This document shows positions 1-64,000 of a stretch of DNA of 64,000 nucleotides, piece by piece. Every line of letters starts with the position of its first letter. The first letter of the stretch is position 1. The notes below the pieces were generated by a model. That model saw nothing but the letters and a program-made list of their open reading frames with translations. It searched no databases and had not been told where the DNA came from. The position numbers and the translations under genes were made by a program. The stretch comes from Pantoea sp. RIT-PI-b (lineage in GTDB: Bacteria > Pseudomonadota > Gammaproteobacteria > Enterobacterales > Enterobacteriaceae): positions 1 to 64,000 of the forward strand of contig NZ_LGIS01000014.1 in NCBI RefSeq assembly GCF_001187905.1, read 5' to 3'.

Positions 1-31
1 AGATTCCCGTAAAAATTTATGGCAAAATGCG

Positions 32-109
32 GAAGCAGGCATAGTGGCGATCTTATTTTTTGTTGGCGCAATAATTAGATCATTTTTCCACTGTGCCTGC
101 TTCGTTTTT
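32..109. other. Long inverted repeat / hairpin
   Basis: Bases 32-47 and 88-103 are reverse complements over 16 bases with one G-T type mismatch, separated by a 40-base AT-rich loop. The right arm is followed by a short T-run on the plus strand. It lies in the intergenic space beyond yhhL. It could be a terminator for a gene left of the window, part of a small RNA, or a repeat; nothing in the sequence decides between these. Confidence 0.45.
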
Positions 110-127
110 GTGGGGATTCATCAGCCC

Positions 128-151
128 GTAGGGTCGCCATTAATGGCGACC
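128..151. repeat. GTAG-type palindromic repeat, kind A
   Basis: The unit reads GTAGGGTCGCCAT, two spacer bases, then ATGGCGACC, so all but the GTAG head folds into a hairpin. Near-identical units occur at 18753-18776 and 42031-42052. The GTAG head before a short palindrome is the layout of REP elements mobilised by RAYT (TnpA-REP) proteins; no RAYT gene is in this window. Confidence 0.75.
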
Positions 152-170
152 TGGTCATAAACCGCACTTT

Positions 171-440
171 CTACATCTTCGGATAATGCTTTTTCTGCCA
201 TGCCAGCAGCTCAAACACGCCAAAGAAGAAGATTTTCGCCTGGGTTACGCCGCTCAGCTTGGGGGCATCTTTCGGCTGGGTGGCGCGCAGTAACACCAGC
301 TGCAAGCCATGCATAATCACCATAAAGAACAGTGCAACATGCACAAAATAGCGCAGCGGTGTCGGGAAGGGTTGCACCAGATTGAGCAGTAAAAAAGCCC
401 AAACGCAAATCATCAGCAAACGACCTAAATTAAGCCACAT
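171..440 (-). CDS. yhhL: YhhL, DUF1145 family small inner-membrane protein
   Basis: This 89-residue protein matches E. coli YhhL in length and in its pattern: two hydrophobic segments (about residues 5-22 and 28-50) followed by a basic tail with FGVFELLAWQKK near the C-terminus. Its function is unknown. The ATG at 438-440 lies inside the end of rsmD, overlapping it by 11 bases, as expected for translational coupling in an rsmD-yhhL operon. A longer reading starting near 560 is possible but would run deep inside rsmD and lacks family support. Confidence 0.85.
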   Translation of the reverse strand: MWLNLGRLLMICVWAFLLLNLVQPFPTPLRYFVHVALFFMVIMHGLQLVLLRATQPKDAPKLSGVTQAKIFFFGVFELLAWQKKHYPKM

Positions 441-1038
441 CGTGCGTCTCCCGTTGGCGTTGATATAAGCGATACGCAACCTGGCCGGCAATTTTCTCGC
501 GGTACAGATCCCAATTAGCTGGCGCGATGGGCGTGCCGGTTTCCACTTCGCTCTCCACATAAATCAGCGCTTCGGCGGCCAGCCAGCCATTTTGCTCTAG
601 CAGCGTCAATGTTTCCTGTAACAGCCCTTTACGGAACGGTGGATCGACAAAGACCACGTCAAACGGCTCGCCGGGCTGGCTCAGCCACTGCAGCGTATTG
701 GTTTGCACCACGTTGGCTTGAGTGGCGCGCAGCGTTTGCAGGTTCTGTGACAGTTGTTGCGCTACGGAGCGCTCCAGCTCCAGCAGCGTGGCGGATGCGG
801 CGTGACGTGACAGCGCTTCCAGCCCCAATGCGCCGCTGCCGGCGAAGCAATCAAGGCAGCGTGCTTCCTGAATATCCGGCGCTAACCAGTTAAACAGGGT
901 TTCACGCACGCGATCGGTGGTCGGGCGCAAACCTGCGCTATCCGGCACTGGTAATTTACGGCCGCGCCACTGACCGCCAATAATGCGGATCTGGCCTGCA
1001 GCGCCGCTGCTGCGGGGGGATTTACTCATTTCGCTCAC
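430..1038 (-). CDS. rsmD: 16S rRNA (guanine(966)-N2)-methyltransferase RsmD
   Basis: RsmD uses S-adenosylmethionine to methylate G966 of 16S rRNA in the 30S subunit. The 202-residue protein shows a class I methyltransferase core: the SAM-binding stretch LDCFAGSGALGLEALSR near residues 62-78 and the catalytic VDPPF motif near residues 131-135. The basic N-terminus (GGQWRGRKLPV) is typical of the family. It is divergent from ftsY, the conserved enterobacterial arrangement, and overlaps the downstream yhhL. Length agrees with E. coli RsmD. Confidence 0.95.
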   Translation of the reverse strand: MSEMSKSPRSSGAAGQIRIIGGQWRGRKLPVPDSAGLRPTTDRVRETLFNWLAPDIQEARCLDCFAGSGALGLEALSRHAASATLLELERSVAQQLSQNLQTLRATQANVVQTNTLQWLSQPGEPFDVVFVDPPFRKGLLQETLTLLEQNGWLAAEALIYVESEVETGTPIAPANWDLYREKIAGQVAYRLYQRQRETHDVA

Positions 1039-1260
1039 AACTCGTCATAATTTGTTGCGTAGTTTAACGGGCGTAGCGGGCAGAAGAAACGTTAAAAAAG
1101 GGTGCTGTGGTGCGCTGGCTGGAAAGTGTTAGACTACTGAGTTGGTATCGTGCGCGTAATTACCTGATTTTTACGCCGCTCACCCGCTAAAAAATGAATA
1201 TTTTATCCCCTGGGAACAGCGTGCTACCGGGAATAAGCCATCGAGGAGTAGGGTCACACA

Positions 1261-2712
1261 ATGGCAAAAGAGAAAAAACGCGGCTTTTTTTCCTGGTTAG
1301 GCTTTGGCAAAGAAGAAGAGACGCAACAGCCTGCTGAAGAGCAGCAGCAAACTGCCGAGGTGGTCCCAGAGCCCGCCGTTGAAGAGAGTGCGTTAGATCG
1401 CGCCGAAGCGCAGGCTGAAGAAACCGTTGCCGTTACCGAACAGGTTGCGGAGCAGCAGAGTGAACCGGAAGTCATTGCAGAGCCGGTACTTGAGCAGCAA
1501 GAACCTGAGCCGGTTACCGCTATCGAAGAAGAGGTGTTGCCGGAAGCGATTGAACAGCCGGATGTGGCGCCAATCGAAGAAGAGCCGCAGCGGGAAGAGT
1601 TAGCCCTTGAGCCAGTCGTCGAGGCGGAACCTGAGGACGACGCGCCGTTAAGCGATGAAGAGCTGGAAGCGCTGGCTTTGGCGGAAACCTATGCTGAAGA
1701 TGCTGAACTAGCAGAAGAAACTCAGGATACCGTGAGCGATTTGCCGCTGGCCGCTGCGCCAATCATTGCGCAGGAGCAGGAGCGTCCTACCAAAGAGGGC
1801 TTTTTCGCCCGCCTGAAGCGCAGCCTGGTTAAAACCCGCGAAAATCTCGGTTCTGGCTTTATCAGCCTGTTCCGCGGCAAGAAAATTGATGATGACCTGT
1901 TTGAAGAGCTAGAAGAGCAGCTGCTGATTGCTGATGTTGGTGTTGAAACCACGCGCCGTATCATCACCAATCTGACGCAACAGGCCAACCGCAAGCAGCT
2001 GCGCGATGCCGAGGCGCTGTACGGCCTGCTGAAAGCCGAAATGTCCGGCATTCTGGAAAAAGTTGATCAGCCGCTGGAAGTGGGCGGTAAAACGCCCTTT
2101 GTCATCCTGATGGTGGGCGTGAACGGTGTGGGTAAAACCACCACCATCGGTAAGCTGGCGCGTCAGTATCAGGCGCAAGGCAAATCGGTGATGCTGGCGG
2201 CGGGTGATACCTTCCGTGCCGCGGCGGTTGAACAGCTGCAGGTTTGGGGCCAGCGTAACGATATTCCGGTGGTGGCTCAGCATACCGGCGCAGATTCTGC
2301 TTCAGTGATTTTTGATGCGATTCAGGCTGCTAAATCACGCAACGTGGATGTATTGATCGCCGATACCGCTGGCCGCCTGCAGAACAAATCGCACCTGATG
2401 GAAGAACTGAAAAAAATTACCCGTGTGATGAAGAAGCTGGATGAAGAGGCGCCGCATGAAGTGATGCTGACGCTCGACGCCAGCACCGGGCAAAACGCCA
2501 TCAGCCAGGCCAAACTGTTCCATGAAGCGGTGGGCCTGACGGGCATCACGCTGACCAAACTGGATGGCACCGCCAAAGGCGGCGTGATCTTCTCGGTTGC
2601 CGATCAGTTCGGTATTCCGATTCGTTATATCGGTGTTGGGGAAGGCATCGAGGATTTACGGCCGTTTAAGGCCGCAGACTTTATTGAGGCACTGTTTGCC
2701 CGAGAGGAATGA
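1261..2712 (+). CDS. ftsY: Signal recognition particle receptor FtsY
   Basis: FtsY is the membrane-associated GTPase that docks SRP-ribosome complexes at the Sec translocon. The 483-residue protein has a short basic N-terminus with a membrane-binding look (KRGFFSWLGFG, residues 6-17), a very acidic A domain (about 18-175), then the NG GTPase domain: P-loop GVNGVGKTTT at 286-295, DTAGR at 368-372 and TKLDG at 432-436. The start is the ATG preceded by a GAGGAG-like site. The stop sits just before ftsE; the three genes ftsYEX form the usual operon. Confidence 0.97.
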   Translation: MAKEKKRGFFSWLGFGKEEETQQPAEEQQQTAEVVPEPAVEESALDRAEAQAEETVAVTEQVAEQQSEPEVIAEPVLEQQEPEPVTAIEEEVLPEAIEQPDVAPIEEEPQREELALEPVVEAEPEDDAPLSDEELEALALAETYAEDAELAEETQDTVSDLPLAAAPIIAQEQERPTKEGFFARLKRSLVKTRENLGSGFISLFRGKKIDDDLFEELEEQLLIADVGVETTRRIITNLTQQANRKQLRDAEALYGLLKAEMSGILEKVDQPLEVGGKTPFVILMVGVNGVGKTTTIGKLARQYQAQGKSVMLAAGDTFRAAAVEQLQVWGQRNDIPVVAQHTGADSASVIFDAIQAAKSRNVDVLIADTAGRLQNKSHLMEELKKITRVMKKLDEEAPHEVMLTLDASTGQNAISQAKLFHEAVGLTGITLTKLDGTAKGGVIFSVADQFGIPIRYIGVGEGIEDLRPFKAADFIEALFAREE

Positions 2713-2717
2713 TTGGG

Positions 2718-3386
2718 ATGATTCGCTTTGAAGAGGTCAGTAAAGCTTACCTGGGAGGACGTCAGGCGCTGCAGGGAGTGGATTTCCATCTGCGTCCCGG
2801 CGAAATGGCGTTCCTGACCGGCCATTCCGGCGCGGGGAAAAGTACCTTACTGAAGCTGATTTGTGGCATTGAGCGCCCGAGCGCCGGGCAGATCTGGTTT
2901 AGCGGTCACGATATTTCGCGTTTGCGTCACAGCGAAGTGCCTTTCCTGCGGCGTCAGATCGGCATGATTTTTCAGGATCACCACTTGCTGATGGATCGTT
3001 CGGTCTATGAAAACGTGGCGATTCCGCTGATTATTTCCGGTGCCAGCGGCGAAGATATTCGCCGTCGCGTGTCGGCTGCACTGGATAAAGTGGGCCTGCT
3101 CGACAAAGCGAAAAGCTTTCCGATTCAGCTGTCGGGCGGTGAACAGCAGCGCGTCGGCATTGCCCGCGCGGTGGTGAACAAGCCTGCGGTGCTGCTGGCG
3201 GATGAACCGACCGGTAACCTCGATAATGCGCTGTCGGAAGATATTCTGCGCCTGTTCGAAGAGTTCAACCGCGTTGGCGTCACGGTGTTGATGGCAACGC
3301 ACGATGTCGGATTGATTGCACGCCGAAACTACCGCGTGATGACGCTCAATCAGGGACGTCTGCACGGAGGCCACGATGGTCAATAA
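2718..3386 (+). CDS. ftsE: Cell division ATP-binding protein FtsE
   Basis: FtsE is the cytoplasmic ATPase of the FtsEX complex, which couples ATP hydrolysis at the septum to activation of periplasmic amidases through EnvC. The 222 residues contain Walker [10 protein letters not shown], the ABC signature LSGGEQQR, Walker [13 protein letters not shown] and the switch histidine in MATHD. An ATG at 2709 is in frame but overlaps ftsY and leaves no room for a ribosome site; GAGGAA at 2703-2708 is well spaced for 2718, which also gives the E. coli length. It overlaps ftsX by 11 bases. Confidence 0.95.
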
Positions 3387-4359
3387 ACGCAATAAGCGCG
3401 CACCTGCGCCGAAAGCGAAGCAGCCCTCTAAAAGCAAAGCGCTGAAGGGCGGCTGGCAGGAGCAGTGGCGCTATGCGCTGCGCGGCACGCTGTCGGACAT
3501 GTGGCGTCAGCCGCTGGCGACGCTGCTGACGGTGATGGTGATTGCCATTTCTCTGACGCTGCCGAGCGTCTGCTACATGGTGTGGAAGAACGTCAGCCAG
3601 GCGGCCACGCAGTGGTATCCCGCGCCGCAGTTGACGGTATATCTGGATAAAGCGCTGGATGATACCGCGGCGGAGAACGTCACCGCGCAGCTTAAGCAGC
3701 TGGATGGCGTGGATAACGTCAACTACCTGACGCGTGAAGAAGCGCTGAATGAGTTCCGCAACTGGTCAGGTTTTGGTGGCTCGATGGACATGCTGGAGCA
3801 GAATCCGCTGCCGGCGGTGGCTATCATCACGCCAAAACTCAACTTCCAGAATTCGGACACCATGGCGAATCTGCGCGATCGGGTAGCGAAAGTGCAGGGC
3901 GTGGACGAAGTGCGCATGGATGATAGCTGGTTCGCACGTTTAGCGGCGCTGACCGGCCTGGTGGGGCAGATCGCCTCGATGATTGGTTTGCTGATGGTCG
4001 TTGCGGTGTTCCTGGTGATTGGCAACAGCGTGCGACTGAGCATCTTTGCGCGCCGCGACACCATTAACGTGCAAAAGCTGATTGGTGCCACCGATGGCTT
4101 TATCCTGCGTCCCTTCCTGTACGGCGGAGCGCTGCTCGGGTTTGGTGGCGCAGTACTGTCGCTGATTCTTTCCGAAGTGCTGGTATTGCGCCTGCAATCG
4201 GTGGTGGCGCAAGTCGCCACGGTGTTCGGTACCACATTTGTGTTGGAAGGCTTTTCCTGGGATGAAGGGCTGCTGTTACTGCTGATCGCGGCCATCATTG
4301 GCTGGATTGCGGCATGGCTGGCAACGGTTCAACATTTACGTCGTTTTACGCCGCAGTAA
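3376..4359 (+). CDS. ftsX: Cell division membrane protein FtsX
   Basis: FtsX is the membrane partner of FtsE. The 327-residue protein has a basic cytoplasmic N-terminus, a first membrane segment near residues 47-69, a periplasmic domain of roughly 120 residues (the EnvC-binding part in E. coli), then three more membrane segments near 195-220, 245-270 and 297-318. It is somewhat shorter at the N-terminus than the 352-residue E. coli protein. The start overlaps the end of ftsE, indicating coupled translation. Confidence 0.95.
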
Positions 4360-4386
4360 CCAAAAGCAACGTTTTTTGATATACTC

Positions 4387-4420
4387 TTCCTCTGCTGCCG
4401 ACGACCTGGGAGCAGAGGAA
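4387..4420. other. Perfect 10-bp hairpin between ftsX and rpoH
   Basis: TTCCTCTGCT at 4387-4396 pairs exactly with AGCAGAGGAA at 4411-4420 around a 14-base loop, about 30 bases after the ftsX stop. There is no T-run after it, so it is not a clear Rho-independent terminator; it may stabilise the ftsYEX transcript end or attenuate read-through into rpoH. Confidence 0.5.
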
Positions 4421-4466
4421 TTCTCCTGGTTCCCCCGCCGTCATCTGTGTGTAAAATATTCACTGC

Positions 4467-4500
4467 TATAATTGAACTTGTGGATAACTTTGTCGTCCAA
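4467..4500 (+). promoter_or_regulatory. rpoH promoter region: sigma-E-type and sigma-70 elements
   Basis: GAACTTGTGGATAA starting at 4474 matches the -35 region of the known E. coli rpoH P3 promoter read by sigma-E; TCCAA at 4496-4500 follows 16 bases later as a plausible -10. TATAAT at 4467-4472 overlaps it and could be the -10 of a sigma-70 promoter, though no good -35 is seen. Dual control by sigma-70 and sigma-E is established for E. coli rpoH. Confidence 0.65.
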
Positions 4501-4598
4501 GTAGCACAGATTGCTTCTGGTTTTCTCGTGACGTTGACATAATGTAACGTCTGCGCAAGGAACTGTGCAGCAAGTCCATTGAATTTGTGAGGGTTTGA

Positions 4599-5456
4599 AT
4601 GACCAAAGAAATGCAAACTTTAGCGATTGCTCCTCTAGGTAACTTGGAATCTTACGTCCGGGCTGCCAACAACTGGCCGGTGCTGACGGCAGAAGAGGAA
4701 AAAGCATTGGCTGAGCGGCTGCATTACCAGGGCGATCTGGATGCAGCTAAGACGCTGATCCTGTCTCACCTGCGCTTTGTTGTTCATATTGCTCGTAACT
4801 ACTCCGGTTACGGCTTGCCGCAGGCGGACCTGATTCAGGAAGGTAATATCGGCCTGATGAAGGCGGTGCGTCGCTTCAATCCAGAAGTGGGCGTGCGCCT
4901 GGTGTCGTTTGCCGTGCACTGGATTAAGGCAGAGATTCACGAATACGTGCTGCGTAACTGGCGTATCGTGAAAGTCGCGACCACCAAAGCTCAGCGTAAG
5001 CTGTTCTTTAACCTGCGTAAAAGCAAACAGCGTCTCGGTTGGTTCAACCAGGACGAAGTGGAAATGGTCGCGCGTGAGCTGGGCGTGAGCAGCAAAGACG
5101 TGCTGGAAATGGAATCGCGCATGGCCGCGCAGGATATGACTTTCGACATGTCGTCTGATGACGAAGCGGGCGAAGGCAAACCGATGGCGCCAGTGCTGTA
5201 TCTGCAGGATAAAACCTCTGACTTTGCCGATGGCATCGAAGAGGACAACTGGGATGCACATGCGGCTGATAAGCTGAGCGATGCGATGCTGAGCCTTGAT
5301 GAGCGTAGCCAGGACATTATCCGCGCCCGTTGGCTGGACGATGACAACAAAACCACGTTGCAGGAGCTGGCCGATAAATACGGCGTCTCAGCGGAGCGCG
5401 TGCGTCAGTTGGAAAAGAACGCCATGAAGAAATTGCGTGTGGCGATTGAAGCCTGA
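4599..5456 (+). CDS. rpoH: Heat-shock sigma factor RpoH (sigma-32)
   Basis: RpoH directs RNA polymerase to heat-shock promoters. The 285 residues show region 2 with the core-binding and -10 recognition stretch ([27 protein letters not shown], given here only as its position, about 80-106), the RpoH box with [10 protein letters not shown] (about 132-141), which is diagnostic for sigma-32, and the region 4 helix-turn-helix at the C-terminus ([16 protein letters not shown]). GAGG lies 7 bases before the ATG. In E. coli the mRNA 5' end folds into a thermosensor; that cannot be judged here without folding. Confidence 0.97.
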
Positions 5457-5503
5457 TAATTATCAGGCGGAAAAACGGGGCGACTTGATAGTCGCCCTTT
5501 TTA
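5451..5503 (+). terminator. rpoH terminator (two hairpins)
   Basis: A palindrome at 5451-5468 overlaps the rpoH stop codon, and a second stem GGGCGAC (5478-5484) / GTCGCCC (5491-5497) with a 6-base loop is followed by TTTTTATT. The second is a standard Rho-independent terminator. Confidence 0.88.
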
Positions 5504-5540
5504 TTGCCTGAAACACCGTAATTTCATTAGGCAATGACCC

Positions 5541-5610
5541 GTAGCGGCGCGATTTATCGCGCTGTTTTTATTGCCCATTCCCGACGATGCGCAATAAATT
5601 GCGCCGCTAC
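5541..5610. repeat. GTAG-type palindromic repeat pair, kind C
   Basis: Two copies face each other: GTAGCGGCGCGATTTATCGC at 5541-5560 (extending to 5562) and, in opposite orientation at 5589-5610, a unit ending GCGCCGCTAC. Each is an imperfect palindrome with GTAG at its outer foot. The same two units occur in the reverse arrangement at 23807-23865. The pair sits between the convergent rpoH and panM ends. Confidence 0.8.
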
Positions 5611-5629
5611 CGATCGAGATTGGCAGGAC

Positions 5630-6016
5630 TTATTTCACCCAACCATCAACCTGCGCGCGAAAACCACAGGCCTGCATAAAAGCAGCCCGCACGCCTTGAT
5701 CGGCCTCGCCATCATCGGCAATCCACCAATCCGTCAACGCACCATTCTGTGCAATTGTCTCTTCCAGCAAATATTGCCCCACGCCGCGCCGCTGCGTAAC
5801 TTCACGCACATTGAGATGGGTGATCTTCCCCTGCGTGCCGCTAAGCGTTAACTGCAATGCCGCCAGCAGCCGATCGTTAAAACGCGCGGCATACAGATGC
5901 TGCGTGTCGCTGAGTTGTGCTTCGAGTTGCACAATATCGATTCCGGGCCAGACTTTAGCTAAATCGATGCGATCCTGGGCGGTTAACGATGCTAAGCGCT
6001 GGATTGTCAGCTTCAT
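5630..6016 (-). CDS. panM: PanM (PanZ), PanD maturation and regulation factor
   Basis: PanM is a small GNAT-fold protein that binds CoA or acetyl-CoA and triggers self-cleavage of pro-PanD to active aspartate decarboxylase, tying beta-alanine and pantothenate synthesis to CoA level. The 128-residue protein matches E. coli PanM: YAARFNDRLLAAL near residues 42-54, and the acyl-CoA binding loop RRGVGQYLLEE near 76-86. It lies convergent with rpoH, as in E. coli. The start ATG at 6014-6016 gives the family length. Confidence 0.9.
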   Translation of the reverse strand: MKLTIQRLASLTAQDRIDLAKVWPGIDIVQLEAQLSDTQHLYAARFNDRLLAALQLTLSGTQGKITHLNVREVTQRRGVGQYLLEETIAQNGALTDWWIADDGEADQGVRAAFMQACGFRAQVDGWVK

Positions 6017-6417
6017 ACCTAATACCTGTACTAGTGCAAAGGCGATAGTGTAGCGAATTTAGACAGTCAGAGCGCTGTCACTTTTTTGCGATGAAAATAG
6101 GTCAAATGCCAGCCGGTTTGCCAGGATTGTGGAGTAAGCCAGCAACGATCGTTGAAAAACCCAGCATAACGCGCTGCTATCCTGCTGAAAATTCGGCCAT
6201 AACAACCAGACGATTCTGCTGATCCACTCAGTCAATTCTGAATATGTCAGTTGATTTACAGAAGAAAGTTCCTGTTTAATAACCTGAAAAATAAAGCCTT
6301 ATTACCAATAAATGCCAGAAAAGCGTGCTAACCCATTATTGCAGAATGAGTTTTCCTCTTTGACTGGCAGAAAATAAAGCAATCACAACACACGACACAA
6401 CAGATGGGGAAGTTCGC
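6017..6417. other. Intergenic region between panM and livK
   Basis: About 400 AT-rich bases between divergent panM and livK. In E. coli a second binding-protein gene, livJ, lies close to panM; no reading frame of that kind remains here. TTGACT at 6360-6365 is a possible -35 for livK but no convincing -10 follows. Lrp regulation would be expected from E. coli but no site is clear by eye. Confidence 0.5.
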
Positions 6418-7545
6418 ATGAAAATGAGTAAAGGACGCGCATTACTGGCGGGCTGCGTAGCGTTGGCATTGAGCCATGCTGCGCTGGCGAAAGACATCAA
6501 AATTGCCATCGTTGGCGCATCAACGGGTCCAGTCGCGCAGTACGGTGACATGCAGTTTACCGGTGCAGCACAAGCCATTAAGGACATCAACGCCAAAGGC
6601 GGCGTGAACGGTGACAAACTGGTTGGCGTGGAATATGACGACGCCTGTGACCCGAAACAAGCGGTTGCGGTTGCCAACAAAGTGGTTAACGACGGCATTA
6701 AATACGTTATCGGCCATTTATGCTCCTCTTCTACTCAGCCCGCTTCAGACATCTATAACGACGAAGGCGTACTGATGATCACGCCAGCCGCTACCGCACC
6801 CGAGCTGACTGCGCGTGGCTATGCTGACGTGCTGCGCACCACTGGCCTGGACTCCGATCAGGGTCCTACAGCGGCGACGTACATCCTCGATCACATCAAA
6901 CCAAAACGTATCGCTGTGGTGCATGACAAGCAGCAATATGGCCAGGGCCTGGCGGAATCCGTGCAGAAAACCCTGAAAGCCAAAGGCGGCAACGTGGTGC
7001 TGTTTGAAGGTATCACCGCCGGTGATAAAGACTTCTCCACGCTGATTGCGCGTCTGAAGAAAGAGAACGTCGATTTCGTTTACTACGGGGGTTACTACCC
7101 GGAGCTGGGCCAGATTCTACGTCAGGCAAAATCTGCTGGCCTGAATGCCGGCTTCATGGGCCCGGAAGGTGTGGGCAACGCCTCACTGTCTAACATCGCG
7201 GGTGATGCGTCTGAAGGCCTGTTCGTGACGCTGCCGAAGCGCTATGACCAGCTGCCAGAGAACAAGGCAATCGTTGATGCGATTAAAGCCAACACCGCGT
7301 CTAACCGCAAAGATCCAACTGGTCCGTTCGTCTGGACCACCTACGCCGCGATTCAGTCGCTGGTGGCGGGTATCGAGCGCAGCAAGAGCGATGAGCCTGA
7401 TGCGATTGCGAAGAACCTAAAAGAGGGCGCTGCCGTCCCAACCGTGATGGGCAACCTGAACTGGGATGAGAAAGGCGATCTGAAGGGCTTCGAATTTGGT
7501 GTCTTCAAATGGCACAAAGACGGCTCTTCTACCGCAGTTAAGTAA
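6418..7545 (+). CDS. livK: Branched-chain amino acid / leucine-binding periplasmic protein LivK
   Basis: This is the periplasmic receptor that delivers leucine (and probably isoleucine and valine) to LivHMGF. The 375-residue protein has a Sec signal peptide (residues 1-24, cleavage after ALA) and a type I periplasmic binding fold. The stretches [15 protein letters not shown] and [15 protein letters not shown] carry the two disulphide cysteines and the ligand-contacting serines and threonines. GGGGAAG lies 6 bases before the first ATG. Only one liv receptor is present, against two (LivJ, LivK) in E. coli. Confidence 0.93.
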
Positions 7546-7555
7546 TCCCCCCAAA

Positions 7556-7583
7556 TTCCCTCTCCCGCACGCGGGGGAGGGAA
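7556..7583. repeat. Strong intergenic hairpin between livK and livH
   Basis: TTCCCTCTCCCGC (7556-7568) pairs with GCGGGGGAGGGAA (7571-7583) with one T-G wobble and a 2-base gap. It lies directly after the livK stop and 30 bases before livH. Such palindromes after binding-protein genes protect the upstream mRNA from 3' exonucleases (known for malE-malF) and would raise LivK over the permeases. Confidence 0.8.
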
Positions 7584-7611
7584 TTATTCAGCTCCAGAGC
7601 AGGTCCTCACT

Positions 7612-8538
7612 ATGTCCGAGCAGTTTCTCTATTTCATTCAGCAGATGTTCAACGGGGTTACCCTCGGGAGCACCTACGCGCTGATCGCCATTGGTTACAC
7701 CATGGTCTACGGCATTATCGGCATGATCAACTTCGCCCACGGCGAGGTGTACATGATCGGAAGCTATGTCTCCTTTATCGTGATTGCCGCCCTGATGATG
7801 ATGGGCATCGATACCTCGTGGCTGATGATTGCCGCTGGCTTCGTGATGGCGGTAATTATCTCTAGCGCCTATGGCTGGAGCATCGAACGCGTGGCTTACA
7901 AGCCAGTGCGATCGTCGAAGCGCCTGATCGCGCTGATCTCGGCCATCGGTATGTCGATCTTCCTGCAGAACTACGTCAGCCTGACGCAAGGTTCGCGCGA
8001 TCTCGCGCTGCCAAGCTTGATCACCGGGCAATGGACGCTGGGCGAAAGCAACGGCTTTGCCGCCACGCTCTCTACTATGCAGCTGGTGATTTGGGTGGTG
8101 ACCTTCCTGTCGATGCTGGCGCTGACGCTATTCATTCGTTATTCGCGCATGGGCCGCGCCTGTCGCGCCTGTGCGGAAGACCTGAAAATGGCCAGCCTGT
8201 TGGGCATCAACACCGACCGCGTTATCTCCCTCACCTTCATCATTGGTGCGGCGATGGCGGCGGTTGCGGGCGTGTTGCTCGGTCAATTCTACGGCTCTAT
8301 CAACCCGTTTATCGGCTTTATGGCCGGGATGAAAGCCTTTACCGCGGCGGTATTGGGCGGCATCGGCAGCATTCCTGGCGCGATGATTGGCGGCCTGGTG
8401 CTGGGTATTGCGGAAGCGCTGACTTCGGCCTATCTGTCGACCGAATATAAAGACGTGGTCTCCTTCGCGCTGCTGATTGTGGTGCTGCTGGTGATGCCAA
8501 CCGGGATTCTCGGCCGTCCGGAGGTGGAGAAAGTATGA
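7612..8538 (+). CDS. livH: Branched-chain amino acid ABC permease LivH
   Basis: LivH is one of the two membrane subunits of the Liv importer. The 308 residues are almost wholly hydrophobic with about eight membrane segments and the family stretches [18 protein letters not shown] near the N-terminus and [19 protein letters not shown] near residues 243-261, which contact the ATPases. It overlaps livM by 4 bases (ATGA), so translation is coupled. Length equals the E. coli protein. Confidence 0.95.
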
Positions 8539-9806
8539 AACGCCTCGGTTTGGTTAACGCCGTCATCTCCACGGTGATGTTGCTGGTGCTTGCCACGTTT
8601 TTCATGGGCGTACGCCTCGATCTGGATGGCACCAAACTGGTGGTCGCCAACGCGGGCGCGGTACGCTGGAACTGGATCTTCATTGGCTGTGCGGTGGTGT
8701 TTGTCTTCCAGCTGCTGCGTCCGCTGGTACAGGGCAAATTCAAACGCAGCGGCAAAGGTTTTGTCCTGCCGGGTTTTGATGGATCGACGCCGAAGCAGAA
8801 GTTGTTGATGGCACTGGTGATTGCCGCAGCAGTGATTTGGCCGTTTCTGGTGTCGCGCGGCAGCGTTGATATCGCCACGCTGACGCTGATCTACGTAATG
8901 CTCGGGCTCGGGCTGAACGTGGTGGTGGGATTATCAGGATTGCTGGTGCTGGGCTACGGCGGTTTCTACGCCATCGGCGCTTACACCTTTGCGTTGCTCA
9001 ACCACTATTACGGCTTTGGCTTCTGGGAAAGCCTGCCGCTGGCCGGTTTGGTGGCGGGAGCCTTTGGTTTGCTGCTTGGCTTCCCGGTGCTGCGCCTGCG
9101 CGGCGACTATCTGGCGATTGTGACGCTCGGCTTTGGCGAAATCGTGCGTATTCTGCTGCTAAATAACACGGCGATCACCGGTGGCCCGAACGGTATCGCG
9201 CAAATTCCTAAGCCCAGCCTGTTTGGTCTGGAGTTTGGCCGCCGGGTTAGCGAAGGCGGCTGGAGCACCTTCCATGACTTCTTCGGCTTGAAATACGATC
9301 CCAGCGACCGCGTGATTTTCCTCTATCTGGTGGCGCTGCTGCTGGTGGTGCTGACGCTGTTTGTCATCAACCGTTTACTGCGCATGCCGCTGGGCCGTGC
9401 GTGGGAAGCGCTGCGTGAAGATGAGATCGCCTGCCGTTCGCTTGGTCTGAGCCCAACGCGCATCAAACTGACCGCCTTCACCATCAGCGCCGTGTTTGCA
9501 GGCTTTGCGGGTACGCTGTTCGCCGCACGTCAGGGTTTCGTTAGCCCGGAATCCTTTACCTTCGTCGAATCGGCCTTTGTGCTGGCGATTGTGGTGCTGG
9601 GCGGCATGGGCTCGCAGCTAGCGGTGATCCTCGCAGCCATTCTGCTGGTGGTCTCGCGCGAGCTGATGCGTGATTTGAATGAGTACAGCATGCTGGTGCT
9701 CGGTGGTTTGATGGTGCTGATGATGATCTGGCGTCCGCAAGGTCTGCTGCCGATGAAGCGTCCGCATCTGAAGTTGAAAAGCAGTAAACAAGGAGAGCAG
9801 GCATGA
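8535..9806 (+). CDS. livM: Branched-chain amino acid ABC permease LivM
   Basis: Second membrane subunit of the Liv importer. The 423-residue protein has the enlarged N-terminal region typical of enterobacterial LivM (about 110 residues with three hydrophobic segments before the LivH-like core) and the family motif [21 protein letters not shown] near residues 187-207. The EAA-type coupling loop is at about 285-305 ([18 protein letters not shown] region). Start and stop overlap livH and livG by 4 bases each. Confidence 0.95.
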
Positions 9807-10570
9807 GTCAGCCTTTGTTAGCCGTTGAAGGCCTGATGATGCGCTTCGGCGGCCTGTTAGCCGTCAACAACGTGGCGCTGGAGCTGCATCCACAGGAAAT
9901 CGTTTCGCTGATTGGCCCGAACGGCGCCGGTAAAACCACGGTGTTCAACTGCCTGACCGGTTTTTATAAACCGACTGGCGGCACCATCAAACTGCGCGAT
10001 CAGCAGCTGCAGGGTTTGCCGGGCCAGAAGATTGCGCGTATGGGCATTGTGCGCACCTTCCAGCACGTACGTCTGTTCCGCGAAATGACAGTGATTGAAA
10101 ACCTGCTGGTGGCACAGCATCAGCACCTGAAAAGCGGCGTGTTTTCCGGCTTGTTCAAAACCCCGGCTTTTCGTCGCGGCGAGAGCGAAGCGCTGGATCG
10201 CGCAGCGACCTGGCTGGATCGCATCGGCTTGCTGGATCTCGCCAATCGCCAGGCGGGCAACCTTGCTTATGGCCAGCAGCGTCGTCTGGAAATCGCGCGC
10301 TGCATGGTGACGCGTCCTGAGATTCTGATGCTGGATGAACCGGCTGCCGGCCTCAACCCGCGTGAAACCCACGAACTGGATGAGCTGATCGCCGAGCTGC
10401 GCGGTGAGCACAAGGTTTCCGTGCTGCTAATCGAACATGATATGAAGCTGGTGATGGGTATTTCTGACCGCATTTATGTGGTGAATCAGGGAACGCCGCT
10501 GGCCAACGGTACGCCGGAAGAGGTGCGTAACAATCCGGATGTAATCCGTGCATATTTAGGTGAGGCGTAA
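9803..10570 (+). CDS. livG: Branched-chain amino acid ABC ATPase LivG
   Basis: ATP-binding subunit of the Liv importer. The 255 residues contain Walker [10 protein letters not shown], the signature region [13 protein letters not shown] (the LivG-specific form of LSGGQ), Walker [14 protein letters not shown] and the switch histidine in IEHDM. The C-terminal [18 protein letters not shown] tail is characteristic of the LivG family. It pairs with LivF as a heterodimer under LivHM. Confidence 0.95.
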
Positions 10571-10571
10571 C

Positions 10572-11285
10572 ATGGCAAACCCGATTTTAACCTTGCAGAG
10601 TGTCAGCGCCCATTACGGTCCGATCCAGGCGCTGCACAATATTAATCTGCACATCAATCAGGGTGAAATCGTTACCCTGATCGGTGCCAACGGCGCGGGT
10701 AAAACTACGCTGCTCGGCACCTTGTGCGGTGAACCGCGCGCCACCAGCGGCAACATTACCTTTGATGGCAAAGAGATTACCGACTGGCAAACGGCGAAAA
10801 TCATGCGTGAAGCAATTGCCATTGTGCCGGAAGGCCGTCGGGTATTTTCGCGTATGACGGTGGAAGAGAACCTGGCGATGGGCGGCTTCTTCGCTACGCG
10901 GCAGCAGTATCTGGAGCGTATCGATCGCGTCTATCAGCTGTTTTCACGTCTGGCAGAGCGTAAAGCACAGCGTGCGGGCACCATGTCCGGCGGTGAGCAG
11001 CAGATGCTGGCGATTGGCCGTGCGCTGATGAGCCAGCCGCGTCTGCTGCTGCTGGATGAGCCTTCGCTGGGGCTGGCGCCAATTATCATTCAGCAGATCT
11101 TCGACACCATTGAGCAGCTGCGTAAAGAGGGCATGACCATCTTCCTCGTCGAGCAGAACGCCAACCAGGCGCTGAAGCTGGCCGATCGTGGCTATGTGCT
11201 GGAGAATGGCCACGTGGTGCTGGAGGATAGCGGCGAAGCGTTGTTATCCAATGAAGCGGTACGCAGTGCTTATTTAGGCGCGTAG
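10572..11285 (+). CDS. livF: Branched-chain amino acid ABC ATPase LivF
   Basis: Second ATPase of the Liv importer, 237 residues: Walker A GANGAGKTT, signature MSGGEQQMLAIGRAL, Walker B LLLLDEPSLGLAP and VEQNANQAL at the switch region, all typical of LivF. A GTG start at 10560 is in frame, but the ATG at 10572 lies one base past the livG stop with GAGG upstream and fits the E. coli N-terminus, so it is preferred. It is the last gene of the livKHMGF operon. Confidence 0.94.
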   Translation: MANPILTLQSVSAHYGPIQALHNINLHINQGEIVTLIGANGAGKTTLLGTLCGEPRATSGNITFDGKEITDWQTAKIMREAIAIVPEGRRVFSRMTVEENLAMGGFFATRQQYLERIDRVYQLFSRLAERKAQRAGTMSGGEQQMLAIGRALMSQPRLLLLDEPSLGLAPIIIQQIFDTIEQLRKEGMTIFLVEQNANQALKLADRGYVLENGHVVLEDSGEALLSNEAVRSAYLGA

Positions 11286-11301
11286 TTGGTGCTCGCGGTC
11301 C

Positions 11302-11418
11302 CCCTCCTCGGTCCTCCCCCATAAATGGGGGAGGAAGATGCTGCCATATGTGAGTTCTGAAGCAGCATGTGGCAGCGTCTCCTTCCCCCGCTAGCGGGGG
11401 AAGGCCGGGATGGGGGAC
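11302..11418. repeat. Composite palindromic repeat (C/G-rich, BIME-like)
   Basis: Two hairpins face each other: TCCTCCCCCAT / ATGGGGGAGGA at 11312-11335, and a perfect 24-base palindrome at 11381-11404 centred on GCTAGC. The segment between starts CTGCCATATG and ends CATGTGGCAG, again complementary, and the outer flanks are also inverted, so the whole 117 bases could fold into one long structure. It separates the liv and ugp operons. The same sort of C-run/G-run arm is used in the hairpin at 7556-7583. Confidence 0.8.
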
Positions 11419-11461
11419 AGCCAGCACGGACGAATGTTTAAACCCGCATTATCCCATCCCT

Positions 11462-11516
11462 CTGTCACATCCCCGTCATAAACCTGTTATTAATCCGTCA
11501 TTTCCCCGTGTCATGT
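11462..11516 (+). promoter_or_regulatory. Tandem Pho boxes upstream of ugpB
   Basis: Five consecutive 11-base units start at 11462, 11473, 11484, 11495 and 11506 with CTGTCAC, CCGTCAT, CTGTTAT, CCGTCAT and CCGTGTC. The PhoB site is made of 11-bp repeats beginning CTGTCAT, so this is a double Pho box with an extra repeat, in the direction of ugpB, ending 60 bases before its ATG. Induction of ugp by phosphate starvation through PhoB is established in E. coli. Confidence 0.82.
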
Positions 11517-11576
11517 TACGTCGCGAACAAAAAAAATGCGCGAATTCGCGCGTAGCTAACAGCACAGGAAAACCTT

Positions 11577-12893
11577 ATGTCCGCTTTTACGCTTCGTCCC
11601 CGCCTGATGAGTGTCGTGCTCGGTCTGGCGCTCAGCGGTAATGCGCTGGCTGCAACTGAGATCCCTTTCTGGCACTCAATGGAAGGCGAGTTAGGCAAAG
11701 AAGTTGATTCTCTGGCACAACGTTTTAACCAGGCTCATCCCGATTACAAAATCGTCCCGACTTATAAAGGTAACTACGAGCAGAGCCTGGCGGCGGGTAT
11801 TGCCGCTGTGCGCTCTGGCAAAGCGCCCGCGCTGCTGCAGGTGTATGAAGTCGGTACCGCGACCATGATGGCGTCAAAAGCGATCGTGCCGGTCAATGAA
11901 GTGTTTAAAAACGCTGGCGTGCAGATGGATCCGCAGCAGTTCGTGCCAGCCGTTGCCGGTTACTACAGTGATAGCAAAGGCCAGCTGATTTCTCAGCCGT
12001 TCAACAGCTCAACGCCGGTGCTGTACTACAACAAAGATGCCTTCAAAAAAGCCGGTCTGAACCCGGATCAGCCACCGAAAACCTGGCAGGAGCTGGCAAA
12101 AGACGCCGAAGCGCTGCGCAAAGCCGGCCTGACCTGTGGTTACGCCAGTGGCTGGCAGGGCTGGATTCAGATTGAAAACTTCAGCGCCTGGCATGCGCTG
12201 CCGGTGGCCACCAAAAACAACGGCTTTGACGGCACCGATGCAGTGCTGGAATTCAACCAGCCGGTGCAGGTGCGCCACATCGAAATGTTGGAAGCGATGA
12301 ACAAGAAAGGGGATTTCACCTACTTCGGTCGCAAGGATGAATCCACCGCCAAGTTCTACAACGGCGATTGCGGCATCACCACCGCCTCTTCCGGTTCGCT
12401 GGCCGACATCAAACACTACGCCAAATTTAACTTCGGCGTCGGCATGATGCCGTACGATGAAACCGTACCGAACGCACCGCAGAACGCCATTATTGGCGGC
12501 GCGAGCCTGTGGGTGATGAAAGGCAAAGATGCCAACACCTACAAAGGCGCGGCGGAGTTTATGAAGTTCCTCGCACAGCCGGAAATCGCCGCTGAATGGC
12601 ACCAGAAAACCGGTTATCTGCCGATCACCACCGCAGCCTATGAGCTGACTAAACAGCAGGGCTTCTACGACAAGAACCCAGGCGCAGACATCGCCACGCG
12701 TCAGATGCTGAACAAAGATCCGCTGCCGTTCACCAAAGGTATGCGTCTTGGCAACATGCCGCAGATTCGCACCATCGTGGACGAAGAGCTGGAGGGCGTG
12801 TGGACCGGCAAACAGGCACCACAAGCCGCGCTGGATAACGCGGTGAAACGCGGTAATGAACTGCTGCGCCGTTTTGAGCAGCAAGTGAAGTAA
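11577..12893 (+). CDS. ugpB: sn-Glycerol-3-phosphate-binding periplasmic protein UgpB
   Basis: UgpB captures glycerol-3-phosphate and glycerophosphodiesters in the periplasm for UgpAEC. The 438-residue protein has a signal peptide ending NALA at residue 25, then a MalE-like family 1 solute-binding fold beginning [15 protein letters not shown], where the Trp, His and Glu residues match the ligand site of the E. coli protein. It also has [10 protein letters not shown] near 280. Length equals E. coli UgpB. It leads the ugp operon behind the Pho boxes. Confidence 0.96.
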
Positions 12894-12905
12894 ACGCTGT
12901 TATCT

Positions 12906-12932
12906 CGGGGCCGACGCCTGGCGTTCGCCCCG
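12906..12932. repeat. REP-like hairpin between ugpB and ugpA
   Basis: CGGGG at 12906-12910 pairs with CCCCG at 12928-12932, and the interior CGACGCC / GGCGTTCG continues the pairing imperfectly around a short apex. It resembles an ordinary REP palindrome, just after the binding-protein gene and before the permease genes, as in the liv operon. Confidence 0.6.
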
Positions 12933-12957
12933 ATTTCTCTCTTTGATTGAGCCTGCT

Positions 12958-13845
12958 ATGTCCTCATCGCGCCCCGTATTTCGCTCCCGTTTTCTGCCCT
13001 ATTTGCTGGTGCTACCGCAACTGGTGATTACCGCCATTTTCTTCCTGTGGCCCGCCGGTGAAGCTCTGTGGTACTCGCTGCAAAGTATTGATCCTTTTGG
13101 CATCTCCAGCACCTTCGTGGGTTTGGCAAACTTTAAGCGTCTGTTCAATGACGAATACTATCTGGCGTCCTTCTGGACCACGATTGAGTTCAGTGCGCTG
13201 GTGACGATTTGCGGCATGACTTTTTCCCTGCTGCTGGCGGCGCTGGTGGATTACGTCATTCGCCTGCGCAAGCTATATCAAACGCTGCTGCTGCTGCCGT
13301 ACGCGGTCGCGCCGGTGGTAGCGGCGGTGCTGTGGATGTTCTTGTTCAATCCGGGCCTCGGTTTATTCAGCCACCTGCTGAACCAAATGGGCTACAACTG
13401 GAACTATGCGCAAAACAGCGGTCAGGCGATGTTCCTGATTGTATTGGCGTCGATCTGGCAGCAAATGAGCTACAACTTCCTGTTTTTCTTCGCGGCGTTA
13501 CAGTCGATTCCCAAATCGCTGGTGGAAGCCGCTGCGATTGACGGCGCGGGTCCGGTGCGCCGCTTCTTCAATTTGTCGCTGCCGCTGATTACGCCGGTGA
13601 GCTTTTTCCTGCTGGTGGTCAATCTGGTTTACGCCTTCTTCGATACCTTCCCGGTGATCGATGCCGCCACCGGCGGTGGTCCGGTACAGGCCACCACTAC
13701 GCTTATCTACAAAATCTATCGTGAAGGCTTCACCGGGCTGGATCTCTCCTCCTCCGCCGCGCAGTCGGTGGTGCTGATGCTGCTGGTGATTGGCCTGACC
13801 ATCCTGCAATTCCGCTTTGTCGAGCGTAAGGTGCAATACCAATGA
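12958..13845 (+). CDS. ugpA: Glycerol-3-phosphate ABC permease UgpA
   Basis: Membrane subunit of the glycerol-3-phosphate importer. The 295 residues have six membrane segments and the EAA loop [22 protein letters not shown] near residues 192-213 that docks on UgpC. The start at ATG 12958 gives the N-terminus [11 protein letters not shown] seen in E. coli; an in-frame start 15 bases upstream (MIEPA) is less likely. It overlaps ugpE by 4 bases. Confidence 0.95.
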
Positions 13846-14687
13846 TTGAGAATCGACGCGGGCTGGATATCTTCAGCCATACCTTGCTGGTGCTGGGCGT
13901 GCTGACCATTCTGTTCCCGCTTTATATCGCCTTTGTGGCGGCGACGCTGGATAACGAGGCGGTGTATCAGGTGCCGATGACCTTAGTCCCTGGCTCGCAT
14001 CTGTGGGAGAACATCTCGCGCATCTGGACGCACGGCGTCAACGGCAACGGCCCGGCATTTGGCATGATGATGTTTAATAGCCTGCTGATGGCGCTCGGCA
14101 TTACCGTCGGCAAAATCACCGTCTCGATGCTCTCCGCTTTCGCGCTGGTGTGGTTCCGTTTCCCGCTGCGCTCGCTGTTCTTCTGGCTGATTTTCATCAC
14201 CCTGATGCTGCCGGTCGAAGTGCGTATTTTCCCGACGGTGGAGGTGATTTCGACGCTGAACATGCTCGACAGCTACAGCGGCTTAACGCTGCCGCTGATG
14301 GCGTCCGCTACCGCCACGTTCCTGTTCCGCCAGTTCTTTATGTCTTTGCCGGACGAGCTGATAGAGGCGGCGCGTATCGACGGCGCCAGCCCGATGCGTT
14401 TCTTCTGGGACATCGTACTGCCGCTATCAAAAACTAATCTCGCCGCGCTGTTCGTGATCACCTTCATCTATGGCTGGAACCAGTATCTGTGGCCGCTGCT
14501 GATCATCAACGATGCCAGCCTCAGCACCGCTGTGGCGGGGGTGAAAAGTATGATCAACACCAGCGGCGGCCCAACGCAGTGGAATGAAGTGATGGCGGCA
14601 ATGTTATTAACCCTGATTCCACCGGTGGTGGTGGTACTTGTGATGCAACGTGCGTTTGTGCGTGGCCTGGTGGAGAGTGATAAATAA
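13842..14687 (+). CDS. ugpE: Glycerol-3-phosphate ABC permease UgpE
   Basis: Second membrane subunit, 281 residues, six predicted membrane segments, with [21 protein letters not shown] near residues 178-198 as the EAA coupling loop of MalG-type permeases. It overlaps ugpA by 4 bases and ends immediately before ugpC (stop at 14685-14687, next ATG at 14688). Length equals E. coli UgpE. Confidence 0.95.
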
Positions 14688-15761
14688 ATGGCAGGCGTAA
14701 CCCTTCAGACCGTTACCAAGTCGTATGACGGCAAAAATCAGATCATTCAGCCACTGAATATCACCATTAACGATGGCGAATTTATGGTGATGGTCGGCCC
14801 TTCCGGCTGCGGCAAATCAACACTGCTGCGCATGGTGGCAGGCCTCGAGCGCGTATCGTCTGGCGATATCTATATCGACGACAAACGCGTCACCAATATG
14901 GAGCCGAAAGATCGCGGTATCGCCATGGTGTTTCAGAACTACGCGCTCTATCCGCACATGACGGTGGGCGAAAACATGGCGTATGGCCTGAAAATTCGCG
15001 GCATGGGTAAAGTGCAGATCGAGCAGCGCGTGATGGAAGCGGCGCGCAGCCTGGAGCTGGATCATCTGCTGCATCGCCGTCCGCGCGAATTGTCTGGCGG
15101 ACAACGTCAGCGTGTGGCGATGGGCCGCGCCATCGTGCGTGAACCGGCTGTGTTCCTGTTTGATGAGCCGCTCTCCAACCTCGACGCGCGTCTGCGCGTG
15201 CAGATGCGTCTTGAGCTGCAACAGCTGCATCGCCGCCTAAAAACCACCAGCCTCTACGTCACGCACGATCAGGTAGAAGCCATGACGCTGGCGCAGCGCG
15301 TGATGGTGATGAACAAAGGCGTAGTGGAGCAGGTGGGTACGCCGGTGGAAGTGTATGAACGTCCGGCCAGCCAGTTCGTTGCCTCCTTTATCGGCGCGCC
15401 GGCCATGAACCTGCTGCCGGGACAAATCAGTAGCGACGGCACGCGTTTTACCCTGGATGCACTTAACAGCTTGCTGCTGGGTGAAAGTAAAGCCAAATGG
15501 GCCAACCGTCCGCTGACGCTGGGCATTCGTCCCGAGCATATTCAGCTCAGCAGCCGCGAGGCCGGCGGCATTCCGCTGGTGGTGGAGACGCTGGAGATGC
15601 TCGGCGCCGATAATCTGGCGCATGGCCGCATCGGCAACGCGCGCATGGTGGTGCGTTTGCCGCACAGTGAGCGCCCGCAGGCGGGCAGTACCTTGTGGCT
15701 GCATCTGCCGTCAGATGCGTTACACTTCTTCGATTCAACCTATGGAAAGCGTCTGGAATGA
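14688..15761 (+). CDS. ugpC: Glycerol-3-phosphate ABC ATPase UgpC
   Basis: ATPase of the Ugp importer, 357 residues: Walker [10 protein letters not shown], signature [14 protein letters not shown], Walker [14 protein letters not shown], switch VTHDQ, and a C-terminal MalK-like regulatory TOBE/OB region (about 240-355, with GIRPEHIQL). In E. coli, inhibition by internal phosphate acts on the transporter through UgpC. The stop TGA overlaps the ugpQ ATG. Confidence 0.95.
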
Positions 15762-16501
15762 GTCAACACAACTGGCCTTATCCGCACATTGTCGCGCATC
15801 GCGGCGGCGGCAAACTGGCCCCGGAAAATACCCTCGCGGCGATTGATGTCGGCGCGCAGCACGGCCACACCATGATTGAGTTTGATGCCAAGCTCTCGGA
15901 AGATAAGCAGATTTTCCTGCTGCACGATGACACGCTCGATCGCACCAGCAACGGCTGGGGCGTGGCGGGTGCGCTGTCGTGGCATAAGCTGTCTCAGCTG
16001 GATGCGGGCGGTTGGTTTAGCCGCGATTACGAAGGCGAACCGCTGGCGCTGCTGAGCGAAGTGGCAGAACGTTGCCGCCAGCATCAGATGATGGCCAATA
16101 TCGAGATCAAACCGACGACCGGTCAGGATGCGGAAACCGGACGCAATGTGGCTCTCGCGGCACGCGAACTGTGGCAAGGACAAACCGCGCCGTTGCTCTC
16201 ATCCTTCTCTTATGCCGCGCTAGAAGCGGCGATGCAGGCGGCACCCGAGCTGCCGCGCGGCTTACTGCTGGATGAGTGGCACGACGACTGGCAGGCGCTA
16301 ACGGCGCGCCTGAATTGCGTATCGATTCATCTGAATCACAGATTACTCGATGCTGAACGTACCGCGCTGCTGAAAGCGGCCGGTTTGCGGATTATGGTGT
16401 ATACCGTGAATCAGCCCGCGCGCGCGCGCGAGCTGCTAAGTTGGGGCGTCGACGCCATCTGCACCGATCGTATCGACACTATCGGTGCGGACTTCCGCTA
16501 G
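15758..16501 (+). CDS. ugpQ: Cytoplasmic glycerophosphodiester phosphodiesterase UgpQ
   Basis: UgpQ hydrolyses glycerophosphodiesters brought in by Ugp to glycerol-3-phosphate and an alcohol. The 247-residue protein has no signal peptide and shows the GDPD motifs: [14 protein letters not shown] near residues 12-25 with the catalytic His and Arg, FDAKLSED near 43-50, [13 protein letters not shown] with the second His near 56-68, and NIEIKP near 115. The ATG overlaps the ugpC stop (ATGA). Longer in-frame starts lie inside ugpC and are not favoured. Confidence 0.95.
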
Positions 16502-16782
16502 TTCTGCTGCTTAAGCTGGCCCGGCTGCGATTGAATCACCTGCTGCTGGGCACTGTTACGCTGTTCCTGCACCTTGCGCTGTACATCCTGGCTTTGCTGC
16601 TGCTGATCCTGCTGCAGTTTACGCTTTTGCTGTTGCTGCTGATTCTGCATTTGCGACTGCATCCGCTGCTGGCTCGGGTTATAGCCGGGTTGGTTCGGAT
16701 CGTTGGTGCTATTCAACATATTCGCCATGCTGCTTAACGGCAGCAAAGCGGCGATCACAATTAGCCATTTGTTTTTGTTCAT
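16498..16782 (-). CDS. yhhA: YhhA, DUF2756 family glutamine-rich exported protein
   Basis: The 94-residue protein starts with a signal peptide ([20 protein letters not shown], cleavage near residue 20), followed by a strongly Gln-rich, charged segment (about 35-85) likely to be helical or disordered. It matches the small YhhA protein that lies between ugpQ and ggt in E. coli; no function is known. Its stop codon shares the sequence CTAG with the ugpQ stop on the other strand, so the genes overlap tail to tail by 4 bases. GGAGGAAAC lies upstream of the chosen ATG. Confidence 0.85.
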
Positions 16783-16817
16783 GGTGTTTCCTCCATCAAT
16801 GCAGCCTGCTGTGTGGT

Positions 16818-16840
16818 GTTGTTGCGCAACAGGCAACAAC
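16818..16840. other. Small perfect hairpin between yhhA and ggt
   Basis: GTTGTTGC at 16818-16825 pairs with GCAACAAC at 16833-16840 across a 7-base loop, in the divergent gap between yhhA and ggt. It has no T-run. It could be part of the yhhA leader or an operator; no more can be said. Confidence 0.4.
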
Positions 16841-16988
16841 GGCTACTGACATAAGTTTATGCTATATCTCAAACCCCTCATCCAGGAGTGCACCTAATTT
16901 AACTTTACTGCTACGCTTTTTACTGTATTTGCAAACACTTGCATCAATTAATAACAAATGTAAATAACGTCAAAAGGGTGGTGACAGG

Positions 16989-18740
16989 ATGAGGATACAA
17001 GGCAACGTGCGTCAGTTCGGCTGGGCATTGCTGATGAGTTTTACCGTGGTGCAGGGCGCGAACGCCGCGCCGGCCAGTGCACCGCCGGTTTCCTATGGCG
17101 TCGATAGCGACACTTTTCACCCGGTTAAGGCCAGACATGGCATGGTGGCATCGGTTGATGCGCTGGCCACTGAAGTGGGTGTCGATATCCTTAAGCAGGG
17201 CGGTAACGCCGTCGATGCAGCAGTGGCGGTTGGCTTCGCGCTGGCGGTGACGCATCCGCAGGCCGGTAATCTCGGCGGCGGTGGCTTTATGCTGCTGCGC
17301 ACCGCATCCGGCCGCACTACCGCCATCGACTTCCGCGAAATGGCGCCGGCGCGCGCATCACGCGATATGTTCCTCGACAAGCAGGGCAACGCTGATAGTA
17401 AGTTGTCACTCACTTCTCACTTAGCCTCCGGCACGCCGGGAACCGTGGCCGGTTTTGCGCTGGCCGCAAAGAAATATGGCACCTTGCCGCTCAGCACCTT
17501 GCTGGCGCCGGCTATCAAACTGGCGCGTAACGGCATCGTAGTGAACGATGCGCTGGCCGACGATCTCGCCACCTACGGCAAAGAGACGCTAATCAATCAC
17601 GACAATAGCCGCGCGATTTTCTACAAGGCCGACGGCAAGCCATATCAGAAGGGCGAACGTCTGGTGCAAAAGAATCTCGCACATAGCCTGCAGCTGATTG
17701 CCCAGCAAGGTCCGGATGCGTTCTATAAAGGCAAAATCGCCGATGAGATTGCCGGTGAAATGGCACAGCATGGTGGGTTGATCGGCAAGCCGGATCTGGC
17801 GGCCTACCGCGCCATGGAGCGTAAACCGGTGAGCGGCACCTATCGCGGCTATGAAGTCTTCTCCATGCCGCCGCCGTCGTCCGGCGGGATTCACATCGTG
17901 CAGATCCTCAATATCCTGGAAAACTTCGATCTGGCGAAATGGGGCTTTGGCAGCGCCGATGCGATGCAGGTCATGGCAGAGGCGGAAAAGTACGCCTATG
18001 CCGACCGTTCGGAGTACCTGGGCGATCCTGACTTCGTCAACGTGCCGCAGCAGGCGCTTACCAGCAAAGCCTACGCCAAAACGCTGGCGCAGCAGATTGA
18101 CGTCAACAAAGCGCGTCCATCCAGCGAGATCAAACCGGGCAAACTGGCACCGTACGAAAGTAATCAAACCACGCACTTCTCGGTAGTCGATAAAGAGGGC
18201 AACGCGGTAGCGGTGACTTACACGCTGAATACCTACTTTGGCAGCGGCATCGTGGCCGGCCAAAGCGGCATCCTGATGAACAATGAAATGGATGACTTCT
18301 CAGCTAAACCGGGCACGCCAAACGTCTATGGCTTAGTCGGCGGGGAGGCGAATGCGGTACAAGCGGCCAAACGTCCGCTGTCATCGATGTCGCCCACCAT
18401 CGTGGCGAAAGACGGGAAAACCTGGCTGGTTACCGGCAGCCCGGGCGGCAGCCGCATTATCACCACTGTGCTGCAAATGGTGGTCAACAGCATCGATTTT
18501 GGGATGAACGTGGCTGAAGCAACCAACGCACCACGCTTCCATCATCAATGGTTGCCGGATCAGCTGCGGGTCGAGAAAGGCTTTAGCCCGGATACGCTGC
18601 ACCTGCTGGAAACCAAAGGCCAGCATGTGAAAGTGATGCCTGCGATGGGCAGTACGCAGAGCATCATGATTGGGCCGGACGGCACGCGCTATGGCGCATC
18701 CGATCCGCGTTCGGTGGATGATTTAAGCGCGGGATACTAA
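16989..18740 (+). CDS. ggt: Gamma-glutamyltranspeptidase Ggt
   Basis: Ggt cleaves the gamma-glutamyl bond of glutathione and related compounds in the periplasm. The 583-residue precursor has a signal peptide (cleavage near residue 27) and the self-cleavage site Q-T-T-H, with the nucleophile Thr395, dividing it into a large (about 28-394) and a small subunit (395-583). PLSSMSPT and GSPGGSRIITT form the gamma-glutamyl binding pocket. It is 3 residues longer than the E. coli enzyme. The ATG at 16989 has GTGACAGG upstream. Confidence 0.96.
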   Translation: MRIQGNVRQFGWALLMSFTVVQGANAAPASAPPVSYGVDSDTFHPVKARHGMVASVDALATEVGVDILKQGGNAVDAAVAVGFALAVTHPQAGNLGGGGFMLLRTASGRTTAIDFREMAPARASRDMFLDKQGNADSKLSLTSHLASGTPGTVAGFALAAKKYGTLPLSTLLAPAIKLARNGIVVNDALADDLATYGKETLINHDNSRAIFYKADGKPYQKGERLVQKNLAHSLQLIAQQGPDAFYKGKIADEIAGEMAQHGGLIGKPDLAAYRAMERKPVSGTYRGYEVFSMPPPSSGGIHIVQILNILENFDLAKWGFGSADAMQVMAEAEKYAYADRSEYLGDPDFVNVPQQALTSKAYAKTLAQQIDVNKARPSSEIKPGKLAPYESNQTTHFSVVDKEGNAVAVTYTLNTYFGSGIVAGQSGILMNNEMDDFSAKPGTPNVYGLVGGEANAVQAAKRPLSSMSPTIVAKDGKTWLVTGSPGGSRIITTVLQMVVNSIDFGMNVAEATNAPRFHHQWLPDQLRVEKGFSPDTLHLLETKGQHVKVMPAMGSTQSIMIGPDGTRYGASDPRSVDDLSAGY

Positions 18741-18752
18741 TCACCCTGCTTT

Positions 18753-18805
18753 GTAGGGTCGCCACTCATGGCGACCGGGTTTGCAGGTGCGCATCAATGC
18801 GCACC
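18753..18805. repeat. GTAG-type palindromic repeats, kind A plus kind B
   Basis: Two units lie in tandem: kind A at 18753-18776 (GTAGGGTCGCCAC..CATGGCGACC) and kind B at 18786-18805 (GGTGCGCAT..ATGCGCACC). The same A+B order with a short linker recurs at 42031-42090, which suggests that the pair moves or duplicates as one element. Confidence 0.8.
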
Positions 18806-18895
18806 CGACATTGATAATCAGCAAAATGGTGAAAATCCCCTTTAACATCAAGGGATTCTATCTTGCCATCAATGCAAAAAAATTCGCTAAAAGGG

Positions 18896-18930
18896 TTTAC
18901 AGACGCGAATGATAATGATTATTATTGTCA
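18896..18930 (+). promoter_or_regulatory. ryhB promoter with overlapping Fur box
   Basis: TTTACA (18896-18901) and TATTAT (18920-18925), 18 bases apart, form a sigma-70 promoter ending 7 bases before the deduced RyhB start. GATAATGATTATTATTGTC at 18911-18929 matches the 19-bp Fur consensus at 16 of 19 positions and covers the -10 region, so Fur-Fe(II) would block transcription when iron is plentiful, as established in E. coli. Confidence 0.88.
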
Positions 18931-18931
18931 T

Positions 18932-19029
18932 GCGAGCTCGGAAACGTCTCCTGACATCTGGGTAAGCACGACATTGCTCACATTGCTTCCAAGTATTATT
19001 TAGCCAGCTCGGGTGCTGGCTTTTTTTTT
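18932..19029 (+). ncRNA. ryhB: Small regulatory RNA RyhB
   Basis: The block 18965-18990 (AGCACGACATTGCTCAC then ATTGCTTCC) and the terminator hairpin AGCCAGC / GCTGGCT at 19002-19021 followed by nine T are the core and 3' end of enterobacterial RyhB, the Hfq-dependent RNA that represses iron-using proteins during iron shortage. The 5' 30 bases differ from E. coli apart from the initial GCGA. The place is also right: ryhB is a near neighbour of ggt in E. coli. The start is placed at G18932 from the promoter spacing; the RNA would be about 96 nt. Confidence 0.93.
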
Positions 19030-19033
19030 GCTT

Positions 19034-20605
19034 TTACATGGTGTACCAGGTTGCCGCGCCGGGCCCAACCGGCAGATTGAACACGAACACCCACAGCACA
19101 AACAGCAGCGTCCAGCCAATCATAAACACCACCGAATACGGCAACATCATGGCCACCAGCGTACCGATGCCCATGTCACGACGATAGCGCGCCGCCACCG
19201 CCATAATCAGACCAAAATAACTCATCATCGGCGTTATCACGTTGGTCACAGAGTCGCCAATGCGGTAAGCCGCTTGAATCACTTCTGGCGCAAAGCCCAC
19301 CAGCATCAGCATCGGCACAAAGATTGGTGCGGTAACCGCCCATTGTGCCGAGGCGGAGCCAATCATCAAATTGATAAAGCCGCAGATCATGATGAAGCAA
19401 ACAAACAGTAGCGGTGCGCCCATATCCAGTGATGCCAGCAGATTGGCGCCTTTCACCGCCACCACGGTGCCGAAGTTGCTCCAGTTAAAGAACGCCACGA
19501 ACTGCGCAGCAAAGAACACCAGTACGATGTACATGCCCATGCTGCTCATGCTGGCAGACATGGCGTTGATCACATCACGATCGGTGCGCATATTGCCGAT
19601 GAGTCGGCCATACACCATGCCTGGAATAGCGAAGAAGACAAAGATAAACACCACAATGCCTTTCAGGAAAGGCGAGCCCGCCAGCGTGCCGGTTTTCGGA
19701 TTGAGCAACACGCCGTAACCCGGAATGACGGTTAGTATCAGCAGCATTGTGACGCCCAGTACCGCCCAGCCGGCACCTTTCAGCGCCCGACGTTCAGTCG
19801 CTGTGAGCGCGCCCATATCGCCACGCACCGCATCGCCCTCGCTATCCTGATATTTGCCCAATTTCGGCTCGACGATGCTGTTGGTAATCCATGTACCCAG
19901 AATGGAAATCACGAAGGTGCTGACAAACATGAAGTACCAATTCACTTCCGGGCCAACATGGTAGTTCGGATCGATAATCTGTGCGGCGCTTTGGGTAATA
20001 CCCGACAGCAGCGGATCGATGGTGCCGAGCAATAAATTCGCGCTGTAGCCGCCTGAAACCCCAGCAAACGCTGCAGCCAGACCCGCCAATGGATGACGGC
20101 CCAGCGAGTGGAAAATCATGGCTGCCAGTGGAATCAGCACCACATATCCCAGCTCCGAAGCCGTATTGGAGATAATACCGGCGAAGACGACAGTAAAGGT
20201 GATGAGCTTTTTCGGTGCGTTAAACACCAGTGCGCGCATTGCTGCCGAGAGCAGCCCCGAATGTTCGGCAATGCCCACGCCGAGCAAGGCAACCAGCACG
20301 GTGCCGAGTGGTGCGAAGCCGGTGAAGTTGGTAACCAGATTGCTGACAATACGCTGCAGACCTTCGGCACTCATTAGGCTAACCACGTGAATCACCCCAT
20401 CCGGCGCGCGGCCCGCCGCCCCAATAGGGCGCGGATCCATGACGCTGACACCGAAGGCGGCAGCAACGGCTGATGCGACAATAATAAAGAGCGCAAAGAT
20501 CGCGAACAGCGTTATTGGATGGGGCAGCAGGTTGCCGAGCCACTCAACGGTATCCAGAAAGCGTTCAATAGGACGCCTGGTGGATGCAGAAGTTTGGTCC
20601 GTCAT
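19034..20605 (-). CDS. AbgT-family transporter
   Basis: The 523-residue protein belongs to the AbgT family: E. coli AbgT takes up p-aminobenzoyl-glutamate, while other members (MtrF, YdaH) export sulfonamides. It has about 11 hydrophobic segments and family motifs such as SNTASELGYVVLIPLAA near 146-162, GSASAQWAVTAPIFVPML near 421-438 and the C-terminal YRIGDSVTNVITPMMSYFGL near 450-469. There is no abgA/abgB peptidase pair beside it, so substrate and direction are open. Its stop codon lies only 4 bases from the RyhB T-run on the opposite strand. Confidence 0.88.
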   Translation of the reverse strand: MTDQTSASTRRPIERFLDTVEWLGNLLPHPITLFAIFALFIIVASAVAAAFGVSVMDPRPIGAAGRAPDGVIHVVSLMSAEGLQRIVSNLVTNFTGFAPLGTVLVALLGVGIAEHSGLLSAAMRALVFNAPKKLITFTVVFAGIISNTASELGYVVLIPLAAMIFHSLGRHPLAGLAAAFAGVSGGYSANLLLGTIDPLLSGITQSAAQIIDPNYHVGPEVNWYFMFVSTFVISILGTWITNSIVEPKLGKYQDSEGDAVRGDMGALTATERRALKGAGWAVLGVTMLLILTVIPGYGVLLNPKTGTLAGSPFLKGIVVFIFVFFAIPGMVYGRLIGNMRTDRDVINAMSASMSSMGMYIVLVFFAAQFVAFFNWSNFGTVVAVKGANLLASLDMGAPLLFVCFIMICGFINLMIGSASAQWAVTAPIFVPMLMLVGFAPEVIQAAYRIGDSVTNVITPMMSYFGLIMAVAARYRRDMGIGTLVAMMLPYSVVFMIGWTLLFVLWVFVFNLPVGPGAATWYTM

Positions 20606-20778
20606 GATTGTCCTTGTTATGTCTTTAGGTGCTAATTTGCAGGACTGCCGATGCTCTTTGTTCTCACTCTGATTAGCTACAAGACCCTTCTCGTTAGTTC
20701 AGCCGTAAGGTTTCCCACAAAACCTGAACCTGACAAAAAATGATAAACTCGGGTTACCTTTGATCTCAGGCGCACACG

Positions 20779-21774
20779 ATGAAGAAGAAAAGACCGGTAT
20801 TACAGGACGTTGCCGATCGCGTCGGCATCACAAAAATGACCGTCAGCCGCTACCTGCGCAATCCCGATCAGGTCTCAGCGGCGCTGCGCGACAAAATCGC
20901 CGTGGCGCTGGATGAACTCGGTTATATCCCCAATCGCGCCCCCGACATGCTCTCTAACGCCACCAGTCGCGCTATCGGCGTGCTGCTGCCTTCGCTGACC
21001 AACCAGGTTTTTGCAGACGTGCTGCGCGGGATTGAAGCCGTCACCGATGAAGCGGGTTATCAAACGCTGGTGGCGCACTTTGGTTACAACGCGCAGAAAG
21101 AGGAGCTCCAGCTGCGTTCGCTGCTCGGCTGGAACATCGACGGCGTGATTCTCACCGAACGCACTCACACGCCAGGCACGCTGCGCATGCTGGAAGTGGC
21201 GGGCATTCCGGTGATTGAGATGATGGATTCGGTAACGCCTTGCCTCGATATGGCGGTAGGCTTTGATAACGTCGAGGCGGCACGTCAGATGACGCATGCT
21301 ATCCTGAAAAAAGGGCATCGCCACACCGTTTATCTCGGCGCACGCCTTGATGAACGTACCTTACAGAAACAGCAAGGTTATGAAAAAGCGATGCGCGAAG
21401 CCGGGCTGACGCCGCACAGCGTGATGATGGAAGATGCTTCTTCATTCAGCGCCGGCGCGCAACTGCTGTGCGAAGCGCAGAAGCGTTATCCTGAGACCGA
21501 TAGCCTGTTCTGTACCAACGATGACCTGGCGGTTGGCGCCATGTTTGAGTGCCAACGCCAGGGATTGCGCGTGCCGCAGCAGATGGCGATTGCCGGTTTT
21601 CACGGTCACGACATTACGCAAGTGGTGAATCCGCGCCTCGCCACGGTGTTAACGCCGCGTGAGCGCATGGGTCGTGAATCGGCGGCGATGCTGCTGGCGC
21701 GCATTGGCGGCGATCGCAGCGTCACGCAACCATTGGATGTCGGTTTCGAAATTGCCGAAGGTGACAGCATCTGA
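20779..21774 (+). CDS. gntR: Gluconate repressor GntR (LacI family)
   Basis: GntR represses gluconate uptake and phosphorylation genes until gluconate binds. The 331-residue protein has a LacI-type helix-turn-helix at residues 7-31 (LQDVADRVGITKMTVSRYL) and hinge, then a periplasmic-binding-like effector domain (AIGVLLPSLTNQVFADVLRGIE, from about 60). It lies directly upstream of gntK and gntU in the same order as the E. coli gntRKU cluster, and an operator of the expected form stands before gntK. Confidence 0.93.
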   Translation: MKKKRPVLQDVADRVGITKMTVSRYLRNPDQVSAALRDKIAVALDELGYIPNRAPDMLSNATSRAIGVLLPSLTNQVFADVLRGIEAVTDEAGYQTLVAHFGYNAQKEELQLRSLLGWNIDGVILTERTHTPGTLRMLEVAGIPVIEMMDSVTPCLDMAVGFDNVEAARQMTHAILKKGHRHTVYLGARLDERTLQKQQGYEKAMREAGLTPHSVMMEDASSFSAGAQLLCEAQKRYPETDSLFCTNDDLAVGAMFECQRQGLRVPQQMAIAGFHGHDITQVVNPRLATVLTPRERMGRESAAMLLARIGGDRSVTQPLDVGFEIAEGDSI

Positions 21775-21786
21775 TTTTGGCGAATT

Positions 21787-21802
21787 TATGAGTCAGTTCA
21801 CA
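21787..21802 (+). promoter_or_regulatory. CRP site upstream of gntK
   Basis: TATGA-N6-TCACA at 21787-21802 fits the cAMP-CRP consensus TGTGA-N6-TCACA at 9 of 10 positions. It lies about 70 bases before the GntR operator. CRP activation of gntKU is known in E. coli. Confidence 0.65.
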
Positions 21803-21870
21803 CTTTCGTGCTTTTCCGCCTAACAAGGGTTGCCAGCCTTTGAGTGGGCTCCGACAATGATGACTGAATT

Positions 21871-21884
21871 TGTTATCGGTAACA
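21871..21884. promoter_or_regulatory. GntR operator
   Basis: TGTTATCGGTAACA is a near-perfect palindrome of the form TGTTA-yCGr-TAACA, the type recognised by GntR. It sits 32 bases before the gntK ATG, where repressor would block the promoter. Confidence 0.82.
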
Positions 21885-21916
21885 TTGGGCAGAAATCACT
21901 GCCGGAGCGCAAAACA

Positions 21917-22453
21917 ATGACTACGCCATCTCCATCGCACCACGTCTTTATCCTGATGGGCGTTTCCGGCAGCGGAAAATCTGCCGTCGCCAATCAGGTC
22001 TCTCACCAGTTAAACACTGCGTTTCTCGATGGCGATTTCCTCCATCCGCGCAGCAACATCATGAAAATGGCCGATGGTCATCCGCTGGACGACAACGATC
22101 GCCAGCCGTGGCTGCAGGCGCTGAATGATGCGGCGTTTGCCATGCAGCGCACCCAGGAAATCTCCATTATCGTCTGCTCGGCGCTAAAAAAGTCCTATCG
22201 CGACATCCTGCGTCAGGGCAACGAGAACCTGAAGTTTATCTATCTGCAGGGCGATTTCGAGACCATCGAATCCCGTTTGAAGGCGCGTAAAGGCCACTTT
22301 TTCAAACCGCAGATGCTGGTGACGCAGTTCGCCACGCTGCAGGAACCCGGCGCGGATGAGCCCGATGTACTGGTGGTTGATATCAATCATTCACTGGGTG
22401 AGGTAGTTGCGGCCACGGTTGCGACCATTGAGGGTGCAATCAACAAGGGTTAG
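21917..22453 (+). CDS. gntK: Gluconokinase GntK
   Basis: GntK phosphorylates gluconate with ATP to 6-phosphogluconate, feeding the Entner-Doudoroff and pentose phosphate routes. The 178-residue protein has the P-loop GVSGSGKSA at about residues 15-23, DGDFLHPRSNI near 38-48 for substrate binding, and ESRLKARKGHFF near 116-127 as the lid region. The ATG at 21917 gives a length like E. coli GntK (175); a longer frame reaching back over the operator is rejected. gntU follows after 2 bases. Confidence 0.94.
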   Translation: MTTPSPSHHVFILMGVSGSGKSAVANQVSHQLNTAFLDGDFLHPRSNIMKMADGHPLDDNDRQPWLQALNDAAFAMQRTQEISIIVCSALKKSYRDILRQGNENLKFIYLQGDFETIESRLKARKGHFFKPQMLVTQFATLQEPGADEPDVLVVDINHSLGEVVAATVATIEGAINKG

Positions 22454-22455
22454 TC

Positions 22456-23796
22456 ATGAGTACCGCAACGCTAGTATTAACCGCAGCAGGCTCTGTCCTG
22501 CTGCTGCTGTTTTTGGTGATGAAAGCGCGTATGCACGCCTTTGTTGCCCTGATGTTAGTCTCCATTGGTGCTGGTCTGTTTTCCGGCATGCCGCTCGATA
22601 AAATCGCCGAAACCATGGAAAAAGGCATGGGCGGAACGCTCGGCTTTCTCGCCATTGTGGTGGCGTTGGGCGCGATGTTCGGCAAAATCCTGCATGAAAC
22701 CGGCGCGGTCGATCAAATTGCCATCCGCATGTTGAAAACCTTTGGTGAAAGCCGCGCGCACTATGCGATGGGCGTCGCCGGGTTAATCTGCGCGCTGCCG
22801 CTATTTTTCGAAGTGGCGGTGGTGTTGCTAATTAGCATTGCGTTCGCGGTGGCGCGTCGCACCAAAGGCAATTTAGTTAAGCTGGTGATTCCGCTCTTTG
22901 CCGGGGTAGCCGCGGCGGCGGCGTTTCTGTTGCCGGGACCGGCGCCGATGCTGCTGGCTTCGCAAATGCACGCCGATTTTGGCTGGATGATCCTGCTGGG
23001 CCTGTGCGCGGCAATCCCGGGCATGCTGATTGCCGGTCCGCTGTTTGGTAACTTTATCGCGCGTCACGTCAGCTTTAGCGCCCCGCCGGAAGATCATCAG
23101 CCGGAAGTGGAAGAGGGCAAACTGCCGTCGTTTGGCTTTAGCCTGGCGCTGATTCTGTTCCCGCTGCTGTTGGTCGGTCTGAAAACCATCGGCGCGCGCT
23201 TCACCACGCCGGGTACCCATTTGTATGAGTGGCTGGAGTTTATCGGCCATCCGTTCACGGCGATTCTGCTGGCCTGTCTGGTGGCGATTTATGGCCTGGC
23301 GTACCGTCAGGGCATGGATAAAGAGAAGGTGATGCAGGTGTGCGGCAGCGCGCTGCAGCCGGCGGGCATTATTCTGCTGGTGATCGGTGCGGGCGGCGTG
23401 TTTAAGCAGGTGCTGGTGGATTCGGGTGTGGGCCCGGTGCTGGGACACGCGTTGACTGGCGCAGGTATGCCGATTGCGCTGGCGTGCTTCATTCTCTCCG
23501 GTGCGATCCGCGTGATTCAGGGCTCGGCTACCGTGGCGTGTTTAACCACCGTGGGTTTGGTGATGCCGGTGATTGAACCGCTGCACTACAGCGGCGCGCA
23601 GCTGGCGGCGCTGTCGATCTGTATCGGCGGCGGCTCGATCATTATCAGTCACGTGAATGATGCCGGCTTCTGGCTGTTTGGCCGCTTTACCGGCGCCACC
23701 GAAGCCGAAACGCTGAAGACCTGGACGCTAATGGAAACCATCCTCGGTACCACTGGCGCGATTGTCGGAATGATTGCGTTTAGTTTGCTGTCGTGA
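22456..23796 (+). CDS. gntU: Gluconate transporter GntU (GntP family)
   Basis: GntU is the low-affinity gluconate:H+ symporter. The 446 residues form about 12 membrane segments, with GntP-family stretches HAFVALMLVSIGAG near 27-40, PLFAGVAAAAAFLLPGPAPML near 146-166, and QPAGIILLVIGAGGVFKQ near 300-317. It is read from an ATG two bases after the gntK stop and so translated with it. Similarity to E. coli GntU runs from end to end. Confidence 0.94.
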   Translation: MSTATLVLTAAGSVLLLLFLVMKARMHAFVALMLVSIGAGLFSGMPLDKIAETMEKGMGGTLGFLAIVVALGAMFGKILHETGAVDQIAIRMLKTFGESRAHYAMGVAGLICALPLFFEVAVVLLISIAFAVARRTKGNLVKLVIPLFAGVAAAAAFLLPGPAPMLLASQMHADFGWMILLGLCAAIPGMLIAGPLFGNFIARHVSFSAPPEDHQPEVEEGKLPSFGFSLALILFPLLLVGLKTIGARFTTPGTHLYEWLEFIGHPFTAILLACLVAIYGLAYRQGMDKEKVMQVCGSALQPAGIILLVIGAGGVFKQVLVDSGVGPVLGHALTGAGMPIALACFILSGAIRVIQGSATVACLTTVGLVMPVIEPLHYSGAQLAALSICIGGGSIIISHVNDAGFWLFGRFTGATEAETLKTWTLMETILGTTGAIVGMIAFSLLS

Positions 23797-23806
23797 TGTA
23801 AAACCC

Positions 23807-23865
23807 GCGCAATAAATTGCGCCGCTACGGAATGCAGATGTTTGTAGCGGCGCGATTCATCGCGC
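23807..23865. repeat. GTAG-type palindromic repeat pair, kind C
   Basis: A unit ending GCGCCGCTAC (23807-23828) and one starting GTAGCGGCGCGATTCATCGC (23844-23865) are separated by 15 bases. These are the two units found at 5541-5610, here in the opposite order (feet inward). The pair fills the gap between the convergent gntU and yjbB ends and may act in transcription termination. Confidence 0.8.
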
Positions 23866-23878
23866 GTTTTTGAACTTA

Positions 23879-25504
23879 TCAATCCTCATCCCGCTCGTCA
23901 TCCGGCTGATCTAACACCGTGTACGCCACGGCGCAGAACAGCGAATTCAAACGTTTCATATCGCCCAATAATCCAAGATGCAGCGAGCTGGTTTCAATGC
24001 TTTGCACATTTTGCAGATGTAAACGCTCGACGTGCGCGTGGGAGAAGCGGCGAATCAGAATGCGGAAACGATGTTTAGAGCGGCGCAGGCGTTTGGCGCT
24101 GGTGACATCGTGCGACAGAAACACCGACAAACTCAGGCGCAGGTTATACAGCACCTGCTCCTGCAAGGTTTGCAGCTCCTCCAATCCTTCCGCTGAGAAG
24201 GCGCGGCGCGCGGTCAGCGACTTATCCGCTACGTCGGCGCACATGCGTTCAATAATATCGCCCGCCTGTTCCAGATTGAGCGCCATCTCAATGATCTCCG
24301 CCCAGCGGCGGGAATCATCCTCCGGCAAATCCTCTTTCGGCATGCGCGCCAGATAGAGTTTGATCGCGGTGTAGAGCACATCCACATCATCATCCAGCCG
24401 CCGCACCGCGCGCTCTTCTCGCAGGTCGCCGTGCACCACTTTATTGAATGACTCAATCATCTGCTCGACCACGTCGCCAATACGCAGCGTTTCGCGCGAG
24501 GCATTTGCCAGTGCTAACGCCGGCGTATCTAGCGCGCTACTGTCGAGATGTTTGGGTTTCAGATGGGTTTCATTCTCCGCATCGTCGTCAATCATGCGGC
24601 GGCACAGACGCGCCATCGGCTCGGCAAACGGCACCATCACTAAGCAGCGAATCAGGTTGTAGAACACGTGGAAGAAGATCACCAGCTCCTCATCATTGAC
24701 CGGTAATTTGTCGAGGATGTCGGCGACGAAATTGACGAACGGCAAAATGGCGATGCTGCCAATCAGCTTGAACAGCAGGCTGCCGAGTGCAACACGTTTG
24801 CCGGCGGCGTTGGAGCCGCTGGCGTTGATCATTGCCAGTAAGCCGCTGCCGAGGTTGGCGCCTATCACCAGACAAAGCGCGACTTTAAACGAGATGACGC
24901 CGGTTGCCGTCAGCGTAGCGGTAATCAGCACCGCCGCGAGGCTGGAGTAACTGATGATGGCAAACACCGCGCCAATCAACGCATCGAGCATCACGTCGCC
25001 AGTTAGCGTCGAGAACAGCACCTGCACGCCTGCCGCCTGGGTAATCGGTTTGGCGGCGGCGACAATCAGCTGCAACGCCAGCAAAATCAGCCCCAAACCT
25101 ATGCTGGCGCGGCCCAGCTGACCGCCGCGCGTCTGCTTGCGGCTGAGGAAAAACACTACGCCAAAGAAGATGAACAGCGGCGAAAGCCACGTCAGATCAA
25201 AGGTCAGGATGCGCGCCATGATGGCGGTACCGACATCGGCACCCAGCACCACGACCAGCGCGGGCGTGAGGCTCACCAGATTCTGCGCGACAAAAGAGGT
25301 GACGAGCAGCGTGGTGGCGTTACTGCTTTGCACCAGCGCTGTGACGCCAATCCCGGCGAGAAACGCCATCGGTTTTTTTTCGACGCTGCGGCTGAGTACA
25401 CGACGCAGATCGGCACCGTAAACGCGCATGATACCGGTACGCACGATGTGCGTGCCCCACACCAGCAGCGCAACGGCAGAGAGTAGATTAAGCAGAGTTA
25501 ACAC
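23879..25504 (-). CDS. yjbB: Na+/phosphate cotransporter family protein YjbB
   Basis: The protein matches E. coli YjbB (543 residues), which exports phosphate and affects polyphosphate level. An N-terminal NptA/Na-Pi cotransporter region has two QSSNA-type repeats (ALVQSSNATTLLVTSF near 50-65; ISYSSLAAVLITATL near 185-199), followed by a cytoplasmic PhoU-like helical domain from about residue 330. The start is taken as GTG at 25502-25504 (VLTLLNLLSAV), which has GAGGAG upstream and gives 541 residues; an ATG 30 bases further up lacks a good ribosome site. Confidence 0.9.
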   Translation of the reverse strand: MLTLLNLLSAVALLVWGTHIVRTGIMRVYGADLRRVLSRSVEKKPMAFLAGIGVTALVQSSNATTLLVTSFVAQNLVSLTPALVVVLGADVGTAIMARILTFDLTWLSPLFIFFGVVFFLSRKQTRGGQLGRASIGLGLILLALQLIVAAAKPITQAAGVQVLFSTLTGDVMLDALIGAVFAIISYSSLAAVLITATLTATGVISFKVALCLVIGANLGSGLLAMINASGSNAAGKRVALGSLLFKLIGSIAILPFVNFVADILDKLPVNDEELVIFFHVFYNLIRCLVMVPFAEPMARLCRRMIDDDAENETHLKPKHLDSSALDTPALALANASRETLRIGDVVEQMIESFNKVVHGDLREERAVRRLDDDVDVLYTAIKLYLARMPKEDLPEDDSRRWAEIIEMALNLEQAGDIIERMCADVADKSLTARRAFSAEGLEELQTLQEQVLYNLRLSLSVFLSHDVTSAKRLRRSKHRFRILIRRFSHAHVERLHLQNVQSIETSSLHLGLLGDMKRLNSLFCAVAYTVLDQPDDERDED

Positions 25505-25521
25505 GGTTAAAGGCTCCTCAT

Positions 25522-25559
25522 CCGTCAGGCGCAAACAACACCGATTGCCAGCCTGACGG
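25522..25559. other. Hairpin in the yjbB leader
   Basis: CCGTCAGGC at 25522-25530 pairs perfectly with GCCTGACGG at 25551-25559 across 20 bases. On the minus strand it lies just upstream of the yjbB ribosome site and downstream of the ABC operon. It may be a weak terminator for that operon or a leader structure of yjbB. Confidence 0.45.
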
Positions 25560-25614
25560 TGAGCGCAACCGGTAAAACCTTCGCCGCGTTGCGTTGCCCA
25601 TTTTTTCGTTTAAA

Positions 25615-26607
25615 TTAAGCGACCTGGCGCAACGTCGACATCTCTAACTGTAGCCCAATCTGCATGCCAGCGGGGTGCAAATCTGCCACGCTACGGTTGA
25701 GGACATCAATCGAGAGCTCGACGTTTTGTGCGCGCACGCGATAGCGGATCACGTTGCCGAGCAAGCTGTGGCTGAGGATGGTGGCGGGAATGCCATCCGG
25801 TGGCGCGCACAGCCGAATTGACTCGGGACGAATCGCCACCTGGCCGCTAAATGTTTGGCCGGTAAGCTGCAATGCCTGCTCGGCGCTCAGCAGGTTGTAG
25901 TTGCCAATAAATCCGGCGGCGAACAGATCGGCTGGCTCGGTATACAGCCTCTCAGCGTTGCCGTTCTGCACGATCTTGCCACGATTCATCAACACGATGC
26001 GATCGGACATCGTCAACGCTTCTTCCTGATCGTGGGTGACGAACAGGGTGGTGAGTTTTAGCTCTTTTTGAATATTACGGATCTGTTCGCGCAGATGACG
26101 GCGAATACGCGCATCCAGCGCCGACAGCGGTTCGTCCAGCAGCAGCAAGCGTGGACGCGTCACCAGCGAACGTGCCAGCGCCACGCGCTGACACTGTCCG
26201 CCCGAAAGCTGATGCGGATAGCGGCGCGCGAAATCGGTGAGTTCGACCAGCGCCAGCACCTCCATCACGCGTTTTTGAATATCGCCGCTGGCCAGCTTCT
26301 GCATCTTCAGACCAAACGCCACATTCTTCTCAACCGTCATATTCGGAAACAGCGCGTAGCTCTGGAACACCATGCCAATGGTGCGCTTCTGCGGCGGCAG
26401 CGGCACGATATCCTGACCTTGCAGCAGCACTTTACCGCTATCAACGTCAGTCAATCCGGCGATGCAGCGTAGCAGCGTGGATTTACCGCAGCCGCTTGGG
26501 CCGAGCAGGGTGACAAACTCGCCCTCTTCGGCGCTAAAATCGATGTTTTCAAAAATGGCGGTCGGGCCGTAGCTTTTATTCAACTGAGTGACGTTCAGAT
26601 AACTCAT
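25615..26607 (-). CDS. ABC importer ATPase (organophosphorus-type module)
   Basis: ATPase of a five-gene importer operon, 330 residues: Walker [10 protein letters not shown] near 37-45, signature LSGGQCQR near 135-142, Walker B LLLLDEPLSALDA, switch VTHDQEEAL, then a C-terminal TOBE-like domain from about 245 (VAIRPESIRL). It resembles the FbpC/PotA/PhnT group. The usual second Gln of LSGGQQQR is a Cys here. It starts 2 bases after the upstream permease gene. The imported compound is not shown by this subunit; the context points to a phosphorus compound. Confidence 0.85.
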   Translation of the reverse strand: MSYLNVTQLNKSYGPTAIFENIDFSAEEGEFVTLLGPSGCGKSTLLRCIAGLTDVDSGKVLLQGQDIVPLPPQKRTIGMVFQSYALFPNMTVEKNVAFGLKMQKLASGDIQKRVMEVLALVELTDFARRYPHQLSGGQCQRVALARSLVTRPRLLLLDEPLSALDARIRRHLREQIRNIQKELKLTTLFVTHDQEEALTMSDRIVLMNRGKIVQNGNAERLYTEPADLFAAGFIGNYNLLSAEQALQLTGQTFSGQVAIRPESIRLCAPPDGIPATILSHSLLGNVIRYRVRAQNVELSIDVLNRSVADLHPAGMQIGLQLEMSTLRQVA

Positions 26608-26609
26608 GG

Positions 26610-27395
26610 TCAGCCTCGTTCAGGATTGAGGGCATTCGCCAGCCAGGTGACCAGCAGAACGACGGCAAAATAGGAGATCACCAGCGCACTGGTGAAGTGG
26701 CCGCTGCCGTTGCGCATGTTAAACAGATAAACCTGCAAGGTTTCATAGCGGGTGCCGACCAGCATGTTAGCGAAGACGAATTCACCAATCAGGAAGGAGA
26801 AGGAGAGCAGCACCGCGATAAACACCCCTTTACGCAGGTTTGGCAGCACCACAAACAGCGCAGCCTGCCAGGTGCTGGCGCCGAGCAGCTGGGCGGCATC
26901 AATCAGCTCTTTTAGGTTGATCGCCTGCATGTTGTTGGAGATGGCGCGGTAGATAAATGGCAAAGCGATGGTGAAGTAGCAGCCGATCAAAATCCACGGC
27001 GTGCCGGTCAGCATCAAGGGTGACGACGAATAGAGCTGCGGCAGGCCGACCGATGACACCACCGGCGGCACGGCGAACGGCATCAGAATCAGCACATTCA
27101 TTACCGCATCCAGCTTCGGATAGTAGTAAGCGATCACAAACATGGCGGGCAGCACCAGCACCAGCGAGAACAGTAGCGCACCGAAGCAAACCAGCAGCGA
27201 ATGTCCCAGCGCCGTCAGGAAACGTGGATCGCTCCACAGCGCAGTCAGCCATTTAAGCGTAAAGCCCTGCGGCAGAATAGTGTCGCTCCAGCTGGTGGAA
27301 ATGCCGTACAGCAGCGTCGCCAGCAGCGGCGCGGCCAGGATGCACAGCAGCAGCCAGACAATCAGGCGATGGTAAAATTTTTCCGCGCGAGACAC
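26610..27395 (-). CDS. ABC importer permease, second subunit
   Basis: The 261 residues carry six hydrophobic segments and a binding-protein-dependent transport domain with the EAA-type loop LKELIDAAQLLGASTWQAALFVVLP near 160-185. It is the PhnV-like (PotC-type) partner of the permease encoded just upstream, with a 10-base gap between them. ATG at 27393-27395 is preceded by GGAG. Substrate unknown; see the hydrolase and regulator entries for the phosphorus link. Confidence 0.85.
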   Translation of the reverse strand: MSRAEKFYHRLIVWLLLCILAAPLLATLLYGISTSWSDTILPQGFTLKWLTALWSDPRFLTALGHSLLVCFGALLFSLVLVLPAMFVIAYYYPKLDAVMNVLILMPFAVPPVVSSVGLPQLYSSSPLMLTGTPWILIGCYFTIALPFIYRAISNNMQAINLKELIDAAQLLGASTWQAALFVVLPNLRKGVFIAVLLSFSFLIGEFVFANMLVGTRYETLQVYLFNMRNGSGHFTSALVISYFAVVLLVTWLANALNPERG

Positions 27396-27405
27396 GTGTG
27401 GCTCC

Positions 27406-28251
27406 TTAAGACGCTTTGGCGTTGAGATAGCTGCGGCGCACCAGATATTGCTGCACCACGGTAATCAGCGCCATGATCAGCACCAGCAGCATCGCCAGCG
27501 CACCGCCGGTATTGGGATCGAGTGAGATATCGCCGGATACCAGCGCCGCGATGCGCACCGGCACCACGTTAAAGTTGCCGGTTGTCAGCGCGTAAATGGT
27601 GGCGTAAGCACCGAGCGCGTTAGCCAGCAAAATCACGAAGGTGCCGAGTAGCGCCGGGAACAGAATCGGTAAACCGATATGCCACCAATAGCGCCCGCGC
27701 CCCGCGCCCAGCAGCGCGGCGGACTCCTGCCAATCCTGCCGCAAGCCATCAAACGCCGGATAGAGCAGCAAAATGCCAAGCGGGATTTGGAACCAGGTGT
27801 AAACCAGCACCATGCCGTCGCGCGAGAACAGCTTAAAGCCCTCCAGCACGCCGTAATGGCGCAGCAGCAGCGTCAGGCAGCCGTTCAGGCCAAGCAGGAT
27901 GACAAAGGCAAACGCCAGCGGCACGCCGGCGAAGTTGCTGGTCATGTTGGTAAATGACATTAAAAAGCGCTGAAAACGCCCGCTGCCGAGTTGATGTAAC
28001 GAATATCCAGCAATAAGCGAGATCAGCAGACCATAAATGCTTGACCAGATGGAGATATCCAGCGACAGGCGAAAGGCCTGTAAATAGAATGGCGAAGTGA
28101 GAATATCGCTATAGTTATCAATGCCCCAACGCTCATTCATGTCGCTCCAGAAGCTGTTGATAGCAATCCACAGCAGCGGTGCGAGCTGAAACGCCACCCA
28201 GAACAGGGCAAAAGGCAGCAGCAGCAGGGAAGCGAGCGTTTTTCCTTTCAT
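27406..28251 (-). CDS. ABC importer permease, first subunit
   Basis: PotB/PhnU-type membrane subunit of 281 residues with six membrane segments; the coupling loop is near 185-205 (ESAALLGAGRGRYWWHIGLPIL). The chosen ATG (28249-28251) overlaps the stop of the preceding hydrolase gene by one base (TAATG), showing translational coupling. A 10-residue longer frame would start inside that gene. It forms the membrane channel with the next gene product. Confidence 0.85.
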   Translation of the reverse strand: MKGKTLASLLLLPFALFWVAFQLAPLLWIAINSFWSDMNERWGIDNYSDILTSPFYLQAFRLSLDISIWSSIYGLLISLIAGYSLHQLGSGRFQRFLMSFTNMTSNFAGVPLAFAFVILLGLNGCLTLLLRHYGVLEGFKLFSRDGMVLVYTWFQIPLGILLLYPAFDGLRQDWQESAALLGAGRGRYWWHIGLPILFPALLGTFVILLANALGAYATIYALTTGNFNVVPVRIAALVSGDISLDPNTGGALAMLLVLIMALITVVQQYLVRRSYLNAKAS

Positions 28252-29060
28252 TACTGCGGCTCCGCCAGTAACGCGCGGCAAACCGGCTTATCATGCTCAA
28301 CGCCGAGTAAGGTGCAAACGATACCGCATAGCTCGGTCTGCTGGGGTTTGAGATCCGGCTGCAGTGAAAAACCGGCGCCAAACACAAACAGCGGCACCTG
28401 CGTCTCTTCGGGCAAAATGCCGCCGTGCGAGCGGTCATCGTTCATGCCGTGATCGGCGGTGACAATCACCTGATATCCGGCGGCCAGCCAACCTGGCATC
28501 CACTGCGACAGGTAACCATCGGCCATGCGCGCGCGGTTGCGATATTGCGGCGATGACAAACTGTGTTTGTGCCCGGCATCGTCAATGTTCATCGGGTGGA
28601 TCAGCAGGAAGTCCGGATCGTGGCGCAGGCGCAGGCTTTCCGCGTCCTCAAACAGATGGGAATCCGGATAGCCGTCGTCCCAGTAAAAGTGCCCATACTG
28701 AATCGGCAGGTCGGGTGCGGCCGTATGCCGGTCGCGCACCGCATTGAACGGGGAGTGATTGTAAAGTTCACTCACCCAGTGATAGGCGGCCGCAGCGGTG
28801 GTGAGACCGGCTGCACGCGCATAATGGAAGATGCTGCGCTGATTACTTAAACGGCTGACGCCATTATGAATAATGCCGCTGCGCACCGGTGGAATGCCGG
28901 TGAGAATGCATTCATACAGCGGACGCGACAGCGAAGGCAGCTCGCAGGTCAGCGTGTAATATTGGCCGTTGCCCTGCGCGCATTCGGCAAATAGATAGCC
29001 CATCGCGTGCTGCGCTACCTGATTGCTCAGGCCATCCAACACCACCAGGATTGTTTTCAT
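28251..29060 (-). CDS. Alkaline-phosphatase-superfamily hydrolase (NPP/PhnA-like), cytoplasmic
   Basis: The 269-residue protein has no signal peptide and carries the two-metal site of the nucleotide pyrophosphatase/phosphonoacetate hydrolase branch: Asp9 in VVLDG, a candidate nucleophile Ser45 in PSLSRP, Asp160 and His164 in a DxxGH motif, Asp203-His204 in TADHG and His212. It is shorter than PhnA (about 400) and NPP proteins, lacking a cap. Its position inside an importer operon suggests that it splits the imported compound, a phosphodiester or phosphonate. AAGGAG lies just before the ATG at 29058-29060. The exact substrate is not known to me. Confidence 0.78.
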   Translation of the reverse strand: MKTILVVLDGLSNQVAQHAMGYLFAECAQGNGQYYTLTCELPSLSRPLYECILTGIPPVRSGIIHNGVSRLSNQRSIFHYARAAGLTTAAAAYHWVSELYNHSPFNAVRDRHTAAPDLPIQYGHFYWDDGYPDSHLFEDAESLRLRHDPDFLLIHPMNIDDAGHKHSLSSPQYRNRARMADGYLSQWMPGWLAAGYQVIVTADHGMNDDRSHGGILPEETQVPLFVFGAGFSLQPDLKPQQTELCGIVCTLLGVEHDKPVCRALLAEPQ

Positions 29061-29090
29061 CCCTTCTCCTTTATGGCAATCGTTAATCCA

Positions 29091-29114
29091 GGTGCGCATA
29101 AATGCGCACCCTAC
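29091..29114. repeat. GTAG-type palindromic repeat, kind B, inside an operon
   Basis: On the minus strand the unit reads GTAGGGTGCGCAT, two bases, ATGCGCACC. It lies in the 63-base gap between the binding-protein stop and the hydrolase gene, that is, within the transcribed operon. Other copies are at 18786-18805 and 42067-42090. Confidence 0.8.
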
Positions 29115-29123
29115 AAAACAACG

Positions 29124-30185
29124 TTACTGTTTCATATTGATGATGACGTTCTCCTGCCACAGGCGCGGCAGCATTTTCGACGTCTTATCCCATGCCGCCT
29201 GGTCTTTGATTGGACGGGCATTCTTATACTCAGACTGCGGTAACAGTTTGGCCTGCACGTCAGCCGGCAGGGTTAAATGCTCAGCACGAATCGGACGCGC
29301 ATAGCCTTTCGCCAGGTTGATCTGGCCTTCATCAGACAAGATGTATTCACGCGCCAGCTTGGCGGCATTTGGGTGTTTAGCGTACTTGTTGATGATGGTG
29401 CTGTAGCCCGAGGTGACGGAACCATCGGAGGGGATCACCACTTCGTAGCGATTTTTGTCGATTTGATCGCGATAGTTCAGACCGTTGAAGTCCCACACCA
29501 CGGCAACCTGAATTTCGCCTTTCTCGATGTTGGCAATCACCGGATCGGTTACGCCAAGACGGCCCTCTTTCGCCAGGTCACCGAAGAAGCTCAGCGCCGG
29601 TTTAACGTTCTTCTCGTCACCGCCCATGGCGTAGCTGGCCGCCAGTACACCGTTGGCCGCTTGAGCTGCAGTACCGACGTCGCCGATAGTGACCACATAC
29701 TTACCTTTCTTTAAATCGGCCCAGCTGTGTGGCACATCTTTCACCTGCTGCTTATCGACCAGGAAGGCGATGGTGCCGGTGTAGGCCAGCATCCAGTTGC
29801 CATCCTGATCTTTCGCCCAGCTCGGAATTTGATCCCAATGCGTTGGCTTGTAAGGTTGTGCTACGCCTTTCGCGACGGCAATCGGACCGAAAGCGGCACC
29901 CACATCACCGATATCGGCGCTGGCGTTCTCCTTCTCTGCAGCAAATTTTGCCAGCTCTTGCGCAGAAGACATGTCAGTGTCGCTGTGTTTCAGACCATAT
30001 TTGCTGCTGAGATCACTCCAGGTATCTTTCCAGTTGGCCCAGCTATCCGGCATGCCGACGCTGTTAACCTGGCCTTCAGCGCGCGCGGCTTTTTCTAACG
30101 CGGCGAGGTCATTATCTGCAGCTTGCGCGGCAGGCAGCGCAAGCAGTACGGCACTGGCTACTACAGAGGCGATAAACGCTTTCAT
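29124..30185 (-). CDS. ABC importer periplasmic solute-binding protein
   Basis: First gene of the operon. The 353-residue protein has a signal peptide (cleavage after AQA, residue 22) and a family 1-type/FbpA-like solute-binding fold: GQVNSVGMPDSWANWKD near 39-55, YTGTIAFLVDK, and VAVVWDFNGLNYRDQ near 234-248. It resembles binding proteins annotated for iron or 2-aminoethylphosphonate; the paired tyrosines that bind iron in FbpA are not obvious. Ligand remains open. Confidence 0.85.
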   Translation of the reverse strand: MKAFIASVVASAVLLALPAAQAADNDLAALEKAARAEGQVNSVGMPDSWANWKDTWSDLSSKYGLKHSDTDMSSAQELAKFAAEKENASADIGDVGAAFGPIAVAKGVAQPYKPTHWDQIPSWAKDQDGNWMLAYTGTIAFLVDKQQVKDVPHSWADLKKGKYVVTIGDVGTAAQAANGVLAASYAMGGDEKNVKPALSFFGDLAKEGRLGVTDPVIANIEKGEIQVAVVWDFNGLNYRDQIDKNRYEVVIPSDGSVTSGYSTIINKYAKHPNAAKLAREYILSDEGQINLAKGYARPIRAEHLTLPADVQAKLLPQSEYKNARPIKDQAAWDKTSKMLPRLWQENVIINMKQ

Positions 30186-30348
30186 CTCGATTGCTCCCGG
30201 TATATGTTGTGGGACTTCTTGGTCTAGTCCAGCAAGAACCGAGCCAATGTAGCCCGAGTAGATGAAGGTTTTATGACCATGGTGGTGAAATGTGGTGTGG
30301 CGCGACGATCCACATGCGGTTACAGCGCGCTAAAGCGTGGGTTGACTC

Positions 30349-30381
30349 TTGTCACATTGTAGTCATCGAACTGTCATAGTG
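30349..30381 (+). promoter_or_regulatory. Pho-box-like repeats between importer operon and its regulator
   Basis: Three consecutive 11-base units start at 30349, 30360 and 30371 with TTGTCAC, TAGTCAT and CTGTCAT. The 11-bp period and CTGTCAT core are those of PhoB sites, and the units point to the regulator gene 29 bases further on. TTGACT at 30343-30348 adjoins. The match is weaker than that before ugpB, so this is a candidate site. Confidence 0.55.
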
Positions 30382-30409
30382 CAGATTTGCCCCAAAATGA
30401 GGCTGAAAA

Positions 30410-31108
30410 ATGTTGTCAAAAACGGCGGATATGATTGCGGCAGGCGTGCGGGAACGCATTGAAAACGGTGAATTTGCCAGCGGTCGTTTGCCTGCGGAGC
30501 GCGCGTTAAGCGAACACTATTCCACCACGCGCATCACGCTGCGTGAGGCGTTGGGTTTGCTGGAAGCGCAGGGCATAATTTATCGCGAATTGCGCCGTGG
30601 CTGGTTTCTCGCACCGCCGCGCCTGGTTTATAACCCTTCGCATCACAGCCATTTTCATGCGATGGCGGCCGAGCAAGGTCGCGTTGCCAGCACCGAAGTG
30701 CTTGAAGCGCGTGAAGTGCCAGCCCAGTTGGCGATTGCGCATCATCTGCAGCTGCTGGAGGGCGACAAGGTGTACCGCATTCGCCGTTTGCGCCGCATTG
30801 ACGGCCGCGCGGTGTTGTATGTTGAGCATTACCTTAATCCAGCCTATTTCCCGGGCTTGCTGGATGAAGATCTCACGCGTTCACTCACCGATCTCTATGA
30901 CCAGCGCTACGGCATCCGCTACGGTGGCGCGCGCTTTACTATTTTGCCGGGGCCACTTCCGGTGCGTGCTGCGCCTGCGCTCAATGTCGCCAGCGGTACG
31001 CCGGGCTTACTGATTACCCGCATCAACCGCGATCAGCACAAGCGAGTGATTGATTGTGACTGCGAGTTCTGGCGCTACGACGCGCTGTGCGTAGATGTTG
31101 AAGTATAA
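30410..31108 (+). CDS. GntR-family transcriptional regulator with UTRA domain, PhnR-like
   Basis: The 232-residue protein has a GntR winged helix (about 5-65, with RITLREALGLLEAQGIIYRE as recognition region) and a UTRA effector domain (about 85-228). RRGWF after the wing and the C-terminal FWRYDAL resemble Salmonella PhnR, the regulator next to the 2-aminoethylphosphonate importer phnSTUV. It is divergent from the importer operon, so it is probably its local regulator, with the imported compound or its product as the effector (inference). Confidence 0.8.
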   Translation: MLSKTADMIAAGVRERIENGEFASGRLPAERALSEHYSTTRITLREALGLLEAQGIIYRELRRGWFLAPPRLVYNPSHHSHFHAMAAEQGRVASTEVLEAREVPAQLAIAHHLQLLEGDKVYRIRRLRRIDGRAVLYVEHYLNPAYFPGLLDEDLTRSLTDLYDQRYGIRYGGARFTILPGPLPVRAAPALNVASGTPGLLITRINRDQHKRVIDCDCEFWRYDALCVDVEV

Positions 31109-31112
31109 ATAT

Positions 31113-31128
31113 TGTGATTTTGATCACG
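31113..31128 (+). promoter_or_regulatory. CRP site upstream of psiE
   Basis: TGTGATTTTGATCACG matches the cAMP-CRP consensus TGTGA-N6-TCACA at 9 of 10 positions. It starts 5 bases after the previous stop codon and lies 51 bases before the psiE ATG. In E. coli psiE is repressed by CRP and activated by PhoB; a Pho box is not clear here. Confidence 0.75.
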
Positions 31129-31178
31129 CTACAGCATGATAGCGTCAGAAAGTTCTTGAGAGACTAAGGCGCGAAAAA

Positions 31179-31589
31179 ATGACAATAAAAACAGGGGTTG
31201 GGCAGTACATTTCATTAGCATTGCAGTGGGTGCTCAACATTGGCCTGATTATTCTGGCCATTATTCTGGTGGTGTTTCTCGGTAAGGAAACCATTCATCT
31301 GGCCAATGTGTTGTTCAGCACCGGTGAGCAGACCTCTTCTTATCTGCTGATTGAAGGCATCGTGATCTATTTCCTCTATTTCGAATTTATCGCGTTGATT
31401 GTGAAGTACTTTCAGTCGGGCTATCACTTTCCGCTGCGCTATTTTATCTACATCGGTATCACCGCCATTATTCGCCTGATCATCGTCGACCATAAAAACC
31501 CGTTTGATACGCTCTATTATTCAGCGGCGATTTTGATTCTGGTGGTGACGCTGTGGCTGGCAAACAGTAACCGCCTGAAGCGCGAGTAA
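31179..31589 (+). CDS. psiE: Phosphate-starvation-inducible membrane protein PsiE
   Basis: The 136-residue protein equals E. coli PsiE in length and matches it strongly in the core ([54 protein letters not shown]; positions about 27-110). It has four membrane segments. Its role in phosphate starvation is unknown. It adjoins the phosphorus-type importer module and precedes ubiC. Confidence 0.94.
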
Positions 31590-31681
31590 TTACCCTTCTT
31601 TATCTGCCGTGGCACAACGAGCCGTGCCACGCATTCTCCTCTGCGTTAAACTAGGGCAACTTTTTTTCCGGAGATGTCCTG

Positions 31682-32200
31682 ATGTCGCATGACGCGCTGC
31701 GCCAGTTACGCGCACTGCACTGGCTGCCAGCCTCTTCCCCACGGCTTTCTGCCCCTTTACTCGACTGGTTACTTGAAGAAGATTCCATGACGCGTCGCTT
31801 TGAGCAGCATTGCCAGCAGGTGACGGTAGAACTCATTCGTGAAGCGTTTATTGGTGCCGATGAGGTAACGGATGAAGCTGAATTTCTGCCTAGTGATCAA
31901 CGCTTTTGGCTACGCGAAATTGTGCTGTGCGGCGATGGTGAACCCTGGCTGATTGGCCGCACCGTGGTGCCGGAAAGTACCCTTCACGGCCCGGAGCAGA
32001 TGCTGCAACAGCTGGGTACGCGCCCGCTTGGTCGCTATCTGTTTTCTTCATCGACTCTAAGTCGCGATTTTATCGATCCTGGCCAGGTAGACGATTTGTG
32101 GGGACGTCGTTCCCGCCTGCGTTTATCAGGCAAACCGCTACTGCTAACCGAACTGTTTTTACCGGCGTCGCCGCTGTATCGCGCGCTGGAGCAAGGATAA
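31682..32200 (+). CDS. ubiC: Chorismate--pyruvate lyase UbiC
   Basis: UbiC converts chorismate to 4-hydroxybenzoate and pyruvate, the first step to ubiquinone. The 172-residue protein contains the product-site arginine and glutamate regions: [24 protein letters not shown] near 76-99 and the C-terminal [20 protein letters not shown] near 140-160, where the catalytic Glu of E. coli (Glu155) lies in the TELF motif. It is followed 7 bases later by ubiA. Confidence 0.94.
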
Positions 32201-32207
32201 AACCACT

Positions 32208-33092
32208 GTGCAAAACACCTTACCCATGACCAAATGGCAGGCTTACTGCCGCCTGATGCGTATCGATAAACCGATCGGCACCGTTCTACTGTTGTGGCCG
32301 ACGATGTGGGCGCTGTGGCTCTCGGGCATGGCGATTCCGCCGCTACCGGTGCTGCTGGTGTTTGTGCTCGGCGTCATCGTGATGCGTGCTGCAGGCTGCG
32401 TCATCAATGACTATGCTGACCGAAAAATCGATGGCCACGTCAAGCGTACCGCATCACGTCCGCTGGCCAGCGGCGCGGTAACGGAGAAGGAAGCCAAACT
32501 GCTGTTTGCCGGGCTGGGAATAGTGGCGTTTATGCTGGTACTGACCATGAACACCATGACCATTTTGCTGTCGTTTGGCGGTCTGGCGCTGGCATGGGTC
32601 TATCCGTTTATGAAACGCTACACGCATCTGCCGCAGGTAGTTCTGGGGGCGGCATTTGGCTGGGCTATTCCGATGGGGTGGGCGGCAGTTAGTGAGTCCT
32701 TACCTTTAGTGTGCTGGTTGGTATTCATCGCTAATATCTGCTGGACGGTGGCCTATGATACGCAATATGCGATGGTGGACCGCGATGATGATCTGAAGAT
32801 TGGCGTGAAATCCACGGCGATCCTGTTTGGTCGCTATGACAAACTGATTATCGGTTTACTGCAGCTGGCGACGCTGGGCCTGATGGTACTGGTGGGCATG
32901 ATGCTCAATCTGAATGGGGCATTTTACTGGGCGCTACTGCTGGCGGCAGGCTTATTTGTGCATCAGCAGAAGCTGATTGCTCAGCGCGAGCGCGATGCCT
33001 GCTTCCAGGCGTTTCTGAATAACAACTATGTGGGCATGGTGCTATTTATCGGCATTTTGCTCAGCACCGTACCGTTCGCCGATTTGCTGTAA
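32208..33092 (+). CDS. ubiA: 4-Hydroxybenzoate octaprenyltransferase UbiA
   Basis: UbiA attaches the polyprenyl tail to 4-hydroxybenzoate in the inner membrane. The 294-residue protein has about nine membrane segments and the two Asp-rich, Mg-diphosphate-binding motifs NDYADRKID near 67-75 and [12 protein letters not shown] near 185-196. The start appears to be GTG at 32208, with AAGGA upstream; an ATG at 32226 would remove six residues and is the alternative. It forms an operon with ubiC. Confidence 0.93.
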
Positions 33093-33095
33093 ACA

Positions 33096-33123
33096 AAAAA
33101 GGCGCACCGAAGTGCGCCTTTTT
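33096..33123. terminator. Bidirectional terminator between ubiA and plsB
   Basis: AAAAAGGCGCA at 33096-33106 pairs with TGCGCCTTTTT at 33113-33123 across a 6-base loop, so a GC stem with a T-run is present on both strands. It serves the convergent ubiA and plsB ends. Confidence 0.92.
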
Positions 33124-33139
33124 ATCGCTGGTCGCCAGG

Positions 33140-35563
33140 TTAATCGTGCGCGACCGCGCTCTCAATCGTCAGACGCACATCGCTGGTCACTAACTCCGCC
33201 AGCATTTGCCACATCATATGACTCCGTTCTGCATCAGCATCGCCTTTATCACTGATGTAACCTTCATCACGCAGCGTTAGCACCAGCGCAGTAAATACCG
33301 CTTTATCAAAGAACTCTGGCGCGTTAATGCCGTGCAGCACTGACAGGCGTTGAGCCAACGTGCGGCTCTCCTTCTCCAGCGTGCCGCGGTTAATGGCCGG
33401 TTTTGCGCTGAGAATGGCGAAGGTAATCGCAAAGCGCTGCAGCGTTTCACGAATACCTGCCGCCAGCAGCTGCAGCGAACGGTGACGCGCCGGTGTCATT
33501 TTCAGCATGCCGTCTTGCAGTGTGATCAGCCCCTGACGCGCCATCTCGGCGCACAGAGCGTTGAGCACCGCAGGCAATTCCGCTTTATCCCAACGCAGGA
33601 ACAGCTCGCTCTTCAACATCGGATACACCAGGCTAACCTGGCGCAGCAGCTCAGCATCGCTGATTTCGCGATGCTGCTGCACAATGGCGGCAATCAGCGA
33701 CGGCATCACCAGCATGTGATGAATGTTGTTGCGATAGTAGGTCATCAGCACCGCCTGCTCGCGCGGCAGAATGATGATGTCGCCAATGTTGTCTTGCTCG
33801 GTCTCGAACTTGTTCATGCCCATGGCGTGATCAAGCAGCGCTTCGGCGCTCATATCCGGTACCGTTGCTTCCGGTGAATACGGTACGTTGCGCAGCAGTT
33901 GGGTGTAACACTCAAGCTGTTCAATCAACTGTTCGCGCGTCAATGAACGCTGACGTGAGGCCAGCAGCGCGGTGACGCACAGGTTCATGGCGTTCGCCGC
34001 ACCCGCTTCGTTGATGCGTACCATCAGCTTCGCCGCAATATCATTCACGGCTGGCGTCATCCATGCAGGGCGTTGTGGTTCGATCGGATCGATTGCGTCA
34101 CGCCATTCCGGCACGTTTTTGTTGAGGTAATTCATCAACGGCAGCGGTTCGCCAAAGTTGACGTAGCCCTGACCAAGATTGCGCAACTTACGTAAGCCGC
34201 GCACCATCTGCAGGAAGCTCTCTTTCTCTTTGGCGGCGCCACGCAGCTCTTTAGCGTAAGTACCCACTTCCATCACGTGCTCATAACCAATGTAAATCGG
34301 CACAAAAGTGATGGGACGACTGCCGCCACGCAGCATCGCCTGCAGCGTCATCGATAAGGTGCCGGTTTTCGGGTCCAGCAAACGTCCGGTGCGTGAGCGT
34401 CCGCCCTCAACAAAGTACTCAACCGAGTATCCACGGCTAAACAGCTCGCCAAGGTATTCACGGAACACCGTGGAGTAGAGCTTGTTGCCCTTGAAGGTAC
34501 GACGAATAAAGAACGCGCCCAGACGACGGAAAATCGGGCCTGCTGGCCAGAAATTCAGATTGATACCTGCGGCAATGTGCGGCGGCACCAGGCCCTGGTG
34601 ATAGAGCACATAAGAGAGCAGCAGGTAGTCCATGTGACTGCGATGGCAGGGCACATAGACAATCTCGTGGCCATCCTGCGCCAGCTGACGCACGCGCTCG
34701 CCACCGTGGACGGTGATGCCCTGATAAAGGCGGCTCCACAGCCAGCCCATTACGCGGTCGGTCACTTTAATCGCTTCGTAAGAGAAGTTTGCCGCCACTT
34801 CTTCCATCATTTCGATGGCATTCTGCTGAGCTTTCTCATGCGAAATCTTTTTACTGCGCGCTTCATCTTCGACTGCTTTTTCAATCGCTTTGGATTGCAA
34901 CAGCTTATTGAAGAGGTCCTGACGCGCGGGCAGACGCGGTCCGACAGCGGCCAGGCGCTGGCGAGCAAAGTGAATGCGCGCGACACGTGCCAGTTTCTGC
35001 GCAATCGACTTGTCGGTGCCGTGTTCGGTCGCCATTTGGCGCAGCGAAACGGTTTGCGAGAAGCGAACGAAGCTATCGCGGCCGTGCCACAAAATGGCGA
35101 AGAACTTCTGCACGCCATTCAGAATACGCAGATGCGGTGTCGCTTCTCCCTGAATTTCACGTCCCGGCGCACGACCAAACATCACCGCAACGGGTAACAT
35201 CTGGACATCGAGCTGTGGGTTGCTGCGGTGCAAATCGAGATAGTCGTGGAATAGCTTTACTGATTCCGGATTCGCCACGAAATAGGGAATAACGCGCGGG
35301 CCGTCGTGAATAAACACGTGGCGCGGTAGCAAGGTGCCATCGATCTCTAGCGGAGCCAGCGGATCGGGCAGATCATGTTTCAGACATTGCGCCCGTAGCG
35401 TGAGCAGGTCAGCCTTTGAATCATAAGGCAAAACATACATCACTGGACGTGTCGGATCGATCCCGTGTTCAGAGACGGGATCGGTCGGAATGACCTTACT
35501 TTTTACCAAAATAGAGAGTGGTAAATTCAATAATTTGTAATAGAGTTTACGCCAACCTGACAT
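33140..35563 (-). CDS. plsB: Glycerol-3-phosphate acyltransferase PlsB
   Basis: PlsB acylates glycerol-3-phosphate at position 1 at the inner membrane, the first step of phospholipid synthesis. The 807-residue protein has the acyltransferase blocks HRSHMD (HX4D, near residue 306), GAFFIRRTF near 350, and [17 protein letters not shown] near 384-400. The start ATG (35561-35563) gives [10 protein letters not shown] and exactly the E. coli length; a frame extending 30 residues upstream is not supported. It is divergent from dgkA, as in E. coli. Confidence 0.96.
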
Positions 35564-35689
35564 AGACAACTTAAAGCCTCTTGTTAGCAAAGCGCGGCAA
35601 GCATACCAGAAAGCGCAGCGAAGATCTGTGGCTCTGCCACCTCCCACTGCCACACATTGACGTCAAAATAGTTCAAGGGTTCCATAAAA

Positions 35690-36058
35690 ATGGCAAATAA
35701 CGTCACCGGTCTTGTAAGAATAGTGAAAGCAGCCGGTTATTCCTGGCAGGGCTTGCGTGCCGCATGGCAGCATGAAGCCGCATTTCGCCAGGAGGCGATT
35801 GCCGCGCTGGTGGCTATTATCGTGGCCAGTTGGCTGGATGTTGATGCCATTTCCCGCGTGTTAATGATTGGTTCGGTGGTACTTGTCATCATTGTTGAAA
35901 TCCTTAATAGCGCCATCGAAGCGGTGGTAGACCGCATCGGTCAGGAGCAGCATCCGTTAGCCGGGCGCGCCAAAGATATGGGATCGGCTGCCGTGTTGCT
36001 GACTATCTTACTGGCTCTGTTTGTCTGGATCGCGCTGCTCTGGACGCATTTGAGATAG
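35690..36058 (+). CDS. dgkA: Diacylglycerol kinase DgkA
   Basis: DgkA recycles diacylglycerol to phosphatidic acid in the inner membrane. The 122-residue protein has an amphipathic N-terminus and three membrane helices; the active-site residues are seen in EAAFRQE (near 28-34) and EILNSAIEAVVDRIG (near 69-83), which hold the catalytic and metal-binding glutamates and the Asn. Length equals E. coli DgkA. Confidence 0.95.
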   Translation: MANNVTGLVRIVKAAGYSWQGLRAAWQHEAAFRQEAIAALVAIIVASWLDVDAISRVLMIGSVVLVIIVEILNSAIEAVVDRIGQEQHPLAGRAKDMGSAAVLLTILLALFVWIALLWTHLR

Positions 36059-36120
36059 GGATTCCAGATTCATCAATGCGCTGATTTTTCCCTCTGTTAC
36101 GGTTTTCATTTCGCGAATAC

Positions 36121-36155
36121 CTGTATATACTCACAGCGACTGTATAAACAACCAG
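36121..36155 (+). promoter_or_regulatory. Two LexA (SOS) boxes upstream of lexA
   Basis: CTGTATATACTCACAG at 36121-36136 and CTGTATAAACAACCAG at 36140-36155 both fit CTG-N10-CAG. The first is identical to the first E. coli lexA box. Two boxes in this spacing allow tight self-repression by LexA. Confidence 0.95.
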
Positions 36156-36163
36156 GGGGCGGG

Positions 36164-36778
36164 ATGAAAGCGTTAACTGCAAGGCAGCAACAGGTCTATG
36201 ACCTGATTCGCGACCATATTAACCAGACGGGCATGCCGCCAACGCGTGCGGAAATTGCTGCGCAACTGGGTTTTCGCTCGCCCAATGCTGCTGAAGAGCA
36301 TCTGAAAGCGCTGGCGCGAAAAGGCGTTATTGAAATTGTTTCCGGCGCATCGCGCGGGATACGCCTGCTGATGGAAGAAGAGCCGAGCGAAGGTTTGCCA
36401 TTAATTGGCCGCGTCGCTGCTGGCGAGCCGCTGCTGGCACAAGAGCACATTGAAGCGCACTATCAGGTTGATGCCAACCTGTTCAAACCCAGCGCCGATT
36501 TCCTGCTACGCGTTAGCGGTATGTCGATGAAAGATATCGGCATTATGGATGGCGATCTGTTAGCGGTGCATAAAACTCAGGAAGTGCGTAACGGCCAGGT
36601 TGTGGTGGCGCGCATTGATGATGAAGTCACCGTTAAACGCTGGAAAAAGCAGGGCGCGATTGTGCATCTTCTGCCGGAAAATAATGATTTCCAGCCGATT
36701 ATCGTTGATACCCGCGAGCAGTCACTGACCGTTGAAGGTTTGGCTGTGGGTATTGTGCGCAACGGCGAATGGCTCTGA
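36164..36778 (+). CDS. lexA: SOS repressor LexA
   Basis: LexA represses DNA-repair genes and cleaves itself when bound by RecA filaments. The 204-residue protein has an N-terminal winged helix (1-70), the self-cleavage site Ala86-Gly87 in RVAAGEP, and the Ser121/Lys158 catalytic dyad (GMSMKD, VTVKRW). All are shifted by two residues from E. coli because of a two-residue insertion near residue 75. The two SOS boxes directly upstream confirm the role. Confidence 0.97.
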
Positions 36779-36911
36779 TCAATTTCTGATCCTCCCCAAC
36801 TGCGGCGGCGTATGCTGCGCTGACCGCAGTCTGCTATTTTATTTCTCTGTGACATTTTCTGCGGCACTGTCGGGCGCATTATCACGCTGATACCGCAAAC
36901 AACGGAATGCG

Positions 36912-38237
36912 ATGATGCAGCTGTTTTCCCCTTCAGATAAAGCACTCTGGCGGCTGGCGCTGCCAATGATTCTCTCCAACATCACCGTTCCGCTGCTGGG
37001 CGTGGTGGATACTGCCGTCATTGGTCATCTTGATAGCCCCATTTATCTCGCTGGCGTCGCCGTGGGTACCACGGCAACCAGTTTCATCTTCATGCTTCTG
37101 CTGTTTTTGCGAATGAGCACCACCGGCCTGACCGCGCAGGCTTTTGGTGCGAATGATAAAAGCGCACTGGCGCGCGCCTTGACGCAACCGCTGCTCATCG
37201 CTTTAGTCTTCGGACTCTTATTTATGCTGTTGCGAACGCCAGTAAGCAGTTTGGCGGCAGCACTGATGGGCGGCAGTCCGGAAGTGCAGCAGCAGGCGAA
37301 AATATTTATTGAGATTCGCTGGCTGAGTGCGCCGGCCACCTTGGCTAATTTGGTGATTCTTGGCTGGCTGCTGGGCGTGCAGTATGCGCGTGCGCCGATG
37401 GTGTTATTGATCGTCGGTAATCTGGTGAACATCCTGCTCGACCTGCTGTTTGTCCTCAAGCTGCACTGGGGCGTGGCGGGAGCGGCGGCGGCTACGGCGT
37501 TGGCCGAATATGTCACGCTGGGTGTGGGTTTGTGGATGGTAGCGCGGGTACTTAAATTGCGCGGTATCCACTTCACGCTGCTAAAAAATAGCTGGCGCGG
37601 TGATGCGGCGCGGTTGTTTCGCCTCAATCGCGACATTATGTTGCGTTCCCTTATGCTGCAAATCTGCTTCGCGTCTCTCACCATTCTCGGTGCGCGCATT
37701 GGTCCGGATGTCGTTGCGGTCAATGCGGTGCTGCTGATGTTCCTCACCTTTACTGCCTACGCATTAGATGGCTTTGCCTATGCGGTAGAAGCCTGTTCCG
37801 GTGAAGCGGTCGGCGCTAAAGATCGCAGCCGGTTATTGCTGATCTGGCACGCTGCTTGTCGACAGGCCTGTTTTGTGGCGGTGCTATTTGCGCTGATTTA
37901 TGCGTTCACTGGCCCGCAGATTGTAGCGATGCTGACTTCACTGGAAGCACTACGCGACATGGCCGATCGCTACCTCATCTGGCAGGTGATACTGCCGCTG
38001 ATTGGCGTCTGGTGTTATCTGCTGGATGGCATGTTTATCGGCGCGACGCGCGGGCGAGAGATGCGAAACAGCATGGTAATAGCGGCCATTGGTTATGGCG
38101 TAGCGCTGTTGACGCTGCCGTGGCTCGGTAACCACGGTTTATGGTTGGCGGTAACGGTATTCCTGGCGTTACGTGGGCTGACACTATGGCTAATCTGGCG
38201 GGGTCACTGGCAACGTGATAGCTGGTTTAACGCCTGA
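36912..38237 (+). CDS. dinF: MATE-family efflux protein DinF
   Basis: DinF is a membrane transporter of the MATE family, DNA-damage-inducible through read-through from lexA in E. coli and linked to resistance to oxidative agents and bile salts. The 441-residue protein has about 12 membrane segments and the family stretches LALPMILSNITVPLLGVVDTAVIGHL (near 17-42) and LDGFAYAVEACSGEAVGA (near 283-300). Two ATGs occur at 36912 and 36915; the first is used. It follows lexA by 133 bases on the same strand. Confidence 0.92.
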   Translation: MMQLFSPSDKALWRLALPMILSNITVPLLGVVDTAVIGHLDSPIYLAGVAVGTTATSFIFMLLLFLRMSTTGLTAQAFGANDKSALARALTQPLLIALVFGLLFMLLRTPVSSLAAALMGGSPEVQQQAKIFIEIRWLSAPATLANLVILGWLLGVQYARAPMVLLIVGNLVNILLDLLFVLKLHWGVAGAAAATALAEYVTLGVGLWMVARVLKLRGIHFTLLKNSWRGDAARLFRLNRDIMLRSLMLQICFASLTILGARIGPDVVAVNAVLLMFLTFTAYALDGFAYAVEACSGEAVGAKDRSRLLLIWHAACRQACFVAVLFALIYAFTGPQIVAMLTSLEALRDMADRYLIWQVILPLIGVWCYLLDGMFIGATRGREMRNSMVIAAIGYGVALLTLPWLGNHGLWLAVTVFLALRGLTLWLIWRGHWQRDSWFNA

Positions 38238-38400
38238 TTAAGCGAAGCGTAACCTACAGATTAATCTGTAATTCTCTGCAAACTTCGAAGCGGCTACTAC
38301 AATTACCTTATACGGCGCACATGAGTAGCGCGTTGTCTGGGTATATTGCCATATAGACAGGCGATATATCTATCTCACTCAGGATGAAGTGGAGGATTAT

Positions 38401-38613
38401 ATGAACAAAGACGAAGCGAGCGGAAACTGGAAGCAGTTTAAAGGGAAAGTGAAGGAAAAGTGGGGCAAGCTTACGGATGATGATATGACCGTGATCGAAG
38501 GTAAACGCGAGCAGCTTGTCGGTAAAATCCAGGAACGCTATGGCTATGCGAAAGATCAGGCAGAGACCGAAGTGAAAGACTGGGAAAGCCACAACAAAGA
38601 TTACCGCTGGTAG
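38401..38613 (+). CDS. yjbJ: YjbJ, CsbD-family stress protein
   Basis: A small, charged, cytoplasmic protein of 70 residues nearly identical to E. coli YjbJ (69), with the CsbD core GNWKQFKGKVKEKWGKLTDDD near 8-28 and QERYGYAKDQAE near 48-59. Members are abundant under general stress, with unknown mechanism. GGAGG lies 7 bases before the ATG at 38401, which decides this start against one 12 bases upstream. Confidence 0.92.
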   Translation: MNKDEASGNWKQFKGKVKEKWGKLTDDDMTVIEGKREQLVGKIQERYGYAKDQAETEVKDWESHNKDYRW

Positions 38614-38686
38614 TCGACGACCCCTATTAAGGATGATGCTCCTACCCACCGGTCATTATGATCGGGTCGGCACAAGGATGTGCCCA

Positions 38687-39208
38687 TTACGCTTTTCTCA
38701 CCCGCTTTTTCCCCTCAACCTGGTGGTCGTGTTCGCAGCTTTCGTGATGCGTACAAGCCGCAACCTCAGCGCAATTCTCACACAAGCCATGTGCTTCAAT
38801 CACCGTATGACGCAGTGAAAATCCCGCTTGGTCTGCCAGTGCCGCGATAGTTTTTTCCACGCCATGAGCATGCTTTTCGCTGACCGCTGCACAACCATCA
38901 CACACCAGCATCACCGAAGTGTGTGCCGGCTCATCGAAATGGTGGCAAACCACATAACTGTTGTTCGACTCCACGCGATGAATAAATCCCTGTTCCAGCA
39001 AAAAATCCAGTGCACGATAGATGGTGGGCGGTTTGGCTTGCGGCTCACTCACGCGCAGCTGATCCAGCAAATCGTAAGCGCTTATCGAACCGTTTTGCTC
39101 TGCCATTAAGCGCAGCACTTCGGCGCGTTGAGTGGTGAGACGCACGCCGCGGTCGAGGCAAAGTGATTCTGCCTGAGTAAGAAGTTGTTCGGGCGTGAGG
39201 TTTGACAT
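38687..39208 (-). CDS. zur: Zinc uptake regulator Zur (Fur family)
   Basis: Zur represses zinc uptake genes when zinc is replete. The 173-residue protein shows the Fur-type winged helix (QAKPPTIYRALDFLLEQGFIHR near 57-78) and the metal sites: Cys88-His89-His90, the structural CxxC pairs Cys103/Cys106 and Cys143/Cys146, and a C-terminal Cys/His-rich tail (CTHHESCEHDH). The start at ATG 39206-39208 has TGGAGA 7 bases upstream; in-frame starts further up are less well placed. Confidence 0.93.
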   Translation of the reverse strand: MSNLTPEQLLTQAESLCLDRGVRLTTQRAEVLRLMAEQNGSISAYDLLDQLRVSEPQAKPPTIYRALDFLLEQGFIHRVESNNSYVVCHHFDEPAHTSVMLVCDGCAAVSEKHAHGVEKTIAALADQAGFSLRHTVIEAHGLCENCAEVAACTHHESCEHDHQVEGKKRVRKA

Positions 39209-39660
39209 AAGCATTCTCCAGGTTGCAGGTGATGTTATTTTATCACACAAATTTTTACCCTGCTGTGATTGCTTATTCCCCTTAAAAATGGCCAGAAAGC
39301 TCTCGCCAATCAATAAATTATCCTAAGAATCCTCCCCACGATTTTTCTGCAATGATTTTACCTGAGAAATGCGGACCGCCAGACAGCGCAACGGCGCACG
39401 GGTTTTTGCTTTGCAACTCACCGGGTTAGCGTCTATGGTTCAAAAGGTCTTAAGTAATTTCTGGTATCAATTTACTCACTGTTAATTTTTCTGCATAAAA
39501 ACACAGCGGAATGGCGCTTATGCATCCAATTCTGCGAATAGCAGTGCTATTTCCTTTTAATTCACAGCAATGAAGCGTTAGCCAGGGTTCAGAATAGCGG
39601 CTAACTAAACTGTTCCGTCGGTGAGTGGCTCAGCGACATTTTAAAGGTGATGGCAGACTC
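39209..39660. other. Intergenic region between zur and the TraF-like gene
   Basis: About 450 AT-rich bases with no recognised gene. E. coli carries yjbL and yjbM at this place; no remnant of either was recognised. A 20-codon frame at 39511-39573 without a clear ribosome site is the only short frame noticed; it is not called. Confidence 0.45.
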
Positions 39661-40911
39661 ATGGTGAAGACATTATTCAGGCACAAAAAAGTAGCTTATC
39701 TTGTTGGTTTGAATGCGGTATTTCTCTCCTCGTCGGCTCTGGCAGCAGGAACATGGTATGACGCGCGGAATGATGCGATGGGCGGTACGGGGGTAGCTTC
39801 TTCTACCTGGAGTTCAGCGGTGCTGGCGAACCCAGCATTGATGACCAAAGCGCAGCCTGAAGATAACGTCAGCATTATTATCCCTTCAGCAGGGGCGCAG
39901 GTGACTGACAAAGACAAATTACTGGATCGCGTTGATGACATCACCGATACCGTCGATCGTTATCAGGATGTCATCGATAACCTGACCTTTGCAGATTACC
40001 TTAATGGTTATCCACAACTTAAAGCGGCAGCGGGCGATGTGGCTAATCAGCTCAGCGATCTACGCGGTAATAAAGCGAATGCCACCGCGGGTGTGGCGCT
40101 GGCAGTCACCGTACCAAATGAAACGTTGCCCTTTGCCTTTATCACCAAAGCATACGGAACGGCGCATGTGCGAGCTAACGTCGCTGATAGCGATATTGCC
40201 TACCTACGCGGTGTTGCTAATGGCACCATCATTCCCGTACCGGGAGATGAAGATAATCTGCGTTCCAGCGCCAACGGCTTGGCCGCGTTAGTCACGGATT
40301 ATGGTGTTGCAGTTGCGCATGAATTCTCGATTGCTGGCCATCCGGTTTCAGTCGGCGTGACGCCAAAACTGCAGAAAACCTGGTTGTATAACTACACCGC
40401 CAGTATTTATAACTACGACAAGAGCGACATCAACAGCAGCCGCTATCGCAGCAGCGATACCGGTTTCAACGTGGATGCCGGCGTGGCCACTGATTTTGGT
40501 GACAACTGGACCTTTGGCGTGACCGGTCAAAACCTGATTTCGCGCGATATCGACACCAAAGAGGTCAACGGCTACCGCGATACCTATCAAATTCGTCCGC
40601 TGGTAACTACCGGGCTCTCCTGGAATAACGGACCGTTCACGTTGGCGGGTGATGTTGATCTGACCGAAACCAAGCGCTTCAAATCGGAAGAGTCCAGCCA
40701 ATATGCGGGCGTGGGCGCAGAGTATCGTGTGCTGGATTGGCTGGCGCTGCGCGCCGGTTATCGCGCCGATTTGAAATCGAATGATACCGATGTCTTTACC
40801 GCTGGTTTGGGCGTGTCACCGTTCAACAATACGGTCCATCTGGATCTGGCCGGTTCGGTCGGCAAAGACAATACCGTGGGTGCGATGTTGCAACTCGGAT
40901 TTAACTTCTAA
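39661..40911 (+). CDS. Outer-membrane beta-barrel protein of the TraF-like (TraF_2) family
   Basis: The 416-residue protein has a signal peptide (cleavage after ALAA, near residue 29) and then NDAMGGTGVASSTWSSAVLANPAL, a pattern shared by FadL-like and TraF_2 proteins (annotated conjugal transfer TraF, but unrelated to the plasmid transfer thiol protein in function). Alternating hydrophobic strands and the C-terminal Phe (LQLGFNF) mark an outer-membrane barrel. No conjugation gene is nearby, so the name reflects family only. A GTG start 36 bases upstream is possible but would spoil the signal peptide. Confidence 0.75.
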   Translation: MVKTLFRHKKVAYLVGLNAVFLSSSALAAGTWYDARNDAMGGTGVASSTWSSAVLANPALMTKAQPEDNVSIIIPSAGAQVTDKDKLLDRVDDITDTVDRYQDVIDNLTFADYLNGYPQLKAAAGDVANQLSDLRGNKANATAGVALAVTVPNETLPFAFITKAYGTAHVRANVADSDIAYLRGVANGTIIPVPGDEDNLRSSANGLAALVTDYGVAVAHEFSIAGHPVSVGVTPKLQKTWLYNYTASIYNYDKSDINSSRYRSSDTGFNVDAGVATDFGDNWTFGVTGQNLISRDIDTKEVNGYRDTYQIRPLVTTGLSWNNGPFTLAGDVDLTETKRFKSEESSQYAGVGAEYRVLDWLALRAGYRADLKSNDTDVFTAGLGVSPFNNTVHLDLAGSVGKDNTVGAMLQLGFNF

Positions 40912-40934
40912 CCCCAGCAAGGTTTTAATCCTGC

Positions 40935-40962
40935 AAACGGGCGGCTGTGTCGCCCGTTTTGC
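40935..40962 (+). terminator. Terminator after the TraF-like gene
   Basis: AAACGGGCG (40935-40943) pairs with CGCCCGTTT (40951-40959) with a 7-base loop and four T at 40956-40960. It ends the barrel gene before the dusA promoter region. Confidence 0.82.
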
Positions 40963-41019
40963 TGTGGTATCATTGCGCAGTTTCTCATCACTTAACTCAC
41001 TGCGGATTTACTGCGTTTC

Positions 41020-42018
41020 ATGACCGATACTTTCTCCTCGCAACGTTTTTCTATCGCCCCCATGCTCGACTGGACCGATCGCCACTGTCGCTATTTCCAC
41101 CGTAAGTTGAGCGGCGATACGCTGCTGTACACCGAAATGGTGACGACTGGCGCAATCATTCACGGTAAGGGCGACTATCTGGCCTACAGCGAGGATGAAC
41201 ATCCGCTGGCGCTGCAACTCGGCGGTAGCGATCCCGCTGCGCTGGCGCAGTGCGCCAAACTGGCTGAAGAGCGTGGCTACGATGAGATCAACCTGAATGT
41301 AGGTTGTCCGTCCGACCGCGTTCAGAACGGCCGTTTTGGTGCCTGCCTGATGGCTGATGCCGCGCTGGTTGCCGATTGCATTAAAGCCATGCGCGACGTC
41401 GTGAGCATCCCGGTAACGGTAAAAACCCGTATCGGCATTGACGAGCAGGATAGCTATGAATTTTTATGTGATTTTATTGGCACCGTGGCGCAACAGGGCG
41501 GCTGCGAAACCTTTATTATCCACGCGCGCAAAGCCTGGTTGTCAGGTTTAAGCCCGAAAGAGAACCGTGAAATTCCGCCGCTGGATTATCCACGCGTCTA
41601 TCAGCTAAAGCGCGATTTTCCAGCACTGACCATGGCGATAAACGGCGGTATCAAGACGCTGGAAGAGGCCAAACTGCATCTGCAGCATATGGATGGCGTG
41701 ATGATGGGGCGTGAAGCCTATCAAAATCCTGGCATTCTGGCGCAGGTGGATCGCGAACTGTTTGGACGCGATACGCCAACTGTCGATCCTGTGGCAGTGG
41801 TGCGCTCGATGTATCCCTATATCGAAGCGGAGTTATCGAAAGGCATGTATCTCGGCCACGTTACGCGTCATATGCTTGGCCTGTTCCAGGGAATTCCCGG
41901 TGCTCGCCAGTGGCGCCGCTACTTGAGTGAGAATGCCCACAAGCCCGGCGCAGATGTGCGCGTGGTAGAAGCGGCGCTGGCGCTGGTTGCGGATAAAATC
42001 CCGCAGGAAGCGCTGTAA
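41020..42018 (+). CDS. dusA: tRNA-dihydrouridine synthase DusA
   Basis: DusA reduces U20 and U20a in the D-loop of tRNA using FMN and NADPH. The 332-residue protein has the TIM-barrel N-terminus [15 protein letters not shown] with the FMN contacts, the catalytic Cys96 in [10 protein letters not shown], and KTRIGID near 133-139. The C-terminal helical RNA-binding region contains [17 protein letters not shown]. It starts at ATG 41020. Length is as in E. coli DusA of the same start. Confidence 0.95.
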
Positions 42019-42030
42019 TCATCGGGGGTT

Positions 42031-42090
42031 GGGTCGCCATGAATGGCGATCCTAAGCAAGCCAGTGGTAGGGTGCGCATTGATGCGCACC
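42031..42090. repeat. GTAG-type palindromic repeats, kind A plus kind B
   Basis: Kind A (GGGTCGCCATGAATGGCGAT, 42031-42050) is followed by kind B with its full GTAG head at 42067-42090. The A+B order repeats that at 18753-18805. It lies just after the dusA stop. Confidence 0.8.
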
Positions 42091-42219
42091 GGAACCACAG
42101 CACAATAATCCCTTACAGTTGGTTTTTTCTGCGCCACAAGTTAGCAATTTCCACCACGTCTCAGGCATCGCCATTCTGGCGCTATCAATTATTTCAACGT
42201 GTTAGCTGAAGTTCTTACC

Positions 42220-42235
42220 TGGCACGCATCTTGTA
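42220..42235 (+). promoter_or_regulatory. Sigma-54 promoter of pspG
   Basis: TGGCACG-CATC-TTGTA keeps the GG and TG pairs at the -24/-12 spacing of RpoN promoters, 35 bases before the pspG start. pspG is known in E. coli as a PspF/sigma-54-dependent member of the phage-shock response. Confidence 0.8.
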
Positions 42236-42269
42236 ATACTCCTGATGTTACTTACACAGGAGAACCTTC

Positions 42270-42536
42270 GTGGAAATTCTATTTGTTCTCGGCTTTTTTC
42301 TCATGCTGCTGTTTACCGGCGTTTCGCTGCTGGGAGTTATCGCGGCATTGGTCGTTGCCACTGCTTTGATGTTCTTCGGCGGGTTACTGGCAATTGTTAT
42401 CAAAGTGTTGCCATGGCTGGTATTGGCGGTCATTGCCGTGTGGCTTTATCGTGCATTTACTACGCCATCAGGCGAGGCAAAGTTACGCAGGCTGAAAAGA
42501 AAAATCAGTGACTTAGAGAGAAAGAGCTGGCGCTAA
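42270..42536 (+). CDS. pspG: Phage-shock protein PspG
   Basis: PspG is a small inner-membrane effector of the phage-shock response to membrane stress. The 88-residue protein has two hydrophobic segments (about 3-38 and 41-62) and matches E. coli PspG in FVLGFFLMLLFTGVSLLG and the following AALVVATALMFFGG; its basic tail is a few residues longer. The start is GTG at 42270 with AGGAGA 7 bases upstream. The sigma-54 promoter before it supports the call. Confidence 0.92.
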   Translation: MEILFVLGFFLMLLFTGVSLLGVIAALVVATALMFFGGLLAIVIKVLPWLVLAVIAVWLYRAFTTPSGEAKLRRLKRKISDLERKSWR

Positions 42537-42693
42537 ATGCGGTGATGATCACAGACTCGAAAATTGCTTAGATCAATTCCGCAATTAAACATATTTTTTA
42601 CTTATGTTTTCTGTCAGGATGATTGGCGTTGTTACAAACGAATTCATCGCCGCTGTCCCTACACCAGCGCGAACTATAAAAAAGAAAGAAAAA

Positions 42694-42716
42694 GGGGCTT
42701 CCTAATGGGAAGCCCC
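42694..42716 (-). terminator. qorA terminator
   Basis: GGGGCTTCC (42694-42702) and GGAAGCCCC (42708-42716) form a stem with a short loop; on the minus strand it is followed by a run of T. It ends qorA transcription and may also serve in the other direction. Confidence 0.85.
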
Positions 42717-42732
42717 GTTTGCTTTTAGCCGA

Positions 42733-43716
42733 TCAGGGAATCAGCAGGCTCGAACCTTGCGTTGCCCGGCTCTCCAGCACCTGATGCGCGCGCACCGCAT
42801 CGCTCAAGGCAAATTTCTGCTGCTCCGGCACGTTTAGCTGAATCGCCCGGCTGGCAATCAGTGAGAACAACTCGTTGCTGGCGGCATCCAGTTCTTCACG
42901 ATTGGTGATGTAGCCAAACAATGAAGGTCGGGTGACAAACAGCGAGCCTTTCTTATTCAGAATACCCAGGTCGATGCCCGTTACCGGGCCCGATGCATTG
43001 CCAAAGCTCACCATTAATCCGTGACGACGTAGGCTATCCAGCGAAGGTTCCCAGGTATCTTTCCCCACCGAGTCATACACAACGGCGACTTTCTCACCGT
43101 TGGTCAACTCGCTGACGCGCTTAGCGATATCCTCTTCGCGATAGTTAATCGTCGCCCATGCACCCGCATCTTTGGCGATTTGCGCTTTTTCCGCGCTCCC
43201 CACGGTACCAATCAGATGCGCGCCCAGCGCCTTGGCCCATTGGCAGGCAATCAAACCGACGCCACCGGCAGCGGCATGGAACAGGAAGATTTCATCGGCT
43301 TTCACTTTATAGGTTTGGCGCAGCAGATACTGCACGGTTAACCCCTTAAGGAACGAGGCTGCACCTTGCTCAAAGCTGATGCTGTCCGGCAGGATCACTA
43401 ATCGATCTTCGGCCACATTATGCGCTTCGCTATAAGCTCCCAGCGCGGCCTGGCAATACACCACGCGATCGCCCGCTTTAAAGCGCGTCACTGCCGATCC
43501 CACACGCTTAACCACGCCGGCCGCTTCCGTCCCCAAACCTGATGGGAATGCGCTTACCGGATATAAGCCGCTGCGCACGTAGGTATCAATGTAGTTAATA
43601 CCAATCGCTTTGTTCTCAACCTGTACTTCGTGTTCGGCAGGATCGGCTAACTCGAAATCGGCCCATTGCAATACTTCGGGGCCGCCGTGTTGGTTGAACT
43701 GAATACGCTTTGCCAT
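42733..43716 (-). CDS. qorA: NADPH:quinone oxidoreductase QorA
   Basis: A zinc-free medium-chain reductase of 327 residues that reduces quinones with NADPH. The nucleotide-binding motif AAAGGVGLIACQWAKALGA is near 146-164 and TEAAGVV near 65-71. GVG in place of a zinc-cysteine loop is typical of the quinone reductase branch. It is divergent from dnaB, exactly as in E. coli (qorA/dnaB), with a 73-base shared promoter region. Confidence 0.94.
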   Translation of the reverse strand: MAKRIQFNQHGGPEVLQWADFELADPAEHEVQVENKAIGINYIDTYVRSGLYPVSAFPSGLGTEAAGVVKRVGSAVTRFKAGDRVVYCQAALGAYSEAHNVAEDRLVILPDSISFEQGAASFLKGLTVQYLLRQTYKVKADEIFLFHAAAGGVGLIACQWAKALGAHLIGTVGSAEKAQIAKDAGAWATINYREEDIAKRVSELTNGEKVAVVYDSVGKDTWEPSLDSLRRHGLMVSFGNASGPVTGIDLGILNKKGSLFVTRPSLFGYITNREELDAASNELFSLIASRAIQLNVPEQQKFALSDAVRAHQVLESRATQGSSLLIP

Positions 43717-43789
43717 TCTGACTCCTGTGATTGTTCATCCTGGGACGGTATACTTGCGCGTCCCTTTCACGATCGGTAATGCATTCACT

Positions 43790-45196
43790 ATGGCAGGAAA
43801 TAAACCCACCAACAAATCGAACGAACCCCGCGATCGGCAGCTGGAAGGCGTGAAAATGCCGCCGCATTCCATAGAAGCGGAGCAGTCGGTGCTGGGTGGG
43901 TTGATGCTGGATAACCAGCGCTGGGACAACGTCTCTGAACGCGTCGTCGCCAACGATTTCTTCAACCGCTCGCACCGCATGATTTTCACAGAGATGCAGC
44001 GTTTGCTGGAGGCGGGCCAACCGATCGACCTGATAACGCTGTCTGAATCACTGGAAACGCTGGGTGAATTAGAGATGGCGGGCGGCTTCGCCTATCTGGC
44101 CGAACTGGCGAAAAACACGCCAAGTGCGGCGAATATCGGTGCCTATGCCGATATCGTGCGTGAACGTGCGGTCGTGCGCGAAATGATCTCGGTGGCGAAC
44201 CAGATAGCCGATGCGGGTTACGATCCGCAGGGACGCAGCAGCGAAGACCTGCTCGATTTCGCCGAATCTAACGTGTTCAAAATCGCTGAGCAGCGCGCCA
44301 ATAAAGATCAGGGTCCGCAGAACATCGAGCAGATTCTGGAAGCTACGGTATCGCGCATTGAGGCGCTGGTCTCCACGCCGCACGATGGCGTCACCGGCGT
44401 CGATACCGGTTATCAGGATTTGAACAAAAAAACTGCCGGATTACAGGGCTCGGATCTGATTATCGTCGCGGCGCGTCCGTCGATGGGTAAAACCACGTTC
44501 GCCATGAACCTGTGTGAAAACGCCGCCATGTTGCAGGATAAGCCAGTACTGATTTTCAGTCTGGAGATGCCCAGCGAACAGCTGATGATGCGTATGTTGG
44601 CGTCGCTGTCGCGCGTGGACCAGACGCGTATTCGTACCGGTCAGTTGGAAGATGAGGATTGGGCGCGCATCTCTGCCACCATGGGGATTTTGCTTGAGAA
44701 GAAGAACATGTTTATTGATGACTCTTCTGGCCTGACGCCAACCGAAGTGCGTTCGCGCGCGCGACGCATCTTCCGTGAAAACGGTGGATTGAGCTTAATC
44801 ATGATCGACTACCTGCAACTGATGCGTGTACCGGCGCTGTCGGATAACCGTACGTTAGAGATCGCCGAGATCTCGCGCTCACTCAAAGCGCTGGCCAAAG
44901 AGTTGAATGTGCCGGTCGTCGCACTTTCACAGCTGAACCGCTCGCTGGAGCAGCGCGCCGATAAGCGCCCGGTCAACTCGGATCTGCGTGAATCCGGCTC
45001 GATCGAGCAGGACGCCGACTTGATCATGTTCATCTATCGTGACGAGGTGTATCACGAAAACAGCGATCTGAAAGGCATCGCCGAGATCATCCTCGGTAAG
45101 CAGCGTAACGGCCCGATCGGTACGGTACGTTTGACCTTTAATGGTCAATGGTCGCGTTTTGATAACTATGCTGGCCCGCAATACGACGACGAATAA
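43790..45196 (+). CDS. dnaB: Replicative DNA helicase DnaB
   Basis: DnaB is the hexameric 5'-3' helicase of the replication fork. The 468-residue protein has the primase-interacting N-terminal domain (about 20-130), a linker helix, and the RecA-like ATPase domain with Walker A ARPSMGKTT (Lys234), Walker B IMIDYLQL and the arginine finger region KQRNGPIG near the end. The ATG at 43790 gives the N-terminus MAGNKP found in E. coli; an upstream in-frame start lies in the promoter region. Confidence 0.97.
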   Translation: MAGNKPTNKSNEPRDRQLEGVKMPPHSIEAEQSVLGGLMLDNQRWDNVSERVVANDFFNRSHRMIFTEMQRLLEAGQPIDLITLSESLETLGELEMAGGFAYLAELAKNTPSAANIGAYADIVRERAVVREMISVANQIADAGYDPQGRSSEDLLDFAESNVFKIAEQRANKDQGPQNIEQILEATVSRIEALVSTPHDGVTGVDTGYQDLNKKTAGLQGSDLIIVAARPSMGKTTFAMNLCENAAMLQDKPVLIFSLEMPSEQLMMRMLASLSRVDQTRIRTGQLEDEDWARISATMGILLEKKNMFIDDSSGLTPTEVRSRARRIFRENGGLSLIMIDYLQLMRVPALSDNRTLEIAEISRSLKALAKELNVPVVALSQLNRSLEQRADKRPVNSDLRESGSIEQDADLIMFIYRDEVYHENSDLKGIAEIILGKQRNGPIGTVRLTFNGQWSRFDNYAGPQYDDE

Positions 45197-45210
45197 TCCT
45201 TTCTCCGCAG

Positions 45211-45235
45211 ATGCATGCACGATTTGTGCATGCAT
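45211..45235. promoter_or_regulatory. Perfect palindrome ATGCATGCAC-N5-GTGCATGCAT after dnaB
   Basis: Two 10-base arms (45211-45220, 45226-45235) are exact reverse complements around GATTT, 14 bases after the dnaB stop and about 90 bases before the Lrp-type regulator gene. It is followed by only three T, so it is a poor terminator. Shorter GTGCA/TGCAC words recur between the regulator and the next gene, which suggests an operator. Confidence 0.5.
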
Positions 45236-45324
45236 TTCACGTCATCAGAAAATAGTGTTGGACAACCCCGGCGTTAATCAGGTTATCTGTAACAAAGCGC
45301 ACTCAATAACGCTGTGGAAGCAGA

Positions 45325-45816
45325 ATGACTCAGGTAGACGATCACGACCTTAAGATATTGACTCTATTACAATCTAATGGACGCCTCACCAATCAAGAAC
45401 TCAGCGATTTAGTCGGACTTTCGGCGTCACAATGTTCACGTCGCCGCATTAATCTTGAGCAGGCAAATCTCATTCTTGGCTATCACGCTCGCCTGTCGCC
45501 AGATGCGGTTGGCCTGGGCATGGTAGGATTAATTGAAGTGAGATTGAAAAACCATACGCCGGATTATGAAGAGAGCTTCCATCGCATGGTGGAAGAGGAA
45601 GCGGCGATTGTTGATGCCTTCAAAACGACCGGCGATGCCGATTATCTTCTGAAGGTGGCGGTCGCCGATTTAGCCTCACTCAGCGCGCTGATCAGCCAGT
45701 TAGTGGCCGGCCATCAGAGTGTCGCCCACGTAAAAACCTCCGTGGTTTTAAGCCGTCTCAAAGAGAACGGTTTGATGATGATTCCCCAGCACAAAACGCG
45801 CCAAAAAAGTGCATGA
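45325..45816 (+). CDS. Lrp/AsnC-family transcriptional regulator
   Basis: The 163-residue protein has the N-terminal helix-turn-helix of Lrp proteins (DLKILTLLQSNGRLTNQELSDLVGLS, residues 8-33, then SQCSRRRINLEQANLI) and a C-terminal RAM ligand-binding domain (about 70-145). It is not Lrp or AsnC itself. It precedes a YitT-type membrane protein on the same strand across 228 bases rich in TGCA words, so local control of that gene is likely (inference). E. coli has alr at this place. Confidence 0.85.
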   Translation: MTQVDDHDLKILTLLQSNGRLTNQELSDLVGLSASQCSRRRINLEQANLILGYHARLSPDAVGLGMVGLIEVRLKNHTPDYEESFHRMVEEEAAIVDAFKTTGDADYLLKVAVADLASLSALISQLVAGHQSVAHVKTSVVLSRLKENGLMMIPQHKTRQKSA

Positions 45817-46044
45817 TGTGCTAATCTGGTGCAATAATTGCCGTATTAATGCAAAAAGCGCGCACCAGAAAACAGATTTGTGCATGAGTTGATGGTTTGA
45901 GTCCTAATTAATGCACAAAAACCTGCAATAAAGCGCCTTAGTTATCAATTGGATAATCACTGGCACCCATCGGCGGCTAACATAGGTCACCGATGTGGTG
46001 CGTTTTTTGCATTTGAAGGGCATCATTTGCAATGAGATTAACCC

Positions 46045-46659
46045 ATGGATAACGTTGTACAACCCACTAAAGTTCCTCACTCACTCGTTGAAGATGCGCT
46101 GGCGATCGTGCTCGGCACGCTGATGGTGTCGTTTGGTGTCATCATGCTGAAACAAGCCGGCGCGTTGACCGGCAGCTCAGCGGGTATTGCCTTTTTGATC
46201 AGCTATTTGTCGCCGCTCTCCTTTGGTAGCGCGTTCTTCCTGATCAACCTGCCATTTTACTGGCTGGCGGTACGCCGCATGGGCTGGGAATTCACCCTGA
46301 AAACCTTCTGCGCGGTGGGTTTGGTTTCGCTGTTTACCCATCTGCACCCGCTGTTTGTGCATTTTTCTGCGCTAAATCCGTTTTATGCGACACTGTTCGG
46401 TAACGTGGTGATGGGCGTTGGGTTTATAGTGTTGTTCCGTCATAAAGCCAGCCTCGGCGGCATCAATATTCTGGCGCTCTGGTTGCAGGACCGCATCGGT
46501 CTGCGTGCCGGAAAACTGCAGATGGCGGTCGATACCTGCGTGGTGTTAGCCTCGCTGTTTGTGGTGTCGTTACCCATGCTGTTGGCCTCAATTGCGGGCG
46601 CGGTGATCCTTAATCTCATCATCGCAATGAATCATCGTCCCGGCCGTTACCTGGTTTAA
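46045..46659 (+). CDS. YitT-family (DUF161) inner-membrane protein
   Basis: The 204 residues hold five to six hydrophobic segments, with TGSSAGIAFLISYLSPLSFGSAFFLINLPFYWLA near 42-75 and SLGGINILALWLQDRIGLRAGKLQM near 135-159. These match the membrane half of the YitT/DUF161 family (GGxxGIA then GGxxIL signatures), without the soluble DUF2179 domain. Function unknown; transport has been suggested. It follows the Lrp-type regulator and precedes tyrB by about 50 bases. Confidence 0.75.
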   Translation: MDNVVQPTKVPHSLVEDALAIVLGTLMVSFGVIMLKQAGALTGSSAGIAFLISYLSPLSFGSAFFLINLPFYWLAVRRMGWEFTLKTFCAVGLVSLFTHLHPLFVHFSALNPFYATLFGNVVMGVGFIVLFRHKASLGGINILALWLQDRIGLRAGKLQMAVDTCVVLASLFVVSLPMLLASIAGAVILNLIIAMNHRPGRYLV

Positions 46660-46706
46660 TGACGCCTCTTACCTCTTATTTATGACCAATCATGGAGATC
46701 TGCACC

Positions 46707-47900
46707 GTGTTTCAAAACGTTGATGCTTATGCCGGCGATCCGATTCTGTCGCTGATGGAAACTTTCAAACAAGATCCGCGCGATAACAAAGTAAACTTAA
46801 GCATTGGTCTCTATTACAACGAAGCGGGCATTATTCCTCAGCTGCAGGCCGTTGCCGCCGCGGAAGAGCGTCTGCAGGCGCAGCCGCATCAGGCGTCGCT
46901 GTATCTGCCGATGGAAGGTTTGAACGCTTACCGTAACGCGATTGCACCGCTGCTGTTTGGTAAACAACATCCGATGCTGCAAGCGGGTCGCATTGCATCC
47001 ATCCAGACGCTGGGTGGTTCGGGCGCACTGAAAGTCGGTGCCGATTTCCTGAAGCGCTACTTCCCTGCTTCAAACGTGTGGGTGAGCGATCCAACATGGG
47101 AAAACCACATCGCGATCTTCAACGGTGCGGGTTTCGACGTGGATACCTATCCGTGGTACGACGCTGAGACCAACGGCGTGAAGTTTGATGCGTTCATTGC
47201 CAAACTGAAAACGTTGCCGAAGCAATCCATCGTGCTGCTGCATCCGTGCTGCCACAACCCAACCGGCGCCGATCTGACTAACGCGCAGTGGGATGAAACC
47301 ACCGAAGTCCTGAAAGCGCAGGAGCTGATTCCGTTCCTCGATATCGCCTATCAGGGCTTTGGGGCGGGCATGGAAGAAGATGCTTATGCGATTCGCGCGA
47401 TTGCGGCAGCCGGTTTGCCTGCGCTGGTCAGCAACTCATTCTCTAAAATCTTCTCGCTGTACGGCGAGCGCGTCGGCGGACTTTCTATCGTGTGCGACAG
47501 TGCAGAAGAGTCGGCGCGTGTCCTCGGCCAGCTGAAAGCTACCGTACGTCGTAACTACTCCAGCCCGCCAAACTTTGGTGCTCAGGTTGTTTCCTGCGTG
47601 CTGAATGACGAGGCGTTGCTGAACAACTGGCTGGCCGAAGTGGAAGCCATGCGTCTGCGTATTATTGAGATGCGCCAGGCGCTGGTGAAGGTGTTGAGCA
47701 CTAAGCTGCCAGGGCAAAACTTTGATTACCTGCTGAAGCAGCGCGGTATGTTCAGCTACACCGGTTTGAGCGCACAGCAGGTTGATCGCCTGCGCGATGA
47801 GTTCGGCGTGTACCTGATCGCCAGCGGCCGTATGTGCGTAGCTGGCCTCAACAGCCGTAACGTTAATCAGGTTGCTGAGGCGTTTGCTGCGGTGATGTAA
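46707..47900 (+). CDS. tyrB: Aromatic amino acid aminotransferase TyrB
   Basis: TyrB carries out the last step of tyrosine and phenylalanine (and leucine) synthesis with PLP. The 397-residue protein matches E. coli TyrB closely; the PLP lysine is Lys247 in SNSFSKIFS, with [13 protein letters not shown] near 179-191 and the substrate-binding Arg near the C-terminus. The start is GTG at 46707 with GGAG 9 bases upstream, giving the E. coli length; an ATG five codons earlier overlaps the ribosome site. Confidence 0.95.
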
Positions 47901-47927
47901 CTCTTTTTGCGCGCCGCTGTTTAACTG

Positions 47928-47959
47928 AACCACCCAGCTTTAACGCGGGTGGTTTTTTT
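47928..47959 (+). terminator. tyrB terminator
   Basis: AACCACCC (47928-47935) pairs with GGGTGGTT (47947-47954), followed by a continuing T-run to 47959. Confidence 0.9.
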
Positions 47960-48077
47960 ATGCGTATGATTAAGACGGTTCTTGTGGGGAGCGGAGGGAT
48001 GCGACGTTAGTTTTGGCGGGCTTTTATCTGGTCGGAAGCGCCAGAAGCCAGGAAGTCTAACAATAAGGAATCGCCCC

Positions 48078-49607
48078 ATGAACCCTTTCTCTACCGCACT
48101 GAAACCCCTCTGTTATGCCATGACATTGGCCCTCTCGCTGCCTGCCTTTGCGACTGAATTGACGCGTGACAATGGCGCACCGGTCGGTGATAACCAGAAT
48201 TCGCAAACCGCGGGTGAGCACGGCGCCGTGTTGCTGCAGGATGTGCAGCTGATTCAAAAGCTGCAGCGTTTTGACCGTGAACGTATTCCGGAGCGCGTAG
48301 TGCACGCGCGCGGCACCGGCGCACACGGTGAGTTCCGCGCCAGCATAGACATCAGTGATTTGACGATGGCAGACGTATTCAAGCCAGGCAGCGTGACGCC
48401 GGTGTTTGTACGCTTCTCGTCGGTGGTGCACAGCAAACATTCGCCGGAGACGCTGCGCGATCCGCGCGGTTTTGCTACCAAGTTTTACACCAGCCAGGGC
48501 AACTGGGATTTAGTCGGTAACAACCTGCCGGTGTTCTTCATCCGCGATGCGATCAAATTCCCGGACATGGTGCATGCCTTTAAGCCCGATCCGCGCACCA
48601 ACCTGGGCAATGATGCCCGCACCTTTGATTTCTTCTCACACGTGCCAGAAGCCACGCACGGTCTGACCATGCTGTTCTCCAACATGGGCACACCCGCTAA
48701 CTATCGCCAGATGGATGGCAACAGCGTGCACGCCTACAAATTCGTTAACGCGAAAGGCGAAGTGCACTACGTGAAGTTCCACTGGAAAACGCTGCAGGGC
48801 GAGAAAAATCTCGATCCTGCGGAAGTCGCAGCGATCCAAAGCGGCACCTTTAGTCATATGACCGAAGATTTGGTGGCGGCGATCAACAATAAAGCCTATC
48901 CGAAATGGGATCTCTACATTCAAACCATCAAAGCCAGCGATATCGATAAGTTCGACTTCAATCCACTGGATGCGACCAAAATCTGGCCGGGCATTGCCGA
49001 AGTGAAAGTGGGGCAGATGGAGCTCAACCGCAACGTCGATAACTTCTTCCAGGAGACCGAGCAGGTAGCAATGGCGCCATCGAATCTGGTGCCGGGCATT
49101 GAGGCATCGGAAGATCGTCTGCTGCAAGGGCGTTTGTTCTCGTACGCTGATACCCAGATGTATCGCATCGGCGCTAATGGGCTAAGTTTGCCGGTCAACG
49201 CGCCGCGCGTGCTGGTCAGTAATGGCAATCAGGATGGCGCCATGAACAGCGGTAAGGCCGACGATCATGGTGTGAACTATCAGCCCAGCCGCATCTATCC
49301 ACGTGAAGAGCTGCAAAGTGCGCGCTACAGCCACAGTCCGCTGAGCGGCGTGACACAACAGGCCACCCTCGCCAAAACGCAGAACTTCAAGCAGGCTGGC
49401 GAGCTGTATCGTTCCTTTAACGATAAAGAGAAAAGCGATCTGATTACCTCGCTGGGCGGGGCGCTGAAAGGTGTCGATGTGCAAAGCCGCGCCATCATGC
49501 TGTCGTATTTCTATAAAGCCGATAAAGAGTATGGCGAGCGTCTGGCCGCGATGACTAAAGATGATGTGGGCAGCATCAAAGCGATGGCCGCTAAGCTGAA
49601 CGACTAA
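48078..49607 (+). CDS. Periplasmic monofunctional haem catalase
   Basis: The 509-residue protein degrades hydrogen peroxide. It has a signal peptide (about 1-26, ending AFA), so it acts in the periplasm like Pseudomonas KatB. The catalytic His76 is in VVHARGTGAHG, the catalytic Asn in LVGNNLPVFFIRD near 148-149, and the haem-ligating Tyr356 in RLFSYADTQ. The ATG at 48078 has AAGGA 9 bases upstream; the longer frame has no signal peptide at its start. It occupies the place of aphA in E. coli. Confidence 0.92.
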   Translation: MNPFSTALKPLCYAMTLALSLPAFATELTRDNGAPVGDNQNSQTAGEHGAVLLQDVQLIQKLQRFDRERIPERVVHARGTGAHGEFRASIDISDLTMADVFKPGSVTPVFVRFSSVVHSKHSPETLRDPRGFATKFYTSQGNWDLVGNNLPVFFIRDAIKFPDMVHAFKPDPRTNLGNDARTFDFFSHVPEATHGLTMLFSNMGTPANYRQMDGNSVHAYKFVNAKGEVHYVKFHWKTLQGEKNLDPAEVAAIQSGTFSHMTEDLVAAINNKAYPKWDLYIQTIKASDIDKFDFNPLDATKIWPGIAEVKVGQMELNRNVDNFFQETEQVAMAPSNLVPGIEASEDRLLQGRLFSYADTQMYRIGANGLSLPVNAPRVLVSNGNQDGAMNSGKADDHGVNYQPSRIYPREELQSARYSHSPLSGVTQQATLAKTQNFKQAGELYRSFNDKEKSDLITSLGGALKGVDVQSRAIMLSYFYKADKEYGERLAAMTKDDVGSIKAMAAKLND

Positions 49608-49614
49608 CCTTCAG

Positions 49615-49643
49615 GCGGCAGACTTCACGCTCTGCCGCTTTTT
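49615..49643 (+). terminator. Catalase gene terminator
   Basis: GCGGCAGA (49615-49622) pairs with TCTGCCGC (49631-49638), 8-base loop, followed by five T. Confidence 0.9.
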
Positions 49644-49715
49644 CCTTGTCATAGGGTTTACCTTTCGCCGACATGCTGCACACTTAAACGGTGTGTTTCA
49701 TTTTAGGATTCTGGC

Positions 49716-50132
49716 ATGTGGCATCAACAAACTCTGACGCTGAGCGCCAAAGCGCGCGGTTTTCATCTCATCACCGACGAGATTGTCGGCCAGCTTAACG
49801 GCTTAACCGATGTGCGCATTGGTCAGCTGCATCTCCTGCTACAGCACACTTCGGCGTCACTGACGCTGAATGAAAATTGTGATCCCACGGTGCGCAGCGA
49901 TATGGAGCAGCACTTCTTACGTCATGTTCCGGAAAATGCACCTTATCAGCACGATTACGAAGGGGCCGATGACATGCCCGCTCACATCAAATCGTCGTTA
50001 CTGGGTGTTTCACTCCTGATTCCGGTAAGTCGCGGGCGCTTGTTACTGGGCACGTGGCAGGGAATCTGGCTGGGTGAGCATCGCGTACATGGCGGCGCGC
50101 GGCGCATTGTTGCGACCTTACAAGGGGAATAA
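49716..50132 (+). CDS. yjbQ: YjbQ, UPF0047 family protein
   Basis: The 138-residue protein belongs to the widespread YjbQ/UPF0047 family, whose E. coli member has thiamine-phosphate-synthase activity in vitro. The family signature near the C-terminus is seen as [13 protein letters not shown] (about 110-122), and the conserved histidine-containing [14 protein letters not shown] near 40-53. It precedes yjbR by 3 bases in a two-gene unit, as in E. coli. Confidence 0.93.
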
Positions 50133-50135
50133 AAC

Positions 50136-50486
50136 ATGAACACTTCGGATTTACTGACTTACTGCATGGGCAAGCCAGGCGCAGAGCAGAGCTACAAAGA
50201 CGTGTGGCAAGCGACGCAAATTAAAAGCGAAGGCGTGCTGTTTGCCATGCTGTATGAGGTGAAAGGGCGGCCAGCATTATCGCTGAAAGCGTCACCCGCA
50301 CTGGCGGATTTACTGCGAGAGGAACATAGCGATGTGTTTCCCAGTGAGCATTTAAATAAGTCGCACTGGAGCACGCTGTGGCTGGATGGTTCACTGAAGG
50401 ATTCGCAGATTTACTATCTGGTGGATGCCTCCTGGCAACAGGCTGACGCCACGCGCGCGGCGGGCGTCAACCATGATGAGAACTGA
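50136..50486 (+). CDS. yjbR: YjbR, MmcQ/YjbR family DNA-binding-fold protein
   Basis: A 116-residue cytoplasmic protein with the CyaY-like double-wing fold of the MmcQ/YjbR family. The motifs CMGKPGAEQSYKDVWQATQIK near 10-30, LPALADLLREE-like region near 50-60 and the C-terminal YYLVDASWQQA near 90-100 match E. coli YjbR. No enzymatic role is established. Confidence 0.92.
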   Translation: MNTSDLLTYCMGKPGAEQSYKDVWQATQIKSEGVLFAMLYEVKGRPALSLKASPALADLLREEHSDVFPSEHLNKSHWSTLWLDGSLKDSQIYYLVDASWQQADATRAAGVNHDEN

Positions 50487-50492
50487 GGCCGG

Positions 50493-51557
50493 TTAAGCCG
50501 CAGACTCTTCGCGCAGGGTGTTGATATCAATCACGAAACGATATTTTACGTCGCTTTTCAGCATACGTTCGTAGGCTTCGTTGATTTGGTTCATCGCGAT
50601 CAGCTCGATATCCGAGGTGATGCCGTGCTTGCCACAGAAATCCAGCATCTCCTGGGTTTCTGCAATGCCGCCAATCAGTGAACCGGCAACGCTACGACGT
50701 TTAAAGATCAGGTTAAATACCTGCGGTGCCGGGTGATCGTGCTCCGGTGCGCCAACCAGCGTCATGTTGCCGTCGCGCTTCAGCAGGGTGATGAACGGGT
50801 TGAGATCGTGCTGCGCCGCAACGGTATTCAGAATGAAGTCAAAGCTATTGGTATGCTGTGCCATCTGATCGGCATCTTTCGAGATCACCACTTCATCTGC
50901 GCCGAGGCGCTTACCGTCTTCAATTTTGGACGGTGACGTGGTGAACAGCACCACATGCGCACCCATAGCATGGGCCAGTTTGACGCCCATGTGGCCAAGA
51001 CCGCCGAGGCCGACGATACCCACTTTTTTACCCGGACCCACGTTCCAGTGGCGCAGCGGTGAGTAAGTCGTGATACCGGCACACAGCAGAGGTGCAACAC
51101 CTGCCAGATCGAGATTTTCCGGCACGCGCAGTACGAAGCTTTCATCTACCACCATGTTGGTGGAGTAGCCGCCGTAGGTGATGGCGCCCGTTTCGCGGTC
51201 TTCACCGTTATAGGTGCCGACAAAACCATTTTCGCAATACTGCTCCAGTCCTTCCTGGCAGCTAGGACAGCTGCGGCAGGAATCAACCATACAACCCACG
51301 CCGACCAGGTCACCCACTTTATAGTTGTGTGTGTGAGCGCCAACGGCAGTCACGCGGCCCACGATTTCATGGCCAGGTACCACTGGGAAAATGGTGTTGC
51401 GCCATTCATTGCGCGCGGTATGCAAGTCTGAGTGGCAAACGCCACAGTACAACACTTCAATCTGCACATCATGAGCGCGCAGTTCGCGTGGCTTAAAGTC
51501 GAACGGGGCGAGTTTTGCTTTCGCGTCCTGTGCGGCATAGGCATGCGTAATATTCAT
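50493..51557 (-). CDS. Zinc-dependent NADP alcohol/aldehyde reductase (YahK-like)
   Basis: A medium-chain dehydrogenase of the cinnamyl-alcohol-dehydrogenase type, 354 residues. Catalytic zinc ligands are Cys38 (CGVCHSD) and His63-Glu64 (PGHE); the structural zinc is held by Cys94, Cys97, Cys100 and Cys108; the cofactor motif GLGGLGHMG is near 186-194. E. coli YahK, the closest match I recall, reduces a broad range of aldehydes with NADPH. It lies tail-to-tail with yjbR and is absent from this locus in E. coli. Confidence 0.88.
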   Translation of the reverse strand: MNITHAYAAQDAKAKLAPFDFKPRELRAHDVQIEVLYCGVCHSDLHTARNEWRNTIFPVVPGHEIVGRVTAVGAHTHNYKVGDLVGVGCMVDSCRSCPSCQEGLEQYCENGFVGTYNGEDRETGAITYGGYSTNMVVDESFVLRVPENLDLAGVAPLLCAGITTYSPLRHWNVGPGKKVGIVGLGGLGHMGVKLAHAMGAHVVLFTTSPSKIEDGKRLGADEVVISKDADQMAQHTNSFDFILNTVAAQHDLNPFITLLKRDGNMTLVGAPEHDHPAPQVFNLIFKRRSVAGSLIGGIAETQEMLDFCGKHGITSDIELIAMNQINEAYERMLKSDVKYRFVIDINTLREESAA

Positions 51558-51746
51558 GGTGTCTCCAGTCGGATGTGTCGTGAGTTTTATGCGGGATCCC
51601 GTTCAGCGGACTGAAGGGATAAAGGGCGTATGGACGCCAAAAGGAACGCTGTAAGGATAGTCAGCAGGATGAAATGCGTATATGCCTGAAGTTGTCTGAT
51701 TCTTGCCTGTTCCTGCATTTCGCTGTGGGAATTGGCAGCAAAAATA

Positions 51747-51766
51747 AGGCCCGCATTAGCGGGCCT
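51747..51766 (-). terminator. uvrA terminator
   Basis: On the minus strand AGGCCCGC / GCGGGCCT with a 4-base loop (TAAT) is followed by TTATTTTT. It stands 10 bases past the uvrA stop. Confidence 0.9.
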
Positions 51767-51775
51767 GAGAGAAAA

Positions 51776-54604
51776 TCACTTTTTCAACATTGGCTTAAGG
51801 AAACGTGCCGTGTGTGATTTTTCACACTCTGCCACCGTTTCTGGCGTGCCGGCAATCAGGATTTCCCCGCCGCCGCTGCCACCTTCCGGACCAAGATCGA
51901 CAATCCAGTCAGCGGTTTTGACCACGTCGAGATTGTGCTCAATCACCACGATGGTGTTGCCCTGATCGCGCAGCTGATGCAGCACTTCCAGCAGTTGCTG
52001 AATATCCGCAAAGTGCAGACCGGTGGTCGGCTCATCAAGGATATACAACGTCTGGCCTGTGCCGCGTTTTGACAGCTCACGCGCCAGCTTAACGCGCTGG
52101 GCTTCACCGCCAGACAGCGTCGTCGCCGACTGGCCGAGGCGGATATACGACAGGCCAACATCGATCAGCGTTTGCAGCTTACGCGCCAGCGCTGGAACGG
52201 CATCGAAGAACTCACGCGCCTCTTCGATAGTCATATCCAGCACTTCGTGGATGCTCTTGCCTTTGTATTTAATCTCCAGCGTTTCGCGGTTATAGCGTTT
52301 GCCTTTGCACTGGTCGCACGGCACGTAGATGTCAGGCAGGAAGTGCATCTCTACCTTGATCACGCCATCGCCCTGACAGGCTTCACAGCGTCCGCCGCGT
52401 ACGTTAAAGCTGAAGCGGCCAGGATTGTATCCACGTGAACGCGCTTCCGGCACACCGGCGAACAGCTCGCGCACCGGCGTGAAAATGCCGGTATAGGTCG
52501 CGGGGTTAGAGCGCGGGGTACGGCCAATCGGGCTCTGATCGATATCGATCACTTTATCGAAGTGTTCGAGACCGGCGATCTCACGATAAGGCGCGGCTTC
52601 GATGGTGGTAGCCCCGTTGAGCTGGCGCTGCGCAATCGGGAACAGCGTATCGTTAATCAGCGTCGATTTACCCGAGCCGGATACGCCGGTGATACAGGTA
52701 AATAAGCCGACCGGAATCGTCAGCGTGACGTCTTTGAGGTTGTTGCCGCGCGCACCCGTCAGTTTCAGTACTTTGGCGGGATCGCCTTTGACGCGCTCTT
52801 TTGGAATCGCGATCTCACGCTTGCCGCTAAGGAACTGGCCGGTGAGTGAATTTTCATTCGCCATGATCGCGTGCACATCGCCTTCCGCCACCACCTGACC
52901 ACCATGCACGCCAGCGCCTGGCCCGATATCGATCACATGGTCAGCCGCGCGAATCGCATCTTCATCGTGCTCTACCACAATCACCGTATTACCGAGATCG
53001 CGCAGGTGAATCAGCGTACCTAACAGGCGTTCGTTATCGCGCTGATGCAGACCGATGGAGGGTTCATCCAGTACATACATTACGCCCACCAAGCCAGCAC
53101 CAATCTGGCTGGCCAGACGAATACGCTGCGCTTCACCGCCGGAGAGCGTTTCTGCCGAGCGTGACATCGACAGGTAGTTCAAGCCGACGTTGACCAGGAA
53201 GCTCAGGCGATCGCCGATCTCTTTCAGGACTTTCTCGGCGATCTGTGCGCGTTGGCCGCTCAGCTTCATATTGGCGAAGAACTCCATCGCATGCCCGATG
53301 CTCATCTCAGAGATGGTCGGCAGGTTGGTGTTTTCGACAAAGACATGACGCGCTTCACGACGCAAACGGGTGCCTTCACAGCTGGCACAAGCGCGGTTGC
53401 TGATAAATTTCGCCAGCTCTTCGCGTACCGCGTTGGATTCCGTCTCTTTATAACGGCGCTCCATGTTGTGCAGCACGCCTTCAAACGGATGGCGGCGCAC
53501 CGAAGTATCACCCCGATCGTTGATGTATTTGAATTCGATATTCTCTTTGCCGGAACCGTACAGAATCACGTTGCGCGCATTGTCGCTCAGGCTGTTAAAC
53601 GGAGCTTCAACATCGAATTGCAGATGCTCTGCCAGCGAGCGCAGCATCTGGAAATAGTAGAAATTACGGCGATCCCAGCCGCGGATGGCGCCACCGGCCA
53701 GCGACAGCTCGGGATTCTGCACCACGCGATCGGGGTCGAAATATTGCTGCACGCCCAAGCCATCGCAGGTCGGGCAAGCGCCGGCTGGGTTGTTGAACGA
53801 GAACAGGCGCGGTTCGAGTTCGCGCATGCTATAGCCACAAATTGGGCAGGCAAAGTTCGCCGAGAACAGCATCTCTTCAGCATGGGTGTCGTCCATATCG
53901 GCGACGATTGCCGTACCACCGCTGAGTTCCAGCGTGGTTTCAAAAGATTCCGCCAGACGCGTTGCCAGATCCTCGCGCACGCGGAAGCGGTCAATCACCA
54001 CTTCGATGGTGTGTTTCTTCTGTAATTCCAGCTTCGGCGGATCCGACAGGTCGCACACTTCGCCGTCGATACGCGCACGGATATAACCCTGTGCGGCGAG
54101 ATTTTCCAGCGTTTTGGTGTGTTCGCCTTTGCGATCTTTCACCACTGGCGCCAGCAGCATCAGGCGACGGCCCTCTTCCTGCGACAATACCTGATCGACC
54201 ATCTGGCTAACGGTTTGCGCGGCCAGCGGAACGTCATGATCCGGACAGCGCGGCTCGCCGACGCGTGCAAACAGCAGGCGCAAGTAGTCGTGAATTTCGG
54301 TTATGGTGCCGACGGTGGAACGCGGGTTATGCGAAGTCGATTTCTGCTCAATGGAGATGGCGGGCGAAAGACCTTCAATGTGGTCAACGTCCGGTTTCTC
54401 CATTAATGAAAGAAACTGGCGCGCATAGGCCGAAAGCGATTCGACATAGCGACGCTGGCCTTCAGCATACAGCGTATCAAACGCCAGCGAAGACTTACCG
54501 GAACCTGACAGACCGGTGACCACAATGAGCTTATCGCGAGGGATGATCAGGTTGATGTTCTTCAAATTATGGGTGCGAGCACCGCGGACTTCGATCTTAT
54601 CCAT
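51776..54604 (-). CDS. uvrA: Excinuclease ABC subunit UvrA
   Basis: UvrA scans DNA for bulky damage and loads UvrB in nucleotide excision repair. The 942-residue protein has two ABC modules: Walker [10 protein letters not shown] near 31-39 and GVSGSGKST near 640-648, signatures [12 protein letters not shown] and [12 protein letters not shown], and zinc-binding CxxC pairs near 253/256 (CPICGYS) and 736/740-760 ([14 protein letters not shown]). It is divergent from ssb with a shared SOS box. Confidence 0.97.
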
Positions 54605-54687
54605 TCACCTTTCCCGGATTGAACAACACTCGCCATGCCTTGCCAGCACGACCAGCAGAAACGCTCCATTATGGCACAAAAAATAAC

Positions 54688-54703
54688 CTGAATAAATATC
54701 CAG
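54688..54703. promoter_or_regulatory. LexA (SOS) box between uvrA and ssb
   Basis: CTGAATAAATATCCAG fits CTG-N10-CAG and corresponds to the known SOS box shared by uvrA and ssb in E. coli. It lies 84 bases before uvrA and 126 before ssb. Confidence 0.85.
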
Positions 54704-54828
54704 TGTTTTTTGCTATTCTGCTTGCTGGAAAAAAATTGGAATCCCGCTCTAAAGTGGGCACACGCCAATGTGACGTGATACAATTTTTCGCTTAGACTTT
54801 TAGCATCAACTCATCGGGAGACAGCAAC

Positions 54829-55383
54829 ATGGCCAGTCGTGGCGTAAACAAAGTGATTCTAGTCGGGAATCTGGGTCAGGATCCGGAAGTGCGCTACATG
54901 CCAAATGGTGGCGCGGTAGCCAACATTACGCTGGCCACGTCAGAAAGCTGGCGCGATAAAGCCACCGGTGAAAACAAAGAGATCACGGAATGGCATCGTG
55001 TTGTGCTGTTCGGCAAACTGGCGGAAGTGGCGGGTGAATACCTGCGTAAAGGTTCCCAGGTTTACATTGAAGGCCAGCTGCGCACCCGTAAATGGACCGA
55101 CCAGAGCGGCCAGGAAAAATACACCACTGAAGTGGTTGTGAACGTTGGCGGCACCATGCAGATGCTGGGTGGACGTCAGCAGGGCGCGAACGCAGGTGGC
55201 GCACCGGCGGGCGGTCAGGGCGGCGGCAATAACAACGGTTGGGGCCAGCCACAGCAGCCACAACAGCAGCCGCAAGGCGGTGGCAACCAGTTCAGCGGCG
55301 GCGCGCAGCAGCGTCCACAGCAGCAGAGCGCACCGGCGAACAACGAACCGCCAATGGATTTTGACGACGATATTCCGTTCTGA
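54829..55383 (+). CDS. ssb: Single-stranded DNA-binding protein Ssb
   Basis: Ssb coats single-stranded DNA in replication and repair. The 184-residue protein has the OB fold (1-112; [34 protein letters not shown]), a long Gly/Gln-rich linker (113-172) and the acidic tip MDFDDDIPF that binds partner proteins. It starts at the ATG 54829 with GGGAGA upstream. The E. coli protein is 178 residues. Confidence 0.97.
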
Positions 55384-55426
55384 TTATTCGCCTGAACACT
55401 CGGGCGCATTGTCAATGAATCCAGAG

Positions 55427-55458
55427 CTGCCATTCCGTGAGGAGTGGCAGTTTTTTTT
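55427..55458 (+). terminator. ssb terminator
   Basis: CTGCCATTCC (55427-55436) pairs with GGAGTGGCAG (55441-55450) with one wobble, 4-base loop and eight T. Confidence 0.92.
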
Positions 55459-55484
55459 CGACTGGAGCTGAACCTATTCCTGCA

Positions 55485-56012
55485 TTAATGCGGTCGCCAT
55501 TCCCGCAGCAACGCTTCCGTTTCGCGAACCAACACCGGATTGCCCGGCATAATCAAATCTGCCCATACTTCGTTATGCTGGTTGATCTGCTGCTGTGCCG
55601 AAGCATAAGTACGGTCCGCGGTGGTATGCGCATCGGCGGCGACCGTGATGTGATAGCCGAGGCTGGCGCCGACTTTAATCGTGGTATCGACACAGTAATC
55701 GGTCGCGCAGCCACAAATCACAAAGCTTTTAATCTCGAGCTGATCGAGGTGGGCGGCGAGATCGGTTTGCCAGAAGCTGTCGCAGGCGGTTTTGTTGACG
55801 AAGATGGCGTTGGCTGGCTGGTGTAATTCGGGCACGATTGCCCAGCCTGCGGAGTTAGCCTCTAAACCGGGACCAACGTGCTGGATGAAGATCACCTGAT
55901 CGGCTGCGGCGGTTAACTGATTGATTCGCTCACAACGACCGGCGCGATCAAAACGCGGCGTTGCTAGCACGCCATTTTGCATATCCACTACCACAACCAC
56001 GCGATTGGCCAT
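55485..56012 (-). CDS. Isochorismatase-like cysteine hydrolase
   Basis: The 175-residue protein has the Asp-Lys-Cys triad of the family: Asp10 (VVDMQNG), Lys74 (VNKTACDSF) and Cys107 (GCATDYCVD). Such proteins hydrolyse amides or vinyl ethers (nicotinamide, carbamoyl compounds, isochorismate); the substrate cannot be told from sequence. It is divergent from an AraC-type regulator, a common pairing with local control. GGAG lies before the ATG at 56010-56012. Confidence 0.87.
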   Translation of the reverse strand: MANRVVVVVDMQNGVLATPRFDRAGRCERINQLTAAADQVIFIQHVGPGLEANSAGWAIVPELHQPANAIFVNKTACDSFWQTDLAAHLDQLEIKSFVICGCATDYCVDTTIKVGASLGYHITVAADAHTTADRTYASAQQQINQHNEVWADLIMPGNPVLVRETEALLREWRPH

Positions 56013-56134
56013 ATTTATCTCCTTTTTAAGTCGTTTTAGTGTCCGGTGAATACACGATGAGGTAAAGCAAATCCGCTTTGCATTTATCGCTACTGCCGCG
56101 CATGCTTACAGAGGTTTTAATCCGGAGGTGTGTG

Positions 56135-56965
56135 GTGAAGGTGGTTCCTGAAGTCTTTCCTTGCGAGCAAGATCGTGCGCAGTTTCAGCATTTCGCTGAG
56201 CTGCCGGGCATTGAGCTTTACCAGGCGCACATCTCCCGCTACGCCTTTGAACCGCATACGCATGAAGCCTTTGGTATCGGGACGATTGAATCCGGTGCTC
56301 AGCGTTTTCGCTATCGTGGTGCCAACTACACCGCGCCGCAGCATTCGCTGGTGATGATGAATCCTGACGAACTGCATACCGGCGAATCGGCCTGCGACGA
56401 AGGCTGGCGCTATCGCATGATCTATATTGATCCGCACGAAATGGATCGTCTAACGGGCGATCGTCATTGGTGGTTCAATGATGCACTGCGCACCGATGCG
56501 CGTCTGGCGCAGCCGTTTTCTCAACTGCTGGCGCAGATGTGGCAGGCGCAAACTGCGCTGGAGCGCGAAAGCATTCTGCTTGAACTGCTGGAGTTAATGC
56601 GGCCGCTGGCACGGCAGGGACAGCAACGACCGATCGAAGGCGCACATCGCTTTGATGCGGTAAGAGACTATTTACGGGAAAACCTCGCCGAACCGGTGCG
56701 CCTCGAAGAGCTTGCTGCGCTGGCGTCACTGTCGCCATGGCATTTTCTGCGCAGCTTCAAACAACACTTCCACGTTACCCCGCATCAAATGCTGATGGCG
56801 TTTCGCTTGTTTGCCGCCAAACAACTGCTGGCGCGTGGTGAGAGTGCCGCCACGGTTGCAGCTTCGGTCGGCCTGACCGATCAGGCGCATCTCACGCGCG
56901 CCTTCGCGCATCGCTACGGCATCACACCCGGCCGCTATCAAAAACAAGTCTTCCCACTGCGCTAA
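56135..56965 (+). CDS. AraC-family transcriptional regulator
   Basis: A regulator of about 276 residues with an N-terminal cupin-type AraC_binding domain (HISRYAFEPHTHEAFGIGTIESG near 32-54 holds the cupin histidines) and a C-terminal pair of helix-turn-helices (LEELAALASLSPWHFLRSFKQHFHVTPHQ near 188-216; VAASVGLTDQAHLTRAF near 240-256). Start choice: GGAGG at 56124-56128 best serves the GTG at 56135, with GTG 56132 as an alternative; the longer ATG frame begins before the ribosome site. Divergent hydrolase and following exporter are likely targets. Confidence 0.85.
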   Translation: MKVVPEVFPCEQDRAQFQHFAELPGIELYQAHISRYAFEPHTHEAFGIGTIESGAQRFRYRGANYTAPQHSLVMMNPDELHTGESACDEGWRYRMIYIDPHEMDRLTGDRHWWFNDALRTDARLAQPFSQLLAQMWQAQTALERESILLELLELMRPLARQGQQRPIEGAHRFDAVRDYLRENLAEPVRLEELAALASLSPWHFLRSFKQHFHVTPHQMLMAFRLFAAKQLLARGESAATVAASVGLTDQAHLTRAFAHRYGITPGRYQKQVFPLR

Positions 56966-57037
56966 CCGCAATCTGCTACAAGCCTTTAACGCCAGGCTGC
57001 GTCACACTGCAGCGGAATGCCTATAAAGGAAGAGTTT

Positions 57038-57991
57038 ATGTTTGCTGGAATACTGTTTGCCCTCGCTGCGGGGCTGATGTGGGGATTGATCTTTGTCGGC
57101 CCGCTGCTAATACCGGATTATCCGGGCACCTTACAATCGGCCGGGCGCTATGTGGCCTTTGGTTTAGTGGTGTTACCGCTCGCCTGGCTGGATCGCCGTC
57201 GTTTACGACAGCTAACGCGTAAAGATTGGTTTGAAGCGCTGAAACTGTCGCTAATCGGTAATCTGCTGTATTACGCCTTACTCGCCAGTGCAATTCAACG
57301 CACCGGCGCACCGATTTCAACGATGATTATCGGCACCTTGCCGGTGGTGATCACCGTGACCGCGAATCTCTGTTATGGCCATCTCGAAGGACGCTTGCCG
57401 TGGCGCAAGCTGACGCCCGCTCTGCTGATTATTGCCGTAGGGCTGGCTTGTGTGAATGCCGCGGAGTTGCAAACCCAGGGGCCGGATTTTGATTGGTCGC
57501 GTTATTTAACCGGTTTGCTTTTAGCCGTGCTGGCGGTGGCATGCTGGACATGGTATCCGCTGCGCAACGGTTTGTGGATGCGTGCCCATCCCCAACACAA
57601 ACCCTCAAGCTGGGCGACGGCGCAAGGGTTAGTGACATTGCCGCTGGCGTTGGTGTTCTATCTATTAGTTTGCGGGCAACTTTACTGGCAGCAACCTGGA
57701 TTTGATCTGCCGTTCGGACCGCAGCCGCAACGCTTTCTATTATTGATGTTAGCAATTGGGCTGATTTGTTCCTGGTTGGGCACGCTGTGCTGGAATGCCG
57801 CCAGTCAGCGCGTGCCGACGGTGATCATGGGACCGTTAATCGTGTTTGAAACCTTAGCGGGTTTGCTGTGGACCTTCCTCTGGCGACAAAGCTGGCCGCC
57901 GCTGTTAACCGCGGTGGGTATTGGCTGTCTGATTATTGGTGTGATCTACGCGATGCGTATCAAACCGCAGCCGCAAATCACAGCGGTATAA
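57038..57991 (+). CDS. EamA-family (DMT) inner-membrane transporter
   Basis: The 317-residue protein has ten hydrophobic segments in two EamA repeats (about 3-140 and 155-305); the first begins AGILFALAAGLMWGLIFVGPLL. Members export metabolites or amino acids. AAGGAAGAG precedes the ATG at 57038, which decides this start over one 21 bases upstream. It follows the AraC-type regulator on the same strand by 72 bases and is probably under its control. Confidence 0.87.
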   Translation: MFAGILFALAAGLMWGLIFVGPLLIPDYPGTLQSAGRYVAFGLVVLPLAWLDRRRLRQLTRKDWFEALKLSLIGNLLYYALLASAIQRTGAPISTMIIGTLPVVITVTANLCYGHLEGRLPWRKLTPALLIIAVGLACVNAAELQTQGPDFDWSRYLTGLLLAVLAVACWTWYPLRNGLWMRAHPQHKPSSWATAQGLVTLPLALVFYLLVCGQLYWQQPGFDLPFGPQPQRFLLLMLAIGLICSWLGTLCWNAASQRVPTVIMGPLIVFETLAGLLWTFLWRQSWPPLLTAVGIGCLIIGVIYAMRIKPQPQITAV

Positions 57992-58923
57992 ATCAGCAAA
58001 ATAACGCTGCTGAAGAATCATTTCGGCAGCGTATTCCCCTGTATTTTAAGAATTTGACCAACCCGATCTGCGGACGCTATTGCCATTTCTACCCTTCATC
58101 TGAACCTCGATATAACATTCCTGCCGAATTTAGACGCTATTTTAGTGCTCATTTGTCATAAGCCATCGTGCTCTGGCAGCGCTGTGGCGCTTAAAGGTTA
58201 GCCTTAAGGTGACTTAAACCATCAATAAGCGGCTGTGATTCCTGCTAGCGGGGGACCTAAAGCGGCAAAAGCGCACGCAGATAACGCGAAAAACATGCAT
58301 CTAACCTACCGTTTATTGCCCTTTGGCACTGAATAAAACGGCTATAAAGCCACTTTTTGCTTAAGGAGATAGTGTGGTGTTAAGAATCATTCGATGTGAT
58401 GCGGATAAAAAACCATTAAGCGCAGCGATGATTAATCCCCGACTATTTATCTTTTCTCGCGCTTTTTTGCGGTTATTGTTTAGGGGAGATAACGTTTCTT
58501 ATCCGGACTATTCCTGGCAGCGCGCAACGAATTTTAGTCTACGTGCATCAGCTCTATGACAAATGAATGCCGGAACAGATCCACTCTAAAACAGAGTGAG
58601 TGTGTGAGCGGTTACATGCAGTTGTTCATTAATGCTTAACAGAAATGTCTGCATTCAGGTCAGATGATTAATGTTGATAAAGTAATCATCGAAGCGCCAA
58701 TCTCACCGTAATGAGATTGGACTTCGTTTAAATGGCTTGAATAGAGAGACTTTTGCTGATGTGAATCTATTTTACCGCAAAAAAGGAAGCAATTCCGCGA
58801 TGGAATTCATCAGGAAAAATTGGTTCGAATTGTTATGTTGTGAACGCCGAATTAAATGATCTTCATATCTTCTGGTAAGAACAAATCTCAGCATTAAGTC
58901 AAATAACATCGGCCTTAATGGTG
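57992..58923. other. AT-rich gene-poor region with several hairpins
   Basis: More than 900 bases without a recognised gene. Visible structures: ACGCTGC/GCAGCGT hairpin at 58004-58032 after the exporter gene; CACTCT/AGAGTG near 58580-58596; and a 9-bp perfect stem CCAATCTCA/TGAGATTGG at 58697-58720, extended by GAAG/CTTC. One small frame (58374-58559) is listed apart. Base composition is lower in GC than the flanking core genes, as in acquired DNA. Confidence 0.6.
58374..58559 (+). CDS. Possible small basic protein, 61 residues
   Basis: A GTG-started frame with a good ribosome site (AAGGAG at 58363-58368, about 5-7 bases before GTG 58374 or 58377). The product is rich in Arg, Ser and Leu (MVLRIIRCDADKK at the start) with no signal peptide and no recognised family. 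It stands alone in a gene-poor stretch. It may be a remnant or a chance frame; only the ribosome site argues for it. Confidence 0.22.
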   Translation: MVLRIIRCDADKKPLSAAMINPRLFIFSRAFLRLLFRGDNVSYPDYSWQRATNFSLRASAL

Positions 58924-59319
58924 TTAGCGATTATCTGTACCTGCAGGATAATGATAAACGCTACGGCTAATATCCAGTAAACGGCAGCTACGACGGGTAC
59001 CTATGTCGAATGTGGTTTGCAGGAAGTTAACAGCCTGGCGCTTTTCATTGGTGGTGAAGAAGTTTTTCAATACGCTTTGCAGCATCTCTTTATCGGAACT
59101 CAGTGATTGCAGCTCACGCGTGAGGTTAAGAAGCTGGTCTTCTAGCTCCTTGATTTTTCTGCCTTCTTCGGAAGATAGCCCAGAAAACTTCTTCTTCCAG
59201 CTATAGAAAGTGGCCTCGGAAATGCCAAGCTCCTCACAAATTTCCCTGACTTTCACTCCCGTTTCAGAAGCTTTAATGGCATTTGTGATTTGCTCTTCGC
59301 TATATCGTGACTTTCTCAT
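58924..59319 (-). pseudogene. IS3-type transposase fragment: OrfA fused to the start of OrfB
   Basis: Residues 1-87 of this 131-residue frame are an IS3-family OrfA: an HTH_Tnp_1 helix-turn-helix (RYSEEQITNAIKASETGVKVREICEELGISEATFYSWKKKFSG; positions 4-47) and a leucine-zipper coiled coil (about 55-85). The rest (KRQAVNFLQTTFDIGTRRSCRLLDISRSVYHY) is the N-terminal HTH of OrfB, joined in frame, and then the frame stops: the DDE integrase core is absent. No terminal inverted repeats were found on either side. It may be a dead remnant, or an HTH protein kept for DNA binding. AAAGGT lies before the ATG at 59317-59319. Confidence 0.8.
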
Positions 59320-59844
59320 AAATGCTATTACCTTTCTTATCAATTAGTGGATGAGAATTACTGTATTAATATCTGGCACTGCAAAAACACTATTAATGCA
59401 GTATTAAAGTGCGCGATTTGAATTGCGAGGGTTAAATTAAGATATTTATAAGAAATATCATCATGGGATAAATCTTATTTTATTATGAATGCCAATGAAC
59501 GCCTTCCGGGCGTTAGGTTTTTGATATAAATTCTCTCCATCCCAAATGCAGAAAAATACTACATTCCATGGAAAACGGCATAAACCCCTTACAGAAATAT
59601 CGGGCTATGCCAGTAAACCTTTGCTTAGAATTTAGGCTGAAATCGTTTACATCCACTGAGTTTCGCGCCGGATTTAATCAGAATTTTCCTGAATATATTC
59701 TCTAATTATCGACGCGAGTCTCATTTTTCGGACCAGTTTGGTTTGAAGTTCTTAAAATAAGTCAGGCCCACTGAGCGCTTGTTAATTCATTTCAAGGATG
59801 TTGTACCGAAAGTTGTTGTAGTTCGTAATACTAAGGATCAGTCA
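59320..59844. other. AT-rich intergenic region upstream of the flippase gene
   Basis: About 525 AT-rich bases between the transposase fragment and the flippase. No gene or IS end is seen. TCAGAATTTTCCTG at 59678-59691 matches 11 of 14 bases of the RcsAB box (TAAGAATATTCCTA), the site used for exopolysaccharide genes; this is suggestive only. Confidence 0.45.
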
Positions 59845-61101
59845 ATGAAATTGAGCGTAATGTCTAATGCCGCCTGGATGATGTCTGAAAAGATTGTCTC
59901 CGTGTTCGGCGTCATATTTGTGACCTCCTACGTGGCAAAATCCTTTGGCCCAACCATCTTTGGCCAAATGGCGTTTTCCGCCTCGCTATTCTCCATGGTG
60001 CAAACCGTGGCGATTTTCGGGACAGAAACCATTTTGTTTAAGCGCATCAGTAAAAGTGCGCCGAAAGGTCTGCGCCTGATGACCGTAGCGCGCAACATGC
60101 GCATGGTGTTACTGCTGCTCACTTCGCTGCCGGTGTTGATTTGGGTCTGGTACAACATGCAGGAAAATTTCCTTGCCTTTGCTCTGGCCTCGTTTATTTC
60201 TTCGGTTTTCGTCACGCAGGACACTTTCAGCGTTTATAACAACGCGCGTTTGGCTTCGCGGCTAAATACCCTCGCCAACTCTGTCGGTTTGCTGCTGGGT
60301 TTCACCCTGAGTTTTGCCATCGCCTGGCTGCACCTCAATCCGCTGTGGCTGACCGTTTCGATTGTCGCCGTCACGCTGGTGCCGTACGTGATTAAGCGCT
60401 TTAACTTTTATCGCGAGAATCAGGATGTGGCGCCGCCACAAGAGAAGCGCGGTACCTATCTGCGCTATCTGCTGTACGCCGGACTGCCGCTGGCTATCTC
60501 CAGCATCTTTATCTCGGTGCAGGTGAAAGCGGCACAGATGTTCCTGGCGGGTATCGCCTCTGCGCGCGACCTCGGCCTGTTCGCTGCCGCCAATACTATT
60601 TCGGCTTCATGGATTTTTATCCCGGTCGCCATCATCACTTCCTGCTTCTCGGAAATTTTCCGTGAGCGTGGAGAAGCCGCCATCAAGCTGACAGCACGGC
60701 TTAATGGTTATGTCATGGGTGTTTCATTGTTGTTGTTAGCGGTGATCGCGATGTACGGCGAAAAAATCATCATCGCTTTGTATGGTCACGAGTACACACA
60801 GTCAGGAAGTCTCATTACGTTGTTGTCGTTAGCAACCTGCTTTTCGGCGATGGGGACCGTGGCGTATCGCTACATGGTCAAAGAAGGCGGGTTTAATTAT
60901 CTGTTGAAGAAAATTGTTTGCCTGATGGTTATCAGCTTGCCGCTGTCGTGGTGGCTGATCCAGAGCTACGGCATCATGGGTGCCGCCTGGAGCGTTTTCA
61001 TCTCAGAATTGCTGTCCCTTACCGTAATGAATTACTTCTTCAAAAACGGCGTCATCCAAAAAATCCAGGTTTCCTCACTCAACTACAAAACCTACAAATG
61101 A
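59845..61101 (+). CDS. Polysaccharide flippase (Wzx/PST family)
   Basis: The 418-residue protein has about 12 membrane segments and the N-terminal pattern of the polysaccharide-synthesis MVF superfamily (VMSNAAWMMSEKIVSVFGVIFVTSYVAKSFGPTIFGQMAF, residues 5-44). Such proteins flip undecaprenyl-linked saccharide units across the inner membrane. The ATG at 59845 has AAGGAT 7 bases upstream; a longer frame adds 22 hydrophilic residues without support. The ATP-grasp gene follows within 8 bases. There are no glycosyltransferases or polymerase nearby, so it is an orphan of a larger pathway. Confidence 0.85.
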   Translation: MKLSVMSNAAWMMSEKIVSVFGVIFVTSYVAKSFGPTIFGQMAFSASLFSMVQTVAIFGTETILFKRISKSAPKGLRLMTVARNMRMVLLLLTSLPVLIWVWYNMQENFLAFALASFISSVFVTQDTFSVYNNARLASRLNTLANSVGLLLGFTLSFAIAWLHLNPLWLTVSIVAVTLVPYVIKRFNFYRENQDVAPPQEKRGTYLRYLLYAGLPLAISSIFISVQVKAAQMFLAGIASARDLGLFAAANTISASWIFIPVAIITSCFSEIFRERGEAAIKLTARLNGYVMGVSLLLLAVIAMYGEKIIIALYGHEYTQSGSLITLLSLATCFSAMGTVAYRYMVKEGGFNYLLKKIVCLMVISLPLSWWLIQSYGIMGAAWSVFISELLSLTVMNYFFKNGVIQKIQVSSLNYKTYK

Positions 61102-61109
61102 GGTCAGAT

Positions 61110-62060
61110 ATGCTCAAGTTGAAAGAAGAACTCAGAAGAAGCGTGCAGTACTTCATTAAGAAGATGCCCTGGGCTACCCAGGATCGTATCTACTACTTTC
61201 ACAAGTTCCGCAGGCTGCCCAATCTGCGTGAGCCGAAAGTCTTTAACGAGAAGGTGCTGTACCGCAAATTTGTCCACGGTGATTATCAGATCTATGGCCG
61301 TCTGTCGGACAAATATTCGGTGCGCGAATACATCGCCGAGAAAGTGGGCAGCGAATACCTGATCCCATTGGTGTATGAAACCAGCGATCCAAGCTCGCTG
61401 CATACGCTGCCGAGCTGGAAAAACACGGTTATTAAGCCGAATCACGCGTCTAATATGGTCGAAATCCTGCTGGAAGAGCCGGATGCACTGAAGAAGCAGC
61501 AGATCATTAGCGACTGCCACCGCTGGCTGAAGACCGACTTTGCTAACGAAGCGCGTGAGATTCATTACCGCTACATTAAGCCGCGCATCCTGGTCGAGCA
61601 GTATATTGGCGATGGTAAAACGGCGCCGATCGATTACAAATTCCACATGTTCAATAAGCGCGATGGCAGCTTTGAATATGTGCTGCAGGTGATCTACAAC
61701 CGCTGTAATCCGCTGTTGTCGATGAATTTTTACGTTAACAATCTTAACGAGGCGTATCACAAGATTCGTGATACTGGCCTGGACGTTACGCCGCAGATGG
61801 CCTCGTTACAGCACGCCCTGGCGCTGAGTAAAAAGCTGGCGAGTGATTTCGATTATGTGCGCGTGGATTGGTACATCGATAACGACCAGATCTACTTCGG
61901 CGAATTAACCTTCACGCCGGGCGCTGGCTTAGTTACCGGTCTGGATCGCGGGCTAAATCAAATGATGGGTGATATGTGGATTCAGGATCGTCGCGGTACG
62001 AAGATACCGGGCGTCACGGTGGCGGAAGTGACTATTCCGGCCGTATTGAAGAAAATTTAA
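61110..62060 (+). CDS. TupA-like ATP-grasp protein
   Basis: The 316-residue protein matches the TupA-like ATP-grasp family found in surface polysaccharide loci: FNEKVLYRKFVHGDYQIYGRLSDKYSVREYIAEKVG near 45-80, IKPNHASNM near 109-117 (nucleotide lysine), DYKFHMFN near 173-180 and the metal-site stretch FGELTFTPGAGL near 269-280. TupA forms amide links with glutamate in teichuronopeptide; members here may add amino acids or other groups to a glycan. GAGG overlapping the flippase stop is 6 bases before ATG 61110; ATG 61098 is an alternative. Confidence 0.82.
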   Translation: MLKLKEELRRSVQYFIKKMPWATQDRIYYFHKFRRLPNLREPKVFNEKVLYRKFVHGDYQIYGRLSDKYSVREYIAEKVGSEYLIPLVYETSDPSSLHTLPSWKNTVIKPNHASNMVEILLEEPDALKKQQIISDCHRWLKTDFANEAREIHYRYIKPRILVEQYIGDGKTAPIDYKFHMFNKRDGSFEYVLQVIYNRCNPLLSMNFYVNNLNEAYHKIRDTGLDVTPQMASLQHALALSKKLASDFDYVRVDWYIDNDQIYFGELTFTPGAGLVTGLDRGLNQMMGDMWIQDRRGTKIPGVTVAEVTIPAVLKKI

Positions 62061-62077
62061 GAATCACACAGCAAAAT

Positions 62078-62105
62078 AAAAAACCCCGCGCAAGCGGGGT
62101 TTTTT
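62078..62105. terminator. Bidirectional terminator between the ATP-grasp gene and yjcB
   Basis: AAAAAACCCCGC (62078-62089) pairs with GCGGGGTTTTTT (62094-62105) across four bases. T-runs are present on both strands, serving the two convergent genes. Confidence 0.93.
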
Positions 62106-62116
62106 ATGGGCAGCGA

Positions 62117-62398
62117 TTAAGGCATTGGCCAGTCGGTCGGCGTTTGGCTCATCACTTCGATAAAGGCGTTCTTCGAGATTTCCATAAAGTTGTGCAGATT
62201 CTCCATGCTCAGCGTAATGCCAAGCAGGCCGGTAACAAACCAGCAGGACATGCCAACCCCAATTCCCCCACACAGCAGCGCCATCACGTGATGACTGTTT
62301 TGACGCAGACGAATTTTCATGGTGCTGGCGAAGAACATCATTACCGCGCTCAGGAGTTCCCAGCGCATAACGATCAAACTGGTGGTTAACGTAGCCAT
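62117..62398 (-). CDS. yjcB: YjcB, small inner-membrane protein
   Basis: The 93-residue protein matches E. coli YjcB in the same locus near soxRS: MATLTTSLIVMRWELLSAVMM at the N-terminus and CWFVTGLLGIT near 52-62. Two hydrophobic segments (about 5-25 and 40-62) suggest an inner-membrane protein. Its function is unknown. The ATG at 62396-62398 is taken because it restores the E. coli N-terminus; a longer frame adds 13 residues. Confidence 0.85.
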   Translation of the reverse strand: MATLTTSLIVMRWELLSAVMMFFASTMKIRLRQNSHHVMALLCGGIGVGMSCWFVTGLLGITLSMENLHNFMEISKNAFIEVMSQTPTDWPMP

Positions 62399-62655
62399 CT
62401 GTAGCAAACCTCTTAGGATCAGTGATATCCCCGACATTCGATCGACATCACGGGCGGCAAAGAAGGAAGGTCAGGGAAGCCCTTCTGGCCGTCTTACTGC
62501 AAACAGGAAAGTGTGACTTGGCTCACATTATATCACTCGATTTTAAATTTTGAACAAAATTTATACCTTGTATGGTAGAAAAATTTTTATCGAAAATTGG
62601 GGGAGGAGACAGGCAGGAAAGGGGAGGTGCGCCCGCACGGGGCGCGCTGAAAAGG

Positions 62656-63084
62656 TTAGCTTACCGGGCAGCACTCGCCGGTAGTACGCTGGGCAAAGCT
62701 GTTCATGCTGCTATCCACACAGTCAAAGCTAAGCAAGCGCGGACGCTGAATCATCGCCTGACGGCGCATGGTATGACGATAAGCGGTCGGCGTTTGCGAG
62801 AACTGGCGGCGGAACACGCGCGAGAAAGTCTGCTGCGAGTCGTAACCGTACTGCATGGCGATATCAAATACCGGACGCTGAGTTTGACGCAGTGCTTCTG
62901 CGGCCAGCGTCAGGCGACGTTCGCGAATATAGCCACCCAGCGTTTGTTTCGTGACGGCACGGAACATACGCTGCAGATGCCATTTTGAGTAACCTGATTT
63001 TGCTGCGACTTCATCAATTGATAGCGCTTTATCCAGATTCTGATCGATCCAGTGGGTCAGCGAATGAATGATTTCCTGTTGCAT
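62656..63084 (-). CDS. soxS: Superoxide response regulator SoxS, with C-terminal extension
   Basis: SoxS activates the superoxide and redox-cycling-drug regulon. Residues 1-106 match the two-HTH AraC/XylS domain of E. coli SoxS (SGYSKWHLQRMFRAVTKQTLG near 30-50; FDIAMQYGYDSQQTFSRVFRRQF near 73-95). The E. coli protein ends at 107, but here the frame runs on for about 36 residues with Cys122, Cys138 and Cys139. Two ATGs lie in tandem; the second (63082-63084) is better spaced from GAGG. It is divergent from soxR across the SoxR site. Confidence 0.93.
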   Translation of the reverse strand: MQQEIIHSLTHWIDQNLDKALSIDEVAAKSGYSKWHLQRMFRAVTKQTLGGYIRERRLTLAAEALRQTQRPVFDIAMQYGYDSQQTFSRVFRRQFSQTPTAYRHTMRRQAMIQRPRLLSFDCVDSSMNSFAQRTTGECCPVS

Positions 63085-63155
63085 CATAGCCTCATCCTTC
63101 TGATGGTTATTACCTGGTTAGAAATTCGAAGTTTTGCTGGGGTGCGAGTATAATT

Positions 63156-63173
63156 CCTCAAGTTAACTTGAGG
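63156..63173. promoter_or_regulatory. SoxR binding site (soxbox)
   Basis: CCTCAAGTTAACTTGAGG is a perfect 18-bp palindrome, the known SoxR operator in the soxR-soxS gap. It sits in the soxS promoter, where oxidised or nitrosylated SoxR activates by untwisting DNA in the over-long spacer. Confidence 0.97.
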
Positions 63174-63185
63174 TAAAGGCCCTAA

Positions 63186-63662
63186 ATGAAAAAAGAACGC
63201 AATTACCCGAAGCCGGTGCTGACGCCGGGCGAAGTCGCCAAACGTAGCGGCGTAGCGGTCTCCGCGCTGCACTTTTATGAAACCAAAGGGTTGATTTTCA
63301 GCTCGCGCAACGGCGGCAATCAACGTCGCTATAGCCGCGACGTATTGCGCCGCGTGGCGATTATTAAAATTGCGCAACGCATCGGCATTCCACTCGCCAC
63401 GGTGAGCGATAGTCTGAACCATGTGCCGGCCAACAAGCGTATGTCGACGCAGGAGTGGGATGCGCTAACCCAACATTGGCGTGAAGAGCTGGATAAACGT
63501 ATCGAAACGCTCACCCGCTTGCGTAACGATCTTGATGGCTGCATTGGTTGCGGCTGTTTATCGATGCGAGACTGCCCGCTGCGCAATCCGGGTGACCGCC
63601 TGGGCGAACAAGGTTCGGGTGCGGTGTTACTCGATCCCGAGCAAGACGAGCAGAAGCGTTAA
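63186..63662 (+). CDS. soxR: Redox-sensing activator SoxR (MerR family)
   Basis: SoxR carries a [2Fe-2S] cluster whose oxidation switches on soxS. The 158-residue protein has the MerR winged helix ([26 protein letters not shown], residues 12-37), a dimerisation helix (about 85-115) and the cluster ligands Cys119, Cys122, Cys124 and Cys130 in [12 protein letters not shown], identical in spacing and position to E. coli. The start ATG is 12 bases after the operator. Confidence 0.97.
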
Positions 63663-63704
63663 TCCGCTATACTTGCCAGCACACTTACCGGCAAGGAAAA
63701 CCGC

Positions 63705-64000
63705 ATGATCACCGTTCACCATCTGGAAAATTCCCGCTCGCATCGCGTGTTATGGCTGCTGGAAGAGCTGGCGGTGCCTTACCAAATTAAACGTTACCAG
63801 CGCGAGAATAGCTTGCTGGCGCCCGACTCGTTAAAGAAAGTGCATCCGCTGGGAAAATCGCCGGTTATTACCGATGGCAATCGTGTGGTTGCTGAGTCAG
63901 GCGCCATCCTTGAATACCTGCAGCAGAAATATGACAGCGAACATCAGCTGATGTTAAGCGATGAAGAGGAGCAGATTCAGGCGCGTTACTGGCTGCACTA
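63705..64000 (+). CDS. Glutathione S-transferase family protein (5' part; runs off the window)
   Basis: The visible 98 codons encode a thioredoxin-fold GST N-terminal domain: MITVHHLENSRSHRVLWLLEELAVPYQ with a candidate active-site Ser10 or Ser12, HPLGKSPVITDG near 47-58 (cis-Pro), and VVAESGAILEYLQQKY near 61-76 with the glutathione-binding Glu-Ser pair. The C-terminal helical domain is cut by the window end. GCAAGGA precedes the ATG. It follows soxR by 42 bases on the same strand. Confidence 0.85.
   Translation, partial: MITVHHLENSRSHRVLWLLEELAVPYQIKRYQRENSLLAPDSLKKVHPLGKSPVITDGNRVVAESGAILEYLQQKYDSEHQLMLSDEEEQIQARYWLH

Follow-up and report, generated by a model that had tools for sequence, protein, structure and literature searches.

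Which phosphodiester or phosphonate would be worth importing whole? Organic phosphorus use in bacteria is mostly described as hydrolysis in the periplasm or outside the cell, followed by uptake of the phosphate. A locus of Pantoea sp. RIT-PI-b raises the question of intact uptake. The window (the whole stretch of DNA analysed, 64 kb) contains five closely packed minus-strand genes opposite one divergent gene for a PhnR-like GntR/UTRA regulator (30410-31108, plus strand; PF07702, 132.7 bits). The minus-strand genes encode a periplasmic binding protein (SBP) of the SBP_bac_6 family whose N-terminus looks signal-like by eye (29124-30185), a small, probably cytosolic NPP-like hydrolase of 269 amino acids (28251-29060; PF01663), ABC permease 1 (27406-28251; PF00528, 38.9 bits), ABC permease 2 (26610-27395; PF00528, 49.5 bits), and an ABC ATPase with a TOBE domain (25615-26607; PF00005 and PF08402). 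The stop codon of the hydrolase overlaps the start of permease 1 in the sequence TAATG; this ATG lies at 28251, and the open frame reaches 28281. A minus-strand stem-loop between the SBP and hydrolase genes (29091-29110) is a dispersed repeat found in three places in the window, and the 76-nt stretch containing it has a folding z of -3.1. A previous sequence-only reading had described this five-gene minus-strand operon facing a regulator with the same genes and coordinates, and had proposed that it scavenges phosphorus.

The gene arrangement is more than chance. A contig scan confirmed at least 584 stretches, and since the best 80 of these were taken for comparison, the set leans to close relatives. 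The neighbourhood survey that the sequence-only reading had called for found the complete six-gene unit in 77 of these best 80. Two of the incomplete loci (L066 and L098) start near the missing genes and were apparently truncated at the end of a contig; the third (L035) has a real deletion within the unit. Seven of 18 further, more varied regions also hold all six genes. On an Enterococcus faecium plasmid the unit is present without the regulator, and a gene for a PHP-domain protein lies beside the operon. The operon DNA had no megablast match, which detects close DNA only, in E. coli complete genomes, and the hydrolase had no match in the phage collection. Distant hydrolase homologues with 27-33% identity (L007, L008, L137-L140, and L147) were left out of the operon argument. 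Two of these distant homologues, L007 and L147, adjoin SBP_bac_5 genes.

The same survey showed which neighbours accompany the unit. A gene for a HAD phosphatase lies downstream of the operon in 63 of the best 80 of at least 584 loci and is absent in Pantoea. The HAD proteins encoded in the L002 and L036 operons both exceed the threshold of the HAD-IB subfamily model TIGR01490. They are not histidinol phosphatases by NF052360 (HolPasePseu), whose cut-off is 280 bits; they score 200.9 and 216.6. The Pantoea operon is flanked by a gene for a yjbB-type Na/Pi cotransporter, probably a separate unit (23879-25534, minus strand; TIGR01013, 433.2 bits), and by psiE (31179-31589, plus strand; NF002764, 241.8 bits). 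Both flanking phosphate genes of the sequence-only reading are thus present here, but they are local neighbours only. We set them aside as functional partners because they are near only 23 and 12, respectively, of the same best 80 of at least 584 loci.

The hydrolase scores 54.3 bits against PF01663 (gathering score 23). Its fold, predicted with a pLDDT of 97.8, is that of a shortened nucleotide pyrophosphatase/phosphodiesterase (NPP) and spans the whole protein. The metal-motif residues D9, S45, D160, H164, D203, H204, and H212 are invariant in all 46 chosen homologues, and together with N66 they are present in 146 of 146 members of a redundant homologue set. By analogy with known NPP chemistry, D9, D160, H164, D203, H204, and H212 are presumed to be metal ligands, Asn66 the phosphate-binding asparagine, and Ser45 the nucleophile. 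In classical NPPs the nucleophile is threonine, and the third histidine follows the DH motif by about 100 or more residues; in a Rahnella NPP used for comparison, the HGG histidine lies 137 residues beyond the DH histidine. H212, in contrast, is only eight residues beyond H204. Owing to this spacing and to Ser45, the enzyme is filed by sequence as an NPP-fold variant of PF01663 and not as a classical NPP. A signal peptide is unlikely, since in the predicted structure the metal ligand D9 follows the first beta-strand (residues 3-7), which bears out the short, leaderless enzyme described earlier. GPI ethanolamine-phosphate transferases have a DHGM...HGG motif similar to that of the hydrolase; they are absent from the structural matches listed, and this was counted neither for nor against any reading.

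The placement of the enzyme in an NPP/PhnA branch holds only on the NPP side. The hydrolase does have sequence matches to solved PhnA proteins, but the curated PhnA model TIGR02335 gives 22.3 bits against a cut-off of 407.55 and excludes a phosphonoacetate hydrolase of this type. A different possibility is that the imported compound is a phosphomonoester, such as a sugar phosphate, phosphoethanolamine, phosphoserine, or similar, and that the small enzyme is an intracellular monoesterase of the alkaline phosphatase type. We consider this quite unlikely: the HAD protein would then be a redundant second phosphatase in the operon, and in structural ranking the top diester-cleaving NPPs stand about 3 Z units above PafA, yet ENPP6 ties with PafA (26.3 each) and a fold as such shows no function.

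The importer resembles the phosphonate system PhnSTUV without belonging to it. After the C. jejuni protein 5t1p, with which the binding protein shares 69% identity over 327 residues, the closest fold in Foldseek is Salmonella PhnS (4r6y). The binding protein reaches 40.4 bits against the PhnS model (cut-off 395.3) and 54.9 against NF011620 (cut-off 310). The best NCBIfam model of permease 2 is PhnV, with 88.3 bits far below the cut-off of 358.7, and the PhnU scores are 22.1 and 23.0 (cut-off 283.45). For the ATPase the best model is PhnT2 (383.6 bits, cut-off 457.7), and PhnT gives 297.3 (cut-off 499.15). Every importer part is therefore below the curated cut-offs, which rules out phnSTUV itself. 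The regulator is likewise closest to PhnR (TIGR03337), the best of all models, but its 258.2 bits are below the cut-off of 296.75; it is PhnR-like, as first described, and not PhnR proper.

These likenesses bear on the alternative in which a phosphonate is imported and the hydrolase, like PhnA with phosphonoacetate, splits either its C-P bond or a phosphonate ester. In favour is P. fluorescens 23F, where the gene for phosphonoacetate hydrolase, phnA, is reported to sit in a cluster with three putative transporter genes (PMC10574752); the PhnR-like regulator, the PhnS-like fold, and the PhnA sequence matches point the same way. Against it are the PhnA model score and the great distance of the binding protein and permeases from every PhnSTUV cut-off. 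The genome has no PhnW above the cut-off, and it encodes PhnJ, so a C-P lyase is already there. Furthermore, a C-P hydrolase would yield phosphate directly and leave a HAD partner needless. A class V aminotransferase in L141 was dropped as a link to PhnW because it is closest to SufS. Phosphonate scavenging thus seems to us unlikely, and of the two substrate classes first proposed, phosphonate is less likely than phosphodiester.

The divergent promoter region suggests when the operon is expressed. A PhoB-box-like site, TGGTCATAAAACCTTCAT (30262-30279, minus strand; 13.6 bits), is aimed at the SBP operon and is the fifth best of the 64 kb; Pantoea and its relatives share a site of this kind about 76 bp ahead of the SBP start. 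The putative -10 element TACATT (30246-30251, minus strand) is 10 bp downstream of it. Aimed at the regulator gene is a PhoB-box-like run of three 11-bp repeats (30349-30377, plus strand), read as two overlapping 18-mers of 15.1 and 12.8 bits; a regulator-directed site is found in most Pseudomonas loci, but in none of the Pantoea loci L028, L031, and L032 or the Rahnella loci. Scored with a matrix built from known sites, 80 of 81 loci have boxes above the 95th percentile of random segments; these segments came largely from coding DNA, as did a second random set that may overlap the operator itself. Under the stricter control of other upstream regions, this level is exceeded in 20 of 27. The conserved box sequence at the promoter position points to membership in the Pho regulon.

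A second conserved intergenic motif, the operator-like TGGACTAGACCA (30220-30231, minus strand), is the presumed site of the PhnR-like regulator. Of 81 loci, 80 have it in the equivalent intergenic region with at most one mismatch. Among 132 other upstream regions, seven had it with at most two mismatches, three of these exactly. In the 5.27-Mb genome, TGGWCTAGWCCA has a single match, which is the site at 30220-30231.

Homologues elsewhere give further hints. We take 5t1p to be Cj0727; the C. jejuni cj0727-cj0733 region presumably carries genes for a type I phosphodiesterase and a HAD protein, and PA3250 is presumably a gene of the homologous Pseudomonas unit. The C. jejuni region is described as phosphate-regulated in two reports (PMC1892558, PMC2292242), and PA3250 was seen under phosphate starvation in another (PMC4899797). 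In one published table, PP1726 is 25-fold lower in nitrogen-limited P. putida, and no tie to phosphate was found there. A further report treats the C. jejuni region as an operon without a currently assigned function, and a cluster analysis there grouped cj0730 among iron-acquisition genes (PMC7176700). The accessible literature on cj0727-cj0733, PhosR, PA3250-PA3254, PP_1725/PP_1726, 5T1P, and phosphonate terms, mostly outside subscription journals, yielded no function assignment.

The cj0730 grouping is in line with the import of a metal chelate, iron, or another non-phosphorus compound, the hydrolase cutting a different bond such as a sulfate ester. The binding protein has relatives that bind Fe(III) or Mg-citrate, and sulfatases share the hydrolase fold. 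However, the PhoB-box sequences, the published phosphate regulation in C. jejuni, and the frequent phosphatase and phosphoesterase neighbour genes make this highly improbable; an iron importer suggested by the SBP_bac_6 name is set aside because of the boxes and the phosphatase genes nearby.

The phosphorus-scavenging proposal is thus supported by the recurrent PhoB boxes, the NPP fold, the HAD gene, and the phosphate-regulated C. jejuni region. We lean slightly towards a phosphate-starvation module that imports and then hydrolyses some small organic phosphate compound; a phosphodiester is the likeliest kind. At low phosphate, PhoB would become active at the boxes of the divergent promoters. 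The PhnR-like protein would occupy TGGACTAGACCA between the -10 element and the SBP gene until the substrate or product released it, so that the operon would need both signals. The SBP would bind the compound whole and pass it to the ABC transporter for uptake. In the cytosol, the NPP-like enzyme would use Ser45, Asn66, and two metals to cut it, leaving an alcohol and a phosphomonoester, from which a phosphomonoesterase would then free the phosphate. That last enzyme may be the operon HAD protein in most species, a general phosphatase in Pantoea, and in E. faecium perhaps the PHP-domain protein. Our best, rather doubtful guess at the substrate is a glycerophosphodiester whose head group is an amino alcohol, e.g., glycerophosphoethanolamine.

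In its wider form, the proposal is a conserved phosphorus-acquisition system of Gammaproteobacteria, Enterococcus plasmids, and by report Campylobacter, in which one specific phosphodiester is taken up intact and cut in the cytosol by an unusually small NPP-type core, with a dual response to phosphate starvation and its own substrate. We give this a little less than an even chance. If true, bacteria would compete for one phosphodiester, perhaps a remnant of a phospholipid head group, and would keep the phosphate from their neighbours, unlike with periplasmic or secreted phosphatases. The gene set proposed for such dedicated uptake, which includes a hydrolase, a regulator, and often a phosphatase, occurs in plant-associated bacteria, in Pseudomonas, and on E. 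faecium plasmids. The proposal could also yield functions for cj0727-cj0732, for the 5t1p structure, and for genes whose only annotation is "alkaline phosphatase family protein".

Three known systems, besides the C. jejuni region, which was compared at the protein level, resemble the Pantoea unit. Salmonella phnSTUV with PhnR, for 2-aminoethylphosphonate uptake, shares the binding-protein fold, the type of regulator, and the organophosphorus theme, whereas the Pantoea operon has an NPP-like hydrolase inside it. The phnA cluster of P. fluorescens 23F also places an alkaline-phosphatase-superfamily hydrolase beside transporter genes, but its PhnR is LysR-type and the Pantoea regulator GntR; the Pantoea hydrolase has serine instead of the threonine nucleophile of PhnA, and 269 residues versus 406 for solved PhnA. 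Because this cluster was already known and the operon is widespread, the novelty implied by the sequence-only reading is weaker than stated. New here are the PhoB boxes, the operator-like TGGACTAGACCA, the predicted shortened NPP fold, and the downstream HAD phosphatase gene. The acc system of Agrobacterium (AccA binding protein, AccF phosphodiesterase, and AccR repressor) serves agrocinopine catabolism. Its families are SBP_bac_5 and GDPD, whereas the Pantoea unit combines an SBP_bac_6 importer, a shortened NPP, and a GntR/UTRA regulator. In acc, as described in two reports, an intact phosphodiester is imported via the binding protein and cut in the cell, and the repressor answers to the product (PMC7356202, PMC4526662). 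What would place the Pantoea-type unit beside acc is its anatomy, an importer operon with a probably cytosolic NPP-like enzyme and, in 63 of the best 80 loci, a HAD phosphatase gene. The unit differs in its spread: it is conserved in Gammaproteobacteria, and a homologous unit is carried by an Enterococcus plasmid and reportedly by Campylobacter.

The five genes of the importer operon lie on the minus strand with intergenic gaps of at most 63 bp, opposite a plus-strand regulator (30410-31108) with the Pfam GntR and UTRA domains. The binding protein (29124-30185, SBP_bac_6) is nearest the regulator and is followed by the small hydrolase (28251-29060, PF01663 Phosphodiest), two permeases (27406-28251 and 26610-27395, both BPD_transp_1), and finally the ATPase (25615-26607, ABC_tran and TOBE_2). 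Among the NCBIfam models listed, none reached its cut-off for any of the six proteins; the ATPase listing covers 25 of its 189 models. The closest phosphonate models scored 258.2 against a cut-off of 296.75 (PhnR) and 383.6 against 457.7 (PhnT2). Between the binding-protein and hydrolase genes lies one copy of a dispersed, near-perfect hairpin repeat, GGTGCGCATTTATGCGCACC, found at three places in 64 kb (18786-18805, 29091-29110, and 42071-42090), where none is expected.

The operon facing its regulator, as proposed in the sequence-only reading, is real and conserved, and the phosphate genes yjbB and psiE that it named as flanks are both present beside the unit. In a named-genome scan, all six genes were found in 77 of 80 loci, the best 80 of at least 584 confirmed stretches, a sample that leans to close relatives. 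The incomplete loci L066 and L098 look like probable contig-end cuts. In L035 (Erwinia persicina, 7875-8810), a deletion has removed the importer and all but a 48-residue remnant of the binding protein; the hydrolase frame is kept between this remnant and yjbB. Genera with the unit include Pantoea, Erwinia, Dickeya, Rahnella, Rouxiella, Lonsdalea, Mangrovibacter, and Pseudomonas; single records of Halomonas, Vibrio, and Aeromonas are also complete. The hydrolase occurs in 29 of 35 other genomes of the genus and in 41 of 398 across the phylum (E 1e-20, the window's own genome counted). Eighteen further hydrolase regions from other genomes contained all six genes in seven cases and a HAD phosphatase gene in nine, and some of them had the hydrolase without this importer.

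Sites that point to phosphate control lie in the 224-bp gap that separates the regulator gene from the binding-protein gene. When a matrix built from eight E. coli PhoB sites was scanned over the window, three of the seven best sites fell in this gap, three upstream of ugpB, and one inside an unrelated open frame. The ugpB gene (11577-12893; 873 bits with the UgpB model), with a PhoB-box-like run just upstream (11462-11501), served as a positive control. The same matrix gives a 22.4-bit box directly upstream of phnC in this genome. Across 81 loci with both the regulator and binding-protein genes (six others were skipped because genes were missing or cut), the score exceeded the 95th percentile of random segments in 80 and the 99th in 63. 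Scores of at least 9 bits were reached in 23 of 27 chosen loci versus 13 of 132 upstream regions of other genes, and 20 of the 27 exceeded the 95th percentile of this upstream-region control.

In Pantoea, the PhoB box lies about 76 bp upstream of the start codon; in the window it is followed after 10 bp by TACATT and, downstream of both, by the site TGGACTAGACCA. This operator-like site resembles operators of the GntR/UTRA class. Allowing at most one mismatch, 80 of 81 loci have it in this gap, and outside the gap it turns up just three times in the same loci. In Enterobacterales it is mostly found 31-51 bp upstream of the binding-protein start; in Pseudomonas it adjoins the regulator start. 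The palindromic family to which it belongs, TGGWCTAGWCCA, has a single location in the 5.27-Mb genome, as does the reversed control pattern. The simplest reading of these motifs is that phosphate starvation and the substrate would both control the unit.

From the numbering of the neighboring prc gene, we take PA3249-PA3255 to be this unit in P. aeruginosa, with PA3249 presumably its regulator. The identification draws on the prc numbering and on the description of PA3249 as a transcription factor in PMC8041468. The same paper reports that PA3249 binds the amrZ promoter, which counts against a purely local role for the regulator. PA3250 is listed as one of 36 exoproteins of phosphate-starved P. 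aeruginosa in PMC4899797. In C. jejuni, PMC2292242 groups the Cj0727-Cj0755 region with phosphate regulated genes, and PMC11202532 reports Cj0732 as up along with PhoX in chicken-juice biofilms. Phosphate regulation of the C. jejuni unit has already been noticed; no assigned function was found in the parts of the literature searched.

The binding protein is 69% identical to the solved C. jejuni protein 5t1p, a structure named in a single paper found, which concerns protein motion prediction. Foldseek ranked next Salmonella STM0429 (4r6y), identified as the PhnS structure in PMC10574752, along with further proteins that include AfuA carrying a hexose phosphate. In VIA-align, Mg-citrate binders stood level with PhnS. 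Since the broader structural relatives bind iron, polyamines, thiamin, and sugars, the fold cannot name the ligand.

A diester is favored over a phosphonate chiefly by the pairing of the hydrolase with a putative HAD monoesterase, from which we infer the substrate class. Stepwise phosphate release from an imported phosphodiester would require a diesterase and then a monoesterase. In 63 of the same best 80 loci, a gene for a HAD phosphatase comes after that of the ATPase, at most 147 bp away. The other 17 comprise the Pantoea, Erwinia, Dickeya, Mangrovibacter, and Lonsdalea loci plus L020 and L030, which look like kin of Pantoea. L020 is titled Enterobacter ludwigii; its proteins are 95-100% identical to those of the window, the nearest named genome among the matches listed, and its neighborhood is Pantoea-type, so the species title may be wrong. 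The HAD gene is present in the Vibrio and Aeromonas records and absent from those of Halomonas and E. faecium. In one further genome, overlapping hydrolase and HAD genes adjoin an SBP_bac_5-type importer in place of this one. The window's genome has one HAD relative (45%) away from the operon, and none of the six best PhoB-like sites in its 10-kb stretch falls in the gap before the gene.

The hydrolase was found on 198 of 72,556 plasmid records, 179 of them from Enterococcus. Large Enterococcus plasmids, many of them from clinical samples, commonly carry it. The one examined, from E. faecium, has the importer and hydrolase genes arranged as in the window but lacks the regulator. A PHP-domain gene lies divergently beside this operon; its best model above cut-off is named 'hypothetical protein'. 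Six plasmid regions with more distant binding-protein relatives were examined, and in three of them the relative adjoins an NPP or a metallophosphoesterase. On plasmids of Rahnella aceris (L160:2090-9812) and R. leguminosarum (L161), a parallel importer of the same type is divergent to genes for a DeoR-type regulator and an NPP of 490-510 aa, possibly forming a second import-then-cut phosphorus system; the former also has a metallophosphoesterase. On P. aeruginosa RW109 plasmid 1 (L156:3093-10713), a binding protein and permeases of this family adjoin an aralkylamine dehydrogenase cluster, with a 46% HAD relative nearby and no hydrolase. A solitary binding-protein gene on a Streptomyces avidinii plasmid (L157:7953-8969; 66-67% identity to that of the window), with no importer annotated alongside, is a possible stray transfer or contamination.

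The unit very probably serves to acquire an organophosphorus compound under Pho control. It offers an orphan system that is clean and open to testing, not a new principle. Import followed by hydrolysis is already known, and the present unit is a variant of it. The closest logic in print is the agrocinopine system, in which AccA serves import and AccF cleaves the compound (PMC7356202; PMC4526662). Among enzymes, phnA of P. fluorescens 23F comes nearest as a precedent; PMC10574752 describes it in a cluster with three putative transporters.
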